From positions 186,001-250,000 of the forward strand of contig LGRX02035483.1 of NCBI GenBank assembly GCA_001247695.2: a stretch of DNA of 64,000 nucleotides, in the 5' to 3' direction. Numbering within the stretch: position 1 is the first letter of the stretch; every line of letters starts with the position of its first letter. This document shows, in pieces, positions 1 through 64,000 of the stretch. The stretch comes from Cymbomonas tetramitiformis (lineage: Eukaryota; Chlorophyta; Pyramimonadophyceae; Pyramimonadales; Pyramimonadaceae). The translations under genes were made by a program, and so were the position numbers. The notes under the pieces are model-generated. The model was not told the origin of the DNA. It searched no databases and worked only from the letters and a program-made list of their open reading frames with translations.

Positions 1-550
1 GCTTTCCAGGAAAGTGTCCGACGATCAAGGCGGAATCCGCATTGGTCATCACCACAGGGTTCAAAAAATAAATCGCAAAGTCCATTTGAGCCTTGACAAA
101 AAGCGTGGTGGTCTGCGTGTAACTCTCGCAAAAGGTTTTCTTCTTCTTATGCAAATTGTACGTACTGCGTGCGGAGGAAAGCAACGTTTCTTTGGACGCG
201 TCGGATATGGGGGATGCAGAGGAACAAATCACGTGTTCGCACGTGCGTATTGATGAAGCAATGGTTCGAAGGTTTGTTTCCAATTCGGAATAGTCTCCAG
301 AACGCAAGTACGATGCAAAGCCTGTCGGTGGGGGATATGTCATAACATAATACAACCACATCCACATATAAAGTACCGTCACGCCGCTCAAGAAGTACAC
401 CGTCCGCTTTGAACAGTTCGAACCGCGCGGACATGGCGCAAAATCTCCGTCGACGAAACCTGTGTAACCGCGTTCCATACAATCTTTGCAGTTTACGATA
501 TCGGAGTAAGTCACACTTCGGTCCGTGCAGTGCAAGGCTTTCCTTCTCAT
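1..550 (-). CDS. Partial membrane protein with Cys-rich N-terminus
   Basis: Open frame starting at ATG 550 and running off the left edge, so the C-terminus is missing (more than 183 codons seen). The N-terminal 50 residues hold four cysteines in a CxxC...C...C pattern (C21, C24, C40, C46), suggesting a small metal-binding or disulphide knot. A strong membrane segment follows at about residues 51-71, then a mostly soluble region with a weaker hydrophobic stretch near residue 155. A TATATATA box lies about 60-75 bases upstream at 609-623. The same Cys-knot-then-membrane layout recurs in the protein at 55810-56229, so the two may be distant paralogues. Function unknown. Confidence 0.8.
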   Translation of the reverse strand, partial: MRRKALHCTDRSVTYSDIVNCKDCMERGYTGFVDGDFAPCPRGSNCSKRTVYFLSGVTVLYMWMWLYYVMTYPPPTGFASYLRSGDYSELETNLRTIASSIRTCEHVICSSASPISDASKETLLSSARSTYNLHKKKKTFCESYTQTTTLFVKAQMDFAIYFLNPVVMTNADSALIVGHFPGK

Positions 551-608
551 ATCGGATATGAAGCGCGATTGTGGCAAACCAGTACACGAACACGCATACA
601 CATGGTGG

Positions 609-623
609 TGTATATATATATAC
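609..623 (-). promoter_or_regulatory. TATATATA box upstream of the 550(-) gene
   Basis: Run of alternating T/A about 60-75 bases upstream of the ATG at 550, in the gap 551-777 between two minus-strand genes. Same type of box as before several other genes of the window. Confidence 0.55.
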
Positions 624-777
624 ACGTGCACGTATACACTGGGGTTGTGTCAAACCGACTAAATCTCCCTACAGAGGTAGCGGGTATCCGTTGTCTGTAG
701 ACAGTTCAGCAGGCATCTGTGTACCCAAGAAGTACCACGGACTCGCTCGGTTTGTTCGACGTGTGTTGAAAAACTTG

Positions 778-2904
778 TCATCGCGTCCCGTGCAAGTTCT
801 TGTTGATCCAATCGATGACGTGCGTGACGTTGGCATACACCCCAGGCACTACCGATGACTTGTATGCACACTCGTATCCAAAGGACACCAGACCGAAGAG
901 ATAGTACTTGTCATTCCGCTTAAAAAAAACACCTCCTCCAGAGTCTCCTTGGCAACTGTCGACGACTTTGTCGTGCACCTTGTGATAAGCGCAAAAGTTG
1001 TCGTCGTTGAGCCGCACGCCTTCAATCGTCGCGGTTCCGCCTGATGGAAGCGCTACGTTGGCGTAACGTTTTTTGCACTCTTCGCGATCGTATACGAACG
1101 TGCTCATGATCATCAGGTGATCGGAAATATGGCCACGGAAGGCGGTGTGCCCCCATCCCAGTGCGTAAACTTTGATCTTCTCAACGTCAATTCGATGATG
1201 AAAGTCGCTTTTGCGTGGATCGTACATTTCGATGGGTTCGAAAGACGAACCGCCGACCAAGAAGACGAGAGCCACGTCGTAGGCCAGAGTGACGGGGTCG
1301 TAAAGAGGGTGTATCACGACGTCTTTCACGGGTATCTCCTCAATACATTCTTGATCGTTGTCTTCCGTCAACATGGTCCGACCGAGATCGGCGTGATGGA
1401 TGCCCTGGTCGCATTTGGCGTCGGCGATCTTGCTTTTTGCAAACTTGGGATTGACGCAATGCGCGGCAGTCAAAACAACGTCCGGTGCGATCAAAGACCC
1501 ACCGCATACGTGCGCGTGCACGTTGTTGTCCGTACGATCGAAGGCGCCCTGTAGCGAGACCATGAAAGAGTATCGATGCGTCACGTTCACTTTGGTTCCT
1601 CCCACGATTCGAGGTATAGTCGATTGACGCTCGACGACCGATGACCCTTTGGTTGAGCGAATAGATTCGTTGGACGTTAACTTGGAAACGCATTTTTTAT
1701 CCTGCGTATGCGACGCGTAAGGGAACTGGAACTTCAACAAAGCGGTCTCATCCGACGAGTTGGAACTCGCTAAATTGGCCGATCCGGAAATGAACTTTCC
1801 GTAAGAGGTGACAGAGTAGAAGCCGAAGAAGGATCGATAATGCGTTTCGCGCGAGGGTTGTGTTATTTCAGCCGTGCTTCGAGTATGCCTGAGAGGAAGA
1901 CAAAATCCGTAACCCATGACATTTTTTATATGCAAACCGTAATCGCCTCGCTGAGGAGACGCGATAAACACGCGGTTGTAATAGGTTGTCTTTGTAAGTG
2001 TGCCGAAGCTCAACAACATTCCAGGCGCTTCGACGTTTTTTTGTTCCAAGCGATCGAGTATGTACAACTTCCACTCGATGCGCGTATCCTTCTCCGCGAA
2101 CTCTTTTGGAAGTCCGACCACTTCGCTCATCCTCGCGCCTAGTATGTCGTTTGCAGATAAGATGATATCTATTGGCATATTTGGCACTGGTTTGTAGATC
2201 GGTGATACGGGCGACACGGATTTTTCGATGGCGACCACCGCGTAGTTGCTGTCAACAAAGTGTCCTTCGTACAGGTAAATCACTTCCTGGTCGGGTGTGG
2301 ACCAGCTTACGAGCGCTTTGATGCGAAAGCGTGAGTCGACGTTCATGAAGTGGTGATTCCAACGAGCGACGTCGCGAGGTGCCCACGAGTTTGATCTGAC
2401 CGATTCGGTGACAATTCTTTTATCAACCAAATCGTCCAAGGTGTTTCGTACGAATCGATTTCGACTCTTGCGGTCAACAAATGCGAGTTGCAGATCTACG
2501 AGCGCGCAGTCTGAGTTTGAAACGGTTTGGCACAGGCTTACGTTGCATTCCACAATCTTCGCTTCGTCTTTCGAATAGCCGGTCTCTTTTATTTCGTCGC
2601 ACACACGATGGTCGTTGGTGCGCCATGTGTTTTGCTTACTGACCGCGCTTAAGCGGACTTGTAATCGATGGTGTCGTTCGTACGTGTCGGAGAGTGTGAA
2701 TGATCCGGAGACTTGAGGAAGGAGCTCGATGACGTTTGCATTCTCTGTCGCGCGTTCTTCGTTACCGCTCGGCGCGTCGGTATCGTCACTTTCGTTGACC
2801 ACAAGCAAATGCCAAGTGATTGCTACGGAAAATATGCACACGACGATAACGATCAGCAGTTCGCAACATACGTTAAAACAGCGGCGGAAATGGAAACGCT
2901 TCAT
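778..2904 (-). CDS. Membrane-anchored trypsin-like serine protease zymogen (S1)
   Basis: 708 residues. Residues 13-36 form a signal anchor. About 395 residues of unrecognised, Cys-containing pro-region follow. The S1 domain starts at an R|IVGG activation site (R432|I433), which a trypsin-like enzyme could cut itself. The triad is complete: His482 in TAAHC, Asp543 in YDVAL, Ser655 in GDSGG. Asp649, six residues before the Ser, is the residue that gives trypsin its Lys/Arg preference. The domain ends with the usual C-terminal helix. Starts at ATG 2904. Probably a type II membrane or secreted protease that processes virion or host surface proteins. Family assignment is certain; the role and the long pro-region are open. 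Trypsin domains are unusual in large DNA viruses. Confidence 0.95.
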   Translation of the reverse strand: MKRFHFRRCFNVCCELLIVIVVCIFSVAITWHLLVVNESDDTDAPSGNEERATENANVIELLPQVSGSFTLSDTYERHHRLQVRLSAVSKQNTWRTNDHRVCDEIKETGYSKDEAKIVECNVSLCQTVSNSDCALVDLQLAFVDRKSRNRFVRNTLDDLVDKRIVTESVRSNSWAPRDVARWNHHFMNVDSRFRIKALVSWSTPDQEVIYLYEGHFVDSNYAVVAIEKSVSPVSPIYKPVPNMPIDIILSANDILGARMSEVVGLPKEFAEKDTRIEWKLYILDRLEQKNVEAPGMLLSFGTLTKTTYYNRVFIASPQRGDYGLHIKNVMGYGFCLPLRHTRSTAEITQPSRETHYRSFFGFYSVTSYGKFISGSANLASSNSSDETALLKFQFPYASHTQDKKCVSKLTSNESIRSTKGSSVVERQSTIPRIVGGTKVNVTHRYSFMVSLQGAFDRTDNNVHAHVCGGSLIAPDVVLTAAHCVNPKFAKSKIADAKCDQGIHHADLGRTMLTEDNDQECIEEIPVKDVVIHPLYDPVTLAYDVALVFLVGGSSFEPIEMYDPRKSDFHHRIDVEKIKVYALGWGHTAFRGHISDHLMIMSTFVYDREECKKRYANVALPSGGTATIEGVRLNDDNFCAYHKVHDKVVDSCQGDSGGGVFFKRNDKYYLFGLVSFGYECAYKSSVVPGVYANVTHVIDWINKNLHGTR

Positions 2905-3514
2905 AACAGTTCCGCGCAGAGTTGTGCAAGAAATGTATCGCTTACTGTGACGTTTGTACCGCTTGTATATCGAAGGTTATTTGGCAAATTGAGACAAAAG
3001 TACGCGAGCTTGATGCGGCAAACGGGAGCCGTAGTCGATATACTCTATCGGAGCAAGTATACGAAGTTCGGTGGCTTACAAAAAATCAAAATAAAAGGCT
3101 TCGTACAAATACAATCAGCACTGCGTGACGAATCGCCAACATTTTGTTCTTAGTTTCAAACTTCGATAGAGTATGTGAAATATGTATATATACCGACTCC
3201 TGATGAAACGGAGCAAGTGGGGCAAACCGACCGCGAACGAACGACGCATACGCACTCGTCTGTCTGTAAGTTTTTTGGTTGTTTAGCCTCTAAACGTTGT
3301 AAACACGAGTCCATATGCGAAACAAAGATTGTGCGTTCCAGACAAAAATATAACAATCGTTGAATCAATTTCGAGGTTAAAAATATTACGTGCCGATCCG
3401 GCGCATGAACTTGCTTGTTTCGTGACACCACAAAAAGGAGATCCGATTATTTAATTAAACTTTTCTTTTTCTTCATGTTGCTAGGGATACGCAACAACAC
3501 AAATAACACGTATG
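2905..3514. other. Intergenic gap, 610 bases
   Basis: Lies between the start of the trypsin gene and the stop of the next minus-strand gene. It holds short open frames on both strands, none with convincing protein character. No tandem repeat or hairpin stands out. Confidence 0.4.
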
Positions 3515-4519
3515 TTACAATTGCAACACCGTGTTATTGGGTTCAAAACATGCACGGTTATAAGTGCTTTCAGTGTAGGCAGAACTAGTGGGCGCATGCG
3601 TCGTGTGACGACTCTTTATTTTGTGGTCGGAAGTAGGCCGATGGCAGTCGTTATTGGGAATTGCATGACGTGCGTCGACATTTTCGCGTTGGTCGCAGAT
3701 TTCTTTTTCCTCCAATTCGGCTTGTCTCTTCTCATTCAAAAACAGTCCAGTCATGCAAACCGTAACTAGGACGTTGGATATCGTTTGCGAGACCAAAAAC
3801 CAAAAGTTTGAAAAGATCAGGAAAATATTGACGGCCCCTGAAAGTGAGACGAAGAGCGTGTACACCACCACGGTCATTTGAACGGTCAGGGCTGATTCGA
3901 GGTCGCTCCGTGGAATGTGGGGTGAGTTCAGATAGTTAATTTGCCACGACGAAACTGTTTTTCTGATGTACACATTAATCGCAGTCAGGAAAAAGTTTAC
4001 AGAAAGCGCTGCCCCAGCTTTTCCTGGAGTGTTTATGCTGTAGGTGTCAAAAAACAGCACGTCTTCAGAGTACAACGAGAAATAATAAGACGGAAACCAA
4101 TTCATACACCACATAAGCACGAACAAAAGCGTAAAAATTAGAAGGCCGCTTGCGCTCAAGAGCAAAGGACTTTTTTGTGTCAACAATCTATTTTTGAAGA
4201 TCTTTATTTTTTCTATCAACCTGTATGGGTAATCCGAGCTTCTGGAATTCTGTATATCGATGACGTGATAATCATGCCTACCGCAAACGTCTTTTCCCGA
4301 GAAGGTATCTTTGAAGTCGTTGTCCCTTTCGTAACCTCTTCTAACTTTATCTCGCGAGTCTGTCAACATGGGTGTATGTAAGCGTTGGTTTAAAGCATTT
4401 GCAGATTGTCGTTTCTGAAACTCTTCCACTGTTATCGGAAGTCTGCTGTGTTTTGACATACTTTCGCTTCTTCGTCCATTGTATATTTGGTGTTGTGGAG
4501 AGCTGCTGCGTTTGTGCAT
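3515..4519 (-). CDS. Multi-pass membrane protein, unknown
   Basis: 334 residues from ATG 4519. The first 115 residues are polar and basic (Ser, Arg, Lys rich). Three or four hydrophobic segments follow, at about residues 119-140, 165-185 and 215-265. The tail of some 65 residues is charged and His/Thr/Ser rich. No family recognised. Likely an envelope or host-membrane protein. A TATATATA box lies some 240 bases upstream at 4759-4766, further than for other genes, so the true start could lie upstream or the leader may be long. Confidence 0.8.
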   Translation of the reverse strand: MHKRSSSPQHQIYNGRRSESMSKHSRLPITVEEFQKRQSANALNQRLHTPMLTDSRDKVRRGYERDNDFKDTFSGKDVCGRHDYHVIDIQNSRSSDYPYRLIEKIKIFKNRLLTQKSPLLLSASGLLIFTLLFVLMWCMNWFPSYYFSLYSEDVLFFDTYSINTPGKAGAALSVNFFLTAINVYIRKTVSSWQINYLNSPHIPRSDLESALTVQMTVVVYTLFVSLSGAVNIFLIFSNFWFLVSQTISNVLVTVCMTGLFLNEKRQAELEEKEICDQRENVDARHAIPNNDCHRPTSDHKIKSRHTTHAPTSSAYTESTYNRACFEPNNTVLQL

Positions 4520-5228
4520 GCATAATACCGCAGCCTTCGGGCTGCTTGTAGCGCGAAGTTTTACGACACTCCGAAACAGTTTTTGAAAACCAGGTTGGAT
4601 AAATCTTTTCTATCGCACTTTTCGATCTTGCATCAAAGGCTTGTATCAAATGATCGAACCACATGATTTCGAAAGAGGCGTTCCACAAATCGGCGTCTAG
4701 GAGTTAAAAAAAGACCGATCGCACGTTTTCTACAATAGGCAACTGATCTCGAGATGTGTATATATACAGCTTTCATATCACGTACTTTCGCAACTTCGAA
4801 TATCTTTTACAACGTCTACAAATTATAATGACACCAAGGTATAATGCCAGCGCAAAAATCTGACCACACACAATTTGTTCTACCACTTCGCAGCCATATT
4901 ATGAAAATGAGCAAAAGATTTTCGTGGTGTCAATCACTCACACGTGTATGCGAGTGCATATATATACACGCAATCGCTGTATGCGTACAATTGTAGCGAG
5001 TGTTGGTGATTCGAATCTATTAAGTCTGGACGTCGACCGTTGCGCTTTGTTTATGTCAGCCCCCACACGTAGCGATCGACCGCCTGTTTCTTACACACTA
5101 AGATCCTTATATTACAACTTCCAACAGTCTCGGCAAAGGATAGATTAACACAACAGATTAGGTATTTTTGCCAAGTTGCTTTGAGGGTACAATCAGCTCG
5201 TCTCGAACGCAAAGCAAGTTAAGCAGTC
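4520..5228. promoter_or_regulatory. Divergent promoter region with two TATATATA boxes
   Basis: Gap of 709 bases between the divergent membrane-protein gene (4519) and histone H3 gene (5229). TATATATA boxes at 4759-4766 and 4959-4966 fit one for each direction, both about 240-270 bases from their ATG. A minus-strand frame within 4520-4688 looks mildly protein-like but is out of frame with the gene below it. Confidence 0.45.
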
Positions 5229-5819
5229 ATGCCGCGTATCAAACAGGTCAACCCACATAACCGATCCACTTTGAGAAAGCTCGAGACTCCTTCGAAGCTG
5301 AATAATGTTGTATTCGAGCCTGTGAGTAGTACATCCTGCGTCATTAAGAAACGTCGCAAACGTCCCGGTACTGCCGCCCTGATTGAAATGCGTAAATTGC
5401 AAAAGACAAACTCGCAACTACTACCAACGGCACCCTTTCGACGTCTGGTCAGTGACATAACGATGAACCTACTTCCGATCGGAGAAAGTATTCGCATTCA
5501 GTCTAAGGCGATCGACGCTCTCAAAGAAAGCGCTTCGGCTTACTTGCATCACGTCTTCGTCATGGCAAACACGCTTTGCGTGAAGGATGGTCGTCTCAGT
5601 TTGTCCAAGGAAGACTTCGTAACGGCTGCAAACATAATCAGTGGACGCGCTTGCGAGATGCTCGACTTAAGTGACGCCTCGAACCGAATTTTTACTTCTG
5701 GATTTGCACACCATTCTTCTTTAAACAGGGTCGAGAACGCGGTTAAAGCGAAGAAACACGACTCGTCGAGTAAGCACGGAACCGAGGCAAAACAAGCGGT
5801 TCCCGTAGATAAAAAATAG
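5229..5819 (+). CDS. Histone H3-like protein
   Basis: 196 residues from ATG 5229. Residues 45-140 match the H3 histone fold throughout. There is the RPGT-A-L start of the alphaN helix (RPGTAAL, 45-51) followed by a basic LQK run, a PFRRLV segment at 69-74, an alpha2 helix with the Gln-Ser-x-Ala-x-x-Ala-Leu-x-Glu pattern (91-100), and an alpha3 region ending in an Ile-x-Gly-Arg-Ala pattern. The N-terminal tail is basic but does not follow the cellular H3 tail, and a Lys/Ser-rich C-terminal tail of about 55 residues is added. Probably compacts viral DNA or alters host chromatin. No H4, H2A or H2B partner is visible in the window. Histone genes are known from marseilleviruses, medusaviruses and mirusviruses. 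Confidence 0.9.
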   Translation: MPRIKQVNPHNRSTLRKLETPSKLNNVVFEPVSSTSCVIKKRRKRPGTAALIEMRKLQKTNSQLLPTAPFRRLVSDITMNLLPIGESIRIQSKAIDALKESASAYLHHVFVMANTLCVKDGRLSLSKEDFVTAANIISGRACEMLDLSDASNRIFTSGFAHHSSLNRVENAVKAKKHDSSSKHGTEAKQAVPVDKK

Positions 5820-6030
5820 AATAACAATTATTTCTGGAACATTCAACGATGAAGCTAGACATCACGCGTTGAGTCACCGATGGTTCCTGTTTTTTAGTCA
5901 ATATTTTTGCGTAAATAATCTTTATCTTTTATTTCTACCTTATCTTTTATTATTACGTCGCCGTGTTCGAGAGTCAAAGGTACCTTTCCGTGCACTCGAG
6001 CATCGCAACTACCGCTCCATAAAAACGCTC

Positions 6031-7167
6031 TTAGATTCCTACGTACACCTCTACTTTGCCCATAATTCTGATATCCGAGATTCCGGGAGTGATTATGTTG
6101 CAATAATCAACGTATCGTTGATTTTGGGAGTTGTGCTTGATCTGATGAGTTCTGTTTTGCCTGCGGGCGTCCATGGTTGACGTCAAAGCTCTACCGACCG
6201 AAATGACTCGTAGGACTCGATGCTGAGTTTCGGCTGGAACGCCATAGTGCACTTCAAGTTGGAGTGGGATGCCCACGCTGGGCACTTCGTTGGAAAATGG
6301 GTTGGCGTACGGTATAAGCTTGATGATCTTTTCGTCTGTGGTGTAATTCGAACCTTCTCGATGTCCAAGCACAAACAGAAAGTAGAGCTTTGTGTTTTCT
6401 ATGCAGTGCACTCCCCAGTGATTGACCATTGTCACACGACCTCCGGATATGGTGTTCATGCTTACGGAGTTGCAACCCACTCCGCCTGTAGGTATGTTTT
6501 TTAGGACGCCCACAAAGTTGACGTATATGATCGGTGCCTGTGTCAAGGAATGGGCATAACTTTCCGCAGTCGTGATGCCCTTGGGAAACTCGGCTGTTTG
6601 CATATTGTCTTGCAAACGTTGTTCCTCTGTTGTGGCCAACAAGTAGGTGTTGAGAGACTGCCAGGTAACAAATTGACCGGTCATACCCCGAAATTTCAAT
6701 ATGTCTTTGTTGGTGACGTCCGCTGGATCGATGCCGGTGTACTCTTTCTCCGAAGATATGATGAAAAGAGGCCACTGCGGTGTGTTTGAATTCATTTGAC
6801 CTCGGACGTTTTGCGAAATGTCTTTCCAAAGTTCCGTGACCAGCGCCTTGAAAGCATCCGAATGACCGTGGTTTGATCTTTTCCCGAAGTGAACCTTGTG
6901 TAAGTACATCTGCGGAATTGTTTCTTGCGCCCACAGCATACCTGGCTGACTGCCTCGGTTGTACAGACTGGGCGAGGATCCATCGGGAAAAGGCGCGCTA
7001 GGATTGATCGAGGGACCTGTGCTCATCGAAGTGAACGGAAGTCCCATTGGACCGGCATTCGAGAAGCTCCCGGGCAAAGTGCCTGCTATCGACGGCGCAC
7101 CGATACGAGTGTTTGGCATAGGCATAACACCTGGATAAGCCGGTTGTCTCGCGACGGGTTGGGTCAT
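6031..7167 (-). CDS. Candidate virion structural protein, unknown
   Basis: 378 residues from ATG 7167 (a frame without ATG extends further upstream). The first 85 residues are rich in Pro, Gly, Ser and Met and look disordered. The rest looks like a compact beta-rich domain without membrane segments. A TATATATA box at 7249-7256 stands 82 bases upstream, the same layout as the putative capsid gene at 47972. No family recognised; disordered tail plus beta-rich body would fit a capsid triplex or tegument protein, but that is only a guess. Confidence 0.8.
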   Translation of the reverse strand: MTQPVARQPAYPGVMPMPNTRIGAPSIAGTLPGSFSNAGPMGLPFTSMSTGPSINPSAPFPDGSSPSLYNRGSQPGMLWAQETIPQMYLHKVHFGKRSNHGHSDAFKALVTELWKDISQNVRGQMNSNTPQWPLFIISSEKEYTGIDPADVTNKDILKFRGMTGQFVTWQSLNTYLLATTEEQRLQDNMQTAEFPKGITTAESYAHSLTQAPIIYVNFVGVLKNIPTGGVGCNSVSMNTISGGRVTMVNHWGVHCIENTKLYFLFVLGHREGSNYTTDEKIIKLIPYANPFSNEVPSVGIPLQLEVHYGVPAETQHRVLRVISVGRALTSTMDARRQNRTHQIKHNSQNQRYVDYCNIITPGISDIRIMGKVEVYVGI

Positions 7168-7248
7168 TTTTATCGCACGTTCAAAAAGAAAAACGGATCG
7201 GCCTGGACACACCTGCGTGTGGGGGTTTACGGCGTATTTACGTGCGTG

Positions 7249-7256
7249 TATATATA
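7249..7256 (-). promoter_or_regulatory. TATATATA box of the 7167(-) gene
   Basis: Palindromic TATATATA core 82 bases before the ATG at 7167. Confidence 0.6.
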
Positions 7257-7386
7257 CGAACAGAAGCGTAGGCACATATCGAGGACGGTAAAAAAGTAGA
7301 CGCGAACTATTGTAACGTAAACATCAGACCTTTACGGGCATGTTGTACTACACAAATACAATGAACCGCGTACGAAGGCGACTGTT

Positions 7387-8314
7387 TCACGCAAGAGTCG
7401 ATGTCGAAACTTCATGGTCATCGTTAGACGTGATTGCGTCTTTGGTACGATCTTCATCGCGATAGTAAAGGCGTTCTATCTGCCTGTTCATTGCCGTGTA
7501 GTTGTGCGTCAGATGCTCCGAGGTGAACTCCGCGGACGTATCGCACGCATATGCAATTTTCTCGCCGTTACTATCGTCCGCGGCAACTGCGTCCGTCTCG
7601 ATAATAGTGTTTACTTCACTCAGGTACGGTTTGCTGCGCTGCTCTACGAGATCCCACATTCTTTCGACGATATTGAACGTGTTACAACCGGTGACTATCA
7701 CGTTTCCTTGAAAAAATAATGAAGCCCTAGCGTTTTGCTCGTGTAAACTCATTCGGAGTCCTGGAAACAACTCGGGATTGTAATTTGTGTACAACGCATT
7801 TTCGGAGTACATACGGATGAGATCCAGTTTACCTGAGTACGCGATTCAGTTAGCGAAAACACGAGCGCGATCGAACTAAAAACGGCAACCGCGGCTTCCA
7901 GTCACGGTGTGTGATCGAGACGCTTTTGTTCGTGTGTGTGCTCACGATGAGTTTGGGAGTACCTGCAAATTTCGTGTGCGTAACGATGTTTTGTATGCGC
8001 ACGTCCATCAGCTTTATGTTTTCGCACATTCTGGACACGTACGCGAAGCACTGATTGACGGCAACATCGGCTTGCCACACTTTCGTACATCCGATGAAAA
8101 CGCACTTTCCGCTCTTGAACACCAAAACCGTACAGCGCGGATGCCTTACACGAAAACGAACGGCGGCAAACTTTTTGGGACGATACATACCGCCCACCAA
8201 CTTAGCAAAATTTGGCAAATCGATGCAATTCGAAAACACTGCAGTGACCACCAGATTGCACACACGAATGTTTCGCTTCGTCAATCTCCCGAGGCACTCG
8301 GTGTCGACTTGCAT
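7387..8314 (-). CDS. TBP: TATA-binding protein (TBP), two exons
   Basis: The first open frame (from ATG 8314) carries the first TBP repeat: a VCNLVVTAVF strand, RPKKFAAV, and FKSGKCVFIG corresponding to the SGK..cTG core. The second frame (to 7387) carries the second repeat, with YNPELFPGL matching the near-invariant Y-E-P-E-L-F-P-G-L of eukaryotic TBPs, then FQGNVIVTG. The frames are separated by an intron at 7833-7962. With it removed the two exons (352 and 446 bases) give 265 residues in one frame, with loop length between repeats as in cellular TBP. A C-terminal tail of some 85 acidic/polar residues after the TBP core is unusual. Presumably directs RNA polymerase II, or a viral polymerase, to the TATATATA boxes of the genome. 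Confidence 0.92.
7833..7962 (-). other. Spliceosomal-type intron in TBP gene
   Basis: 130 bases. Donor CAG|GTACTC, branch-like CTAAC about 20 bases before the acceptor, acceptor ACTCAG|G. It has a stop in the reading frame of exon 1, and its removal restores the TBP fold spacing exactly between KF of repeat 1 and YNPELFPGL of repeat 2. Confidence 0.85.
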
Positions 8315-8716
8315 GTTTTCGAGTCAAGGACGTTCAGGACACGATCGGAGTCTTTTTTTATCGCGGTAATTGTGCAAAGCGCTTGCGCTACTTATCGGAG
8401 ACTGCTTCTGTGCGAATGTTTACAGTTGTCTCGCTCGAAGGACGACGCTTGAGAATTTATTAAATGCGCCACAACAATAATATTTGCTATACAATGCAGT
8501 ATGCTAAGTCTCGCTGCCAAGACTGATTTACAGATTCTGATCGCTCACGAAACCTGACTCTCGAGGGCGTCTTACAAAATCGTCAAAAAGCATAATGTAC
8601 TGCACGCGATGTTACCCGCATGTACGCGAACAATCGACTGTTCGATAACATTGAGATCAACGACGCTTTCGTACGCTCTCGAAACAAACATGTTATTGGA
8701 CCGATTACTGACCTAT
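8315..8716. other. Intergenic gap upstream of TBP
   Basis: 402 bases between the TBP start and the stop of the next minus-strand gene. A plus-strand open frame here overlaps TBP and is read as its shadow. No clear TATA box, repeat or extra gene seen. Confidence 0.4.
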
Positions 8717-10138
8717 CTATTCGTCGAACAAACTTGTTCCGCTGGCAACGAGTATGCGTTCTAGCGAAAGTGTCTGATACGCTGCTGTCTTCTGACCTTC
8801 AGGTCTTTTTGCGGAAGAAGGCGTCTGTGACATCTCCATGAGGTGCACAAAACTTTCCGCATCGTCGACGACTCTCGGGACGCTACTGGCAGTCCTGGGC
8901 TGGCTCACACGATTGAGTCCTTCTGCCTCCGAAAAAAACATCGTCTTTGGGAAGTCGTTCATAGGCGTCGCGTCGTTTTCAGCACGCATCTCGCACACAA
9001 GCAGTCCGTTTACGGCCTTACTGTTGTATGCGTTCCTGTAAAAGCATGGACTGCGAGTAGAGTGCTTTGGACTAGCGCAGCAATTGAATTCCGACAATAG
9101 CATGTTATACGTAACGTGCACGTAGTTTAACGACGCGCACCAACTAAGTTTATCAGCTTCCGTAATAGAGTCGTAATTGGCGTACTGCAGCAGCTTACAA
9201 AAACAAAACGCCGTCACAGCGCGCCTCCTGGCGAGACTGTATCTGTTGGCATTAGACATCTCTACACTCTCCGACCATTGTTTCCAATCTCTCATCAGAG
9301 TGTTGTCGGCAAGCAGATGAAACAGTTGATCTTCCAAGTAGTCTGGTAGCCTCATGTATACCACTAGAAATTGTTCTTCTGTGAGCTTGTCTTTGTATAT
9401 CGCGCAACGATCGTCTCTGTGAATCATTCTGGCAAAGCCGTTTTCGACGGTCACGTCGTCATAAGATTCGTTATCTACACCCATCTCCAGAAACCCGCCG
9501 TGATCGGTTTCGTCGAAAGCGTACGTACGCAGAGCGTCTATCAGAACGGCGTTGGTACAAACGCCTCTACGTCTGTGCGTCACCTCGTCTCGTAACAGGT
9601 CAAACTCGCTGTTGATAACGAGATCCTTCTGAATATACAGTTCTGTTGGGATTCTCACGATCGTGTACCCGTCACAAAAACGTGTGCCGATGAACGATGA
9701 GAAAGCGGGCCACATTTGTTGAGTGAAATGTTCGCGTGGTAAGACGCACAGAGCACAGAAGAGCTTCCTATAGGTTCGCGTGTGAAAAAAAACCATCGCC
9801 ACTAGTCCGATTAGATACTGCAAAATGGTGTCGTACTGCGGATCTTTGTTGACCGACACGATGTGCAGGACGCTGTCCCCACAGACCTTTTTTTGGTCGA
9901 AACACTCTACAACGTATCTCTCTTCGTTCTTGACGTTGATAACTTGCTTTACAAAGAATCCACCCAAGTGTCTACCAAATACGTTTTTCTCGTAATATTG
10001 CGAAGACGTGTTGCCCGACGGCGACACGTCCATCACGACCTGGTATTTCACAGGTCTGTGATAGACGTCCACGAGTTTCTCAACGGTACCGTCCTCTTTG
10101 ACGACGACAAAAAAGTCCGCTTCTCCGGAGGATGACAT
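8717..10138 (-). CDS. Unknown protein, 473 aa
   Basis: From ATG 10138 (MSSSGEADFF). The frame stays open upstream to 10288, but that part is the translated dispersed repeat at 10242-10322 and is excluded. A beta-rich N-terminal half is followed by a helical, Cys-rich half with no membrane segment of clear length, though residues near 135-150 are hydrophobic. The C-terminal 90 residues are Ser/Pro/Gln rich. No family recognised. Confidence 0.8.
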   Translation of the reverse strand: MSSSGEADFFVVVKEDGTVEKLVDVYHRPVKYQVVMDVSPSGNTSSQYYEKNVFGRHLGGFFVKQVINVKNEERYVVECFDQKKVCGDSVLHIVSVNKDPQYDTILQYLIGLVAMVFFHTRTYRKLFCALCVLPREHFTQQMWPAFSSFIGTRFCDGYTIVRIPTELYIQKDLVINSEFDLLRDEVTHRRRGVCTNAVLIDALRTYAFDETDHGGFLEMGVDNESYDDVTVENGFARMIHRDDRCAIYKDKLTEEQFLVVYMRLPDYLEDQLFHLLADNTLMRDWKQWSESVEMSNANRYSLARRRAVTAFCFCKLLQYANYDSITEADKLSWCASLNYVHVTYNMLLSEFNCCASPKHSTRSPCFYRNAYNSKAVNGLLVCEMRAENDATPMNDFPKTMFFSEAEGLNRVSQPRTASSVPRVVDDAESFVHLMEMSQTPSSAKRPEGQKTAAYQTLSLERILVASGTSLFDE

Positions 10139-10241
10139 CAGATACAAAGTGGTTTGTTCAATTCCAAAACGAGCTCGTTCGTTTTCGCTGTTCACACGAG
10201 CGTGTCCTCCGAGATAACTATACGCGATTTCAAATCTAAGA

Positions 10242-10322
10242 GTCGATTTTCGATAAGTGTGGGAATTTTGAAGGATCGATATCCCCACCCTTTATACCGA
10301 TTCTAATAATACTGTCAGGTGT
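10242..10322 (+). repeat. Palindromic dispersed repeat, copy 1
   Basis: Forward copy of the element whose core reads roughly ATTTTTGGTAGGTGTGGGAA, then TGGAAGCGATATCCCCAC, then TTTACGTCGATTATAATATT. A reverse half-copy of its G-rich/C-rich end follows at about 10360-10395. Lies between divergent genes starting at 10138 and 10619. Confidence 0.65.
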
Positions 10323-10432
10323 CAAGAATACAAGCTTCGAGAATTCACCTACTAAAACAAGCTTACAAACTTCCACTTCTTACAAAAGTACAATGTGAAA
10401 CGACACCGAGGCGTAAATTGTACATGTGTGAG

Positions 10433-10440
10433 TATATATA
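10433..10440 (+). promoter_or_regulatory. TATATATA box in divergent gap 10139-10618
   Basis: TATATATA core flanked by near-palindromic GTGTACACAC-type sequence, about 180 bases before ATG 10619. The rest of this gap holds only the dispersed repeat. Confidence 0.45.
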
Positions 10441-10618
10441 CGTGTACACACGTACATACCGCTTCGTCGACTATGTTAACCTGCACGAATTTCCGAAGTG
10501 GTCATAATCGCCGGGGCGTTTTGAAGTTACAAACACTTCACCTTTTCAGCAAGGCCTTATACCAAGATCAAGGTCAAACACTAGGAGTTTGACCGTGCGG
10601 TGATTCGATCCGCAAAAC

Positions 10619-11527
10619 ATGCGAACGGCGTACCCCGTGGTTACATCTACGATGTTCGTGTGCTTTGTGTCGATTTCTTGGACGACGACTCACGCCGGAC
10701 GCCCCAATCCTGATGATGCGAGAGATTCCGATAACGTCTACTACAATTTGGACGACAAAGCGCACGCCTTACTCTCACAGGATTCGGACTCGAATCCTCA
10801 TGAATACGCTTGGGATGTGATGACGGATGAAGTCGATTCGGACAAACCGGACGACGAAACGTACGGCGTACCCTCACAAGATTCAAATTCGGACGGGAGC
10901 GATATTCCGATCCTGTTGGATACCCAGGAAACAGCGTATCGTATAACTGAATCGGAGGATTGGAATGACGAAGTTTCGTCGGAGCACCTCGCCTACACAA
11001 AAATTGGTGAGGGCGTATGCAAAACATCTGCAAATGAAATGCATGCCGACTACCTTGTGATTTACGAGAGTGTGGTGACTCCAGAGATCTGTTATGCGGA
11101 ATGCGCGATTTCCAAAGGGTGCGAAGGCTTCGCGCATCGGGACGGAGATAAGGAATGTCTTATATACAAAAACCGTCCTATTCAGAGCGTCGTCATATCA
11201 TCCGGAGGCACGGCGCCTTGTTGGATGTCCCATGACTGCCATTCCTGTTACGAAATGCACAAGCCGTCGAGATGGGACGCCACGAAAAGTTTGACCAAAA
11301 AAACGAGAGAGGATATCGTGGATCGACTTATCGAGGATATCTTCAACGACGCGTCGTTCGTGAGTCCTATCGAACGTCAAAAGATTTCTAAATTGGCCAA
11401 CCGCGCGGAGATCGCCTTTGACGACATCGAACGTCTAATGTCTAGCATGTCCGATCTTATCATGGACATCATAGACGTGGACAAGTCGAACACGATCGAC
11501 GCGGAGCTATTTGAATATATAGATTAG
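10619..11527 (+). CDS. Secreted PAN/apple-like domain plus EF-hand protein
   Basis: 302 residues from ATG 10619. Signal peptide at residues 1-26, then an acidic Asp/Ser/Pro stretch with two loosely repeated LSQDSDS/PSQDSNS blocks (about 30-120). A Cys-rich module at about 134-201 has the spacing of PAN/apple domains, including a C-x3-C helix (C158, C162), a GCEGFAH core (C168) and further cysteines C134, C180 and C201. The C-terminal 50 residues are helical and end in an EF-hand-like loop (286-297: D-x-D-x-S-x-T-x-D) with Glu at loop position 11 rather than 12. PAN modules bind proteins or glycans; an EF-hand would add calcium dependence. Probably a secreted or virion adhesion protein. Confidence 0.8.
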   Translation: MRTAYPVVTSTMFVCFVSISWTTTHAGRPNPDDARDSDNVYYNLDDKAHALLSQDSDSNPHEYAWDVMTDEVDSDKPDDETYGVPSQDSNSDGSDIPILLDTQETAYRITESEDWNDEVSSEHLAYTKIGEGVCKTSANEMHADYLVIYESVVTPEICYAECAISKGCEGFAHRDGDKECLIYKNRPIQSVVISSGGTAPCWMSHDCHSCYEMHKPSRWDATKSLTKKTREDIVDRLIEDIFNDASFVSPIERQKISKLANRAEIAFDDIERLMSSMSDLIMDIIDVDKSNTIDAELFEYID

Positions 11528-11974
11528 TTCGCGGCTTTCGCTTCTGTGACACTGGACCAATTGTTGTAAGGGATCGGAGTGTGCGGGTCTATTTTGATAG
11601 TGATAATTTGCAGGCTACGTTGTCAACACACGGCAATAATGTTATAATTGATGTGAAGAGTTTGAATATCACTTCTTAAAAACTCCCCACATCTACTAAA
11701 AATAAAATCTTGAATGTATCAGGCAATTTACCAAAGTCCGAAAGGTTAATTCTTTCACAATGAGCGGACATTGGTGGGTGTGGTCATCTCGAGAGTGAGG
11801 CGCTTGACATGAATAAACAGAGAGGCAACTGCAAAAGCTCGCCTTAAAAATAGGTTCACAACTCTTCACCTCTTACAAAAAAGTGACCCTTAAAACTGTC
11901 ATGATATTTGACATATGTATACATTTATATACATATATATGTTAGGCTAAGTAATTTGTGACATCCGTGGAATA
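11528..11974. other. Convergent gap with repeat copy and AT-rich stretch
   Basis: 447 bases between convergent genes. It holds dispersed repeat copy 2 (11610-11702), a second C-rich half-site near 11858-11885, and an AT-rich stretch with several TATATA steps at 11918-11942. No gene. Confidence 0.5.
11610..11702 (-). repeat. Palindromic dispersed repeat, copy 2
   Basis: Reverse copy: contains ACGTTGTCAACAC, ATGTTATAATTGATGTGAAG and CTCCCCACATCTAC, matching the family core in order. Confidence 0.7.
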
Positions 11975-12886
11975 TTACCACCACTCGCGAAGAACCATTG
12001 TGTTAGATGAAGCGCTGATACACACGATGAAAGTGTAAAGCATATCTTGAACGATCGACATTCCGAAGTCTTCTTCTTGCGTGAGCAAAACCTTCGTACA
12101 TGACGTGGATATGATAGATGATAAAATACGAACGCCTTGATACGTGTACACGTATACGAGGACGAACGCAACCCGTTCGTTTATCCACTCGACATAAGAG
12201 CGTCCCGCTATGTTTGGAAAGGTCTCGTATTCCCGATCGTCGCTTTGACGTTCTTGCAGTCTCTGCTGTCGTGTTCGATACACGAACGCAAAAAAACCAA
12301 GTGCGAGGCAGAATAACAAGTATATGTTCAGTTGAACGCACGATTTGAAGAATGCCGATTTCTTCACTTGATTTACGTCACGCTGCTCCACTTCGGCGAT
12401 TCGATTCACCGCCGGAATCGTGTCGTATTCGTAAATACGATTCATACGGCCCACGCTCACACACAGCAAGAGGTCGATAAATATTTCAATGTCGAGGAAC
12501 GTCGGAGACTGTAACCGTAAACCGAGCCAAAAAAATACTTTGGAAAGCAACAATATATTCGGGTGCGCCTGATCACCGATGCGTACAAAGCACTCTTGCG
12601 TCGTCTCGTAGACGTAGAGTATCAAAAGTGTTAAGTGCGATATAGCCAGAAGCACCGAGGACCGCAGGATGATCGAGTGCGGTTCACCGACTTGCACGCA
12701 CAGAACGCCCAGATACGAGGTCGGGCTTTCCGACTCGCGGAGACTGAATTTAAAAGCAGCGCTGACCGTCATCGCATGCGTGGTGACCCATGTGTAGCAC
12801 AAAACGACCACGCACACTCGATGTATGATGAGCGTGGTGTCGTCCGCATACAAGCCGTCGTCGCTTTGACAGAGAGCATCTGCCAT
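11975..12886 (-). CDS. Multi-pass membrane protein, unknown
   Basis: 303 residues from ATG 12886; the frame is open to 12973 but has no earlier ATG. Hydrophobic segments at roughly residues 20-40, 75-97, 115-135, 137-150, 190-210, 240-260 and 275-292 suggest five to seven membrane passes. No family recognised. Convergent with the PAN-domain gene. Confidence 0.8.
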   Translation of the reverse strand: MADALCQSDDGLYADDTTLIIHRVCVVVLCYTWVTTHAMTVSAAFKFSLRESESPTSYLGVLCVQVGEPHSIILRSSVLLAISHLTLLILYVYETTQECFVRIGDQAHPNILLLSKVFFWLGLRLQSPTFLDIEIFIDLLLCVSVGRMNRIYEYDTIPAVNRIAEVEQRDVNQVKKSAFFKSCVQLNIYLLFCLALGFFAFVYRTRQQRLQERQSDDREYETFPNIAGRSYVEWINERVAFVLVYVYTYQGVRILSSIISTSCTKVLLTQEEDFGMSIVQDMLYTFIVCISASSNTMVLREWW

Positions 12887-13294
12887 CGTGCCCGGCCTGA
12901 GTAATGAGTGATCACTGAAGCACCATACCGCTACGCGATACCGACGCGAGCTACCGGAAAGTTCTGAAAGCACCCGGTCCTTCCATTTTTTAACACGCGT
13001 AACTATGGTAGATGCACTCGAACACGTCGTTCTTGTTATCCCTTGATTTGATAAGCGCTCAATGTGATGTGATATATATATATATACGTCAAGTCGCCCG
13101 TGAACACGGACTACACCCGTGCGAATGCGCGTTATTGTTTAGCGTGGTGTACACATGGACGTGGGCGTTCGTGTATATATATGAGTGTAGGTTTGCAGAC
13201 GTACACGAGTTTGTTCATTGTAGCTCCAACGGAGCGCAAAGCGACGTGTTCGACGAAGCGCAGATTGACTGCTTCACGATAAAATCGTCGCTAA
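12887..13294. promoter_or_regulatory. Divergent gap with two TATATATA boxes
   Basis: 408 bases between divergent genes starting at 12886 and 13295. TATATATATATA at 13073-13085 and TATATATA at 13174-13181; the second is about 115 bases before ATG 13295. No further gene seen. Confidence 0.5.
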
Positions 13295-14056
13295 ATGTCG
13301 TATGCAAGGATGTCCACGTTTAAGACATTCAAGTCCCCGTCGGTTCCTCAGAATCATCCCAGCACGGGCGAGGCGTCCGCGGCTTTGGAGCTTCCCACCT
13401 TCAAGCCCGTCTTCGCCGACTCTCTCAGAGGACAATCTGTAGTGTTGGCCTTCAAGCTGGTCGACACGACGGAAAACGAGCACATCATAAACCGTATAGC
13501 AGTGAGGCTGACGTGTCCGCGAAATTGTAACATACCCGGTGTTTTCCCAAGCGGTCAGATATGTCATGTGGAGCTTATGATGCAGGTGACAGAGGATGAT
13601 TGGCGCATGTTTTCGATCAACATGATGGAGGGAAAACGCGCGAGTGCTGACGCGCCAGCTGTGTACGAGTGGGGCAAAGTACACGTTCGGTCGATCTTGC
13701 CGTGCAAGATGGATAGATACGCGTACGTGTCAGTCTCCATCCCTCGGGAAAGGCAGCATAGGATGTACACCTTTTTGCTTTCTCAATTAAATGGCGAATT
13801 CAACTTTCCCGGTTACCTTATGAACTACATCATGCCGTGCGCGGTGGGACAACGATACGGACATAAACTTAAGACCGGGAAGAAGTATCGCTGGATGTGC
13901 GCGGAGTTAATATGGTCTACGCTTCAGGTCGGCTTATTAGGAGGCAGCGACCAACACGTCGCGTGCCGTATGTCTCCGAATTCGATCTACGAGTTCTGTC
14001 GCAACAGTAAGGAATGCTGTGGCACCACCAATCCCATTGCTAAAGTGAACACTTAG
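13295..14056 (+). CDS. Permuted NlpC/P60 (papain-like) hydrolase, putative
   Basis: 253 residues from ATG 13295. Two motifs fit the circularly permuted papain-like family that includes LRAT and poxvirus G6-type proteins. One is a strand with a His (ICHVEL, His91). The other is a helix N-terminus with a Cys followed by Glu (MCAELIW, Cys202-Ala-Glu204) after a basic/aromatic lead-in (KKYRWM). The spacing of about 110 residues fits the permuted order His first, Cys later. No signal peptide or membrane segment. Such enzymes act on acyl or peptide bonds; the substrate is unknown. Moderate confidence because only the motif pair supports it. Confidence 0.6.
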   Translation: MSYARMSTFKTFKSPSVPQNHPSTGEASAALELPTFKPVFADSLRGQSVVLAFKLVDTTENEHIINRIAVRLTCPRNCNIPGVFPSGQICHVELMMQVTEDDWRMFSINMMEGKRASADAPAVYEWGKVHVRSILPCKMDRYAYVSVSIPRERQHRMYTFLLSQLNGEFNFPGYLMNYIMPCAVGQRYGHKLKTGKKYRWMCAELIWSTLQVGLLGGSDQHVACRMSPNSIYEFCRNSKECCGTTNPIAKVNT

Positions 14057-14488
14057 TCTTAAAGTCGAAAATGTATAGATCAACAATTTGTGGGACAATG
14101 ATGCCGTCACATCTCTGTGACGTCTTTTACAGTCGTGCATGTATGATTTCTTAATTACAAGTAAACGTCAGTTTTTGTAAAGGGCGGGAGCTTGTAACTG
14201 GTCGTGTAAGCGTCGATTCTTGGGTAGATGTGTAAATCTTGCGAAAGCAATATTCCTACTTCTTGCATGAATAATATTGTTATGCGTCGACACTGTATTA
14301 TTCAAACTCTCGCTTACATATTTCCACCCCTTACACGTATGCGATGTTAACAACACCCAAGGTGTGCGAACCTTGCGTTCATGGAGCAACATCGTTGTGT
14401 TTTTTCCCTTTGCTTTTCCTCTTATATTTCTTTTGTTCATCGTTCTTCCGTCTCCCGTGGGTGTATTGCACGGGCAAAGTGCATACGT
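14057..14488. other. Intergenic gap with dispersed repeat before a membrane-protein gene
   Basis: 432 bases between two plus-strand genes. It holds a forward copy of the dispersed repeat plus a reverse half-site (14209-14345). No TATATATA box seen. Confidence 0.45.
14209..14345 (+). repeat. Palindromic dispersed repeat, copy 3
   Basis: Forward copy from 14209 (GTCGATTCTTGGGTAGATGT ... ATAATATTGTTATGCG) to about 14305, followed by a reverse half-site TTCCACCCCTTACAC near 14329. Together they form an imperfect inverted repeat. Confidence 0.65.
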
Positions 14489-15667
14489 ATGGCGCAGCTC
14501 GTGACAACGCTTTTTTTTGCGCTGTCGTTTGCGTTGTTATGTGTTGCGTACACGCTTTGCGCGTACCATTACAGACTTTTGCACGCCCGCGTCACTGTGC
14601 GTCCCCCCTTCTCGAACGTCGCGCCGGCACATCAAACTGCGGTGATGTACAATAATACAAGCTGCGAGTGGAAAGTTTCGTATTACCCATCCTCCCTGGA
14701 AAAGACGTGGCTCGACAATTTCGACAGCTTACTGTATGTCGATCACCACAGTTCGGACATCGACGCAAATTGGAGCGAAGTGCCTGCGCAAAGTTTACTG
14801 GCTACTAGATTTATTCCGTCTACATGGAAAGCGTGCGCGTTGCTAAACAAGCAGCACGATGACATCTCGGAGTGGTTGAAAACTAAGTACTCGGTAGCGA
14901 CGCGTGCGAAAGACGCCGCCGGCGCGAGTTCTGGAAGCCTGTCTCATCACCTGTTCGAAAAAGAATGTGACAGTGAGAAGGCCTTTATCCTTCCGATAGA
15001 ACCTTTGAGCGGCGCCTTGAGACACCCTTTTTCGTTTTGCAACCCGAACCCCGAGTACATATACAACACAAATCACGTGTTGTCGTGGAATGTGCGACTC
15101 GGAAATATTGTCAAATTTAAAACTTCTGGTCGTGCGTCGCTTATTTACGTGGGTGGTGCGGCGACGCTCACGGATATGCGCGACGCGAAAAGATTGGATG
15201 CGCTATTGGGAAAGTACAAGGACATACGCATTGAATTTGATGAGATGCACGTATGGCAGGCAGTTCTGTTCCCATTGCATCAGTACCTAACTCATTTCCG
15301 CGCGCATTCGATGACTCATTTCACGTACCACAATTTTACCATTCCGTGCGATCGACCGGATGGATTCTACCAGGTTTTGTGGGAGAGCATGGTCACAAAT
15401 TTGCGTAAAGACGACTTTGTGGTTGTGTTCATGGATGTATGTCACAAATGTAAAAAGCATGCTCTCGTGGAGTATCTACTGCGAGACGCTGATCAAGCCA
15501 GTTTGGTCGACGAGCTGTATTTCACGGACCAACACGTGGGCAGTCCGTTTATCACGACGGAGTCGCGAGTAGCAACAAACCGTACCGGATCAAGGACTTT
15601 GATCGACACCTACAAGCTCCTTAAACGCCTGAGAGACGCAGGAATTAGAGCTCACGCATGGATATGA
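14489..15667 (+). CDS. Membrane-anchored methyltransferase-like protein
   Basis: 392 residues from ATG 14489 (the frame is open further upstream, but MAQLVTT starts the signal anchor). Membrane segment at about 5-27, then a lumenal or extracellular domain. The C-terminal half has a strand LIYVGGAA, a VVVFMDV strand, a VDELYFTDQHV segment and an ending LKRLRDAGIRAHAW. These resemble a family of FkbM/class-I methyltransferase-like proteins common in algae and other protists, where a DE-x-x-F-E-H-H-V segment and a final GIRAHSW occur. The assignment rests on motif memory only. Confidence 0.55.
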   Translation: MAQLVTTLFFALSFALLCVAYTLCAYHYRLLHARVTVRPPFSNVAPAHQTAVMYNNTSCEWKVSYYPSSLEKTWLDNFDSLLYVDHHSSDIDANWSEVPAQSLLATRFIPSTWKACALLNKQHDDISEWLKTKYSVATRAKDAAGASSGSLSHHLFEKECDSEKAFILPIEPLSGALRHPFSFCNPNPEYIYNTNHVLSWNVRLGNIVKFKTSGRASLIYVGGAATLTDMRDAKRLDALLGKYKDIRIEFDEMHVWQAVLFPLHQYLTHFRAHSMTHFTYHNFTIPCDRPDGFYQVLWESMVTNLRKDDFVVVFMDVCHKCKKHALVEYLLRDADQASLVDELYFTDQHVGSPFITTESRVATNRTGSRTLIDTYKLLKRLRDAGIRAHAWI

Positions 15668-15686
15668 AGCGTACGTAGATGAAAGG

Positions 15687-15953
15687 GTGTGGATTCGGTC
15701 ATCTGCGATAGAGGTTTACCTGCCCGAATACAAAGTACAATCATGGGACGAAGTCCGGCTTGACAAGGGCAACTGCGTATCCATAAATGTCGTAAAAAAC
15801 CCCGACACGAACAAAATACGCGTTTGCTACGTGACATTCTTATCGTCTAATATGAAGCCAATTAATTTCTGTAGGGTATACCATCTTTGTTTAGACACAC
15901 GGCTGCGACAACTATTACAAAATGAGCATGATGTCCTGTCAGATTCCATATAG
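15687..15953 (+). other. Protein-like frame without ATG, possible 3' exon
   Basis: An open frame of about 89 codons in a different frame from the gene ending at 15667 reads like protein (balanced composition, SWDEVRLDKGNC, INFCRVYHLCLD) but has no early ATG. It is open into the tail of the upstream gene. It could be a continuation reached by a frameshift or splice, or a chance frame. Not counted as a gene. The rest of the gap 15954-16087 shows nothing. Confidence 0.3.
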
Positions 15954-16087
15954 CGCGGTGCGTGTAACTATCATCGATGTAGGCCACTGTGCATAGAAGA
16001 TTTATATTACACTTATGTATCATACGTTCATGCCGATGCATCAAAACGATCACCCCAGCATGTTCCAACCTAATCACTAAGATTTCA

Positions 16088-17290
16088 CTAAGACTGCAGA
16101 GCAATCGCACTCGTCGCGGCGGGACGAATGGCGGTCTGCTTGACGTGCGCTACCGCGTACATTCTTAGAAACTCGCGTCCGCTGTTGTTCTGTATATTTA
16201 ACACGAGCTCGAACTGCTTGAACTTCCTTTCCAACGCGCATACGGATTGTATAGACTTAGACTTCGAGATGCGCATACACCGCGTCGCTAGAGAAAAAAA
16301 CACTTGCTCGTGTATCGCAGATTGTATGGGGTCTATAAGTTTTCGTAGAAGGTTCTCGGTCAGCCGCACGTTCTTAAACACGTTGTTTCGATGCGAAAAC
16401 GCACTAGCGATGGCCCCGTATTTCGTGGGATTGCTCAGCTGTAGCAAGGACACTCCGATACACCAGAGCATCGCGTCTTCGTCACTCACGGTATCTGGAT
16501 TTCGTACAGTGTTTCTGTGCCAAAACGCCGCCGGATACGTCGTACCGATTTTTCCTTGAACGCGTCGATGCACGATGCCAGCCGTGTCCAACAGTTTGAT
16601 GTCTATGCCATCCTTCGTCAAAAACATTCCACAATTCTCCCATTTAAAATCAACGTGGCACATTTGTCTTGTTTTCTTTAAGTACGCCAACTTACTTATC
16701 ACCGTCTTGGCGAGATGGAAATAAGCGAAGTTCGAGTCGGTGCCGGCGGTGTGTAGGTTTTTAACAACGATGTTCAGCGAGCACGCGGCGTTTTGCATAA
16801 GCTGTGCCCCCCAGATAACGTGATGTTCTCGTTGCGTATGCGTATTTAGCGCGCACATCTCGTAAAAGGTGCAGCGACGTTCGCTACTGAGACGACCGCA
16901 ATCGTCGTCGCTTCGATACAACCCCGCGTGTGGCACAATCACAGTGTCGTCGTTTGTTGGTATCAGACGAATCTCTCTCGAGACCATACGCAGCAGCTTG
17001 CTGCGATAATCCGCGTGACGCTCGACGGTGTCCGCGATGTTAAAATCGTGGGCCATGATGATTTTTAGCACGATAATTTGACCGGTAGCTTGCGATCGGT
17101 ATCGCCACACACTCGTGGTCCTGGACGTGTACACCGGCTCGTCGATTCTGCGATACACCTCTTCCTTTCCCAAAATGCGCACGATATCGGGCACAAGCAA
17201 ACATTTATTTTTGGTTTTCTGCGTAAGGTACAATTTCACGTTGTCGAACAAATCCGACATGTCAGAGGGTGTCAAGTAACAACAATCCAT
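16088..17290 (-). CDS. Protein kinase
   Basis: 400 residues from ATG 17290. ATP-binding Lys76 lies in VLKI. The catalytic loop is HVDFKWEN (H212, D214, K216, N219). The magnesium loop is DTAG, with Asp235 where most kinases have DFG. A conserved-type Asp after the activation segment sits in SDEDAMLWCIGV. The glycine-rich loop is degenerate. The kinase core covers about residues 45-330 and the C-terminus is unassigned. Likely an active Ser/Thr kinase acting in the infected cell or virion. Divergently paired with the ATPase gene across the 50-bp tandem repeat. Confidence 0.85.
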   Translation of the reverse strand: MDCCYLTPSDMSDLFDNVKLYLTQKTKNKCLLVPDIVRILGKEEVYRRIDEPVYTSRTTSVWRYRSQATGQIIVLKIIMAHDFNIADTVERHADYRSKLLRMVSREIRLIPTNDDTVIVPHAGLYRSDDDCGRLSSERRCTFYEMCALNTHTQREHHVIWGAQLMQNAACSLNIVVKNLHTAGTDSNFAYFHLAKTVISKLAYLKKTRQMCHVDFKWENCGMFLTKDGIDIKLLDTAGIVHRRVQGKIGTTYPAAFWHRNTVRNPDTVSDEDAMLWCIGVSLLQLSNPTKYGAIASAFSHRNNVFKNVRLTENLLRKLIDPIQSAIHEQVFFSLATRCMRISKSKSIQSVCALERKFKQFELVLNIQNNSGREFLRMYAVAHVKQTAIRPAATSAIALQS

Positions 17291-17430
17291 TTATTCCACA
17301 AACGATTCGATCGGGTCACTCTGGGCGTAGCCTAAACGTCTTCGATTGGTTCGTTTATACGATGCAGATCAGTTCGTTTTGCAACGGTCCACAATTTTGA
17401 AATTGTATTTTTTTTGCGACGCGCGGTCAA

Positions 17431-17575
17431 GTCTGACGACGTTCGATCGACACCCGGCAACAAGATGCGCGCGCGGTAAAGTCTGACGACATTCGATCGA
17501 CACCCGGCAACAAGATGCGCGCGCGGTAAAGTCTGACGACATTCGATCGACACCCGGCAACAAGATGCGCGCGGA
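17431..17575. repeat. 50-bp tandem repeat, three copies
   Basis: Copies at 17431-17480, 17481-17530 and 17531-17575 (last one truncated). Copies 1 and 2 differ at one base within the 50. Each contains TTCGATCGACACCCGGCAAC and ends in GCGCGCGG. The TTCGATCGAC part reappears at 17619-17629 and, as an inverted pair, at 53605-53642. Confidence 0.92.
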
Positions 17576-17632
17576 GGTATAAGTATAGACACGAGTGTGC
17601 CACGTGTACTACATAATCGTCGATCGAACTTG

Positions 17633-17705
17633 CGCGATTCGATCTCCGGTAAGTGTGTGCATGTTGTGAGAGAGATATTTCCGCTCCTCACACCGATTAT
17701 GACAT
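17633..17705 (+). repeat. Palindromic dispersed repeat, copy 4
   Basis: Forward copy: GATTCGATCTCCGGTAAGTG then GAGATATTTCCGCTCCTCAC then CCGATTATGACA, matching the family order. Ends just before ATG 17707. Confidence 0.6.
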
Positions 17706-17706
17706 C

Positions 17707-17796
17707 ATGGGTACGTGTTGGGACTTAGGCCTACAAGCCCCCCGGGACTTTACAAAGAAGGACGTCAAATATGAATTTGAAGTAACAGATACTGCG
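17707..17796 (+). other. Short ATG frame, possible first exon of the ATPase gene
   Basis: 29 codons (MGTCWDLGLQ...) of protein-like composition directly after the dispersed repeat. A GTAACA sequence at 17782 and a CTGTACAG at 17940-17947 could splice it in phase to the long frame that follows, whose first ATG is only at 17960. No family match; speculative. Confidence 0.25.
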
Positions 17797-17959
17797 TAGG
17801 ACGCATCGCGATCGCGTAAGTATTTCCATATTGCGTCACGCTCAGCGTGTCGATGATGCGACAGATATCGACGGACCGTAGCGGGTCTCGTTAACAGTCT
17901 GCATATCTGAGAGTTGGATCGTGTGTGCTGAATGCAGCTCTGTACAGCCCTCTTCTGAT

Positions 17960-20900
17960 ATGGTCAACAACAATACGAAATACCTCCCTGGTAACTGCCG
18001 ATCAAAGGGCTTCGTTTCGGGCAAACGCGTGATCGGACCTTTCATATTCGATATGGGACTTTTATGCCCGACACATTGCTCTTCCTCCGCTCTCATCCTG
18101 GGACTTTTTAGGGAACGATTGAAGCACTCGGATGCGAGACGTTCGGCAAGTGTCAAGCAGGTGCTGCACGTGCTTTTCCGCATGGTGAAGAAATGGTCCA
18201 ACGCGGTGGACGACGCCAACAGAGACGACATCGAAGAGAAGGACATGCCGGAGATTGTAATCAAATTTTTGCCCAAGAAGCACGTCACCTTTGTTGAGAA
18301 GTTGACGGACGAGGAGCTGTTTGAGGCGGTGATGCAATCGGGAAATGCAGAGTGGCTGGAGAATTACGACATTTTGCAACACATGGCAATTTTCTTCGTA
18401 ATGAAGACGGATGGCTCGAACGGTCAATCGGAAGAGACGTACGACGATGCAGATGACGATCGTGCTTCGCCATTCCCGGAGTTTGTGAACAACGTTCTGA
18501 TCGATATATACCAAGAGAATATGAAACGATTTGAGGGGACCTACAATGCTCATCTGAAAGGCACTAACAAGCAGGGGCTTCTCACGGCCAAAAAAATGCT
18601 CTCGGAGTTTCATGATCTGGCGGAAAGTTATCTCGACACCAGTGGCAACCGCTTGGATAGCGAACATTGTATCGACTTGTCGTATGTGCCCATGACGTCC
18701 GAAAGCATGTACAGAGTGTTCCAGTCGTTTCTGACGGGTCATAAACGAGTCTACACCACCGAGCGTGTGTGCGACGCCCACGTCACCCTCGAGAGTTTGT
18801 TGACGCCGAGTCAATCGTTCCGTGAAAAGATGACACAGTGTAAGGAGCGCTACGATGACATCGACTGGGAGCGTTTGTTGAAGTCCGGCGATTCGGGTCA
18901 AAGCTTCTTTTGGAACTTGAACGCGCCGTTCGTGCTTTCTTTGAACGAGTCCGACTTCACGGCCGTCGCTTGGGAGCACAGCGTTCAGCCGTTCTTTAAA
19001 TGGGAGAGAGGTGCCGCGGTCGAAGACTTTTTCGAACTGGAGGCGGCCGACGCTGATGACGACGACGAGGACCCGGGCGATGTCGAAAACGAGGAGGAAG
19101 GGGAGCAGGAACAGGACGAGGATTGCGACATCCACGGTGAAGCCTTTGAGCGAGACGACGCGCATGCGATCGAGGAGGAGTTGAGGAAAGCGTGCGAGAA
19201 GGCTTTTGAGTCCGAGGAGGAAGATGGCGATACGATCGAGGGCTCTGCAGAAACAAATCGGTTTATGCTGACCTCGAGAGCAAACATGAGCAAAAGGGCT
19301 TACGCGCATCTGATCGCGAATGCAGGGACCGGAGGCGCGGCCTCTAAGCGCAGAAGAGTCGCATCAAACGGAGCCGTCGACGCTCCTCGTCTCACCGGGA
19401 CTGTGGAAGGGGGGGTCGTCGGTGAAGGCGGTCACATATCCTTCGGCGTCTTTGACCCCGAGGGCATAATCGGAGAATGCATCAAAAAGCAGCGGGAGCT
19501 AGGAGTACCGTGCGCGCGAAGCGGTTTGTTCCTCGCGAGGATCGTCATGGAGAAGTACTGGATGAATCTTTCCAATCAAACCAAGCAGCTACCTGATGCG
19601 CAGCGGAGATCCGTTTGCCAGCACAAAAGTCAATCTCTACTGAACACTCTCTTCATGTGCGTGATGTGTCCCAGAACTACCGGGTTGCGGTTGACCTTCC
19701 CCATGTCGGATGCGTTGGCCACAGCTTTGAAGCCTTTGCAGGACGCGCTGGACGAAGCGAAGTACAAGTCCGGTAGAGGTCGTAAGACGCTGCAGATAAC
19801 GGGGCTACCGTACAATCACGCGAACATGTCGATCGGCATGCATTACGTGGCAGACTGGTGGGCTTATTTGGACAAAGCGCTTCACATGGAATGCCTTCAT
19901 TACGTGGGAGCCATGCTCCATCTGTGTTTCACTTCCGTGTACGCGACACCATTCGACGAATACCAACGCTTGCCCCATGTGTGGATGTCCGGGCTTCATT
20001 CGGTGGGGAAATCTTTTGTGGTTCTGAACGTCGCGGACGTGTCGTTGCCTGAGTGCATGGTGGAGAAGGTTCATCGAGAGACGCAGGGCGCGTGCTATAT
20101 CAGCACCATGAACAACACTGAGCAGCTCACCACCTACAAGACCAAGATCTACACGGAGACTCCTCTGATATCCATGGGTATAAGCAAGTACTCAAAAGAC
20201 ACCGATGCGAACGCGAATCTGAAGGCGCGACTGGTCGGAGAGGACGTGGCGCTGAAGCGCTCGTACAGAAACGAGAATACCAATTTGTACGAACTTGAAG
20301 TTTTAAATCCCAAAATTCGCGAGCAGATGACTTTCGTGATGAATCAACCGCTGTACGAGGTGATGCGCGAACAGTTTCGATGTTTAGAGCTGCTATTTTT
20401 CTACGTTGCGCGATGCAATGTTTGATCTCGGTCGCTCTGACTGGTTGCAGGTCGAGCCCAACGTTTTCACACGAGGGATTCCCACCAATCCCTCTCGTCT
20501 CAATCGAGTCGAGACAGACCTTTCTGCCGCCGCGCACGAGACACCTTGTCACAAAACGCTCGGTAACGCGTACTTCATATCGCCGGACGAGGACGATGAA
20601 AGCTTCGAGAAAACGGAGTTGCAAAACAGTCGACAAGCTTCCACCAAGGAGTTGGGCGTCTACGGCAACACGCAAGCGATTTGCGAGGTACGTCTTCGAG
20701 TGCGGAATGCTTCTCGCTGTCGCAACACGTTGGGGTACGCGGATAGTTTTGCACCGCCGAGTAACGACGCGCGGTGGGGCTGATCACGTTTCCTGGCCTG
20801 GTCGAGTGAGCAGGGAAATCTCCGATCGCGTCTATTCTATTTTGGAGCGCTGTATCAGGCTGCGGTCAGAATGCGGTTGTTGCGCGGCGTGGATATGCTC

Positions 20901-22355
20901 GAGGTCAAAGGACGCCATGTTGCCTTCAGTCGGGTGCTCAAGAAAATTCCGTTGGTGACTTCGGACAAGCTCAATCGCAGACTGGAGGACATCAGCAGTC
21001 TCGCTTACACTCTGACAGCTCACACGGCTATCTGGAAGGTGTTTGCGAGCGCCGACAGTCCGTTCGTAGGCTTCCAAGAGTTCGAGGCGAAAATGCTGAT
21101 GGAGGTTGACAAGAACGCGATTTGCTCGTCGGCGATAGCCCTGTTTTGTTTCAGCTCGATCGCGAAAGCTTTGGTAAACGAGCCGATGAGAATGATGCTC
21201 TTCTATGCGCGATACGAGCTTCTCGCCACGGAAGAGCATGAGAGACAGCATCCCGCGAGAGAAACGACGCCGATAGAGAGCGTGTACGACGCTTATATCT
21301 TCGACACGGAGTATTACATTCTGTCCAACACGTTCCATCCTAAGACGCCCACTCCAAACAAGGGCGTCAGCAAAGCGGACACCATATCTCAGGATCATTT
21401 TATTCGACGCATGCTGCTATTCTACCAGACACCGGCAAACGCTCGTCGATACGGAAAGGACACGATGACTATCGAGTACGCCAAATCCTTGCTGACGGAG
21501 TTCATCAGTACGGATCTTTTTTGCATTCGAGACTGTGTGGACAGCGGGAAGGTGCAGAGGGGGCTTTGCGTCAACAAAAATTACATCAAACTGGACGGAT
21601 ACACGACCAGAGACGCGCGGATCTGCGACGACAATCTCACCATCAAGGAACTCGTTGAGGGGTGTTTCGACGCCAACACGCGATGCCAGCGATTACTGTT
21701 GTGCGACGCAGCTACTTCTCTCGCGGGAGAACAGGAGGTTTGCATACCACAGTTACCGCAACACTTGGACGTTCCGATGCATTCTCTCGGTTGTCCTTGT
21801 AACGATCGCAGCGAAGGCAGTGCTCGTCAGGTGACCGACCACTTTCCGCATCGCTTCTGTGACTGAGTTGATTTGACCCGGACCGTCCAAAGTTTGCGTG
21901 GATCGCGTATGTGAATTGGTGGTATGGTGTGGGCGCAGGTATCTGTTCTCGGCGGAGTATCGGACCCCGCCCTTGCGTGTAGGAAGGATGAAGGATGCGC
22001 TTGTTTTCGCTCTATCAATCCTCGCTACCCGGACGGAGTCGTGGATCGGAGTAAGAGTAACATGCCGTTGGAGGACGTTGCTTTTCAACGCAGAATGGTG
22101 GATATGAATCTGATAGAACGGATACCTTCCGGTCGACGGGATCCTCTTATTCAAAAGTTTCAGACCCTCATCTCAAAGCACCACCCAACCCTCTGCGCGA
22201 AGAGTGTGGAAAAGAGACATATCGACGTGGACGAAGAGAGCTATCCTGTTTCTGATGTACGCAGAATAGTCAACACCAGAGTGCGAGCGAGCGATCAAAT
22301 CGCATCGACCTCGACCGACGTGCCCGAATGGGATTCCTGCTTGTCGAGTGTGTGA
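17960..22355 (+). CDS. SF3-like helicase/ATPase, multi-exon (structure partly unresolved)
   Basis: The main open frame runs from ATG 17960 to 20425. An acidic linker is at 19040-19130. A Walker A motif (G-L-H-S-V-G-K-S) is at about 19990-20013, followed by a K-A-R-L-V-G-E-D-V-A-L-K-R segment like the post-Walker region of D5-type SF3 helicases. Coding continues downstream in another frame from about 20406 to 21737 or 21830 and again at about 21939-22355. An intron at 20688-20813 removes an in-frame TGA. The first frame change is explained either by an intron at 20360-20450 or by one base in the T run at 20395-20399. The last change is explained by an intron ending at 21938. The total would be about 1,330-1,370 residues. 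Walker B is not obvious. Probably a replication ATPase. Confidence 0.65.
20688..20813 (+). other. Spliceosomal-type intron in ATPase gene
   Basis: 126 bases. Donor GAG|GTACGT, branch-like CTGAT about 31 bases before the acceptor, acceptor GAGCAG|GG. Phase 0 on both sides. It contains the only stop codon (TGA 20781-20783) of an otherwise continuous frame. Confidence 0.7.
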
Positions 22356-22693
22356 GGGGGGCCCATGGACATTTTGTCTCTGTGAACATACCCTTGTAGA
22401 AAAAAATAAGACGTCGACTGGTCGATCAAAGTATATATACTTGTTTTATACCAAGGTTGAGATTTCCGTGATAAAGAAAGGAGTATGTCTGCAGTCATGT
22501 GTATGCCTGAAGCGACTTTACGTCGCAAACGACAGAGGGTCGCAAAGATTTGATATGCACTATTTGCACAGATTCTGTATTTTTTTACATGGAAACGGAC
22601 ACAACTGCGTTTCAGTTGCCTCTGTGCGGACACCTTATTTCATCACCGATGCATTTTGGAAATGAGCAATCTTCATTATCTTGTGTAATAATA

Positions 22694-22724
22694 TTACCAC
22701 TGGAAGTGTTTTATGCGCTCGAGG
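22694..22724 (+). repeat. 31-bp direct repeat, copy A
   Basis: TTACCACTGGAAGTGTTTTA followed by TGCGCTCGAGG; identical to the copy at 22870-22900. Confidence 0.9.
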
Positions 22725-22756
22725 TTCCGAGGTCAGCATGCAACATCCATGAAACT

Positions 22757-22800
22757 TTTTTCGCGCGCGCGGGACACCCCATGCTTCGCGCGCGCGAAAT
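22757..22800. repeat. CGCGCG hairpin element, copy 1
   Basis: Arms TTTCGCGCGCGCG and CGCGCGCGCGAAA enclose a GGACACCCCATGCTT loop. The loop is shared with the copies at 26287-26328 and 33714-33753. Confidence 0.9.
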
Positions 22801-22869
22801 ATTTTGGATTCCTCTTCTTGAGGCACTTTCATTGCGGGGGTTTCGTGCGTTTAATCTTGCGTAGCAGTT

Positions 22870-22900
22870 TTACCACTGGAAGTGTTTTATGCGCTCGAGG
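22870..22900 (+). repeat. 31-bp direct repeat, copy B
   Basis: Second copy of the repeat at 22694-22724. The pair brackets the hairpin, as if a segment had been duplicated or inserted. Confidence 0.9.
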
Positions 22901-23030
22901 AGTCCGCGCAAACTTTTGACAACACACAGTCACATGTAAATGCATTCACCTATCGGTCATATCGTCATATCGGTGTCATATACAAATAGACTTGCATTGT
23001 ACGTCGGCCCTTCCTTGAACGGACATGGTA

Positions 23031-24389
23031 CTACGTTGCCGGCCCCGGTGGCGAATTCTTACTAAGGTGCTCACTCAATGCTCTCTGTAAAGTCTCGAGC
23101 TCCTTTTTACAGAACATGCGGGTAAGATACGAAGTCGTCAAAAACTGCAGTAGACGCTCGACGACGAACTGTTTTTTTTCTTCTGCGGTCTCGTCTCCAA
23201 AAACGATGAAAAAATTACGCGCCAATGTTGAGAATGGAAGATTGTTCGCATTCGTGGCAACGATGTTGCTTAACGCTTCAAGCCCACGAACTTTGGTTGT
23301 CGTAAATGCAGTCTTGTTTTTCCAGTAGACCTGTAAGCTCATCTGCATGTATCGCTCCCAATCTTCAAACTCAAATATGTGTAGGCAAACATTACCTTCG
23401 ACGAAGTCGAGGTCGAATATTTCTTTTTTGCACAACCATTCATCGGACGTCCCGTTCGCAATATCATAAATCACTTCCCGAGATTTATGTAGGATGCGTA
23501 ACATCCCTTCCCTTGTCAACACGACCCGCAAGTGCTTGTCATTGATCAGGTTGCAAAAAAATCTGGCAGCGTATCTTGATTCGTTGGGGCGAATTTCGTC
23601 TAGCCTTTTTTTCATAAGCTCCACGAAACGGTGATATAAGTTAGATAAATTTGCAAAACGTAATCGGTTGTTTTCTATTTGTATATGGTTCTTCAGAATA
23701 TCGGTGAACTCAAGTTTTACATCTTGAATGAAGCGAGTAAACCATATTTGTTGTAACTCTTGCGTAAATGCTTTTTGCATGAATTTGGACCAATGTTTCA
23801 CATTAACGCTTTCCGAAGTATTTATTTTACTGAAAAAAACGTCACGATAGCATGCGTGCAGGGAGCCAATAACATCTTGCGTTATTGAAAAGGGATCGCG
23901 CACGAGATCCCATCCGTGTTTAAAGTCGTATTGCACCTTCGAAAGTCTCACACTCAGGCTTTCCAAACACAGAACTTTTTTAAGACTAACGTGTACATGT
24001 ATACAAACTTTACACTCCGTCATATATTGTATCGCCATATAAAAAGCCGGTTGCTCTTTTAAGTTGTCAGGTGTAATCGAATTATCAATCTTTTGTATGG
24101 CACTGTTTTTGAGTTCTTGCAATTTGTCACAACGGACTTTTGCGGAGTACAAAGACACATCGGAGCGTCTGAATAAACGGTCCCACTTGCGACTGCGCTT
24201 AAACGAGGCATACGCCAAAACCCAGTCCGTGTAAAAAATGGATTCTTTCAGTTCCTTTATTTTCCTTAAGAATTCTGTCGAGTCATGGCGAAAATCATCT
24301 TTAAAAATACGATGTGCCTCATTCTCGAAAGCTTGAATGTAGTCGAAGTCCGAGGCGACGTCGACACCCGAACTGCTTGACGCGTGCAT
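23031..24389 (-). CDS. Unknown helical protein, 452 aa
   Basis: From ATG 24389 (MHASSSSG); the frame is open a little further but without ATG. Almost entirely helical and charged, with no membrane segment and no recognised motif. The C-terminus is Lys/Glu rich. Soluble virion, tegument or host-interacting protein is possible; I do not recognise it. Confidence 0.8.
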   Translation of the reverse strand: MHASSSSGVDVASDFDYIQAFENEAHRIFKDDFRHDSTEFLRKIKELKESIFYTDWVLAYASFKRSRKWDRLFRRSDVSLYSAKVRCDKLQELKNSAIQKIDNSITPDNLKEQPAFYMAIQYMTECKVCIHVHVSLKKVLCLESLSVRLSKVQYDFKHGWDLVRDPFSITQDVIGSLHACYRDVFFSKINTSESVNVKHWSKFMQKAFTQELQQIWFTRFIQDVKLEFTDILKNHIQIENNRLRFANLSNLYHRFVELMKKRLDEIRPNESRYAARFFCNLINDKHLRVVLTREGMLRILHKSREVIYDIANGTSDEWLCKKEIFDLDFVEGNVCLHIFEFEDWERYMQMSLQVYWKNKTAFTTTKVRGLEALSNIVATNANNLPFSTLARNFFIVFGDETAEEKKQFVVERLLQFLTTSYLTRMFCKKELETLQRALSEHLSKNSPPGPAT

Positions 24390-24560
24390 CGACAACTTCG
24401 TAGTCACGTCGAGAGTTAGTTTTTGTTGAGAGGTGGAAGTTTGTGAGTTCGTTTCGGTAGTGACATCCTGAAGGTCGTATAGATAAAGAGTGGAAACATT
24501 GCCCTCATAAAGTTTCGATACTTAATAACAACCGGCTTCTGTAATGGGGCACGTTCGTGG

Positions 24561-24568
24561 TATATATA
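24561..24568 (+). promoter_or_regulatory. TATATATA box of the 24614(+) gene
   Basis: TATATATA core about 50 bases before ATG 24614, one of the tightest spacings in the window. Confidence 0.6.
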
Positions 24569-24613
24569 GTTGTATGCATACGGTCTACACGAAACACGGA
24601 ACGAACGTAAAAA

Positions 24614-25019
24614 ATGTCGATGCAGCAAGAAGTGAACGATGTCAAAGACTCACCCGACGATGTCGACGACCCAGACGTGTATGTGCCGAAGATGATGGAG
24701 TTTTTTCGCGCAGTATCAAGAGAGATTACAAGAGATACCAGTCAGGCCACCCGAACCCGGTCACGCATATCGCATTGACATAGATGGCACTTGTTTTTTA
24801 CTGTATCCGCGCGTAGTTCAATATTATCCGGTGGGCGTGATTCTCGACTGTGACGATTTGGTAAATCAAGATGGTTATATCGGGGAACAAAACGCTCCGG
24901 TCACAATATGGAGCGCGGATCACGCGTACTTGAGAAAAAATCAGGAGGCCCACAAACTATTTCAGCTCGATCGACACGTTCCGCGCGGTCCGGTCCTCGT
25001 GTATAGGGGACATGATTGA
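24614..25019 (+). CDS. Unknown protein with a frame break or small intron
   Basis: ATG 24614 opens an acidic frame (MSMQQEVNDV...) that ends at 24781. The next frame, open from about 24696 to 25019, is clearly protein-like (RIDIDGTCFLLYPR, VILDCDDLV). Two readings join them. One is a one-base difference in the T run at 24701-24706. The other is an intron from GTGAAC at 24632 to the pyrimidine-rich TTTTTTCGCGCAG ending at 24713. The product would be about 108-135 residues. No family recognised. Confidence 0.55.
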
Positions 25020-25470
25020 ATATCACCGTTTCCAGTAAAGACAATGTTAGATGATTCCAAAGAGAAAAAAAAAATAACATTTGATCTACAAATGCGCATG
25101 AAGGGAAGTGGCTACGACGAGGATACTGTTGATTCGAAATCGTAGACGGTTTTCTTGCACATCATTCGACGCATCTGGTATGGCGAGTGAGCATCTAACG
25201 TCGAAGGTAGATGTACAAATTTATGCCGATGCCTAGTATGCTGAGACGATAGGCTTGCGTCTAACACTCCCAAATAAGTTTGAGATTTCTGCAAAACGTA
25301 TACTTTTGTGTACCCGTATCATCCTAACCTTACACTTGAGACGAGTGATGCGCGACATCTGATTTAAACGCGTGACTGATATGCCTAATTGAGCAAACAG
25401 AACTCTCCAGTATAAATATGCGTGTGATCCGAACCGCGCAGATAGGTCGAACGCACTTCTGAACGCAGAT
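25020..25470. other. Intergenic gap
   Basis: 451 bases between two plus-strand genes. A 33-codon ATG frame at 25044-25145 reads like protein but is too short to judge. Minus-strand frames look like shadows of the next gene. No repeat copy or clear TATA box. Confidence 0.35.
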
Positions 25471-26052
25471 ATGGTTTGGAATAACGTTGTCGGGTGGAAT
25501 TTCTTTGCAACATCCGTTATTTCTTGCGCGTTTTCTTGGGCGGTTTTTACGGAACTGCTCGATACGAAGAATGATATCGACGACTGCAAAGTGACGTCTG
25601 ACGACGACAAGAAGTACGAAACGGAGGTGCAGGGAAACGCGATGTTTCGATTGTCCCTGGTTGCCGCATTGCTTGTGACCATCATATTGGCAGTGTTCTG
25701 TCCTCTCGTAGGCTTCAACACCGATTACCTGTACATGCGAACGCCTCGAATGGAGTACCTCAGACTTTTAGAGGACACCGTCACTTTGATGGCTTTGACC
25801 ATTGTCACAGCTACATACTGCACGTACGAAACGTATCCGTTCACAACCTTGAAGAACTTATATGGGCTGGACAGCACCGGGATCACTGCTGAAGGATGTG
25901 GCAAAGCAAACGAAGAGGAATGGGTGAAGTGGTTGCTGCGCATAGAGATGTTTTTACTCTTTTTCGGAAATCGGTTGAAAGGTTCGATAGGTCTTGTCGA
26001 TGTTATCACTGGTAAGAACGCTTCTGTCGTATCCAAGGACGTGCAGCCTTAA
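25471..26052 (+). CDS. Four-pass membrane protein, unknown
   Basis: 193 residues from ATG 25471. Hydrophobic segments at about 8-28, 60-82, 100-120 and 150-170 suggest four passes, with a charged loop (Asp/Lys rich) between the first two. Size and layout resemble the other small tetraspan-like proteins here (28182, 39855). No family recognised. Confidence 0.8.
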   Translation: MVWNNVVGWNFFATSVISCAFSWAVFTELLDTKNDIDDCKVTSDDDKKYETEVQGNAMFRLSLVAALLVTIILAVFCPLVGFNTDYLYMRTPRMEYLRLLEDTVTLMALTIVTATYCTYETYPFTTLKNLYGLDSTGITAEGCGKANEEEWVKWLLRIEMFLLFFGNRLKGSIGLVDVITGKNASVVSKDVQP

Positions 26053-26522
26053 AGAAGACTGTGGAAAACAGCTTTCAATCTCACAACGCGCAAGCTTTCT
26101 TCAAAAGGCACGTCGACAGTGTCGCCCGGCGTGTACAAACAAACCGATCTAGAATACAAGCGCGCGATTGGTGTGCACGCCGGTAACCTGGCGTTTGAAA
26201 TTGTACTTGGCTTTTATTTGTCCGGCATTTTATTCATTTTCGTAAGAATAGCAAAACGCGATCTTCGTTGGTTCTGAAACTTCTCATTTTCGCGCGCGCG
26301 AGGCATGGGGGTGTCGCGCGCGCGAAAAATACAGAATGATATGGAGAATGTCTGAGCATTCAATACCACCGCACCCGATTTTCTTTGATTTTGATTGAAC
26401 AAAATACAAGTGTAACGTTAAAATATAACACAGAGCTTTCTTGTTTCGTTAAAGGCAATCTACGACAGTGTGAGTCTTTCTCGTGGTGCGCGCGACGTTC
26501 AAATAGGCTAGAGGCTGTTCAC
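26053..26522. other. Convergent gap with hairpin
   Basis: 470 bases between a plus-strand and a minus-strand gene end. Apart from the CGCGCG hairpin at 26287-26328 nothing gene-like is seen. Confidence 0.5.
26287..26328. repeat. CGCGCG hairpin element, copy 2
   Basis: Arms TTTTCGCGCGCGCG and CGCGCGCGCGAAAA with loop AGGCATGGGGGTGT, the reverse complement of the loop in copies 1 and 3. An ATACAG flank is shared with copy 3. Confidence 0.9.
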
Positions 26523-27788
26523 TCAGTGCTTCGGACCCTCTTTTCCGCTCCAATATCGCAGCGCCCAAGATGCTCGACTGTAGTCGAGCGACGATTTCGA
26601 ATGACTCGCTCTGCGCTTGTCTGGATTCATTTCGCAAATATGTTGACACAATAGTTGTAATTTTTTCGGATCCTGAAAACACGCACGAAGAGTTTCATCT
26701 GTGCGTTTCAACAAGCAGGCTTTGACGTCTGTGATGTTGAGATATGAAACCAGTTTAGGGTTGAAATCGGTTCCCATAATCACGCATGTTAAAATTAAAG
26801 CTAGCACCTTGCTGCAGCACAGTTTTCGGACATCGATCAGTACTTTCGACTCCCATTCCCAAAGACCTTGTCGAGGCTTCTCTCGAACTTGTTCCGTTAT
26901 TGGGACCAAGCCCGCGTTTTGCAGAATGCCCGTTACCGATATACGCGTTTTACATGTACCTTTTACACTCGCATTGCGACCTTTCTGAGCAGCGCCGCAA
27001 GACGGCAACCACAGATAGATGGGTACGGATTTGTCGAAGTAGCGTTTGCACAAAATGATCAAAATCGGTATAGAATCAGAGTCGATGGTGCGCACTACCA
27101 CGCCGTCCTTGGAAAGCTCTAAAAAATCGTGCACACCGCTCAAGTATTCTATGACGTCCACCGCAGCCATGTCGGCTTCTCCATGATGGCAGCGCGGCCT
27201 CGTTTGCGTCAATGTCCATCCATCGTCTGACCTCCAGTTCCACATTCGGGTTTCGTGGGTGCCTATTCTGTAAATGAAGGTGCGCGCGGCGTTGTCCTGG
27301 TACATTTCCGAACTGTCGACTAAAGCCATCCGACAAAACTCTTCCGTTTGAAGAGTTACTTGAACTGTCCGCTCGATGTAATCCATCATGACCTTCCTGA
27401 ATTCTCGATTCATGATAGCCGATATAAAGTTGCGGGGAACGTAAGTGTCCGTAATTCGAAGATCCTCGCTTTCATCTTCGTATTTGCGTTTGTTCTGTGA
27501 TCGTTTTTTTTGTTCTTCTATTTTTTCTGTTGGAACGCGATGAGGATCATCGGTAAGCAGCGCGACACATTGTACACCGGATTCAAAACATTCGATCGCC
27601 TGCTCTAAGAAATAACGCGTTAGCTCTCTGCCAGTGGATCCGCGGAATTTGAAAATCAGCCACATAAAGTCAATAACGCAAACTTTTGGAAGGCGGTCCT
27701 TCCCTTTCTCGCGCTCGGGAAAATCTTTTAAGATGGCGTAAGGGTACGCCGAGATGATATGTTTCTTCACTTCACTGTGCAACCCCAT
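26523..27788 (-). CDS. FEN1/XRN-type PIN-domain 5' nuclease
   Basis: 421 residues from ATG 27788, chosen because FEN/XRN proteins begin MG-; in-frame ATG 27815 is also possible. The PIN-domain acidic residues are in order: Asp40 in VCVIDFMW, Asp80/81 followed by a basic helix (EKIEEQKKR), the HHGEADMAA motif (Glu204, Asp206), Asp236 and Asp238 in TIDSDS, and GTDFNP as in the FEN1/XRN GTDY/F helix-hairpin region. The protein should cut flaps or degrade 5' ends. Poxviruses and several arthropod DNA viruses carry related nucleases for genome replication or recombination. Confidence 0.85.
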   Translation of the reverse strand: MGLHSEVKKHIISAYPYAILKDFPEREKGKDRLPKVCVIDFMWLIFKFRGSTGRELTRYFLEQAIECFESGVQCVALLTDDPHRVPTEKIEEQKKRSQNKRKYEDESEDLRITDTYVPRNFISAIMNREFRKVMMDYIERTVQVTLQTEEFCRMALVDSSEMYQDNAARTFIYRIGTHETRMWNWRSDDGWTLTQTRPRCHHGEADMAAVDVIEYLSGVHDFLELSKDGVVVRTIDSDSIPILIILCKRYFDKSVPIYLWLPSCGAAQKGRNASVKGTCKTRISVTGILQNAGLVPITEQVREKPRQGLWEWESKVLIDVRKLCCSKVLALILTCVIMGTDFNPKLVSYLNITDVKACLLKRTDETLRACFQDPKKLQLLCQHICEMNPDKRRASHSKSSLDYSRASWALRYWSGKEGPKH

Positions 27789-28181
27789 CGTGAACCAGAT
27801 GATTGTCGTAGACATCCAAGTCGGTTTGTGCACTTGAAGTAAAAAAACACGAGTGTGACTCGTGAGATATAGAGAGTCGACGCGCGCAATAGAGACTCAA
27901 GTGTGCGCGTCAGCAAACGATTGCAAAAGGCGAATTAACTTACACGTATGCTCAAAGAGCGTTTTCTTTTCCTTGTTTCGTTTGCCGTTGTCAGAATTAC
28001 ACAACGGAGCACGCCGCATCTGAGTACGTGTGGACCGCAGCGCCCTATTTCCCATTGGATTTTGAATGTCTATTAAGAAAAAATGAACTTCGATCGATCG
28101 AGACGCTCCGTTTTTTTCAGTCTACGATGTTTGACTATAAATAAGCACGTTTGTTTGCAATAGGTAGTGCTTCCAAACAAT
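27789..28181. other. Divergent gap
   Basis: 393 bases between divergent starts at 27788 and 28182. A fragment CATTGGATTTTGAATGT at 28049-28065 resembles the inner end of the dispersed repeat. CTATAAATAAG at 28135-28145 is about 40 bases before ATG 28182 and may be its TATA box. Confidence 0.4.
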
Positions 28182-29402
28182 ATGTTAAATTTTGAAACTG
28201 TTCAGAAACAACAGAACGTTATTGAGCATGCTTGGCGTGTGTACTTGTTTTACTTTTTTGATCTGTGGCAAAACTTTTCACTTTTTATCACTGTCATCAT
28301 ATATACCCCTACCGGATTTTTGAGTATCGCACCTGCTGTTCACATTATAGTGATCTTCATCAATTTGATACTACTCAACACCGTAGACCTATACGACAAA
28401 GCGCAACCATCCGGGACGTGCACGAAACGGATAATGTCGTGGGGTGACTTTATGACCTTCGAATTGTCCGATGTCATAAACAGTCTCCGCAAACACGAAT
28501 GGGTCAACATCATGTCGATGTTGCACGCGTTCGCGGCGTCCCTGGATATTTGGCTGGTTGCAAGTTCTTTGATATCGGTGTACACGTGCTTTCATATAGA
28601 TTACAACTATTTAGAAGGACACATCCTGTGGGTTGCGACTCCCTGTAACGAATCGGCTAAGGACTTCGGATTCGTTTTTGCAATGGCGTCCGTTTTTGCC
28701 GTGTACAATTTGATTACTTCTTTTACGCAAATCAACCTTTTGACACATTACGGAGTGTGCCACGAACAGAAGGCGGTCTACGTCATGAGCGGCATTGTCA
28801 CAGTAAACCTTACGTTGGCTTCGGTCGGTACCGCGCAACATGTGTCAATGCTGTACGCGTATCACACTGACTTGTGGCTAAAACGTGTAGTCGTGGCAGG
28901 GTACATAGTCGAAGTGATCTGCAACTTAATAGTGGCAAATGTGCGACCGTATGGCGTGGTGCTTTTCTACGTACTCATGATCCTCACTTCGACATCTGCC
29001 GTTGCCAATGTACTTTTGAGTGCAATTGCCGTATCTCAATTTTATGCGCCTAAAAAAGGAGAAGAAGGGCACGTTGACTATTTGTGTGCGATATTTGGAG
29101 ACGACGAATTGAATGAAGATCAATATGGAGATATCGTGATGTTCTTTTATCTGGGTACGATTCGATTTCCCTTAAGCGTAGTGGTTACGATATGCGTACT
29201 GATTATACGCACGAACGAAATAGGCAAAGCAAGCAATTCAGTAGCGTTAAAAGCTCCAGCGGGGTATGATGCAATTGGTGACGTAAACGAGAGAACGAAA
29301 CAATACGGACATCATACTTTAGATCTTCGCGGCGACGCCAAACAACAGTACACCAAAGCCGGAGAATACGTACGATCAAGAGGGAAACATTCTCGTACGT
29401 AA
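28182..29402 (+). CDS. Polytopic membrane protein, unknown
   Basis: 406 residues from ATG 28182. About eight hydrophobic segments between residues 20 and 370, then a basic soluble tail of about 60 residues. The second loop contains several Cys. Overall like a transporter or tetraspanning envelope protein, but no signature motif is seen. Function unknown. Confidence 0.8.
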   Translation: MLNFETVQKQQNVIEHAWRVYLFYFFDLWQNFSLFITVIIYTPTGFLSIAPAVHIIVIFINLILLNTVDLYDKAQPSGTCTKRIMSWGDFMTFELSDVINSLRKHEWVNIMSMLHAFAASLDIWLVASSLISVYTCFHIDYNYLEGHILWVATPCNESAKDFGFVFAMASVFAVYNLITSFTQINLLTHYGVCHEQKAVYVMSGIVTVNLTLASVGTAQHVSMLYAYHTDLWLKRVVVAGYIVEVICNLIVANVRPYGVVLFYVLMILTSTSAVANVLLSAIAVSQFYAPKKGEEGHVDYLCAIFGDDELNEDQYGDIVMFFYLGTIRFPLSVVVTICVLIIRTNEIGKASNSVALKAPAGYDAIGDVNERTKQYGHHTLDLRGDAKQQYTKAGEYVRSRGKHSRT

Positions 29403-29433
29403 GGCAGCACAAAGGGTGCGTGTAGTTTTGAGC

Positions 29434-29525
29434 GCCGATTTACGGTAGACGCAGGAATATTGTGAAAGCGACATTTTCACTTTTTAAATCGATCGTAGTA
29501 TTATCGTTATACGTTAAGCACGCGA
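29434..29525 (+). repeat. Palindromic dispersed repeat, copy 5
   Basis: Forward copy: GATTTACGGTAGACGCAGGA then GTGAAAGCGACATTTTCACT then TCGTAGTATTATCGTTATAC. Lies between convergent gene ends at 29402 and 29651. Confidence 0.7.
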
Positions 29526-29650
29526 GATTCTGAGTCTCACTGTCACGACCTACGAATTCACGCTATTTGAAAGATACTTTCAAACTTGCATACGTACAGT
29601 CAAGCGTGAAACAGGTCATACGCCGTAAGTTATCTTAGTGAACATTCTCT

Positions 29651-30502
29651 TCAAGGCACGCTGCAGTTCTGTAGATGCAGCGCAATTCTACGACGCGCGT
29701 ATCTTTCGACGTCCCGGCCAAGGCTATCGGTAATACTTTTTCCGCGTGAGAGCATGTTGGCGAAAGACAGCATGTAAATTCCGCAGTCGTGATGGTTGGA
29801 TTGTACCGGTAAATTCAATAAATTGTCGACATGTGAAATTTTCTGCAGAGAATAGGTCGTCGCATCGGTGGAACGAAGTATCAGAAGGTTTTGAAACACG
29901 CGTTTGAAGCACGTCTCGTCTTTCTCCGTGATCGTACGCATGGAGTCGTATATCGTTATTCGTAGCTGTTTAACGTCAAAACATACAGATATCCAATGAT
30001 TTTTCCTGATTAAAACTGGAAATGTGTAGAATGTAATTCGTTCGTCAAAAAATTCTTGAAGAGATCGACCTTGTTGTGTGTGTCGCGCGAGTTGTTTGGA
30101 TTTGAGTAAAGTCCACATGTGCGTGTCAGCAAAAAATGTTGTGAACATCTTTACGCGAGAACATTTGCAACGAAGAAGGCACATGTAGGCATTAACGATC
30201 GTATCGTCAATCCAGTTTCTTTTTAAAACACGTGAGAAATCTCCAACACTAAGCTCGTATTGGTTGATATCGAACACATTGTTGGATGCAAACTTCACCA
30301 CAACCACTGTGCGATCATGTGTGCACATACCCTTTAAACATCTTTTCAAACGCTCGTAACTGCGTCTTTCCGTAGCATTAAGCGTATCTCCCAGCAAATT
30401 TGCAATTTCGTCCGGTTCTATACACGTCAAGTCTATCACCTCTTGATCCGTGTTTTCTTGTGTGTGTGCACAGTGGTCTTGGTTCTGCCATCCATGTACC
30501 AT
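29651..30502 (-). CDS. Ulp1/SENP-type SUMO protease (C48) with SIM
   Basis: 283 residues from ATG 30502. The C-terminal 190 residues are a C48 peptidase: WIDDTIVNAY (entry motif), His169 in RKNHW, Asp186 in IYDSM, oxyanion Gln234 in PVQSN and Cys240 in HDCGIYML. Residues 22-26 read VIDLT, the textbook SUMO-interacting motif, followed by acidic residues. Together these argue for a deSUMOylating enzyme rather than a virion-maturation protease of the adenain kind. Probably alters host SUMO signalling, for example nuclear-body defences. A TATATATA box at 30615-30622 lies about 113 bases upstream. Confidence 0.93.
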   Translation of the reverse strand: MVHGWQNQDHCAHTQENTDQEVIDLTCIEPDEIANLLGDTLNATERRSYERLKRCLKGMCTHDRTVVVVKFASNNVFDINQYELSVGDFSRVLKRNWIDDTIVNAYMCLLRCKCSRVKMFTTFFADTHMWTLLKSKQLARHTQQGRSLQEFFDERITFYTFPVLIRKNHWISVCFDVKQLRITIYDSMRTITEKDETCFKRVFQNLLILRSTDATTYSLQKISHVDNLLNLPVQSNHHDCGIYMLSFANMLSRGKSITDSLGRDVERYARRRIALHLQNCSVP

Positions 30503-30614
30503 ATCCCTTTAAGCTGTGTGCTGTAAGAAAACCTTTCACTCGCTCACACTCCTACACGAGGCGCTAACTTGACACGAGAGGGATCGAGTGTAACGCTCGT
30601 ACACTCGATACACA

Positions 30615-30622
30615 TATATATA
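30615..30622 (-). promoter_or_regulatory. TATATATA box of the Ulp1 gene
   Basis: TATATATA embedded in a palindromic GTGTATCGA/TCGAGTGCACAC context about 113 bases before ATG 30502. Confidence 0.5.
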
Positions 30623-30687
30623 TCGAGTGCACACGTATGTGAATGTACCGGTATAAAATCAGGTTTAATTCTCAATCGAACTCCGTT

Positions 30688-32012
30688 TCATACATCGATC
30701 TTTTTGCACTTCACGAGCATACCAATATTCAAAGTGTTCTGAAATTTTGATGTGATATCCTGTTTCGTGTGAAGGTAAAGAACGTTGATCTGATGTTTTA
30801 ATTTTTCCACGCGACACAGTTCAGACTCGTCGTAAATGCTTAGCTCTACTCTGTACGGCTCAAATTCTTGTGCGTCAAAAACAGCGACCAGATGATACAG
30901 GTGTGGATACCGTTTCTCCATACAGTGGCCCATATGATGTAAAATAAAGCTACATAATCGCAACATCGAGGAAGCTCTTTGACAGCGCTTATCGGCAACT
31001 ACATTGCGTATTTTGTGTATGGTGTCTTCGTAGTATTGAAAGGAGGCATCTTCGTCGTCTTCTTGTTTCGCAATCGAGTTGTAAAAGTTCGCTGTCGAGC
31101 ATGTGATTTCTGAAGGTAAGACGTAGTTGTGTAATTGTATTGTGGTCCACATTATCAAATCGATATACACTAGTTTGTCCGAAAGTAAAGCTTCATATTT
31201 AACAAAATCTATCTCCTGACTATCTGCGCGATTGCCGCTTTTCACACTTTTATAACGAAGAGAATTATCGACGAGAGGCTCAGGGTTACCACACAATCGA
31301 TAATATTGGGTCAGAAGTTTAACAGGATTCTCTTTGTCGGACGTGCTGTAAAAGGTATTCTCTTCTCGTTCCTGCTCGAGTTTCGCAGCCTCTTCTTCTT
31401 CCCGAGCCTTTTCTTCTTCCCGAGCCTTCTTCTTTTGAGCCTCTTCTTCTTCTCTCCTTCCTGAGCCTTTCTTCCTTTTCCGAGCCTCTTCTTCTCCCGA
31501 GCCTTTTCTTCTTCCCTGAGCCTTTTCTTCTTGTCGCCGTCGGACTTCCGCACTCTTCTTCTTCCCGAGCCTTTTCTCTTTTCCGAGCCTCTTCTTCTTC
31601 CCGAGCCTTTTTCTTCTTCCCGAGCCTTTTTCTTCTTCGCCGCCGGACTTCCACCTCTTCTTCTTCCCCGAGCCTCTTCTTCTTGTTGCCGCTGGACTTC
31701 CGCAGCCTCTTTTTTTTTGATTTTTAATTTTCTTCTTATTGTTGTTTGTAACGCTCTCAAGAGATAATCATACTTTCTTTCATTATTTGTAATGTTTTCA
31801 AATGTTTGTTTGTCTGCAATTGTATTTGAGGGTATACTGCGTCGTTTTACTGTTATATCGTCGTGCGCTTTTATTACATCATGAAGATCGGTTATCATAA
31901 TTTCTTTTGTCGGCGAAGGTTTTTGTTGTTTATATTTAGCGCTGAACGATCGTAACATTTCTATAATCTTATTTTGACCTGTTATAAAGTTTACAACATC
32001 TGTAGTATCCAT
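30688..32012 (-). CDS. Protein with long KAREEE-type repeat region, frame-disrupted
   Basis: ATG 32012 (MDTTDVVNFI) follows a TATATA box at 32046-32054. About 110 ordinary residues are followed by a low-complexity stretch (about 31380-31700) built from repeats of the CCCGAGCCTTTTCTTCTT type, translating to Lys/Ala/Arg/Glu runs. Then comes an ordinary C-terminal domain of about 215 residues ending at 30688. The repeat stretch changes frame at least twice, so no single frame joins both ends. The C-terminal frame has no ATG of its own and reads smoothly up into KAREEE repeats, which supports one gene. Cause: indels in the repeat, real or from sequencing. Function unknown; coiled coil likely. Confidence 0.6.
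31380..31700 (-). repeat. Degenerate 15-21-bp coding repeats (CGAGCC-TTCTTCTT)
   Basis: At least 15 copies of a CCGAGCC(T)TTTCTTCTTC unit in tandem, varying in length, within the gene at 30688-32012. Length differences that are not multiples of three cause the frame changes. Confidence 0.85.
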
Positions 32013-32131
32013 TTTTGGAAATATTCGTATCAAAGTATGTTGACTATTATATATACTCATCTCAACTGAAAATACGTAGTTATGATAAATTGCACTGTGG
32101 GTATGAGTGGATTCGTCTTTCCATCTTGCGT

Positions 32132-33103
32132 TCATTGCAGGACCGATGTAGAGTTTTGAGATTGTCTCCTATACTGACTCTCTTGCAAAAGATTGTGCGT
32201 CTTCATGAGTTCGGACATGAGACGAATGGCTCGATGATCCGGCTCTATCACAGTTTTCGTGTGCACGTGTAGATTGGTACGATGTTGTTTCTTTTTCTTC
32301 CCTTGCAAGATGGAGTCTTCAGCGGAATCTAATCCGTCAAAATCTTGTCTTGGTACTAGAAGTGCGTCTTCCATAGGTATTTCCTTTCGTTTCCACGCAC
32401 ACTCGCGAAGAGCTTCGATCTGAAAGACCAAATTTGATCTCATTTCATTTGCTTGGACACGTTCGTTATTGGAGTGATGCATTATATGATTCCAAATTGA
32501 TTTTCGGGACCATTTTCCATAATCCCAGTGAACTCGAATTTGCGTGTTGTAAAAGCGGTACACCATTTCGACCAATTGTTTATTCGATGTTCCGTTATTG
32601 TAATGAGTGTCGATCAGATTGAGCATTTCCTCGTAAACCGCACGCTGCTCCGATTCGTCGATGTTTGCGGTGGATGCAGCTTCATCGGCGGTATGTTTGT
32701 CGTATTTTTGCGAGTACATACAAGCTATGCAGCCTTCTTTTTCGAGCGCAATTGTAGTTTTGCACGCAGAAGATGGACAAGGAGAAATATCTCCTGGTGC
32801 TCGTACAGTTGTGTCGGCGTTTAAACAATCGGTAGATGTGTGCATTGGAGCATCAGAATCGGCGTCGTCAGACAGTATATCGCTTACAGGTGTTTTTGGG
32901 GGTTTTTTTTTCTTTGACATCGTGTTCACACTCTCTTCTTGACATTGCTCGTGTGTGGCGTACGAATTATCGGAGGAGTCCTCTGTCTTCGTGACGGTCT
33001 TATTTTTGGGCTTAGATGCATCGGATAAGCTTTCGTCCAGACCGCTCGATTGCACGAAGCTGTGAGATCTCGAGTTGGTCATCTTTTGAATTGCAATATT
33101 CAT
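32132..33103 (-). CDS. Unknown protein with CxxC and W...H-x3-H motifs
   Basis: 323 residues from ATG 33103. The first 120 residues are acidic/Ser rich and disordered, with a KKKKPPK nuclear-signal-like cluster. From residue 128 a compact domain begins with a CIAC pair, a MLNLIDTHY helix, a VYRFYN segment, then W-x3-SIWNHIMHH, suggesting a Cys/His metal site. The last 60 residues hold another KKKKQH cluster. The combination suggests a nuclear nucleic-acid-binding protein, perhaps a transcription factor. Family not recognised. Confidence 0.75.
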   Translation of the reverse strand: MNIAIQKMTNSRSHSFVQSSGLDESLSDASKPKNKTVTKTEDSSDNSYATHEQCQEESVNTMSKKKKPPKTPVSDILSDDADSDAPMHTSTDCLNADTTVRAPGDISPCPSSACKTTIALEKEGCIACMYSQKYDKHTADEAASTANIDESEQRAVYEEMLNLIDTHYNNGTSNKQLVEMVYRFYNTQIRVHWDYGKWSRKSIWNHIMHHSNNERVQANEMRSNLVFQIEALRECAWKRKEIPMEDALLVPRQDFDGLDSAEDSILQGKKKKQHRTNLHVHTKTVIEPDHRAIRLMSELMKTHNLLQESQYRRQSQNSTSVLQ

Positions 33104-33302
33104 ATCTGCGGTAGCGGTAGTTTAGGTAATAGCAATATTCAACAAAACGCAAAATTGATTGAATTCCTTCTGAACGACAACAAAAAGCAGCGTGTACTTT
33201 AGATCTCTAAAGATTGATTCTGACACGTTATTCAGAGTGTGTACAGACCTCTTGACGGTTATATGTACGATTGCGCGCTACACGCGCACACGCACATGCC
33301 CA

Positions 33303-33312
33303 TATATATATA
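33303..33312 (-). promoter_or_regulatory. TATATATATA box upstream of the 33103(-) gene
   Basis: Alternating TA run about 200 bases before ATG 33103, flanked by GTGTG/CACAC sequence like other boxes of the window. Confidence 0.4.
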
Positions 33313-33362
33313 TACACACTTTCACACATGTGTTGTATACGATTGGACGACTCGAACTTGAC

Positions 33363-33600
33363 AGTTGATTTTTGGCAGGGATGCGGATTTTGTGGTAGCG
33401 ATATGCCCATTCTTTACGTTGATTAAATGTTGTCGTTACGTGTTAAGAGTCGTATATTGTAGAGAATCGGAATTCGTAGGTTTGTTTTTCCACCAAGGAT
33501 TCATATGGTACGTTGTTAACACATAACAATCATACACAATCAATGTAAAAAATAGGAAGGTCGCTTTCACAAATTTCCCACATTCACCGGATATCATCTT
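33363..33600. repeat. Palindromic dispersed repeat, complete inverted pair (copies 6 and 7)
   Basis: Forward arm 33363-33452 and reverse arm 33512-33600, spacer about 60 bases. The arms match over their whole length with scattered differences: TTTGTGGTAGCGATAT versus the reverse complement of GGTCGCTTTCACAAAT, and TTACGTGTTAA versus TTAACACATAA. This is the best example of the full unit of about 240 bases. Confidence 0.8.
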
Positions 33601-33713
33601 TTACGATGTGATTCTTGCAAAATCATTGCCAAACCGACCATTCTGATTGCTACCGTTTACAAAAATAGAGTTCATAAAACGTTAGCTTCGTGTATTTTTA
33701 ACGTACAGAAAAC

Positions 33714-33753
33714 GTTTCGCGCGCGCGACACCCCCCATCTCGCGCGCGCGAAA
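33714..33753. repeat. CGCGCG hairpin element, copy 3
   Basis: Arms TTTCGCGCGCGCG and CGCGCGCGCGAAA with loop ACACCCCCCATCT. Same loop core (ACACCCC-CAT) as copy 1. Confidence 0.9.
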
Positions 33754-33993
33754 TAAAGGTTGTTAAAACTTTCACGGGTTCGGGTTTGTAAAGAAAACCC
33801 GCTACCCAATCGACGGTAACGGATAACTGAACAGGCGCATAGCGCAAAAATGTTCTCCTGGTACGCACGGACGAAGTGTCATCCGCAAGTCCGTACATGC
33901 GTACGGTAACTGATGCCGCATCAAACAAGTTTGATTTACTAGCAACGTTCTATAAATTCATACACTGGCGCCACCTTCGCGCTGAAGTACTGA

Positions 33994-34761
33994 CTAGCAC
34001 GAGTGCGCGAAGAAATCGCAATACGTGTTGCCACATAGAACGCACGTGTGATGCCTTATCTTGCAAATTTCTTTTACACGCTCGCTTTCTTTGTGTTGAA
34101 AGAAGTTCGGTAAAATGGAACTTTTCGTCAAAGCGAACACGTGATTGACATTCGCGATTTGTGAATAATGAAACTCGGCAATATTGTACGAACACTTTTG
34201 TAACGAATCTGTTTTGGTAAGAAGAGTGTGATTAAGAATCCTGCACAAAGCATCCACATCGCCAGATGCCGAATGCGCCGATAGCGGGATTTCTTGAAAC
34301 AAATGCTGATAAACAAAAGTCTGTTTGTATGACTTTAGATTGGGATAGACGCGTTTGAAAACGACCAAAGTGTCCACAACACGAAGTTGACTAAGCGTCA
34401 TGGGAACCTTTCTTTTGAGTAAACTCAAATGCCTCAGTAGAATTGGTATGTCAAACCGGCGAACGTTGTGACCCACAAATGTAATCGTGAAAGGCCCGAC
34501 CGTACCCTTAATCACGTCTCTTTCGAGCCAATCGCACAATTTGCTACCAACTGTTTCCCACCGATCTTTGGTGGTCAGGTAACGGGAGCTGATACCTGTC
34601 AGTACCGACACGGCATGCGGAATCGGCAATTTGCGAGGACGCACAAATTCGTCGAATCGATCATCCGTGTCCAAAACACGCATCGATACCGATATGATTT
34701 CATTCGTTTTAACGTTCAATCCCGTGGTTTCCAAGTCGAATACCACGATACGTGCAGACAT
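33994..34761 (-). CDS. DEDDh 3'-5' exonuclease (DnaQ-like)
   Basis: 255 residues from ATG 34761 (the frame is open further but without ATG). ExoI motif VFDLETTGL (Asp9, Glu11), ExoII VGHNVRRFD (Asp104), ExoIII HSASGDVDA with His163 and Asp168, the full DEDDh set. The C-terminal 30 residues hold a CVLC...C...H cluster that could bind zinc, beyond the usual domain. Such stand-alone exonucleases act in proofreading, RNA or DNA trimming, or in removing host nucleic acids. Confidence 0.9.
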   Translation of the reverse strand: MSARIVVFDLETTGLNVKTNEIISVSMRVLDTDDRFDEFVRPRKLPIPHAVSVLTGISSRYLTTKDRWETVGSKLCDWLERDVIKGTVGPFTITFVGHNVRRFDIPILLRHLSLLKRKVPMTLSQLRVVDTLVVFKRVYPNLKSYKQTFVYQHLFQEIPLSAHSASGDVDALCRILNHTLLTKTDSLQKCSYNIAEFHYSQIANVNHVFALTKSSILPNFFQHKESERVKEICKIRHHTCVLCGNTYCDFFAHSC

Positions 34762-34908
34762 TTCGAAAAACGTGTTTAGAAAACGCGTATGTACGCCAAG
34801 CACAGTGGGTTTACAAGGCAAATTTGATTGATGTGATGCAGAATGCTGCGACGCGTGCACACTTTATCGAAGCAACGGCCGGTATACAGATATCCGTAAC
34901 AAAGAGCA

Positions 34909-34917
34909 TATATAAAT
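34909..34917 (+). promoter_or_regulatory. TATATAAATA box of the 35042(+) gene
   Basis: TATATAAATA about 125 bases before ATG 35042, in the divergent gap 34762-35041. Confidence 0.45.
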
Positions 34918-35041
34918 ACGTGTGCGTAGGAGAAAGGGTACCTTCTTTTTTCAACGAAAGACGCGGCACGTTTGATCTCACCTATTCGAGTCTTCGCGAC
35001 GTAATTTCATTTATCTGGGTGTCAGGTGAAACAACTGGTAA

Positions 35042-35857
35042 ATGTCGGATCATCGAAGAACTCATCCCGCTGTTGCAGTGTTGGAAGACACGAAGGACGA
35101 AAACGGATATTCGTACGACATCTCCTGGAGCATCGCAGAAAAGAAGAACGCTACGGTGCTTGTGGGTAGCGCGGACTTTGGAATTCTCGACACCTTTGCG
35201 TTGCAGAAATTGTGTGATGTGATGAGGGATGAAGGAGAAGTTATTCTGTGTACCAATCCCGTACGCAAAATATACGCGCGATGCCACACAGCACCAAAAT
35301 TCAGATGCTTTCCTCATTCCTTAAAGGAGGTCGACGCGAAACCGGATGATATATTCCACATTCTTCGCGAGGAGAAGAACAGTTTACTGTGTAAAGCGGT
35401 TCGCATCTTTGCTTCGGCTTGGAAAAATCGACATCAAACTAAGTTTGCAACGAAAGCAAAAACATTGGACGAATGGAGCGGTTTCGCGAATTGGACCGAC
35501 GCTGAGACAGCAGAATTGATAAATATGTACGCACCGTCGTCTGATGAAAGCAGAATTCAAGCTTCTGTATGTACCGAGAACCAGAACGTGTGCAATCTTC
35601 TGGTGAAGGATATACGCGTTATAGACATATGTGACGTGTTTTCGATACTCGACTCTATAAGAACGCGCATGAAGGTGACGTTTTCGTCATCGGTTTGCGT
35701 GCATATGAGAGAATGTTGGTTTTGGTTAAAAATCGCGGATGTGGTGTCAATCGATGCACCCATCGGGAAACGCAAATACACGGAGCATGCACAATCCGAG
35801 TGCGAAAATCAAAAATCGAAACCGAAGGGTGTGGACAAAGATCTGCCGTATTCGTAG
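35042..35857 (+). CDS. Unknown protein, 271 aa
   Basis: ATG 35042. Soluble, mixed alpha/beta, with scattered Cys. Residues 30-80 look like a beta-rich domain (ATVLVGSADFGILDTF, GEVILCTNPVRKIYARC). No motif recognised. After the stop another frame (about 35842-35934) reads as protein (AVFVESKFSHGFACPTEF), so the true C-terminus could be about 28 residues different if a one-base error or slip occurs near 35840. Confidence 0.75.
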   Translation: MSDHRRTHPAVAVLEDTKDENGYSYDISWSIAEKKNATVLVGSADFGILDTFALQKLCDVMRDEGEVILCTNPVRKIYARCHTAPKFRCFPHSLKEVDAKPDDIFHILREEKNSLLCKAVRIFASAWKNRHQTKFATKAKTLDEWSGFANWTDAETAELINMYAPSSDESRIQASVCTENQNVCNLLVKDIRVIDICDVFSILDSIRTRMKVTFSSSVCVHMRECWFWLKIADVVSIDAPIGKRKYTEHAQSECENQKSKPKGVDKDLPYS

Positions 35858-35923
35858 AAAGCAAGTTCTCTCATGGGTTTGCTTGCCCCACAGAATTTGA
35901 AGAGGAATTCATAAGGTACATGC

Positions 35924-36766
35924 TTAGCGATTAGAGCAGCAGTATATCATCCTGCAAAAGACGGTGTACGTAAATATACTGGCAATGTTGGACGTATACA
36001 AGCAAACGCATGACGCACTTGAGAACCTTACCGTGTTGTCATCATGCACGACCGCTGTTCGCATGCACGACTCATCCTCGACAATGTTCACCAAATACAT
36101 CCGACGCAAGTTCTCTAGCGATTTCACGTAATCGATATAAGCTGCGAAAGAGAGGGGTTCGGACTTTTCACATATCTCCATGGATATCCGAAACAGGCTC
36201 TTAGGCTTGCCGTAATGCAACGCCGCACTGGTGCAAGCGGTTGCCAACATGACGGGGAGACCGGCGCGAATCGCTAGGCGGACAGTGGCGTAGAACTGCT
36301 CCGAGTTGTCGCATAACAAGTTGCGAGAGTAAGCAGCACACCAAATTTTACATATACGTTCGTTGTTGGACGCGCCATCCAATGACAACACATTGCTCGC
36401 AAACCACCGCAAATATTTTTTTAGAGTGTACCGACACAACACGGGTGTCGTGCGATTGGAAATCGTGTCGCACACGGCAGAGAACGTCTTCGGGTGCATG
36501 CAAGTAAAGTGAAATTTCCACCAAGTTTCGTCGTTGATACACATGTCGTTATCGGACATGTTTTTAAATATGTCACAGGTGTACGTCGTAGACGTCACAA
36601 AGCAGAGCGCGTCGTCTGTGTAAGGTGTGTATACCAAATTGTTAGGGTTCATTATTGGCGACGCTACTATTCGATCGATTGGTACATATTTATACGTACG
36701 AATGCAAGTGTCCGTAATAATATTCCACGCTCCGTTCACAGATTTTGCCTTTGGCGAGTGCCGCAT
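35924..36766 (-). CDS. Unknown Cys-rich protein, 280 aa
   Basis: ATG 36766. Helical, with about 20 cysteines and no membrane segment until a hydrophobic C-terminal stretch (residues 255-278). The middle part (YTLKKYLRWFASNVL ... LLCDNSEQFYATVRLAI) has the feel of a BACK-like helical repeat but cannot be assigned. Convergent with the gene ending at 35857. A TTTATAAAA sequence near 36864 may be its promoter. Confidence 0.75.
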   Translation of the reverse strand: MRHSPKAKSVNGAWNIITDTCIRTYKYVPIDRIVASPIMNPNNLVYTPYTDDALCFVTSTTYTCDIFKNMSDNDMCINDETWWKFHFTCMHPKTFSAVCDTISNRTTPVLCRYTLKKYLRWFASNVLSLDGASNNERICKIWCAAYSRNLLCDNSEQFYATVRLAIRAGLPVMLATACTSAALHYGKPKSLFRISMEICEKSEPLSFAAYIDYVKSLENLRRMYLVNIVEDESCMRTAVVHDDNTVRFSSASCVCLYTSNIASIFTYTVFCRMIYCCSNR

Positions 36767-37073
36767 CGGATCCTCCGAGACTTCCTTTGTGCAAACGGAT
36801 CGCGGTCAAGTCACAACACGTCTTAAGCACTGTTTTTTTACATTTGCCTTTGTTTGCATTCTACTTTTATAAAATCGACTCCGTAGCGTTGCGCGTAACT
36901 ACGCGAGAAGAATTTGACGTCGAAATTGGATGTTTCAGTGTTTGCGTTACGTGCAGACATACACGTTTCTCTGGTTTGCGTTAAGAGACAACGTGTAGGT
37001 ATAAATACACGTGCGCGTGTCGTATCCGTGAAATCTAAAGCTACACAGTCTCTATCTACAGAGCGTCTTCGTC
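36767..37073. promoter_or_regulatory. Divergent promoter gap
   Basis: 307 bases between starts at 36766 (minus) and 37074 (plus). TATAAATA at 37000-37007 lies 67 bases before ATG 37074; a TTTATAAAA sequence lies near 36864 for the other direction. No repeat copy. Confidence 0.5.
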
Positions 37074-38075
37074 ATGAGTGAACAAAAATTATCTTCGTGT
37101 TTTGCGGAGTTCCCCACCGCGGTTTCGCCGGGTGCAAAAATGACTAAGACCAAGCAAAGCTGCTACAAGCAGATGTGGCAGATCGTCGATAACGAGCATG
37201 CTAAGTTGCTGCCGTCCACCCTGTACTGCCAAGCGCTAGATGTGTACGAGGAAGCAACAAAGAAGTTTTGCGCGCGCATGCACGTTCTGTTGAAACCGAG
37301 CGAAGAATTGCCGTCAATTTCAGAGTTAATGCAGGAATGCGTCGCAGTTCAGAAGGCGTTCCTGCAGATGACGAACTGCTACCACGTATGCAGCGTCCAA
37401 TTTAACGAGGTCATGAACATCGACGAGCTTGGCGACACGCCGGAATGCATCTCCAACAACCACCGAATGCTTTTCTGTTTCATGAAGGAGCAGGAAACCG
37501 AGAGCCTTGCTGCTTTGCAAAACTTAACCGATTGCATCTACAAATTGTGCTGTATGCAATCGGAGTTTCAAAGCCAAACGGCGGATCAGCCTGTCGAAAA
37601 CAAGCTTTGCCTGCAACGCATGTGTTACGAAGTCTGCACCTTAATGAGCGGAGGGTGCGACGATTGCAAGCGCAAGGAGGTATGCGAAAAGCTGGCGCTC
37701 GGCATGGCCATCCACTGCGTGCAGAACATGCAAAAGTCGCTGCACGCGCCCGGGATGAACAAGTTGATTTGCGAAGCTGTATCTCTGTGCGGAACCGTCC
37801 TTAAGTTGAGTGTCGGGTTGGAGCGCCACATCGACTCCATGCGGACCGCGTGTAACTTTCGGCGAATCTGCCTCAATATGTGTTCTCCGGAATTAGTCAC
37901 GCAATGCATGCGGTCCATGCAGGTGTCTCGGGATTGCGCAAAGCCCATGGATCTGATGAATTTTATGCAAAAGGTAGTAACCAAATCCAAGGACACGACG
38001 CTCACGATGCAGATCGATTTACCGACCGCAGATAAATCGTCGCTGGCGAGTATGATCGCAAATACGAGCAAATGA
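37074..38075 (+). CDS. Cysteine-rich helical protein, 333 aa
   Basis: ATG 37074, TATAAATA box 67 bases upstream. Roughly one residue in eleven is Cys, many in C-x2-3-C pairs (LCCMQSE, CDDCKRKEVC, HVCSVQ). The sequence is otherwise helical, with no signal peptide or membrane segment. High expression is suggested by the clean promoter. Could be a disulphide-linked structural protein or a metal binder. No family recognised. Confidence 0.85.
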   Translation: MSEQKLSSCFAEFPTAVSPGAKMTKTKQSCYKQMWQIVDNEHAKLLPSTLYCQALDVYEEATKKFCARMHVLLKPSEELPSISELMQECVAVQKAFLQMTNCYHVCSVQFNEVMNIDELGDTPECISNNHRMLFCFMKEQETESLAALQNLTDCIYKLCCMQSEFQSQTADQPVENKLCLQRMCYEVCTLMSGGCDDCKRKEVCEKLALGMAIHCVQNMQKSLHAPGMNKLICEAVSLCGTVLKLSVGLERHIDSMRTACNFRRICLNMCSPELVTQCMRSMQVSRDCAKPMDLMNFMQKVVTKSKDTTLTMQIDLPTADKSSLASMIANTSK

Positions 38076-38189
38076 AGTGTCCCACCAAATCTATTTACCG
38101 CAGAAAAAAGACGCGAAAGGATTTGCGCTCGTGAGGTATTCTTGTCTATCTTAGGCAGCAATCCGTATTAAGCGTTACAGGTGTTATTA

Positions 38190-38290
38190 AGACTCGATTT
38201 TTGGTAGGTGTGGAAATTTCATATAAATGAGATCCCACTATTTACATCGACCATAATATTATTGATATGTATCATAGTACGCGTTACCCA
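38190..38290 (+). repeat. Palindromic dispersed repeat, copy 8
   Basis: Forward copy: GACTCGATTTTTGGTAGGTG, then GAGATCCCACTATTTACATC, then GACCATAATATTATTGATAT. Between convergent gene ends at 38075 and 38358. Confidence 0.75.
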
Positions 38291-38357
38291 GCGTTTAACG
38301 TATGAAGTCGGTGACGATATGTGCAATGTTAAAAAGCTCACTGCCAAACCAGATCTG

Positions 38358-39629
38358 CTATGCTTTATACGAGTCAGGAAGAGTTGAAGATTTATCGATC
38401 GCGTCTATTTCAAACATGCATTTCTCAAAGATCAACTGCGCGTACTGTTTTGCAACGAGACGTATTTCCTGCTTTGTGGATTCGTATGCGGATCTAATTT
38501 TTGATGACGCGATTTGATGGACGTCGGCATCGATCCTATCTTTCTTTCCTTCCAAATTCGCCTCAGCACAGAGCGTGTTGGGTTCCATGACGACCGCGCA
38601 TTGTTGTTCACTCGGCAGACTTGTTTGCTGAAAGGTGTTCGTCTGCGAGGCGTCACGCTCCTCTCCTCTTGGCGCATCGTCTATGAAGAATCTCTTAAAC
38701 AACGGCAACACGTCGCTCACCATTTCAGACCTCGTGACAATCTTGAAAGACGAATCCGGTTTGGAAGAGTATACGTGCGGCGCACAAATTTGATCTCCCA
38801 CCATAGCGTCCATCATTTGGTGCACGCAGCACGCGACGTGTTTGTCAAAGTGTGTATCGAAAAGTGTCTCGCTTTGCTCTTTGTCATCACCAACGCTCAA
38901 CATGTCGTACAGCGGAAACAGAAACTCCGAGTCGTCCGTATTCGGTCGCGTCTTTTTTGCCTTAATGCAGAATGAATGCATTGTGTTGGATTTGTTCGAA
39001 GCTGGCCGCTTGCGCGATTTTCCGCTCGCTTGAATCTGCTTTTCAGAAACGGTGTTGGACGTATTTCCCGACCTTGGTCTCACCTGGTTGTGGTAGTAAC
39101 GTGTACATACCAAAGGCGCGACAGCACCTTCGGGAAAGTTGTCAAATTTGCTGCAACGATTGTTGCCGGCGACGGCGTGGTTATCGTGCTCGGCCGCGAA
39201 TGATTGACGATGCAACCTATCGGCCAGATTGAGAGGTAGACGCGGACAACTCTCCCCGCGCTTCAAATCTTTGATCCAAATGAAGCTCTGAAACATTTTA
39301 CGAGAATATTTCTTAGCGAAATCGACTTGGCTATATTCATGTTTTATATATCGATAAGCTTGACTTGCGACGATGGGTATGTGTTCATTGAACTGCTTGC
39401 TCTGTAGCTGTTTTTTGAATAGAACTTGCAGTTTCTTATATTCCTCCCACGTATGCTGCGATCCGATCTGCGCGACGTAATACGCAAGATTGTTAACTTT
39501 TATCATTTCTATGCTACTTCGCGGATCCGGTGGTTCGGTGTACTCTTCAGGACGCCGCAACATTTTCATCCATTCGTTATGTTCTTCTTTTCTCTTATTG
39601 CTTTTCATATCTGACCCGCTGCGCCCCAT
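38358..39629 (-). CDS. Unknown protein, 423 aa
   Basis: ATG 39629 (MGRSGSDMKS), with a TATATATA box about 108 bases upstream at 39737-39744. Basic N-terminus, a helical block (residues 40-140) and a linker with a KSRKRPASNK nuclear-signal-like stretch. The C-terminal half is acidic/Ser rich and ends in a helix (IRSAYESTKQEIRLVAKQYA). No enzyme motif. Possibly a nuclear DNA-binding or tegument protein. Confidence 0.8.
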   Translation of the reverse strand: MGRSGSDMKSNKRKEEHNEWMKMLRRPEEYTEPPDPRSSIEMIKVNNLAYYVAQIGSQHTWEEYKKLQVLFKKQLQSKQFNEHIPIVASQAYRYIKHEYSQVDFAKKYSRKMFQSFIWIKDLKRGESCPRLPLNLADRLHRQSFAAEHDNHAVAGNNRCSKFDNFPEGAVAPLVCTRYYHNQVRPRSGNTSNTVSEKQIQASGKSRKRPASNKSNTMHSFCIKAKKTRPNTDDSEFLFPLYDMLSVGDDKEQSETLFDTHFDKHVACCVHQMMDAMVGDQICAPHVYSSKPDSSFKIVTRSEMVSDVLPLFKRFFIDDAPRGEERDASQTNTFQQTSLPSEQQCAVVMEPNTLCAEANLEGKKDRIDADVHQIASSKIRSAYESTKQEIRLVAKQYAQLIFEKCMFEIDAIDKSSTLPDSYKA

Positions 39630-39736
39630 TGTTGTTTCGATGCGCGTAAGATACAGCAACGGCCCGCGGATGTACAGCAAATGTAAACGACCAAAGTTTG
39701 CGCTTATGCGTGTCTCGAGTCACAAATATGCACACA

Positions 39737-39744
39737 TATATATA
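39737..39744 (-). promoter_or_regulatory. TATATATA box of the 39629(-) gene
   Basis: TATATATA about 108 bases before ATG 39629. Confidence 0.5.
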
Positions 39745-39854
39745 CGTAGACGCGCGTACAAGCGTGCGTGATAAAAATTATTAACGTGTACTTGCGATCG
39801 TCGCATCTGTACATTACTTTTATATAAGAGTAACAAAACATCTCGGGCGCAAAA

Positions 39855-40358
39855 ATGGAAAGCATGCGCATGCCATCTCATTATATTGCCGTAGATTTGT
39901 TTGCAAAGTTTGCACAGCTTGGTATTTTGATAGCATCTCTTGTAATTATATGGAACGACCGCGATTATAAAGTAGCTTACCAATTGGTAAGTATCTCTTA
40001 TATCGTGGCGACCGTGAGTCTTTTGTATCAATTTGATAACTCTCTGTCTCCGACGCTTTACCAAGGGCGCTTCATCGTACACGCCGTGTTCGTTCTATTG
40101 CCAAGCCTAACGGTATTCGTCGAGCACGAGGACCACCTGTATTTGCGCATATTCAGTTTACTGGCAATATTTATTTTATCGCTGGAAATCGTTCTTTTGA
40201 TACGGTCGTACGTAATACAAAAAACAAACAGTAAGACCTCTAACGTTTCGAAGACGGAGGACATCGAACTGGCCCAACTTATGGCTTTTCAGAATGCGCA
40301 TCTTGAAGATACGGACACGACGAAGTCAAAGGACGCCGTGTCTAAACGGTCGCGCTAA
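39855..40358 (+). CDS. Four-pass small membrane protein, unknown
   Basis: 167 residues from ATG 39855. Hydrophobic segments at about 12-32, 42-60, 72-88 and 97-118, then a polar C-terminal tail of about 45 residues rich in Ser, Thr, Asp and Lys. Layout like MARVEL/tetraspan proteins but no motif. Likely envelope or host-membrane protein. Confidence 0.8.
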   Translation: MESMRMPSHYIAVDLFAKFAQLGILIASLVIIWNDRDYKVAYQLVSISYIVATVSLLYQFDNSLSPTLYQGRFIVHAVFVLLPSLTVFVEHEDHLYLRIFSLLAIFILSLEIVLLIRSYVIQKTNSKTSNVSKTEDIELAQLMAFQNAHLEDTDTTKSKDAVSKRSR

Positions 40359-40449
40359 CCTTAAGTTGAAGTCTATCTGCTGCGAGTTTGAAGTCGAGCT
40401 CCAAGTGAAGTGCGTTCCTGAGATAGATTGCTGCGTGTTACATTATTTT

Positions 40450-40565
40450 TTGTAAGGGGTTGGGGCCCGGTTTGGCATTGGATTTTGAATATTGTATCGT
40501 TAACACGTAACAATCATCTTACGATTGACGTAAAGAGTGAGGGATGTTGCGAAGTCTTTGGAAAA
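40450..40565 (-). repeat. Palindromic dispersed repeat, copy 9
   Basis: Reverse copy with GCATTGGATTTTGAATATTG, GTTAACACGTAACAATCATC, GACGTAAAGAGTGAGGGATG, preceded by a forward half-site TTTTGTAAGGGGTTGGGGC. Lies in the gap 40359-40800. Confidence 0.7.
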
Positions 40566-40800
40566 GAGAATCCACGATGCGTCCAGTTGGTCGATGCATT
40601 GGCAGAGAGGGAAAATATAAACAGGAAGTAAAATCCAAGGCGAAAACGTGGTAACGAGCTTGTCATCTAAAACCTAGGGAGAACATTTGCACAGAATGCT
40701 TGACATACTCAAAAACGATTGAGAAGAGTTCGCAAGACCGGCTTTAAGAGTGAGAAAGTTATAAATATGGTTACACGGAGTGTCGCGTGCGAGAAAGGTG

Positions 40801-41034
40801 ATGTCTGTCGAAATTAAACTACCCCACTCACCCGACGAATCTAAAGCGGATTGTTCGCCGCCCATCGCAGATGGCGCAAACGCAAAAACGACGTGTAAAA
40901 ATGATACGATTGCGGCGTACGATTTCGTCAAAACGGGAATGCAACTGGCGCTGAACGAAATTCCGTACTCGGCTCCTCGCTGGCGCGGATGCTTCAATTG
41001 CCGATTTTCGATAGCTGCGCACAGCTTATTATGA
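40801..41034 (+). CDS. Small unknown protein, 77 aa
   Basis: ATG 40801, with TATAAATA at 40760-40767 about 35-40 bases upstream. Polar N-terminus, C-terminal Cys pair (RGCFNCRF). A longer minus-strand frame overlaps it; I prefer this one because of the promoter and composition. No family recognised. Confidence 0.4.
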   Translation: MSVEIKLPHSPDESKADCSPPIADGANAKTTCKNDTIAAYDFVKTGMQLALNEIPYSAPRWRGCFNCRFSIAAHSLL

Positions 41035-41206
41035 AAGTGAGGCATCCGCGTGTACTAACCAGACAGCATTATCCAGTATTTTCCAGCCTATAAAAATGCG
41101 ATTCCGCCCGCAAAGAAGTTAAATTTCAATCTATACATACACACGCTGTGCATCGCGCAACTAGCACGTGATTCCGATACTTCGCTTGTCGTTCGCGTTT
41201 TCAACG

Positions 41207-42061
41207 ATGCGCGCGTTGACGAAATCATCGACACCCTTCGTGTTTATCGCTATCTGCATCTTCCCTTTGAAACTCGCACGGGTAGTCGCAACGCCGATCG
41301 CGGCCAAACAAAGAAGCCGAGACTCGCTCGACACAGCGAGGATCCCGAGGGTGATCAATAAATTTTTCTTCCAACACTCCGGCGAGCTCGTCAACCTCTC
41401 CTCGCACGAGAAATGGCGAGAGGCACACACGACCTGGACCAAGAGAAATCCGGGGTACCGGCTGCGGTATTGGTCCGTCGACGACGCGCGTCTGCACCTG
41501 ACTTCGCGACATCCGCCGATCTATCTTCGAACGTTCGAGTGCTTGCGCGCGTATTCCAACAAGGCAGATTTTTTTCGGTACGTGCTCCTGCATGATGAGG
41601 GCGGGTGGTACTCGGATTGGAAACAAGTGTGTTTGAAGGTCGGTCTCCTAGACTCTTTAATGGCCACGGGAAAGCTAGATTTCTTCTTCTTCGACGAAGG
41701 CGCGGGGGTCAAGCTGAAGAATCGGTCAAGAGTTCAGAACGCGTTCTTCGGCGTGGAGAAAAATAACTTGTTTTTGAAGAGAGCTATCCAACGCACCATT
41801 AAGAACACCAAAAAGAAGCTTTACGCTTATCCGACCGTCCTACACGTGTCCGGTCCGGGGTTACTGGGAAATGTCTACGCGCACGAGCAGCACCGAACGA
41901 ACATTTCCGAGGATGACTATTATTTTGGCAATTACTTTTATCACCGCAACGAACGCGTAGTGCAACACAAATGCGACGCGTGCACAAAAAACCAAGACTG
42001 GGCGCACGGTAACAACTACAACACTCTGTGGAATAGGAAGAAGTTTTACTGCGAAAAATAA
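41207..42061 (+). CDS. OCH1-like glycosyltransferase with altered DxD motif
   Basis: 284 residues from ATG 41207 (an upstream GTG frame is ignored). Signal anchor at about 9-28. Then the glycosyltransferase sugar-binding fold of the OCH1/alpha-1,4-GlcNAc-transferase group: IPRVINKFFF (46-55), the W-x3-NPGYRLRYWSVDD segment (77-93) and a NKADFFRYVLLHDEGGWYSDWK block (118-139). The family normally reads GG-x-Y-x-D-x-D; here the second Asp is Lys139. The C-terminal part with VSGPGLLGN fits the family. Probably Golgi-type sugar transfer onto viral glycoproteins, unless the changed motif abolishes activity. Confidence 0.85.
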   Translation: MRALTKSSTPFVFIAICIFPLKLARVVATPIAAKQRSRDSLDTARIPRVINKFFFQHSGELVNLSSHEKWREAHTTWTKRNPGYRLRYWSVDDARLHLTSRHPPIYLRTFECLRAYSNKADFFRYVLLHDEGGWYSDWKQVCLKVGLLDSLMATGKLDFFFFDEGAGVKLKNRSRVQNAFFGVEKNNLFLKRAIQRTIKNTKKKLYAYPTVLHVSGPGLLGNVYAHEQHRTNISEDDYYFGNYFYHRNERVVQHKCDACTKNQDWAHGNNYNTLWNRKKFYCEK

Positions 42062-42079
42062 AAGGAAATCGCGGTAGAA

Positions 42080-42102
42080 GTATATATATATATATATATA
42101 TC
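42080..42102. repeat. (TA)n microsatellite
   Basis: About eleven TA units just after the glycosyltransferase stop and about 65-85 bases before ATG 42166; a length-variable version of the usual TATATATA box. Confidence 0.85.
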
Positions 42103-42165
42103 ACGTAATTTCGTTATTTTTCTCAGACACGGATTTCTTATCCAACTTTGCGATATCTGCACTCG

Positions 42166-42345
42166 ATGGCGCGTGCGTTACACGCGGGACATCTGTTATC
42201 CTTTGCGACAATCGTGCTTTTTTTGTTTGTCTCGATCGGCGCCACGCGCACGTCGTTTGTTTTCTTCGGAGACCCGAAACTACTGATCCTAGACGCCGAC
42301 CGTAATCGCACGTACACCATTAACGAAACAAGCCTTCTTGTATGA
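42166..42345 (+). CDS. Small membrane or secreted protein, 59 aa
   Basis: ATG 42166. Residues 7-24 form a clear hydrophobic signal or membrane segment, then GDPKLLILDADRNRTYTI with an N-glycosylation site (NRT) and another at NET. The (TA)n run lies about 65-85 bases upstream. An antisense frame covers the same bases but lacks features. Confidence 0.5.
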   Translation: MARALHAGHLLSFATIVLFLFVSIGATRTSFVFFGDPKLLILDADRNRTYTINETSLLV

Positions 42346-42956
42346 TGCGCACTCGCTAAAATGTCGGGCCATCGATTGCATATGCCAGAATAATATATTA
42401 AAGATTGCGCAATGTATAATACAAAGTCAGGTAGATCTGAGCATATCGTCCATGCTTCGTGGAGTATGCTTCCTATTGCTTGTAAAGACTGCGTTCTTCG
42501 CCCGATGGATTTTGATTTCATGGGGAAGAGCAACTGCTCAAAACAAGTTACTTTCTGGTTTATTTCCTAACCACCGTGTTTGCATATCTGGTTTGTTTGT
42601 GGTGTCGAAGCATCGGATTGTGACGGCTTACCGGCCTGACACACTTCTCTAACAGCTTAAGGTTTATTCGGGGTATACTCTTTCCTAGTGAGTGTGACGG
42701 TCAACATATCTGTCTCTACCAAAGTCAACTGGGGAAAGCATTCCACACTATTAAGCATACCAGATTAGTTTGCACGCTTACAAAAATATAACTCTTAAGG
42801 TGACAAGTTGGTATTTCGTTACGACGATCGTAATATATATGCATGCGCGGTTCTAATTGAAAAGTGATCCGTGAGAGATCATTAAAAAAGCGCATCGTCA
42901 CAATGCGTTTGTAGCGATGCACATCATGAATCGACTCTAATCACGCGACAAGTGAA
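42346..42956. other. Intergenic gap
   Basis: 611 bases with no supported gene. A plus-strand frame of about 100 codons (42338-42652) has no ATG and low credibility. TAATATATATGC at 42830-42841 could be the TATA box for ATG 42957. Confidence 0.4.
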
Positions 42957-43313
42957 ATGAAACATAAGTGTCGAATGGATTCTTTCTTTCCTAGCAATCA
43001 AAATCGCTATGTGACGGTTTCTAGTGTTGTACCGAAAGTCGACGCATCATCTTTAGGATCCCAAAAACTACGAATTCGTACAATACTTTACCAAGCTCCT
43101 TTCTTGGGTAAATCGATGAGTATGTTTTTCGGTTTGTGTTTGCTCGTGTACCTGTTGTACAACATGATTTACATGCAGCTAAAAAAGATGACCGAAACAG
43201 ACACAGATCGCGCGGGTCTCGACATGGCGTTTGTTCAAATGTCCGACACGGAACACAAAGCCGACGTTGTCGTAAACGCGATCGGTCTAACATCGCCTTT
43301 GCAAAACGAGTAA
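42957..43313 (+). CDS. Single-pass membrane protein, 118 aa
   Basis: ATG 42957. Polar N-terminus of about 50 residues, one membrane segment (about 54-74, SMFFGLCLLVYLLYNMIYM), then a polar tail of 44 residues. No family recognised. First of a plus-strand run leading into the protease and scaffold genes. Confidence 0.7.
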   Translation: MKHKCRMDSFFPSNQNRYVTVSSVVPKVDASSLGSQKLRIRTILYQAPFLGKSMSMFFGLCLLVYLLYNMIYMQLKKMTETDTDRAGLDMAFVQMSDTEHKADVVVNAIGLTSPLQNE

Positions 43314-43617
43314 CGGATGTCGTATGCCGTACAAAACATTCGTACGTCCAAACGTTTCTGCATACCGCGGATACTGCGTGCAAGTTCTGATCTTTGGAAT
43401 TCGTATAAATATATCTCACGGGCGTTGTTCTGGCGCTTCGTCAATATGTACACGACTTCTTGGGTACATACATATCGATTGTGAACTCGAAATTAAGCGA
43501 CGCATCGATAAGCCGCATCGACGATGCCTTGATAAGTAGCATCGAACTTGATTTTTGTATACCAAGCACCTTTTTGTCGATTCTTAACAAAACCTGTACC
43601 TTCTGGGTCGGTGAGCG
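43314..43617. other. Leader gap before the capsid protease
   Basis: 304 bases. Short plus-strand frames here lack ATG or credible composition. The stretch GCATCGATAAGCCGCATCGA, repeated in variant form at 43501-43550, is a local imperfect repeat. Confidence 0.35.
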
Positions 43618-44097
43618 ATGTCGCGCAACTTTACAGGCTGCATCTATTCCAACCCGCCGTTGACTAAGGTAGATGCGAGATTTACGGACCTCACAAAAGA
43701 CGAATTGAAAAGTATGAAATTGATTGGATTACCCATTAAAGTGGAACACGCCGGTCCTTGCAGAGGAGTAATAACAAACCAAAGTACGAACGAAGAAAAT
43801 GGATACACCACGATCACTTTCAATATTGACGAAGGATACGCTGGTGATGCTCTGATCAAATTGATCAAGTGCGGCAGTCTTCCGGATCTGAGTTTGTGCC
43901 ACAACCTATACGGCGATTCGGACATGTCCTTCGATGCGTGGGAGAAGGAACCGGTGGAAGTTAGCTTGTGCCTACAGGGAGCACGGGAGGGCACACACGT
44001 CTGCAAAGTAGAGTGCTCACGCGCCGCGTCCGTCGGCAAACAAAAATATTGCGCACAGGTAGACGACCCTGTGTTTACACGTAGCGGGGCAGTATAA
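43618..44097 (+). CDS. Herpesvirus-type capsid maturation protease (assemblin, S21-like)
   Basis: 159 residues from ATG 43618. The order and spacing of motifs match the herpesvirus assemblin fold: an N-terminal GCIYSN strand, LPIKVEH with His44 (family LP-x-x-x-x-H), an LSL segment with candidate nucleophile Ser92, and the signature V-x-L-C-x-x-G-x-R-x-GT (VSLCLQGAREGT, 115-126). In herpesviruses a His stands before V-x-L-C as third catalytic residue; here it is Glu114. The protein lacks the fused C-terminal scaffold; that role probably belongs to the next gene, 78 bases downstream. Expected to trim the scaffold during capsid maturation. Confidence 0.8.
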   Translation: MSRNFTGCIYSNPPLTKVDARFTDLTKDELKSMKLIGLPIKVEHAGPCRGVITNQSTNEENGYTTITFNIDEGYAGDALIKLIKCGSLPDLSLCHNLYGDSDMSFDAWEKEPVEVSLCLQGAREGTHVCKVECSRAASVGKQKYCAQVDDPVFTRSGAV

Positions 44098-44175
44098 ATA
44101 CCCTCGTCGCGTGCGACGTCACTAATTAAACTCGATTGATCTAATTTGACATATCTGCACACACAGATCGTAAAA

Positions 44176-45150
44176 ATGAGCGCCGGTGGCATGACCAACG
44201 ACGTACAGACGCTTCCTGCGGCGGACGACACAAGTGCGAGCCGTACCGTCGGTCAGCTCAAGACCGGAGAGGAACCTGGAGGTATCGTTACCACAAAAAG
44301 TCGAGATGCCTCAGGCAGGTTTGTACGGTTCGAAGACGACCCATCACAGGAAACTTCGCAGAACACTGTAACTCCTGGCAATTCTGCAGATGAGTTGATC
44401 AACATAGCAGATATGGTGGAAACTCTCGCTAAGGATATACCGGAAGATAAACGAAAGGATCTGGCGGGAGCTTTTGAGAAAATGACCAAAATGCAAATGG
44501 ATATCTACAAACAGCTCAACACCGTGACATCCACGAACAAAGAACTGAGGAGTATGTACGAAGATGTAAAGAAGGATAATAAAAGGATGTTGGACGAGCG
44601 TGAAGTGCAGTACGGCGACATGGCTTCGCAAATAACCGACGCGATCAACGATATCTATACGCAGTACGATGGTACGCCTATGGATGATAAATCCAAACGA
44701 GAGCTCAGCAAGCATCTCTGTGGTAACAACGAACTTGTCAAAACCTTACGCGGATTGCCAGCGGCAACTGTTGCGATGAGCGCCCAAAGGCAGCTTCTTG
44801 ACGTTGGTAACCAGCTTCGCGTCGCTACAAAATCGCACGCCGAAGCAAACGAGAGTGATCTCACCGCAAAACTTCGAGAATATCAGAAGGAACTTTCAAA
44901 CTTGCGCAGCGCCGGGGCCTCGCAACAAGTTATTCTCAACCAGGATCACACAAGCAACACACTCGCGAATCCAAATCGAATGGTGTCTGTTTCAGCGTCC
45001 GAGAGCAAATACAAGGAAGCGTACAGTCTGCTACCACCGGCATTGAGAGATGGTATAAAGAGCTACGACACCTCCTGCGGTATTGGGCGAATTGTTCCAG
45101 ACGATTTCAACGGAGACGTTGTAGGGTCCAAACGACAACGTATACAATAG
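44176..45150 (+). CDS. Coiled-coil scaffold-like protein
   Basis: 324 residues from ATG 44176 (MSAGGMTNDV). Almost entirely polar and helical, with long coiled coil in residues 85-150 and 205-245, disordered N- and C-termini and no Cys-rich or membrane part. The C-terminus has a basic GSKRQRIQ end. Its place right after the assemblin-like protease, on the same strand, is where a capsid scaffold is expected in tailed phages and herpesviruses. Function inferred from position and composition. Confidence 0.75.
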   Translation: MSAGGMTNDVQTLPAADDTSASRTVGQLKTGEEPGGIVTTKSRDASGRFVRFEDDPSQETSQNTVTPGNSADELINIADMVETLAKDIPEDKRKDLAGAFEKMTKMQMDIYKQLNTVTSTNKELRSMYEDVKKDNKRMLDEREVQYGDMASQITDAINDIYTQYDGTPMDDKSKRELSKHLCGNNELVKTLRGLPAATVAMSAQRQLLDVGNQLRVATKSHAEANESDLTAKLREYQKELSNLRSAGASQQVILNQDHTSNTLANPNRMVSVSASESKYKEAYSLLPPALRDGIKSYDTSCGIGRIVPDDFNGDVVGSKRQRIQ

Positions 45151-45159
45151 ACCAAGAAC

Positions 45160-45202
45160 CGGTTTTTGATAAGCGTGGATCCTTGGCGATCTTGAATACC
45201 GA
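45160..45202 (+). repeat. Partial dispersed repeat, copy 10
   Basis: ACCGGTTTTTGATAAGCGTG resembles only the outer end of the family core. Lies between convergent ends at 45150 and 45295. Weak match. Confidence 0.35.
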
Positions 45203-45294
45203 GAAGAGTACTTCACGCGTGGAATGTTAGATGCTTTATAGATTTAATGAAGATGCGATCATGTACAGCTCGTATAATCAAATTCTCAAAACGC

Positions 45295-47972
45295 TTATAT
45301 GCTGTCTTTGGATAGCTGCGCAAAGTCATCATAAACATTCACATGAGTATTTCCGGTAAAGTCGTCATTTGGGATGTACTTCGGTTTCTTGTACGTGGTA
45401 TAAAACATGTACAATTGATTCGCCTTAGGTGGACATTGCTGAACGAATTCTTCAGAATCGGAAACTTTCGCGTGTAAGTATATTCGTTCATTTTTTAAAA
45501 AGCAGTTGTACTTTGTAGGCGAATCGTTCATCTGGCCCGATAAAAAAACCATGTCATCTTCCTTATCGTTAAGAATCTCTTCAAGCTCTTTATCTTCGAT
45601 GTCGACGTCGAGGTCCTCATCGACAAATTCATCGTCCAGGTCCAAATCTTGTGTTTCTTGTGGTTGTTTGATATACAACGTGTTGATCAGCATAGCGCAA
45701 ATGCCCGACGATTTAATCACACGCTCAAGAAATTCATTCAGCTTATTGGGCCCACTCGGATCATTTGTAGAGAATCCATCCTCCAACAAGGACAAAGTCG
45801 GGTTGAGTGCCCTATATGTGGGGTGCACAAGTATCTTGCGAAGAATGTTGGCAAAATAATACATTTGAGTATTTTCAAAAGTGTAGTTTGCGATGTCGAT
45901 GGGATCATCAAAACCGTTATTGTATAAGGTCTCAATCAGCTCGTCGTGATTTAACTTGCCGATGCACAAGCCATTCTCGTCGATGTACACTCGATCGCCG
46001 TAATGTTCAACTAACGCGTTTTCGTAAATCGTCCCGGCATCTCCGTTCCAATGAACTCCGTACTCTTGGTGAAGATGTGAACTGTGCACGACGCACAACA
46101 AATCATCGTATTCACCTGTATAGCTGTTGTACACGTCGATCTTCATTTTGAAATGTTTTATCCAGGAGCCGTTTTTCGTTGGCATCATGTCAAAGCGAAG
46201 GTAATCGTTCATATCCGACGTCGAGTAGTCATTCGAATGAGGGTAAATGGTGTATCTGTATTCTTCAGCCGCAAGAATTACAGTTTCAGTTGTCTCAGGC
46301 GGACCTAGTTGTTGTTCCAAGGTTTCTAGTTGTTCTCGAGCGCTGGGAACTCCAGCTAAACTAAATGAAATCGTATTATTCAATTCTTCCAACGCCTTTT
46401 CTCGTCGACTTCGTTCAGCCCGGTGATCGGTGAGTGCGTTACGGGTTTGGTTCGCACGGTCTGACAATATACTCGTAGTCGGTGTCATAGCAACGTCTTG
46501 GCTGACTATGCGTGACTCTTGAATATCAAAAGCTACCAGGTTTGACCAAGCATGTGCAAGGCCAGATAAATCAGTCTTAGACAACAGCTGTTTATATTGG
46601 TGTAAATCTGCATGTTGTTTGTCGTGCGTAATAAAGTTCCACAGTGTTTGGTACATGTACACATCTCTCATCTTGGTGTGAAGCGAGTGTGCCAAGTTAA
46701 ACCCTGTTGCATAAGACTCGACAAACGATAACCCGTGAGTCGGAACGTGCGCAAGATGCAAATATATTCGGGTACGAGCGATCCTTGATAGTACAAAAAA
46801 GACGACTCACCTCTTGCAAGATGGAACTTGATGACGTCCATTCTAGGAAGTACCAATACGTACACCGTGAATTTCTGTAGTTTCAGCGATATGTCTGTTG
46901 TGCTGTCCTTACCAAGCGCTGACAAAAAGGTTACGATCTCCATATCGGTGCGCGGGGTCGTGGCGTCAACAAACAAATTTATTTGCAGGGTTTTAAGAAT
47001 ATCTACGATCGCGCACGCCAGGTACGGATATTTTTGCGAAGTATTGCAATTGCTTTGCGCGTTGTAGCATATGATAACCCCTTGTGCATCAACGTCGCTC
47101 GGTCTTACAATTACATGCATTTGTTCATCGTTCAGGCTCATTCGTGCTAGATCACGTCTCACCTGTTCTACATCAGTGGTATACAAAACGGCGGCGTGCA
47201 AGTTTAATGTGTCCTGACAGCTTGGAGCCAAAACTAAAACGGCGTAGGTATCAGTTGCCCAAAAAGCGCGCGATAGTTGTTGCACTACAAAACCGGGCGC
47301 TGTGAGGCATTTAAATTCCGTCTGCTCCAACACGGTTCGATTCCAAATAAACTGCTGCGTGAGCGCGTAAAGTTGACGAAATCCGATACGGTTTTTATTA
47401 TACCCTAAATATTCCCGATAGCCGACGACATATTCACCTTCACCGTTCAGCAGCAATTGCACTGTTTCATGAACGTGGCTTACGTTTGGCGACGAGTGGT
47501 CGTCGCGATGCTCCTCTATCGGATGTACACCTATGTACAAGTCAGGCTTAGATTTATCGCTGCTCGACGTGTATTCGCTCGTATCTAGCAAATAATCGTG
47601 CGAGTATACGTTTGCTCCCGGATCAATCTGTTGTTTCGTATACGTATTCCACTGATCTAATTCTTTTTCGAGATCCTTTATAAACTTTTCTATTTTCCCC
47701 TTCAGATCCTCGCGATCAAATATCTCTTGAGTATAAGAATCTAAAATACGACTCGTTTCTGTCAGTGTCCAGAAGTGACCTGTCTCTACGCCATATGTTT
47801 CTGCTAAGTCAACGCTTATGCAACCCCCTGATTTGCGTTGTTTGTTATCTTCGTTAGTTTGATCACATTCCATATCTTCGTCGCTTTGTGTGAGTTGGTC
47901 GTTTTCTTCAGCGGATATTTCATATTCTCCATATTGTATAGATTCAACTTCTGGTGCACATAGGACACTCAT
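45295..47972 (-). CDS. 856-aa two-exon protein, candidate major capsid protein
   Basis: ATG 47972; exon 1 to 46811, intron 46704-46810, exon 2 to 45295. Both halves look like soluble alpha/beta protein without membrane segments, secretion signal or enzyme motif. There is an acidic N-terminus, a helical stretch with DREDLKGKIEKFIKDLEKEL at about residue 85-105, and an acidic loop (about 45580-45640) near the C-terminal third. Size, promoter (TATATATA 82 bases upstream) and its place beside protease and scaffold suggest the HK97-fold major capsid protein. No residue-level evidence for that fold can be read by eye. Confidence 0.75.
46704..46810 (-). other. Spliceosomal-type intron in the 856-aa gene
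   Basis: 107 bases. Donor AAGAG|GTGAGT (full consensus), branch-like CTCAC about 33 bases before the acceptor, acceptor GCAACAG|GG. Exons of 1162 and 1409 bases give one continuous frame (phase 1). Confidence 0.88.
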
Positions 47973-48053
47973 ATCGTATCAGTAAACGTCGCACGCGAGG
48001 GAAATATAAAACAACAAGGTATGTCGCTTCACAGATTCCAAGAAGATGACTTG

Positions 48054-48061
48054 TATATATA
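48054..48061 (-). promoter_or_regulatory. TATATATA box of the 47972(-) gene
   Basis: TATATATA 82 bases before ATG 47972, the same distance as for the structural candidate at 7167. Confidence 0.6.
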
Positions 48062-48196
48062 CATAATAACTTTTAATGCAGCGAACCGGAATTGTAGCTT
48101 CTTGAAATACGCATCGTTTGTATTGCACCAACACCGCGGCTAAGAAGAATCGAGTGGCCAAATTTGCTACAATCTGTAACTCTTTGGTGCGCACAC

Positions 48197-48904
48197 ATGC
48201 ATTGTATTACAGCCTTTCGTAAGGTCGTGAAAAAATGTTTGGTGTACGCCGCGCCCGATTACAGCAAACGACAAAGCCGCGAAACGCTGGAAAAACAAAT
48301 ATGTGTACACGACGCCAATTTGAGGTCTCTACAGCAGGACTTAAACAGAGCAAACGAGTCTTTGGCTCAGAGTGTGCAAATGAAGAATAGATCGATGGCG
48401 TGGATCAAAATGATGGAAAGGAAAAAGTTGGAGCGAAAGATAGTTCGCACTAACGGTTTACGACATGTATGCTCTGAAACTTTAGAAAAAATACAGCAGA
48501 GTGACGACATTTGCATGACAATGGAAGCACTGGATCATGCGAACCTGTTTGTGAAAGGAGCGTATAAAGACGTGGATACGAATTTGAAATCGATAGAGGA
48601 CTTAAATGAAAACATGGGCGACCTGCAAGGCGCGACAGACGAAATCCAAGAAGCGCTAAGTACGAGCGGCGACGGCGCGTACGGCGAAAGTGAGCTGCAG
48701 GATGAATTAGACGCGCTTTTTGACGCGTCGATTGACGACTGCAAACAAAAGACCGTGCACACACAAAAGTCTACGATGTCTTATTTTCCTAACATCGAGG
48801 CACCATCGACGCAATCCCTTTTGGACGAATCCGTACATGTTGTTGACGAAGAGCTTGCAATGCCTACTGCTCCGTCTACTGTGTTTGTATTGGAGGGGTC
48901 TTAA
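48197..48904 (+). CDS. ESCRT-III / Snf7 (CHMP)-family protein
   Basis: 235 residues from ATG 48197. Basic N-terminus, then a long helical hairpin. KNRSMAWIKMMERKKLERK (63-81) corresponds to the K-x-A-x-x-x-L-K-R-K-K-x-Y-E helix of Snf7. It continues through a regular helix with periodic Leu/Met to MGDLQGATDEIQEAL and ends with the ELQDELDAL pattern (166-174) typical of Snf7/CHMP4 alpha5. The C-terminal 60 residues are extended and may carry a Vps4- or Alix-type tail motif, not identified. Likely polymerises on membranes during nuclear egress, budding or host membrane repair. Confidence 0.85.
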   Translation: MHCITAFRKVVKKCLVYAAPDYSKRQSRETLEKQICVHDANLRSLQQDLNRANESLAQSVQMKNRSMAWIKMMERKKLERKIVRTNGLRHVCSETLEKIQQSDDICMTMEALDHANLFVKGAYKDVDTNLKSIEDLNENMGDLQGATDEIQEALSTSGDGAYGESELQDELDALFDASIDDCKQKTVHTQKSTMSYFPNIEAPSTQSLLDESVHVVDEELAMPTAPSTVFVLEGS

Positions 48905-49043
48905 TTGCGAGTGTGCACCACATAGAAGATTGCTAGTTACCAGTAGGGGCGTCGCAAAAGACATTGTCGCGTGCGCCAGTACGATACACGTTTACCGATG
49001 CTGCCGGTAAAGAGATTATACTATTGAACTCGCATAACCTAAC

Positions 49044-50258
49044 TCATGGCTCAAGCTGACTACGTTTGCGTTTGCACGCGCCTTGTATCAAATCATTCAA
49101 CAGACTTGTGTGCCATGCTGACAATCCGCATGCTATTTTTTGCATGAAAATGTCGCTCATTTTATCGTCAAGATGATACGGTTTGGTCACGCGCTCCACC
49201 GCATTCTGAAGTATTCGTTGCTCGAGCGATGGCGTCGCACCTAGATGAACACTGTTTTCAAAAAAAAATCTGTGTAGGTCGCAAAGATACTCCGAGTTGC
49301 GATATTTTTGTAGTAAATATAAGCTGCTCATACACTGCAACCAATCCAACTCGTTGTACGCGGCAATTCTGTAAACCTCGCACACGTGAGCGTACAGTTC
49401 GTGGAATGTCGCGTTACGATTGTTCATGATGATTAAAATCTCTTCCTCGAATTCGACGTCTTGCTTTTTGTTGTACAAAGCGCACACGTCTTGGACGGTT
49501 CGGTTGCTCGTGACCAGACCGTCCTGATTTTTCAGAACTACCTCGTCATCTTCTCGCAAGCGGCAGGCCAGTAGATGAGAAGATCCCACGAGAGAGACGG
49601 GAATGAACGAGGTCCCGGTGTCATCCTGCGACAGTGCTAGCCTCTTACGAGGATGCAAGTCTTTTTTTGCGTCGGCATGGAAAATGTAAGCGACGAACTG
49701 GCTTTTCGTGACCACGTTATATTCGATTGTTGTGCTCGTCAATACACCCTTAAAGCAGCTGTAATTGTTCAGTAAAAAGACATCCTCCCGTACGTGTCGC
49801 ACATCCAAAACGATACACACCGGTTTGTAATCGAGCGCTTGTTTTTTTGTTGCAATCGCGTGCTGCTCCTTTCCTTCCGAAATTAATTTTGTGTGCGTAC
49901 TTTCGCACGTATCTTCAAAATGTTTTCGATCCTCCGGAGACGCGCACTTTATCAAGACGTACGCCCCGTTCTTGGTGAGGACGTATTTGTCCAGACCGAC
50001 GTTAGATGGAGTCCGTTCGACGGTACAAAACTGTTTCCACGGATAGTCGTCCACGACACCTCTGAATCTCGCGCAAATGACAAGGCGGCATTCCTTCGTC
50101 CAGGTCAAGCACACGCGCAAACAATCGTCAGCGTAGTCGATCCATTCAGCCCAGACGTTTATTTTGATTTTGAAGCCGTCGATCGTAAAATCTAATATGG
50201 AATGCGCAAGATCTTCATGACCTTGTCTGATGGGCACTGATGCAAACAATCTAACCAT
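49044..50258 (-). CDS. Unknown protein, 404 aa
   Basis: ATG 50258. The N-terminal half is beta-rich with VLTKNGAYVLIKCAS and IEYNVVTKSQFVAYIFHAD. The C-terminal 160 residues are helical and somewhat BTB/BACK-like in feel (FHELYAHVCEVYRIAAYNE, LQKYRNSEYLCDLHRFF), which cannot be confirmed. A basic GACKRKRSQ tail ends the protein. No membrane segment. Confidence 0.75.
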   Translation of the reverse strand: MVRLFASVPIRQGHEDLAHSILDFTIDGFKIKINVWAEWIDYADDCLRVCLTWTKECRLVICARFRGVVDDYPWKQFCTVERTPSNVGLDKYVLTKNGAYVLIKCASPEDRKHFEDTCESTHTKLISEGKEQHAIATKKQALDYKPVCIVLDVRHVREDVFLLNNYSCFKGVLTSTTIEYNVVTKSQFVAYIFHADAKKDLHPRKRLALSQDDTGTSFIPVSLVGSSHLLACRLREDDEVVLKNQDGLVTSNRTVQDVCALYNKKQDVEFEEEILIIMNNRNATFHELYAHVCEVYRIAAYNELDWLQCMSSLYLLQKYRNSEYLCDLHRFFFENSVHLGATPSLEQRILQNAVERVTKPYHLDDKMSDIFMQKIACGLSAWHTSLLNDLIQGACKRKRSQLEP

Positions 50259-50664
50259 GCCGTGCAAGATGCAAAAGTATTGTAAAGACCACGCGGAAAC
50301 TTGTCACGTATCGCACTCGTGATTCGATAAAAAGTAACCGTGTGTACAAAACAAAACGCTACGGTCGAAGATGTCAAGAAGCACTTGTTGGAAAAGGAAA
50401 GAATTTGTATGTCCGTGTTTGCAGTGCCATTTTGAAGATCGCACGATCGAGACATAACGATGACACCGTGATCGATGTAAAAAAGCGGAGATACTACTCC
50501 CGCATAATTTTCGCATTTGTGCGGAGTCCTTCGTTTTTTAACCTGGTTTGTATACAACCGCGTGCTTATTATAAATACACGTGACTGTCAAGAATCAGTC
50601 TCTTCTTCAAACTGTCACGGATAAAGAGAGGTGGGCTGTTTGGTGATAGAACTTGGCCAACGGA
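50259..50664. other. Divergent gap
   Basis: 406 bases between starts at 50258 (minus) and 50665 (plus). TTATTATAAATACACG at 50567-50582 is a TATA-like site. A minus-strand frame of about 90 codons starting with an ATG near 50458 is possible but not convincing. No repeat copy. Confidence 0.35.
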
Positions 50665-51528
50665 ATGTATACTATCAAAAATGATGGACTCGGAGCTAGA
50701 AAATCTAAGATGTACATGCAACAACTTGATCACGACGACACTCAAAAATATCAATCGATGTCCCATCAAACCACCGCCAAGATGCCTTTAGATGATCTGG
50801 ACGATTATTTCACGGATTCTGCCACCAGTGATATCACTTCTGTTACCAAGTCGCTTAATCTTAAATTGTGCGTCTTGATTGCTCTGCTTAGCTTTTTTGT
50901 GATGTGTAATTTCGCTGCGTTGTGCCTTGTCGGTTATTACATAAACTCGTACGATGAGTATGTGCGTGTCTATCTACATAACATGACGTCTCCCGATTTA
51001 CCGTCCGCCCCGTTTTCGGCGGCTCGTATGTCTAATCTGAGTTCGCAAGTGTACGACATGATAAACGTGGCGCACCTGACAACATCCGTGATGAGCAACG
51101 CCACGTCGTTGGATAACGAACGCTTTAACGATTTCAACGTCGACGAAAACTACCACCGAAGTCAAAAGGAACGCGCTCATCAAATAGAGCAGCGAATGAA
51201 CGCGGTGAATAAAACACTAGGAGCCGTGCAAAGAGTGACTGACATGATAGCGAGTGCGCACACAACGACATTGATGGACGCGATGAGTGCAACTCTCAAC
51301 GAAAAGGTGGCATCCGTGGACATGCAGGCCATCAATCAGTTGCTGTACACCGCGAGCGACGATCGCATAATAAATCACACACTATCGCTTTTCGACAAGA
51401 CGATGGACAAAGTGGATATGTATGAAAAAACTTCAGGCGGCGTGCTCGCGCTATTAACGGAAGCGTTAAATGCATGGCGAAGTCGGGGGGGTCGAACACG
51501 AAGAACATTCCGAACAGCATTGGTATAA
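50665..51528 (+). CDS. Type II membrane protein with helical ectodomain
   Basis: 287 residues from ATG 50665 (the frame is open a little further without ATG). Cytoplasmic-like N-terminus of about 68 residues, one strong membrane segment at about 69-92, then a helical ectodomain with several N-glycosylation sites (NMT, NLS, NAT, NKT, NHT). The last 13 codons after the G7 run at 51485-51491 are Arg-rich and unlike the rest. A neighbouring frame reads more naturally (GSNTKNIPNSIGITEDGTL, stop near 51549), so the G run may be off by one base. Likely envelope protein. Confidence 0.75.
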   Translation: MYTIKNDGLGARKSKMYMQQLDHDDTQKYQSMSHQTTAKMPLDDLDDYFTDSATSDITSVTKSLNLKLCVLIALLSFFVMCNFAALCLVGYYINSYDEYVRVYLHNMTSPDLPSAPFSAARMSNLSSQVYDMINVAHLTTSVMSNATSLDNERFNDFNVDENYHRSQKERAHQIEQRMNAVNKTLGAVQRVTDMIASAHTTTLMDAMSATLNEKVASVDMQAINQLLYTASDDRIINHTLSLFDKTMDKVDMYEKTSGGVLALLTEALNAWRSRGGRTRRTFRTALV

Positions 51529-51674
51529 CGGAGGACGGTACCCTTTAGTGTGAGGAATCACATTTCGTAAGGTGTCGAATGTTGCGCAATGAATTTGACT
51601 GTTCGCTTATCGCGAAACAACGAAAGCACGTCACAGCTCGTGACAATGTACTCTTCGAAAAATCAACTTTCAAA

Positions 51675-51770
51675 TACAACATTAGGAGTTGCTTTTTAAC
51701 ATACAACACCAAGATTGTGATCAGTGTAAAAGGTTCTCATATCGCTTCCACAAAAATGTTCAACCCTGCG
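51675..51770 (-). repeat. Palindromic dispersed repeat, copy 11
   Basis: Reverse copy: TTTTTAACATACAACACCAA, GATCAGTGTAAAAGGTTCTC, ATATCGCTTCCACAAAAATG. Between convergent gene ends at 51528 and 51810. Confidence 0.7.
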
Positions 51771-51809
51771 AAAAACTAGCTTTTACACAAGTATTGCCGA
51801 GTGTTTGAT

Positions 51810-53510
51810 TTACAGATACTTGCGAATGAAGTCGTACTCGTGTTGCATGTTCAAAACCGCGGGCGTGTACATAATCTGGAAACGCTCGGACACGACAAGG
51901 TCTGAAAGTGAAACCCAGGACCAATTTTCGATGTACAACTTCCGCAGATTCTTGAGAGTAAAAGCCCATTCGATGCACGGCACATCTTTGCTGATATCGA
52001 ACGACGCGGGATACGGTTCTTGGTTGATCGATCCCACGTCTAAAAGAGTCAAATTGACTGCGCACTGCAGCTGATAAAGTGAGATGTGCGAAGAAAACTG
52101 GCATCTGTACAGAACGAGCGACGTTAGAGACGTTTTTTGACTTAAGCTCTGTGAAAGCTCGAACGGTATCCAGCTTTGAGACAAATTCAAATGTTCGATA
52201 CATTTCATCCCGTCGATGCACCGAGGGAGGACGAAGCGATAAGTATCCGCGCACGTCACCGTGTCTTTCAGTCCCAACAACGTCAGCCGAGTCAATCGAC
52301 TCGAGATGCAACCGAACGAAGTGGCGATCATATGAGTGTTCAACCATCGACACGTTTGCCCGTTGACGTTGTACCCGTTGTAAACAACATTGTCGCCCGT
52401 GGAAATGCGAAGCGATTTGATATTCGTCAATCTCTTCAGATAATGAAAGTCTTCCGGGACGTTCGGGTATGAACTCATTAAAGATAAATGCTCAATGTCA
52501 TTCATCGAGGAAATGATCTTCAAAGTATCGTTAGGCAGGAACCCAAAGCCTTCAACAGAAAGGTGACGCAAAGACTTTGTCGATGCCAAGACGACATTCA
52601 AAGCATCATAATTGTGCACCCAGAGCTTCAAATCCCACGTCGTCCTGATGCTCAATTTTTTATAGCGTCGCCGGGAATGCGGGTGTCGTTTTTGAAAAGG
52701 TGTGTCCGCGGAGTGTAATAGTTTTAAGAACGCAAGCTTGGAAAGGTCAAGCGCGGTCGAAATGTATACGCACGCGCCGATCACGAGCGTCAACGATGTC
52801 AGATTAGGGTAGGATATAATCTCTACAAATCTCGTGATAGAAACTTCGCCGAAACTTGCGCCCTCGTGTGATTCACTGCTCGTGTTCGCGATCAGCATTC
52901 GCCTTACTTTTCTGTCGAACTCGACATGTCTTGTTTGCAAAAAATGTTCGATTTGGTACCGAAAATCCACGATAAGATCCACCGTCGCTATGGATCGGCG
53001 TTCGGCAACCCGATGCACAAAGATCTGCGCGATGAACCGGTCGTTGAATAGTCTCGCATGCACGGCGATACGACGCAAATTCTGCAGACCACTCACATCC
53101 ACGGCAATCTCGCGAGACATCACACCAGACGTAAGACGAAGGTCGATGTATCGAGTCGAGTTGCCTATTATCGATAAAGGAGACCGTCTCTGAGCGTGCG
53201 TGGTTACGAAAACGCTGCGCACGGTGCTGTTGATTTTCACACACAACGTTTTGCACGTGAGTCGTAATTCTTTCATGGACTCGTGGTCAAGACGGTCTCT
53301 CAACATCGGCACAAAATCTTCGAATTCTTCGAGTAAACGAAAAAATATATTGTCGACCACCTCATCGCCGAATCGGCAACGTTTCGAGCTTTGCCCGTAG
53401 GCAATTTCATGCGGCGCGTGCTCGTCGTATCGCATAATGTGATACAATTCACTGCAACTTTCCGCGTAAGCTTCTCGATACAGCCATTCGTCGTCTTGTC
53501 GTACAGCCAT
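51810..53510 (-). CDS. F-box-like leucine-rich repeat protein
   Basis: 566 residues from ATG 53510. Residues 55-100 (VVDNIFFRLLEEF ... LRLTCKTLC) resemble a degenerate F-box. From about residue 110 to the end run irregular leucine-rich repeats of the F-box/LRR type (LTSLTLVIG, LRHLSVEGF, IEHLSLMSS, IKSLRISTG, LTRLTLLGL, IEHLNLSQS, LTSLVLYRC, LRKLYIENW). No signal peptide or membrane segment. By family analogy it may recruit host proteins to an SCF ubiquitin ligase. The LRR part is certain, the F-box is a weaker call. Confidence 0.8.
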   Translation of the reverse strand: MAVRQDDEWLYREAYAESCSELYHIMRYDEHAPHEIAYGQSSKRCRFGDEVVDNIFFRLLEEFEDFVPMLRDRLDHESMKELRLTCKTLCVKINSTVRSVFVTTHAQRRSPLSIIGNSTRYIDLRLTSGVMSREIAVDVSGLQNLRRIAVHARLFNDRFIAQIFVHRVAERRSIATVDLIVDFRYQIEHFLQTRHVEFDRKVRRMLIANTSSESHEGASFGEVSITRFVEIISYPNLTSLTLVIGACVYISTALDLSKLAFLKLLHSADTPFQKRHPHSRRRYKKLSIRTTWDLKLWVHNYDALNVVLASTKSLRHLSVEGFGFLPNDTLKIISSMNDIEHLSLMSSYPNVPEDFHYLKRLTNIKSLRISTGDNVVYNGYNVNGQTCRWLNTHMIATSFGCISSRLTRLTLLGLKDTVTCADTYRFVLPRCIDGMKCIEHLNLSQSWIPFELSQSLSQKTSLTSLVLYRCQFSSHISLYQLQCAVNLTLLDVGSINQEPYPASFDISKDVPCIEWAFTLKNLRKLYIENWSWVSLSDLVVSERFQIMYTPAVLNMQHEYDFIRKYL

Positions 53511-53604
53511 GCGGACCTCGTTGCCAATACAGTGATGTGCTGGATTAGGCTCTCTTGGGACTTGCTTGCACAAACTGCGTACGATGTACGGCGGTGTCGT
53601 CGAT

Positions 53605-53642
53605 GTTCGATCGACACGCGCATCGACGCGCGTCGATCGAAC
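53605..53642. repeat. Inverted repeat sharing the 50-bp-repeat motif
   Basis: GTTCGATCGAC at 53605-53615 and GTCGATCGAAC at 53632-53642 form a perfect 11-base inverted pair around CGCG-rich sequence. The same 11-mer is present at 17441-17451 in the tandem repeats and inverted at 17619-17629. Lies in the divergent gap 53511-53728. Confidence 0.85.
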
Positions 53643-53728
53643 ACGTGACCTCGGAGTACGGTATAGAGCGTACGCATTAGTAAATTATTTTCTACTTGTC
53701 GCTTACGTCTTTTGGTTTGTATAGCAAG

Positions 53729-54037
53729 ATGCCGTCGACAGGTGCAATTGTTGGTAAAGCGGACCTTGCGAAGTCACACAAAGACAGCCGGCAGGCATGT
53801 ACGGAAATGAGTTTTGTGGATCTCAATAGCCGTTTCAAGAAGTACAAAATGCAGAGTACGAAAGTTCTTCGACGACAAGCTGGCGATCTGGAAGAGTTGA
53901 ACGCTAGAGTCTTGGAGCTCACTCTCGAGCTTGACAGTTTGCGCGAGACGTTACACAACGAAAAATGCAGCAGAGATGCGTTGGAGACCCTGTTGGACAG
54001 GTACTTTGGGGTAAAAACTGACGGGAGTGACACCTGA
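53729..54037 (+). CDS. Small coiled-coil protein, 102 aa
   Basis: ATG 53729. Residues 40-60 are basic (FKKYKMQSTKVLRRQ) and lead into about six heptads with Leu at regular spacing (LEELNARVLELTLELDSLRETL). The basic-plus-zipper order recalls bZIP proteins but the basic signature Asn is not matched. Could be a DNA-binding dimer or a structural coiled coil. Confidence 0.7.
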   Translation: MPSTGAIVGKADLAKSHKDSRQACTEMSFVDLNSRFKKYKMQSTKVLRRQAGDLEELNARVLELTLELDSLRETLHNEKCSRDALETLLDRYFGVKTDGSDT

Positions 54038-54189
54038 TCACTTTGACCAAGAACCGTGATAGGAAGTATGAATTATTAAAGAGTCGCGTCTATAGAGCAC
54101 CTGCGCATCCTACAAGCGGTGTCTGACGTCTAACGTGAGGCATGGTGCGGCTTGGGTGATTTAAGAGGCGGTTTTTATAAGGAAAGCGA

Positions 54190-54270
54190 TTTTTGGCTCG
54201 TTTTGGAAGTGGAATGTGGATGATTGCATTGTTAAAACTTAACAACAATATCACATTTACCGCGACTTGA
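54190..54270 (-). repeat. Dispersed repeat, copy 12 (degenerate)
   Basis: GCATTGTTAAAACTTAACAA and the TGTGGATGATT context match the inner end of the reverse core. Lies in the convergent gap 54038-54436, which holds no gene. Confidence 0.5.
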
Positions 54271-54436
54271 CTTTTGATACCGGCTATTGTTTTATGTTCA
54301 CTACTGATACGATTGCACAATCTTCGACAGTTGCTGAAAGGTGACTATTAAATACGCGCGACATTGGTGATCAGAAGCGTGAAAATGAATCTTTTCGTGA
54401 TCCTTATGCACGTTTGGGATGTTTCAGACGATAAGC

Positions 54437-55668
54437 TCAGATATCTTGCATGGTCGGTACGAAAAAGTCGAAACAGAGTGACACGATTCCGACTGTTGTG
54501 TTGTTGACGGAATGTTTGTCGATCGGGTCGAGCTTAATCGTGACGGCGGACATGTTGTGCGTGTACACATATTTGCACTGCATTTGATAGTAAAGTTTGC
54601 GAATTTGATCCATGAGTTTTCGCGGCAACCATTTTGTCATATTGTCTCCGTCGTAGTTAGGGTTATTGAGCCAGTCTCGGAACTCGGCTTTTTGCACCTC
54701 CCCAAAATCAAAGGGCGAATTTTCGGCGAGAGCGTTAACGATCAGCTCCAGTGTCTGTTCGCTTTGTCGGGGAATCACGGCGCGATCCTCATCTCCGGGC
54801 ATGGACCAGGTGTACACGTAACCTGCCGTATCGAACGAAACATCGAGATCGTACGGTGATCAGTCCGCGGGGTAGCATTTTCGATTCGCCGTATACCGAC
54901 GAGTGTAGCACGCACGCTCGTAAAGGGGGGGAGGGGACGAGTGCGTATTGCACGCACCTTTCTTCGTGTCTCTGTTGTACTCGGCCAGGTAGTTTAAGTT
55001 GGCGTCGGCGATCTGTTTGTTGTGCTCGGTGGTGCGCTCGTTGTTCTTGAAGATGACGCAGTCGTTATTTTGGATGCCGTTCATGATTGGAAAGGCCTGA
55101 CTGCTGTGAAACTCTCGTTGACATTTGTCCGAAACGCAAAAACATCCGCAGCCGTGAGTGAGGTACACCTTATCGGACGTTTCGATCGACAACAAAAAGT
55201 TGCGAAGCGCGCTGGTGGCGGATCCGTCCTCCAGTACGTAGCTGAGCACAACCTCCTTCACGACCGCCTTCGAGAAATCCAGACGCACACTGTGAAAGTC
55301 TCTATACCTGCGACAACAATTAAGAGTCAAAAAACGCGCGCGTTATCAATCTTATGAAGGTCGATTTGCTTGGTGATGGGCGCAACGCACTTGGATGCAT
55401 GCGCACTCTGCTCCAAACGCTGCACGACGAGCTCGTGCCACTCGTCTGAAGAGATCACGATTTTGTTGCCGTGATCGAATTTGACTAGCACCTGCGCGCG
55501 GGTGTTCAGTCCAGCCAAAGAATTTATGCTCTCGACTTCATTCGAAATGGGTTCTTCATCCGGATCCGCCACAGAGATCAGAGCATCGCTCAGCATAGGT
55601 TTTGTCACCAGCATCTCCTCATCTTCGAATTGCATGCGCCCGACATTTTGCGGACCGCGAGCGGACAT
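54437..55668 (-). CDS. Three-exon protein, 337 aa, unknown
   Basis: ATG 55668, with TATATATA 64 bases upstream. Exons 55668-55391, 55307-54958 and 54822-54437 give one frame of 337 residues. Acidic N-terminus (QFEDEEMLV), a beta-rich middle with CGCFC and CQREF cysteines, then a DTKKG junction and a C-terminal domain with WLNNPNYDGDNMTKWLPR. No membrane segment or enzyme motif. Composition, promoter and splicing are like the capsid candidate, so a capsid (for example triplex-type) protein is possible. Confidence 0.75.
54823..54957 (-). other. Spliceosomal-type intron 2 of the 337-aa gene
   Basis: 135 bases. Donor AAAG|GTGCGT, C-rich tract, branch-like CTGATC about 46 bases before the acceptor, acceptor CGGCAG|GT. 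Joins two frames in phase. Confidence 0.8.
55308..55390 (-). other. Spliceosomal-type intron 1 of the 337-aa gene
   Basis: 83 bases. Donor CCAA|GTGCGT (same donor as intron 2), branch-like CTTAAT about 15 bases before the acceptor, acceptor TGTCGCAG|GT. The total coding length of 1014 bases is a multiple of three only if both introns are removed. Confidence 0.7.
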
Positions 55669-55731
55669 TTTTATTAGTTTTGTGTGTAATCGCGTCTCTG
55701 CGAGTAAACCATGTTGGTTACCGGCCTTGTG

Positions 55732-55739
55732 TATATATA
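55732..55739 (-). promoter_or_regulatory. TATATATA box of the 55668(-) gene
   Basis: TATATATA 64 bases before ATG 55668. Confidence 0.6.
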
Positions 55740-55809
55740 CGCGTCTTTGCACTGATAGTATGAAGACAATTTTTTAGGCAGTCGCACTTTTGCCGCACGC
55801 TCTGAACAA

Positions 55810-56229
55810 ATGCGTCCGTTTAAGGTCGTCGAAGGAATGAAGGTCGTCAGTCAGGATATCAGAAAGGATTATGAAATGTACATAATACATGCGTCTTACC
55901 GCACTAGACTCTGCGAGTTTAGCAGAAGCATACCGGAAAGCGCGGATTTTTACATCCAAAAAACCCCGTGTCTCGATTGCGCCAATCATCATACGCTGAA
56001 TTTGTACATTTCAAAACGGGACAAGAATCTCTGCGACGGTCCCTCGTGCGTGTTTCGCATCGGGACGCGTGCTCTGATATGCACTTTCCTTCGGAGCTTG
56101 TGGTGCTTTGTGTTGGCGGCGCTTTTATTGGCAGACTTGTACGCCGAACTTCCAAGACTTCGATATGAAATGACGCGGAGTGTACACGCTTTAACTCAAA
56201 GGCTGACGTATAGCCACTACTTTTTGTAA
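55810..56229 (+). CDS. Cys-knot plus membrane-anchor protein, 139 aa
   Basis: ATG 55810. Four cysteines in a CxxC...C...C pattern (C54, C57, C75, C80), then one strong membrane segment at about 88-110 and a short tail. The order and spacing resemble the N-terminus of the gene cut at the left edge. Possible zinc-binding membrane adaptor. Divergent from the 337-aa gene. Confidence 0.7.
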   Translation: MRPFKVVEGMKVVSQDIRKDYEMYIIHASYRTRLCEFSRSIPESADFYIQKTPCLDCANHHTLNLYISKRDKNLCDGPSCVFRIGTRALICTFLRSLWCFVLAALLLADLYAELPRLRYEMTRSVHALTQRLTYSHYFL

Positions 56230-56320
56230 TAGGATTGCTTTGGTTTCGCTCGACACCTCACTTTTACGCAGTTGCGACAGGCGCTCCTATGAAGTATGCA
56301 CTTGGAGTTGAAGAGTCGAT

Positions 56321-56470
56321 ATTTGTGAAGGGGCGGAGATTGGTGTGTCATTTTGGCAGTAAGATTTTATAGGGCACATTGTTAATTCATGCGAGCGATA
56401 TTATAATCGACGCAAAGAGTGGCGATGTCGCTTCCACGAAACCCCTACGGATACCGAAAATCAACTCTTA
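56321..56470 (-). repeat. Palindromic dispersed repeat, copy 13
   Basis: Forward half-site TTTGTGAAGGGGCGGAGATT near 56325 followed by the reverse copy GCACATTGTTAATTCATGCG, ATATTATAATCGACGCAAAG, AGTGGCGATGTCGCTTCCAC. Between convergent ends at 56229 and 56502. Confidence 0.8.
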
Positions 56471-56501
56471 AATCATGGAGATCGTTCGCTTTGCTCGAAA
56501 A

Positions 56502-57551
56502 TTATTGATACCGGACACCGTACGCAAAGTTGGAATATATGTAACCTTTTTGCACGTCGGTGGCCGTAAGCATGTTACCGAGCGTCTTTCGGTTGCTCAC
56601 GAACTCCTCCAAGGAGGGCAGTGACAGTTTTTCCAGGACTCCGTTTTCGAATACGAGAGGTCGTTCGTGAACAACCGGCTTCAAAATCTTGCCTTTTTGA
56701 ATTGCTTTCCACGGATCGAACATGCAAATCTCCGAATGAAACACCGAATCTTCGTTCTTTATCGAAGTGATACCATGTATGTTTGCAATATCGTATTCCT
56801 TAATGTATCGTTCAAGCATATAGAGAAAACCAAAGTCGCCATCGTAAGTAGATTGACGTCGATACTTATCGTTCTTCTGATCGTACCACCCATGCTCCAG
56901 GTGTTTGTTCCACTCGTCGTACTTTCCGTCGGTGCGCAACTCTTTGCCCAGCTCGTGCAGCAGAGATAAATTGTGCACGTTCGTCATGTCCACGAAATTG
57001 AAATCGCAAGTCAGTGTGAACTTCATCACGACACCGATCTTCCCGGCGGTGTAAGCGAAAGGGACACCTTTGTAGGAGTGCGCCGATGTTTTGTGTACGT
57101 CTTGTCCCTTGATGGCGAGCGACTCTGTAATCGACGACAGCGTAGAACTTGACAGCTTATTTTCGTCCCATTCGACAAGTGCGTGATCATCTCTCATCTT
57201 GCAACCGTTATCGGAGCGGTACATGCATTCACTATCCGCGATATAATGAATCGTGGTATCCGTCTTCAACCCGTAGCTTTTCGCCGTAGGAACAGCCCCA
57301 AAAAACATCCACGGTTTTGACTCTCGGTCGTGCATCCACTTCTGCACGATCATGTCGTCGGAATCCTCCTGCTTGAAAAGAGTGCGCGTTCCGGAATACA
57401 AACGGGTATCCTTGACAACTTTTATGCACGAAAAGCTCCTCGCTTCGTCGATGCCAATCCACGTATATTCGTCCGGGTTTAAATCCGCGGTCGTCCAGCT
57501 TTCGTCGTTGGACAAAGGCATGTAATGCAACGTTTCATAGTTTACACTCAT
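56502..57551 (-). CDS. Paralogue A of a tandem gene pair, 349 aa
   Basis: ATG 57551. Shares its whole layout with the next gene upstream (57716-58741). Both have a central D-D-x-I-V-Q-x-W segment, a G-V-P-F-A-Y segment, an E-W-x-K or W-M-D-K block before W-Y-D, an Y-R-R block, an I-x-x-x-H-G-I/V segment, F-D-P and a final L-P-x-L-x-E-F-V. Soluble, no signal peptide, no known motif. Probably a virion or host-interacting protein duplicated in this lineage. Confidence 0.85.
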   Translation of the reverse strand: MSVNYETLHYMPLSNDESWTTADLNPDEYTWIGIDEARSFSCIKVVKDTRLYSGTRTLFKQEDSDDMIVQKWMHDRESKPWMFFGAVPTAKSYGLKTDTTIHYIADSECMYRSDNGCKMRDDHALVEWDENKLSSSTLSSITESLAIKGQDVHKTSAHSYKGVPFAYTAGKIGVVMKFTLTCDFNFVDMTNVHNLSLLHELGKELRTDGKYDEWNKHLEHGWYDQKNDKYRRQSTYDGDFGFLYMLERYIKEYDIANIHGITSIKNEDSVFHSEICMFDPWKAIQKGKILKPVVHERPLVFENGVLEKLSLPSLEEFVSNRKTLGNMLTATDVQKGYIYSNFAYGVRYQ

Positions 57552-57715
57552 CTTCGTGCGGCCCACAGAGCTCTTTGCGGCAACTTTGCGTTTGCTTAAT
57601 AGCTGCCCATTTTTATGTATTTATACAAAAAGTTCACTTGTTTACAAAGTCCGTTGCGCCGTGCATCAAACACACTTTCCCGACCGATTATGAGAAACCT
57701 CCAGGAGGCTTGAAA

Positions 57716-58741
57716 TCATTTGTCGTGAGAGTACAGAGCTGTGGAAAACGATCCTTTCTCTCTTTTGAGCGTACGTGACGCATTCGATCTGTCACCGACG
57801 AACTCGTCTAACGTCGGCAGTCCCATGCGTGCGTACTTCTCGCGCGATCTTTGATCGGCTCTCTGTATCAGAACTCCGGGGCCGATCGTGTTAGAAAGTA
57901 CGTGTTTATGAGGATCGAAAAGACACACGATTTTTTCTGCGTCGGAATGCTCTTTTTCTTCTGCGTAAATCACGCCGTGCACTTTTTCTATCGGTCCATC
58001 CTCTCGCGCCACGTACTTGTGAAGGATAGAAAGAAATGGGTCCATATTTGGCTTGACTGCGACGCGTCGATATTCGCCGTGTTCCTCGTCGTACCAATTT
58101 TTTCGAAGTTTGTCCATCCATTCGTACGACTCGTAACCTTTAAGATTCCACATTTTATTTGTTGGGCTCCAAATGGGACTCTCGCTCTCGTGCATAATAT
58201 CGCCGATTCTGTCCAACAGTCTCAGATTTTCTTTGTTTTCCATGTCGATCAACCGCAACCCGGAAGTGCCTACTTTGTGACTCATGATCGCGCCGTAGTT
58301 GCCTTCGTTGTACGCGAAAGGAACTCCTTTCTCATTTCGTATTGAGCAGGCGTTATCAAAAACTGCGCGCACGTCGGTTTTCTGGTAGCTAGGTAACTCG
58401 TTTACTGAAGCTCCGACCACAATATGAGAATCTTTCATGATATCCGATCTGCGCAACTTTCGCGAGTCGGTTATGAAATGTACCACTGGATTAGCGCTTA
58501 CGGTCGCGGGTCGTATCTGCTTAAGGCAAAGCATCTTTTTGCGCTCTATATAAGTGGCCCACGTTTGCACGATGACGTCGTCCGCGTCGTCGAAGTTGAC
58601 GATCGGTACGGTCCTGGCGTACAAAACGCCGCCGCCCGGTATCGTCTTGACGTGTAGCGGAAGAGGCAGACACACAAATTGTGATTCTTCGTCTTGTGGA
58701 TGTGATAGCCGTGCTGGGGACTCGTCTACAGAGTGAGACAT
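57716..58741 (-). CDS. Paralogue B of a tandem gene pair, 341 aa
   Basis: ATG 58741 (MSHSVDESPA). Same architecture as the gene at 56502-57551, with clear but low identity: DDVIVQTW, KGVPFAYNEG, WMDKLRKNWYDEE, YRRVAV, IEKVHGVI, LFDPHKH, LPTLDEFVGDRSN. The gap of 164 bases between the pair and the same strand suggest tandem duplication, an old one to judge by divergence. Confidence 0.85.
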   Translation of the reverse strand: MSHSVDESPARLSHPQDEESQFVCLPLPLHVKTIPGGGVLYARTVPIVNFDDADDVIVQTWATYIERKKMLCLKQIRPATVSANPVVHFITDSRKLRRSDIMKDSHIVVGASVNELPSYQKTDVRAVFDNACSIRNEKGVPFAYNEGNYGAIMSHKVGTSGLRLIDMENKENLRLLDRIGDIMHESESPIWSPTNKMWNLKGYESYEWMDKLRKNWYDEEHGEYRRVAVKPNMDPFLSILHKYVAREDGPIEKVHGVIYAEEKEHSDAEKIVCLFDPHKHVLSNTIGPGVLIQRADQRSREKYARMGLPTLDEFVGDRSNASRTLKREKGSFSTALYSHDK

Positions 58742-59133
58742 TCTAGACAAAACGGACTTTGTCCACCTAGACCGAATTTGGTTATGCTCGCTTAACCCGT
58801 CTACCAAGTCGCGGCTTGGTACTTATATACATCAACATTTCTTGGTCTTCTTGAAAAACGCTGGTCGTTCACGGAAGTTTATTCGACCGAGTTCCGTAGA
58901 TAGATCGCGTACTGGTTTGGCATCTCAACATATCAGAGCTGCGTGCACTCAAAAGCGCGAGCAAGCGTTTGAGTATATATATATATAGATAGGTAGATAT
59001 ATACGCAAGTGCGTAACCGCTCACTTCGATACGCTCATCTCAAGCGAGTGGGTGTTCAATCGGTATATATAGTGCCTCTTGGCGAAACCTGAGCGCGCCT
59101 GATTTTTCGGTATCTTAAAATACGGTTCTGACC
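58742..59133. promoter_or_regulatory. Divergent promoter gap with two TATA runs
   Basis: 392 bases. TATATATATATATA at 58974-58986 (about 240 bases before ATG 58741 on the other strand) and TATATATA at 59064-59071 (63-70 bases before ATG 59134). The first is followed by TAGATAGGTAGATATATA. Confidence 0.55.
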
Positions 59134-62100
59134 ATGCTGGATCTGTCTTTGTACGTGCTCTTCCCTACCGCGATGGTCATAGCTTCTATGTACACCTTCT
59201 TCTCCTTTGCTGTGGTGCATTATGTGTACGTGGATACTTACAAGCATTCCATACACAACGTTTCGTATCACGATTATCGAGGATACTTCGATCACTTGGT
59301 AGAAGCTCAGGGCCGAGAGCTGATCCAAAGCCTTACAAATTCGTCAATGTGGATATTCAACATATGGTACGACAGCCTGAAGCAGTTGCTGATCTACGCC
59401 ACGCAGCATCGATATGCCATTCTTTCTGTCGTTACGCTTTCGTTTCTCGCTCTCGTGATCAGTCATCAGGGTCACGTTATATTGGACAAGTTCAATCTTT
59501 TTTACGAAGACATTCACGACCTTTTCCTCTATCCGATCAAAGTAGGATTTCACGCGCTCGGTTTGCTGTACTCAGCTTTCGCGGGTTTCTATACCATGCT
59601 CATTATGGTGATGCGAAACGTCACATCCTTCTTCGCAAATCTTTTTTTAAAGGTGGACACCGATCTATTGTTGGAAGGCGTGGGTGCGATATGCACTATC
59701 GTCAGCGAGTGGTTGCGAGCTTTGCACAAGTGGATTGTCGTGGACGGGTTTATAGAAGGGTCTCCGGATTATCTTCGCGTGTGTCTCGCTCTGCAGCGAT
59801 TCATGTGGGTGTGCCGAGAGCTGTTGATACAGCCTTGTGACATGTTGCGACACTTCTGGGAGAGCGCGCTGACTCCCTTGGCGTACTACGAACCGACAAA
59901 CACGGAGGTGCGCCTTGGGGAGCACTACTTTCCGATGGCCGACAGCATGAGCGTATACGAGGCTTACAACAAGTGGTGCTACGTGCAAAATCTGACCGGA
60001 CCCGTGCGATACGACGAGTCCATGAGAGAGGTACTGGAGGTTTACACGCCGGAATTTTCGTACTGCGCCGCTTGTGACTACAACAACGACATTCGCCAGG
60101 ATTGCGTGCCTCACGCTTACAACGCACCGCTTGCGTTGAACGCCTTCTTTGTTGTTCTGTGTAAGTGGGTGCAACTTCCGGTGTACTACGTGCTGCGATC
60201 ACGAGCTGCCTTCGACACCGTCGCGAGTGCGTTGGGTATTCGCAAAATTCCTGACGTGCGCGAGCGCGGTACCTCGGACAGTACGATGCAGGAGTACTTT
60301 TTTACGGGGGGTCGTTCGGAGATGAAGTATAGCATATGCTGGAATTCCTACGTCGGCTACGACGGCGAGCATGAAAACGGGTTTCCCGTGGAGCCTTACT
60401 TGCATCATGCGCCTTGGCTTCTCTGCCCCGATTACGCCAGTTATTATCGCACCTTCGACATGGACGGTCTCACCACCTCCCAGCTGGATGTGCTGGGTTT
60501 CGGTTTTGATGCGCTCGACGAGTGGTACATGGAGATGGTGAACTACTTACAATATCTGATCGTTAAGCAAGCGTCCGATAAGGACGTCAAGTCCGCGTGC
60601 GGTGAGTTTTGGTCGGTTCACAAAACTTTCTACGACGAGGACACCAATACGTGCACCACCACCCCGCCCTCGGCGATGGGCTTCATCAAGCACCCGCTGC
60701 AGATCTTAGGTGGCACGGCGCGCATATGCGGACGCTTTGTTTCGTATCTGGACATATTTTTCCAGGCTTTGCGATCCGTGTGGGAAGGCCTTCTGACGGG
60801 ACAAAACGATAACAACGAGGACGACGTCACCGGACTCGTGCATCAGATGGTGGAAACTCCCAACACGATCGGCTGCCTGCACGGCGAAAACAGCGCTTAC
60901 GCGAGCACGAGCACCCAGGAATCTACATACTCGAACGCGCGGTACTACTGCGCCAAGGCGTACCTGGTCGATCAGTTGGAGCAATCGCTCCTCGGCGTGC
61001 CCGACCTGATTCGGTCCGTGAATTTGACAACCGAAGCCGACGTCGTGGAGTATGCTGTGAAGGTCGGGATGGGGAAGGTGCGCTTCGCTTATCGATTGTC
61101 GACGGTCGTTCTCTTCGGCCCTTACCAAGCTCCGCCCGATTCCCCCGGTTATCCAGCGCCCCCGAGTCCACCGCCTCAACCTCCACCTCCACCCAAGTGC
61201 CTCGTTCCGGTCACGAAGGCCACGAACGACGCGACGGACGCGACGATATACGGCCTCGGACTGGAGGCTTGGAACGCCTACGGATGCGGGTACGCGCAGG
61301 ACAATCCATCCGCGAACGTGATCGCGCACGATCGCAAGCGTGGGTCGAACACGACCTACAGGTTCGCGTACATCAACAAGCAATGGTCCTTCACGGAGAC
61401 TCCGAGCAATTTGACCGTTGATTGTTTCTTCGTTCCCGTCTACGGCGCGTACGGTAACGAGTCGTGGGCGACAAGTCTCTGCCCGGTGCCCGAGAACAGG
61501 CGAGGCGATGCTGACGCCGACATGTGCGTACTGTCCGGATATCCTTCGCCGAAAGACGCCGCGCACGTCGACACGACGAGTCTGCAAACCGTTCCCAACG
61601 TCTTTATGTTCAACACGGAAAATCAGGAGGATTGCTCCTGCGACGACCAGGCTTCTTCACCGGTATCGGAGGGCGCGCTCTACACCTGCCCATCATCCAA
61701 GTACTACGCGCCCACGGTTAAGCAGGGCTACGACACGCAACAAGCTACCGTGGTGTCCTACTTGGTCGACACGGACCACGACGCCGCAGACATGGACGAG
61801 AGTCTCGGATTTTACACTCGGGAAGGTAAAACCGACTATCCGTATCCGGTGTGCAGAGGGCTGCAAGTGAGTCTCCTGGACACGGAGGCGGGCAACGTGT
61901 CCTACGACTTCGCGATGAGCGGACGATGTCGCCTCGCGTCCGATCAGTACACGAATGGACTGGAGACGGAGGGTTACGGGCGCCAGGTGGAGTGCAGTCT
62001 GGTGGCCGTAACGGACATATCGAACGACACGTTGCGACAGGCCGCGTCCTTCATCATCTCCGACAACGCGCGCGTTATGCGACTGCCCGTGCGCGTAATA

Positions 62101-64000
62101 AGACGCTTCATCAACGGCACCTCGTCACGCGGGGATCTGACATACGAGAAGAGCATGCTGTCCCCGACCGTCGACTTGCTTGCGCAGGGTCCGTCTTGGA
62201 CGGCTCGCGTGGCCGAGCAGGTTTTCGATGGCAGCGTCAGCGACGAGGTTTCGCCCATTTGGAGCGCCTACAAGAGCGTCGGTGGCTTCGGTGCGGGAAT
62301 GCATCAACCGCTTTGCTCCTGCGACCCTTTCGAGTACGTCGCTCCAACGCTGGTCCGAAACGTCAAGCACTGCGCGCCAAGAAGATTCGAAAGCATTCCT
62401 CCTCCACCCACGCCTCCTCCCGCACCTTCCGCACCGCCTCCTCCCGCACCTTCCGCGCCGTCGGTGACTAACTCAACCGTGTGTCGCAGCCCAGGTGGAT
62501 ACATAATGGCGGGCTACGAGATGAGGTACCACGCCAAGGACATCTCTCCTGAAAACTGCGTGTGTAGGGAATCCGGGATGTCCCCCGTGGCAAGCTACAG
62601 CTCAACCGTGGAGGACACGTACTACTGCCCGGAAGAGTGCGACCACTCGTCGATTAGCGGCGGACCGACCTGCATCTGTCGCAGGCAAGATATCGAGTTC
62701 ATGGAGATAAAAGCAAACGGCAAGCGCAGCGTTTCCGTCGGAATCGAGGAAGCCAAGCAAAAATTGGTCCGCGTGCTGAACGAGGTTTCGTCCGATGTGG
62801 CGTCCGTCCACGCGGAGCACGTCGCATCGAACGAGACCTCGCAAAACTCCGATTTCGAATTTGCGTTCAGCTTCGATTTCGAGTCGGAGAAGGCGCGGTT
62901 CCCCACGCTCGAAAACATCTCCGACCCCGACTTCTGCTCGACCCACCTGGGCGAAGGATGGGACCTGCACGTCGAGCGCGACGGCAACTCGCAATCCCAG
63001 ATCGAAACGCGCGAGATGTTACAGGCCGTGGTGGACGAGCGGGTCAATGACTGGGTCATGGCGGCCAGTGGCATGGCGTTCATGGATGGTCACGCGCTGT
63101 GCGCGGATAGGTACAGAGTTGCACTGCCGCCTCGAGGACGACGTCACTACACCGGCAGCCTGCAATCGGGCGAGACGTCCCCCACCCGCAGCGTGCTCAA
63201 TCCGAGTCGCACTGCCTGGAGACTGGCGATCGCGCGAAACAAAGAGGACGCGGGAATGTACGACCAAACCGACGTAGAGTACGTCAACGCGGCTTTGTCG
63301 GACGCGCTTTACTCCGCGTCTTCCAGGAATCAAAAAACACCTTCGGATTGTGCCGTGGCCGACTCCTTGCTCAACAATATAAGAAACACGGTGATAATGT
63401 CCATGTTCGAAAAAAAAGACGGCGACTCCAAGTATCGATTGCGGTTCGACGCGAATGGGACGTGTTCCGTCGACGGGGAATACATGATTCGCGACCGCGG
63501 GTCGGCCTACGATCTCGCATGCGCAATCAGAGAGGACGACACGCCCGTTTACACGGCCGCGGATGCGTTAAACCGAAGATTTTCACATTCGAGTCTCGAC
63601 GGTTCGCACGAATACTCACAAGCGGAGGATTCCGCCTACGGCTTCATGCATCACATCGAACGCAAGCTACAACGAGTCAGTCTGCTAAATCAGACGGGGT
63701 ACGTGAAGACCGTCGGTCGTTGCGAACTCCCGCGCGCGTTTTCGGACTATTCCGACGTCTTTGTCTCTTCGGATGAAAACGCGCACGTGTGCAAAATGTA
63801 CGTGGATCAGACTTATCTCACCAGCGAGTTCCAGATTTCCGAACATCCAAAACGACGCTATTCCAGTGATGCTGGCCCTTTTCTCAGACGATACGCGCGC
63901 TCCGACGGTTACCGGATGTGCTCCAACAGCAGCGAATCGGACGTGCAAAGTCTCTGCCACGACGCGAATTTGTTGTCCGCCGAGCAGATGGCTCAGGCAG
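59134..64000 (+). CDS. Giant membrane glycoprotein-like protein, 3' end missing
   Basis: Open from ATG 59134 to the right edge, more than 1,620 codons without a stop. Residues 5-27 and about 85-108 are membrane segments, with further hydrophobic stretches to about 185 and near 345. A long ectodomain-like region follows with many cysteines and N-glycosylation sites. Two Pro-rich hinges (PPSPPPQPPPPP at about 61160-61195; PPPPTPPPAPSAPPPP at 62399-62460) separate Cys-rich modules. Such Pro-rich linkers are common in algal and protist extracellular proteins. A TATATATA box lies 63-70 bases upstream. Probably a major surface or tail/fibre-like protein; family unknown. Confidence 0.85.
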   Translation, partial: MLDLSLYVLFPTAMVIASMYTFFSFAVVHYVYVDTYKHSIHNVSYHDYRGYFDHLVEAQGRELIQSLTNSSMWIFNIWYDSLKQLLIYATQHRYAILSVVTLSFLALVISHQGHVILDKFNLFYEDIHDLFLYPIKVGFHALGLLYSAFAGFYTMLIMVMRNVTSFFANLFLKVDTDLLLEGVGAICTIVSEWLRALHKWIVVDGFIEGSPDYLRVCLALQRFMWVCRELLIQPCDMLRHFWESALTPLAYYEPTNTEVRLGEHYFPMADSMSVYEAYNKWCYVQNLTGPVRYDESMREVLEVYTPEFSYCAACDYNNDIRQDCVPHAYNAPLALNAFFVVLCKWVQLPVYYVLRSRAAFDTVASALGIRKIPDVRERGTSDSTMQEYFFTGGRSEMKYSICWNSYVGYDGEHENGFPVEPYLHHAPWLLCPDYASYYRTFDMDGLTTSQLDVLGFGFDALDEWYMEMVNYLQYLIVKQASDKDVKSACGEFWSVHKTFYDEDTNTCTTTPPSAMGFIKHPLQILGGTARICGRFVSYLDIFFQALRSVWEGLLTGQNDNNEDDVTGLVHQMVETPNTIGCLHGENSAYASTSTQESTYSNARYYCAKAYLVDQLEQSLLGVPDLIRSVNLTTEADVVEYAVKVGMGKVRFAYRLSTVVLFGPYQAPPDSPGYPAPPSPPPQPPPPPKCLVPVTKATNDATDATIYGLGLEAWNAYGCGYAQDNPSANVIAHDRKRGSNTTYRFAYINKQWSFTETPSNLTVDCFFVPVYGAYGNESWATSLCPVPENRRGDADADMCVLSGYPSPKDAAHVDTTSLQTVPNVFMFNTENQEDCSCDDQASSPVSEGALYTCPSSKYYAPTVKQGYDTQQATVVSYLVDTDHDAADMDESLGFYTREGKTDYPYPVCRGLQVSLLDTEAGNVSYDFAMSGRCRLASDQYTNGLETEGYGRQVECSLVAVTDISNDTLRQAASFIISDNARVMRLPVRVIRRFINGTSSRGDLTYEKSMLSPTVDLLAQGPSWTARVAEQVFDGSVSDEVSPIWSAYKSVGGFGAGMHQPLCSCDPFEYVAPTLVRNVKHCAPRRFESIPPPPTPPPAPSAPPPPAPSAPSVTNSTVCRSPGGYIMAGYEMRYHAKDISPENCVCRESGMSPVASYSSTVEDTYYCPEECDHSSISGGPTCICRRQDIEFMEIKANGKRSVSVGIEEAKQKLVRVLNEVSSDVASVHAEHVASNETSQNSDFEFAFSFDFESEKARFPTLENISDPDFCSTHLGEGWDLHVERDGNSQSQIETREMLQAVVDERVNDWVMAASGMAFMDGHALCADRYRVALPPRGRRHYTGSLQSGETSPTRSVLNPSRTAWRLAIARNKEDAGMYDQTDVEYVNAALSDALYSASSRNQKTPSDCAVADSLLNNIRNTVIMSMFEKKDGDSKYRLRFDANGTCSVDGEYMIRDRGSAYDLACAIREDDTPVYTAADALNRRFSHSSLDGSHEYSQAEDSAYGFMHHIERKLQRVSLLNQTGYVKTVGRCELPRAFSDYSDVFVSSDENAHVCKMYVDQTYLTSEFQISEHPKRRYSSDAGPFLRRYARSDGYRMCSNSSESDVQSLCHDANLLSAEQMAQA

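Follow-up and report, generated by a model that had tools for sequence, protein, structure and literature searches.

A probable UL26-like protease-scaffold unit with a predicted Ser-His-Glu triad of the phage type in a putatively mirusvirus-like element of Cymbomonas tetramitiformis

Positions 43618-45150 (plus strand) of the 64,000-nucleotide stretch of DNA analyzed here (the window) probably constitute a nested protease-scaffold unit comparable to herpesvirus UL26/UL26.5, whose protease has a predicted phage-type Ser-His-Glu triad. The unit is probably part of a mirusvirus-like element that resides in a green algal genome, that of Cymbomonas tetramitiformis. Membership of the procapsid-protease superfamily is the best explanation of the protease, and the module appears to be a phage-herpesvirus mosaic. 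An earlier note on this DNA had proposed an assemblin-like capsid protease next to a scaffold-like gene and placed the window in Duplodnaviria; the results below support an enzyme of assemblin or prohead-protease type adjoining a scaffold gene, with a duplodnavirus context being probable.

The source of the DNA was checked with residues 480-834 of the helicase-like protein encoded at 17921-20425. The protein search gave eight hits: C. tetramitiformis CYMTET_10820 (100% identity over 94% of the region), six C. tetramitiformis proteins with 51-76% identity and one EukProt protein (59%). CYMTET_10820 and the window helicase differ by 7 single-residue changes across all 1325 aa, indicating that the window is the element carrying CYMTET_10820 or a near-identical copy. 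A fish or mollusc herpesvirus as source was discarded because the helicase matches the alga. Pfam matches in the window identified trypsin-like and Ulp1-type proteases, a core histone, a TATA-binding protein (TBP), an exonuclease and an Snf7 protein. Of these, the available part of PMC10132985 names histone, TBP and trypsin-like proteases among the mirusvirus core functions, and this Mirusviricota set was complete in the window. C. tetramitiformis carries mirusvirus-like elements (CHeCMEs) with HK97-fold capsid proteins, portal genes and, more sporadically, TBP (PMC10675990, available part). No HK97-fold major capsid protein, portal, terminase or triplex protein was recognised by Pfam in 47 window ORFs, using a library not shown to include mirusvirus models. 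Since no capsid protein, portal or terminase was recognised in the window, that the element is mirusvirus-like is something we infer.

Other genes of the window were also inspected. The Snf7/ESCRT-III family protein (48164-48904, plus strand; Pfam E 5.9e-11) is possibly involved in budding or nuclear egress, and the Ulp1/C48 SUMO-protease-like protein (29651-30502, minus strand; Pfam 1.4e-18) is a second protease besides the trypsin-like one at 778-2904. An ORF of at least 1627 aa (59119-64000, plus strand), with proline-rich linkers and lying in a high-GC stretch, continues past the window end, resembles a large surface protein and had no Pfam match. The neighbouring genes at 56502-57566 and 57716-58807 (both minus strand) encode products similar by eye, with GVPFAY and like stretches in both, and are a probable gene duplication; neither product had a Pfam match. 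A Lys/Arg/Glu-rich low-complexity protein (31311-32135, minus strand) lies over a tandem-repeat array at 31387-31691.

The capsid maturation protease ORF (43618-44097, plus strand) starts with ATG and encodes 159 aa, residues 1-147 (43618-44058) being common to its relatives. The protease alone gave nothing significant against Pfam and PHROGs (one PHROG at E 0.12) or against PDB, by sequence (one row at E 1.4) or by profile; tblastn against phages gave no match, and no relative was found in the viral contigs scanned. A protein search with the 159-aa ORF returned 12 candidates, none significant, among proteins of up to 1.75 times the query length; this limit probably made the search miss the relatives, which the longer fused query found. 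The joined protease and scaffold sequence retrieved nine homologous proteins, two with the scaffold only (P0011 and P0015) and seven with the protease part (P0009, P0010, P0012, P0013, P0014, P0016 and P0017), all seven modelled as a single protease-scaffold chain. These seven represent six loci, P0009 and P0010 apparently being two models of one locus. P0012, of 479 aa and from a metagenome contig, matched at 43% over 99% of the query, and P0011, the EukProt model closest to the window scaffold, was 99% identical to it. Chance similarity was discarded, as the family is conserved. No report of this protease was found in the literature, and the word "protease" is absent from the available portion of the main text of PMC10675990.

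Three residues stand out in the family. His44 (codon 43747-43749, within GLPIKVEH), Ser92 (43891-43893, within LPDLSLCHN) and Glu114 (43957-43959, within KEPVEVSLCLQGAREGTH) were invariant at all seven distinct protease-bearing loci (window included, one row per locus) and also in eight untrimmed rows. No Ser other than Ser92 is invariant in the family; the further invariant Cys, Asp, Glu and His residues at the seven loci are C8, E43, D90, C94, H95 and E111. The homologues keep the start, the His/Ser/Glu residues and, in most models, a loop corresponding to window residues V115-T126 (43960-43995) with the pattern G-x-R-x-G-T; the stretch VSLCxxG-x-R-x-GTH is kept at 5/7 loci and skipped in models P0013 and P0014 (and P0009). 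The three residues and the herpesvirus-like loop occur in the order and setting described earlier from the window alone. Ser92, His44 and Glu114 are predicted to form the catalytic triad as nucleophile, general base and third residue, with the loop holding the oxyanion.

The Glu of S78 proteases is catalytic. HK97 gp4 was aligned with 11 of the 40 tblastn hits listed (811 records matched), and His, Ser, Glu and a Ser two residues past the Glu were invariant in all 12 S78 proteases aligned, the Glu being E141 in HK97 gp4. Profile-profile comparison of the window family with these 12 proteases (score 26.75, E 0.0019, probability 14.5%, 96 columns) placed H44/S92/E114 on HK97 H65/S114/E141; 200 column shuffles all stayed below this score, at 21.7 at most, and reversing the profile gave 15.1. 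Pairwise BLAST of HK97 gp4 against P0010 showed no significant similarity (best E 2.1), and Pfam PF04586 (Peptidase S78) did not match the window protein or six relatives, HK97 gp4 itself matching at 4.9e-30. The window family has the His, the Ser and the Glu-x-Ser motif of Peptidase S78, and it follows the order of the procapsid protease superfamily (S21/S78/gp21-like), His then Ser with the third residue downstream. A wholly new triad was discarded, since S78 proteases have Ser-His-Glu. The earlier suggestion that Glu is an unusual third residue therefore needs qualification: the residue is conserved and departs from herpesviruses, but it is precedented, because all 12 phage S78 proteases aligned share it.

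Herpesvirus proteases are described with an unusual Ser-His-His triad (PMC4498786, available part, as for all pseudorabies and herpesvirus data below from this source), from which the window family departs, with Glu114 at 7/7 loci. In pseudorabies assemblin the third triad residue is His128 and the loop contains Gly135, Arg136, Arg137, Gly139 and Thr140 (PMC4498786); anchored on the third triad residue, this numbering gives E114 and G121, A122, R123, G125 and T126 in the window, four of five loop residues being equal. Two consecutive loop arginines are strictly conserved among herpesviruses (PMC4498786), and the pair is not found at any of the five loci with the loop modelled: the first Arg, corresponding to pseudorabies Arg136 and to Ala122 in the window, is replaced by Ala or Gly, and the second is kept. 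Since the triad columns align with S78 and the loop with pseudorabies assemblin, Glu is the S78 state and the loop the herpesvirus state. A crystal structure exists of a cytomegalovirus protease with Glu at the third triad position (1ied, H157E; PDB title).

Structure prediction of the protease gave pLDDT 33.8 from the single sequence and 51.5, still of low confidence, from an 8-row alignment. In Foldseek searches with the latter, weak model the first six PDB rows were T4 gp21 and the pseudorabies, Epstein-Barr and cytomegalovirus proteases. Among the viral matches listed, 15 of 50 (29 of the 50 being named) carried the name of a prohead, head-maturation or capsid-maturation protease; the top viral row (E 9.2e-4) is nameless. 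VIA-align on the pLDDT 51.5 model ranked aminomethyltransferases and MCE domains at the top.

The relation between protease and scaffold was analyzed at their junction. The two ORFs are in the same frame, separated by the in-frame stops TAA (44095) and TGA (44137). Removal of a 108-nt stretch with GT...CAG ends (44059-44166, plus strand), a candidate phase-0 GT-AG intron, joins codon 147 in frame to 44167, and P0010, a model from a related element, has the exact counterpart of this junction, CAQ/IVKM. Two introns, about 91 and 126 nt long and likewise bounded by GT...CAG, break the helicase gene of the window, and by eye P0005 continues across both. In mirusviruses, intron length has its peak near 80 bp and virion genes are enriched for introns (PMC12768974, available part). 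We infer that 44059-44166 is spliced. Seven relatives from six loci are modelled fused and an in-frame GT-AG removal joins the window ORFs, so the earlier view that the protease stands alone and the scaffold is a separate gene is probably incorrect, or else covers only half of the output.

That view would hold if there were two genes, the protease ending at 44097, reaching the procapsid through a different contact and cutting the scaffold in trans. The intervening stops, the scaffold's own TATA box and ATG, the T4 precedent of adjacent yet separate genes 21 and 22 and the scaffold-only model P0011 agree with such an arrangement, as does the apparent lack of introns in the genes of such elements examined in the available part of PMC10675990, namely the heliorhodopsin genes of Cymbomonas elements and their neighbours. 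We nevertheless consider it unlikely, given the seven fused models, the metagenome-contig protein included, the common frame bridged by the phase-0 stretch and the final 12 residues of the window protease ORF, which have no evident counterpart among relatives. Alternatively, the stops could be disabling changes in a decaying integrated copy from which no product is made. Many such elements are short fragments (PMC10675990, available part), but here both ORFs are intact, the active-site, loop and maturation-site residues are conserved, and the ends of the 108-nt gap resemble splice sites and fall at a codon boundary used by P0010, the model of another locus, making decay improbable. Least probable is a catalytically dead relative keeping only the fold as a decoy or structural protein, suggested by the third residue differing from herpesvirus His, the poor structure model and the Ala/Gly in place of the first oxyanion arginine in a loop whose arginines also supply positive charge in herpesviruses (PMC4498786), but opposed by the invariance of Ser, His and Glu, by Glu being the S78 residue and by the first Arg of pseudorabies assemblin hydrogen-bonding through its backbone N-H (PMC4498786).

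Returning to the fused unit, three models (P0009, P0013 and P0014) place the junction exactly after the triad Glu, so that the oxyanion loop is missing. The corresponding window DNA reads GAA/GTTAGC (43957-43960 region). The E-V-S codons resemble a splice donor, and the loop-less models may thus be a repeated prediction error; they represent either this or a real alternative splice. Such gene models do err, as the third gap (201 nt) of the helicase gene model is unsupported by P0005 (by eye).

The scaffold protein (44176-45150, plus strand) starts with ATG, has 324 aa and a probable coiled-coil core, the coiled-coil-type Pfam matches of its relatives being below curated cut-offs. The earlier note had called for a search of its C-terminus for a cleavage site, and one was found: V-S-A↓S (44989-45000), a candidate maturation site whose pattern V-x-A-S was invariant in 8/8 distinct rows, a count that excludes P0010 (duplicate locus) and P0011 (its model lacks the residues leading up to the Ala). 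The position two residues before the Val holds V, I, M or L, and the linker is otherwise variable. A conserved tail of 50 residues follows (44998-45147), ending in KRQRIQ, with KR-x-R at its end in 10/10 rows (duplicates included); it is predicted to bind the capsid protein, and its basic end is nuclear-import-like. At the other end, I-V-K-M↓S (44167-44181), which includes the scaffold start Met, is our guess for the release site of the protease. This candidate is weak, the pattern [IV][IV][KR]M-S-A occurring at five distinct loci and missing from P0016 and P0017. For pseudorabies virus the M-site is presumably VQA-S and the R-site most likely YLQA-T, with 37 residues released (PMC4498786).

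Two copies of the TATA-like box TATAAATA are candidate promoters here. The first (43404-43411, plus strand), the candidate promoter of the protease unit, lies 214 nt before the protease ATG; the second (44093-44100, plus strand), the candidate scaffold-only promoter, overlaps the protease stop codon 83 nt before the scaffold ATG. In the window TATAAATA occurs 10 times (25411, 28136, 34911, 36694 on the minus strand, 37000, 40760, 43404, 44093, 50570 and 57625 on the minus strand) against 1.34 expected, and none of 100 shuffles reached 10. Measured against a set of 44 gene-like ORFs that we chose, eight of the ten have a same-strand ATG no more than 260 nt downstream (background 8.9%); by the same measure the figure for the shorter TATAAA was 16/45. 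CACGTG directly follows the box at 37000 and 50570. The over-represented TATAAATA is likely a viral promoter class, in an element encoding its own TATA-binding protein.

Taken together, a working scheme can be proposed from these sequence features. Transcription from the upstream TATA box, followed by removal of the 108-nt intron, would give the message for a protease-scaffold precursor, which its scaffold part would carry into the procapsid; the second TATA box, within the protease gene, would give another transcript for the scaffold alone. After assembly, the protease would cleave V-x-A↓S close to the C-terminal end of the scaffold. The scaffold would thereby be detached from the capsid protein and DNA could enter, and the protease would probably release itself at the I-V-K-M↓S junction. 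A bolder interpretation, which we offer only tentatively, is that a phage-herpesvirus maturation intermediate has survived in an alga-borne element, combining a phage triad with a herpesvirus loop, V-x-A↓S site and nested gene, its output being set by splicing. Intron removal would then yield the fusion, intron retention the free protease and the internal TATA box the free scaffold, and a junction right after the triad Glu, as in the three models above, would yield a loop-less, inactive fusion acting as a built-in brake. A eukaryotic-virus protease with the phage Glu and the herpesvirus loop, site and layout would mean that Glu gave way to His only after the UL26-like arrangement had arisen, and the window protease offers a concrete enzyme for testing this order. 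The Cymbomonas mirusvirus-like elements also gain a candidate scaffold and maturation site, making particle assembly testable. The module as a whole is of more interest than a lone triad variant.

Several known systems are close to the unit. Mirusviruses and the Cymbomonas CHeCMEs share its setting: the context is of the eukaryotic duplodnavirus type, CHeCMEs come from the same alga, and the histone, TBP and trypsin genes are as in mirusviruses (PMC10132985 and PMC10675990, available parts), although heliorhodopsin, capsid protein and portal were unrecognised in the window. Phage HK97 gp4 (S78) is, like the window protease, a compact enzyme with Ser-His-Glu, E-[VI]-S-[VL]-C around the Glu and a His-to-Ser spacing of 49 (48 in the window). 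On the other hand, the G-x-R-x-G-T loop is missing from all 12 aligned S78 proteins, and in the HK97 record no scaffold gene appears next to gp4. The T4 gp21-type proteases share an acidic third residue, which is Asp in SPN3US gp245 (H77/S153/D178; PMC5694885, available part) instead of the Glu of the window. In T4 the protease gene adjoins the scaffold gene, and gp21 was the first Foldseek row; however, this type cleaves after Glu (PMC5694885) and not at A↓S, and gp21 and the scaffold gp22 are products of separate, adjacent genes, whereas the window unit is probably fused.

Compared with herpesvirus UL26/UL26.5, the enzyme differs in several features. The third triad residue is Glu where herpesviruses have His, the first loop Arg has become Ala or Gly, the protease has about 147 residues against about 224, and His and Ser are 48 residues apart against 66. 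In addition, the start Met of the window scaffold stands at the putative release site, the two parts are probably separated by an intron, so that fusion, as modelled in the relatives, requires the candidate splice, and 50 residues would be released against 37 in pseudorabies virus (PMC4498786). The organization nevertheless resembles that of UL26/UL26.5. The order His, Ser and third residue is the same and the loop G-x-R-x-G-T stands at equal spacing. A protease precedes a scaffold with a candidate scaffold-only start inside the unit, the TATA box lying within the end of the protease gene before an in-frame scaffold ATG, and UL26 and UL26.5 are in-frame overlapping genes with a common 3' end (PMC4498786). 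The V-x-A↓S pattern near the scaffold C-terminus is that of the presumed pseudorabies M-site VQA-S, and a cut there would free the C-terminal tail.
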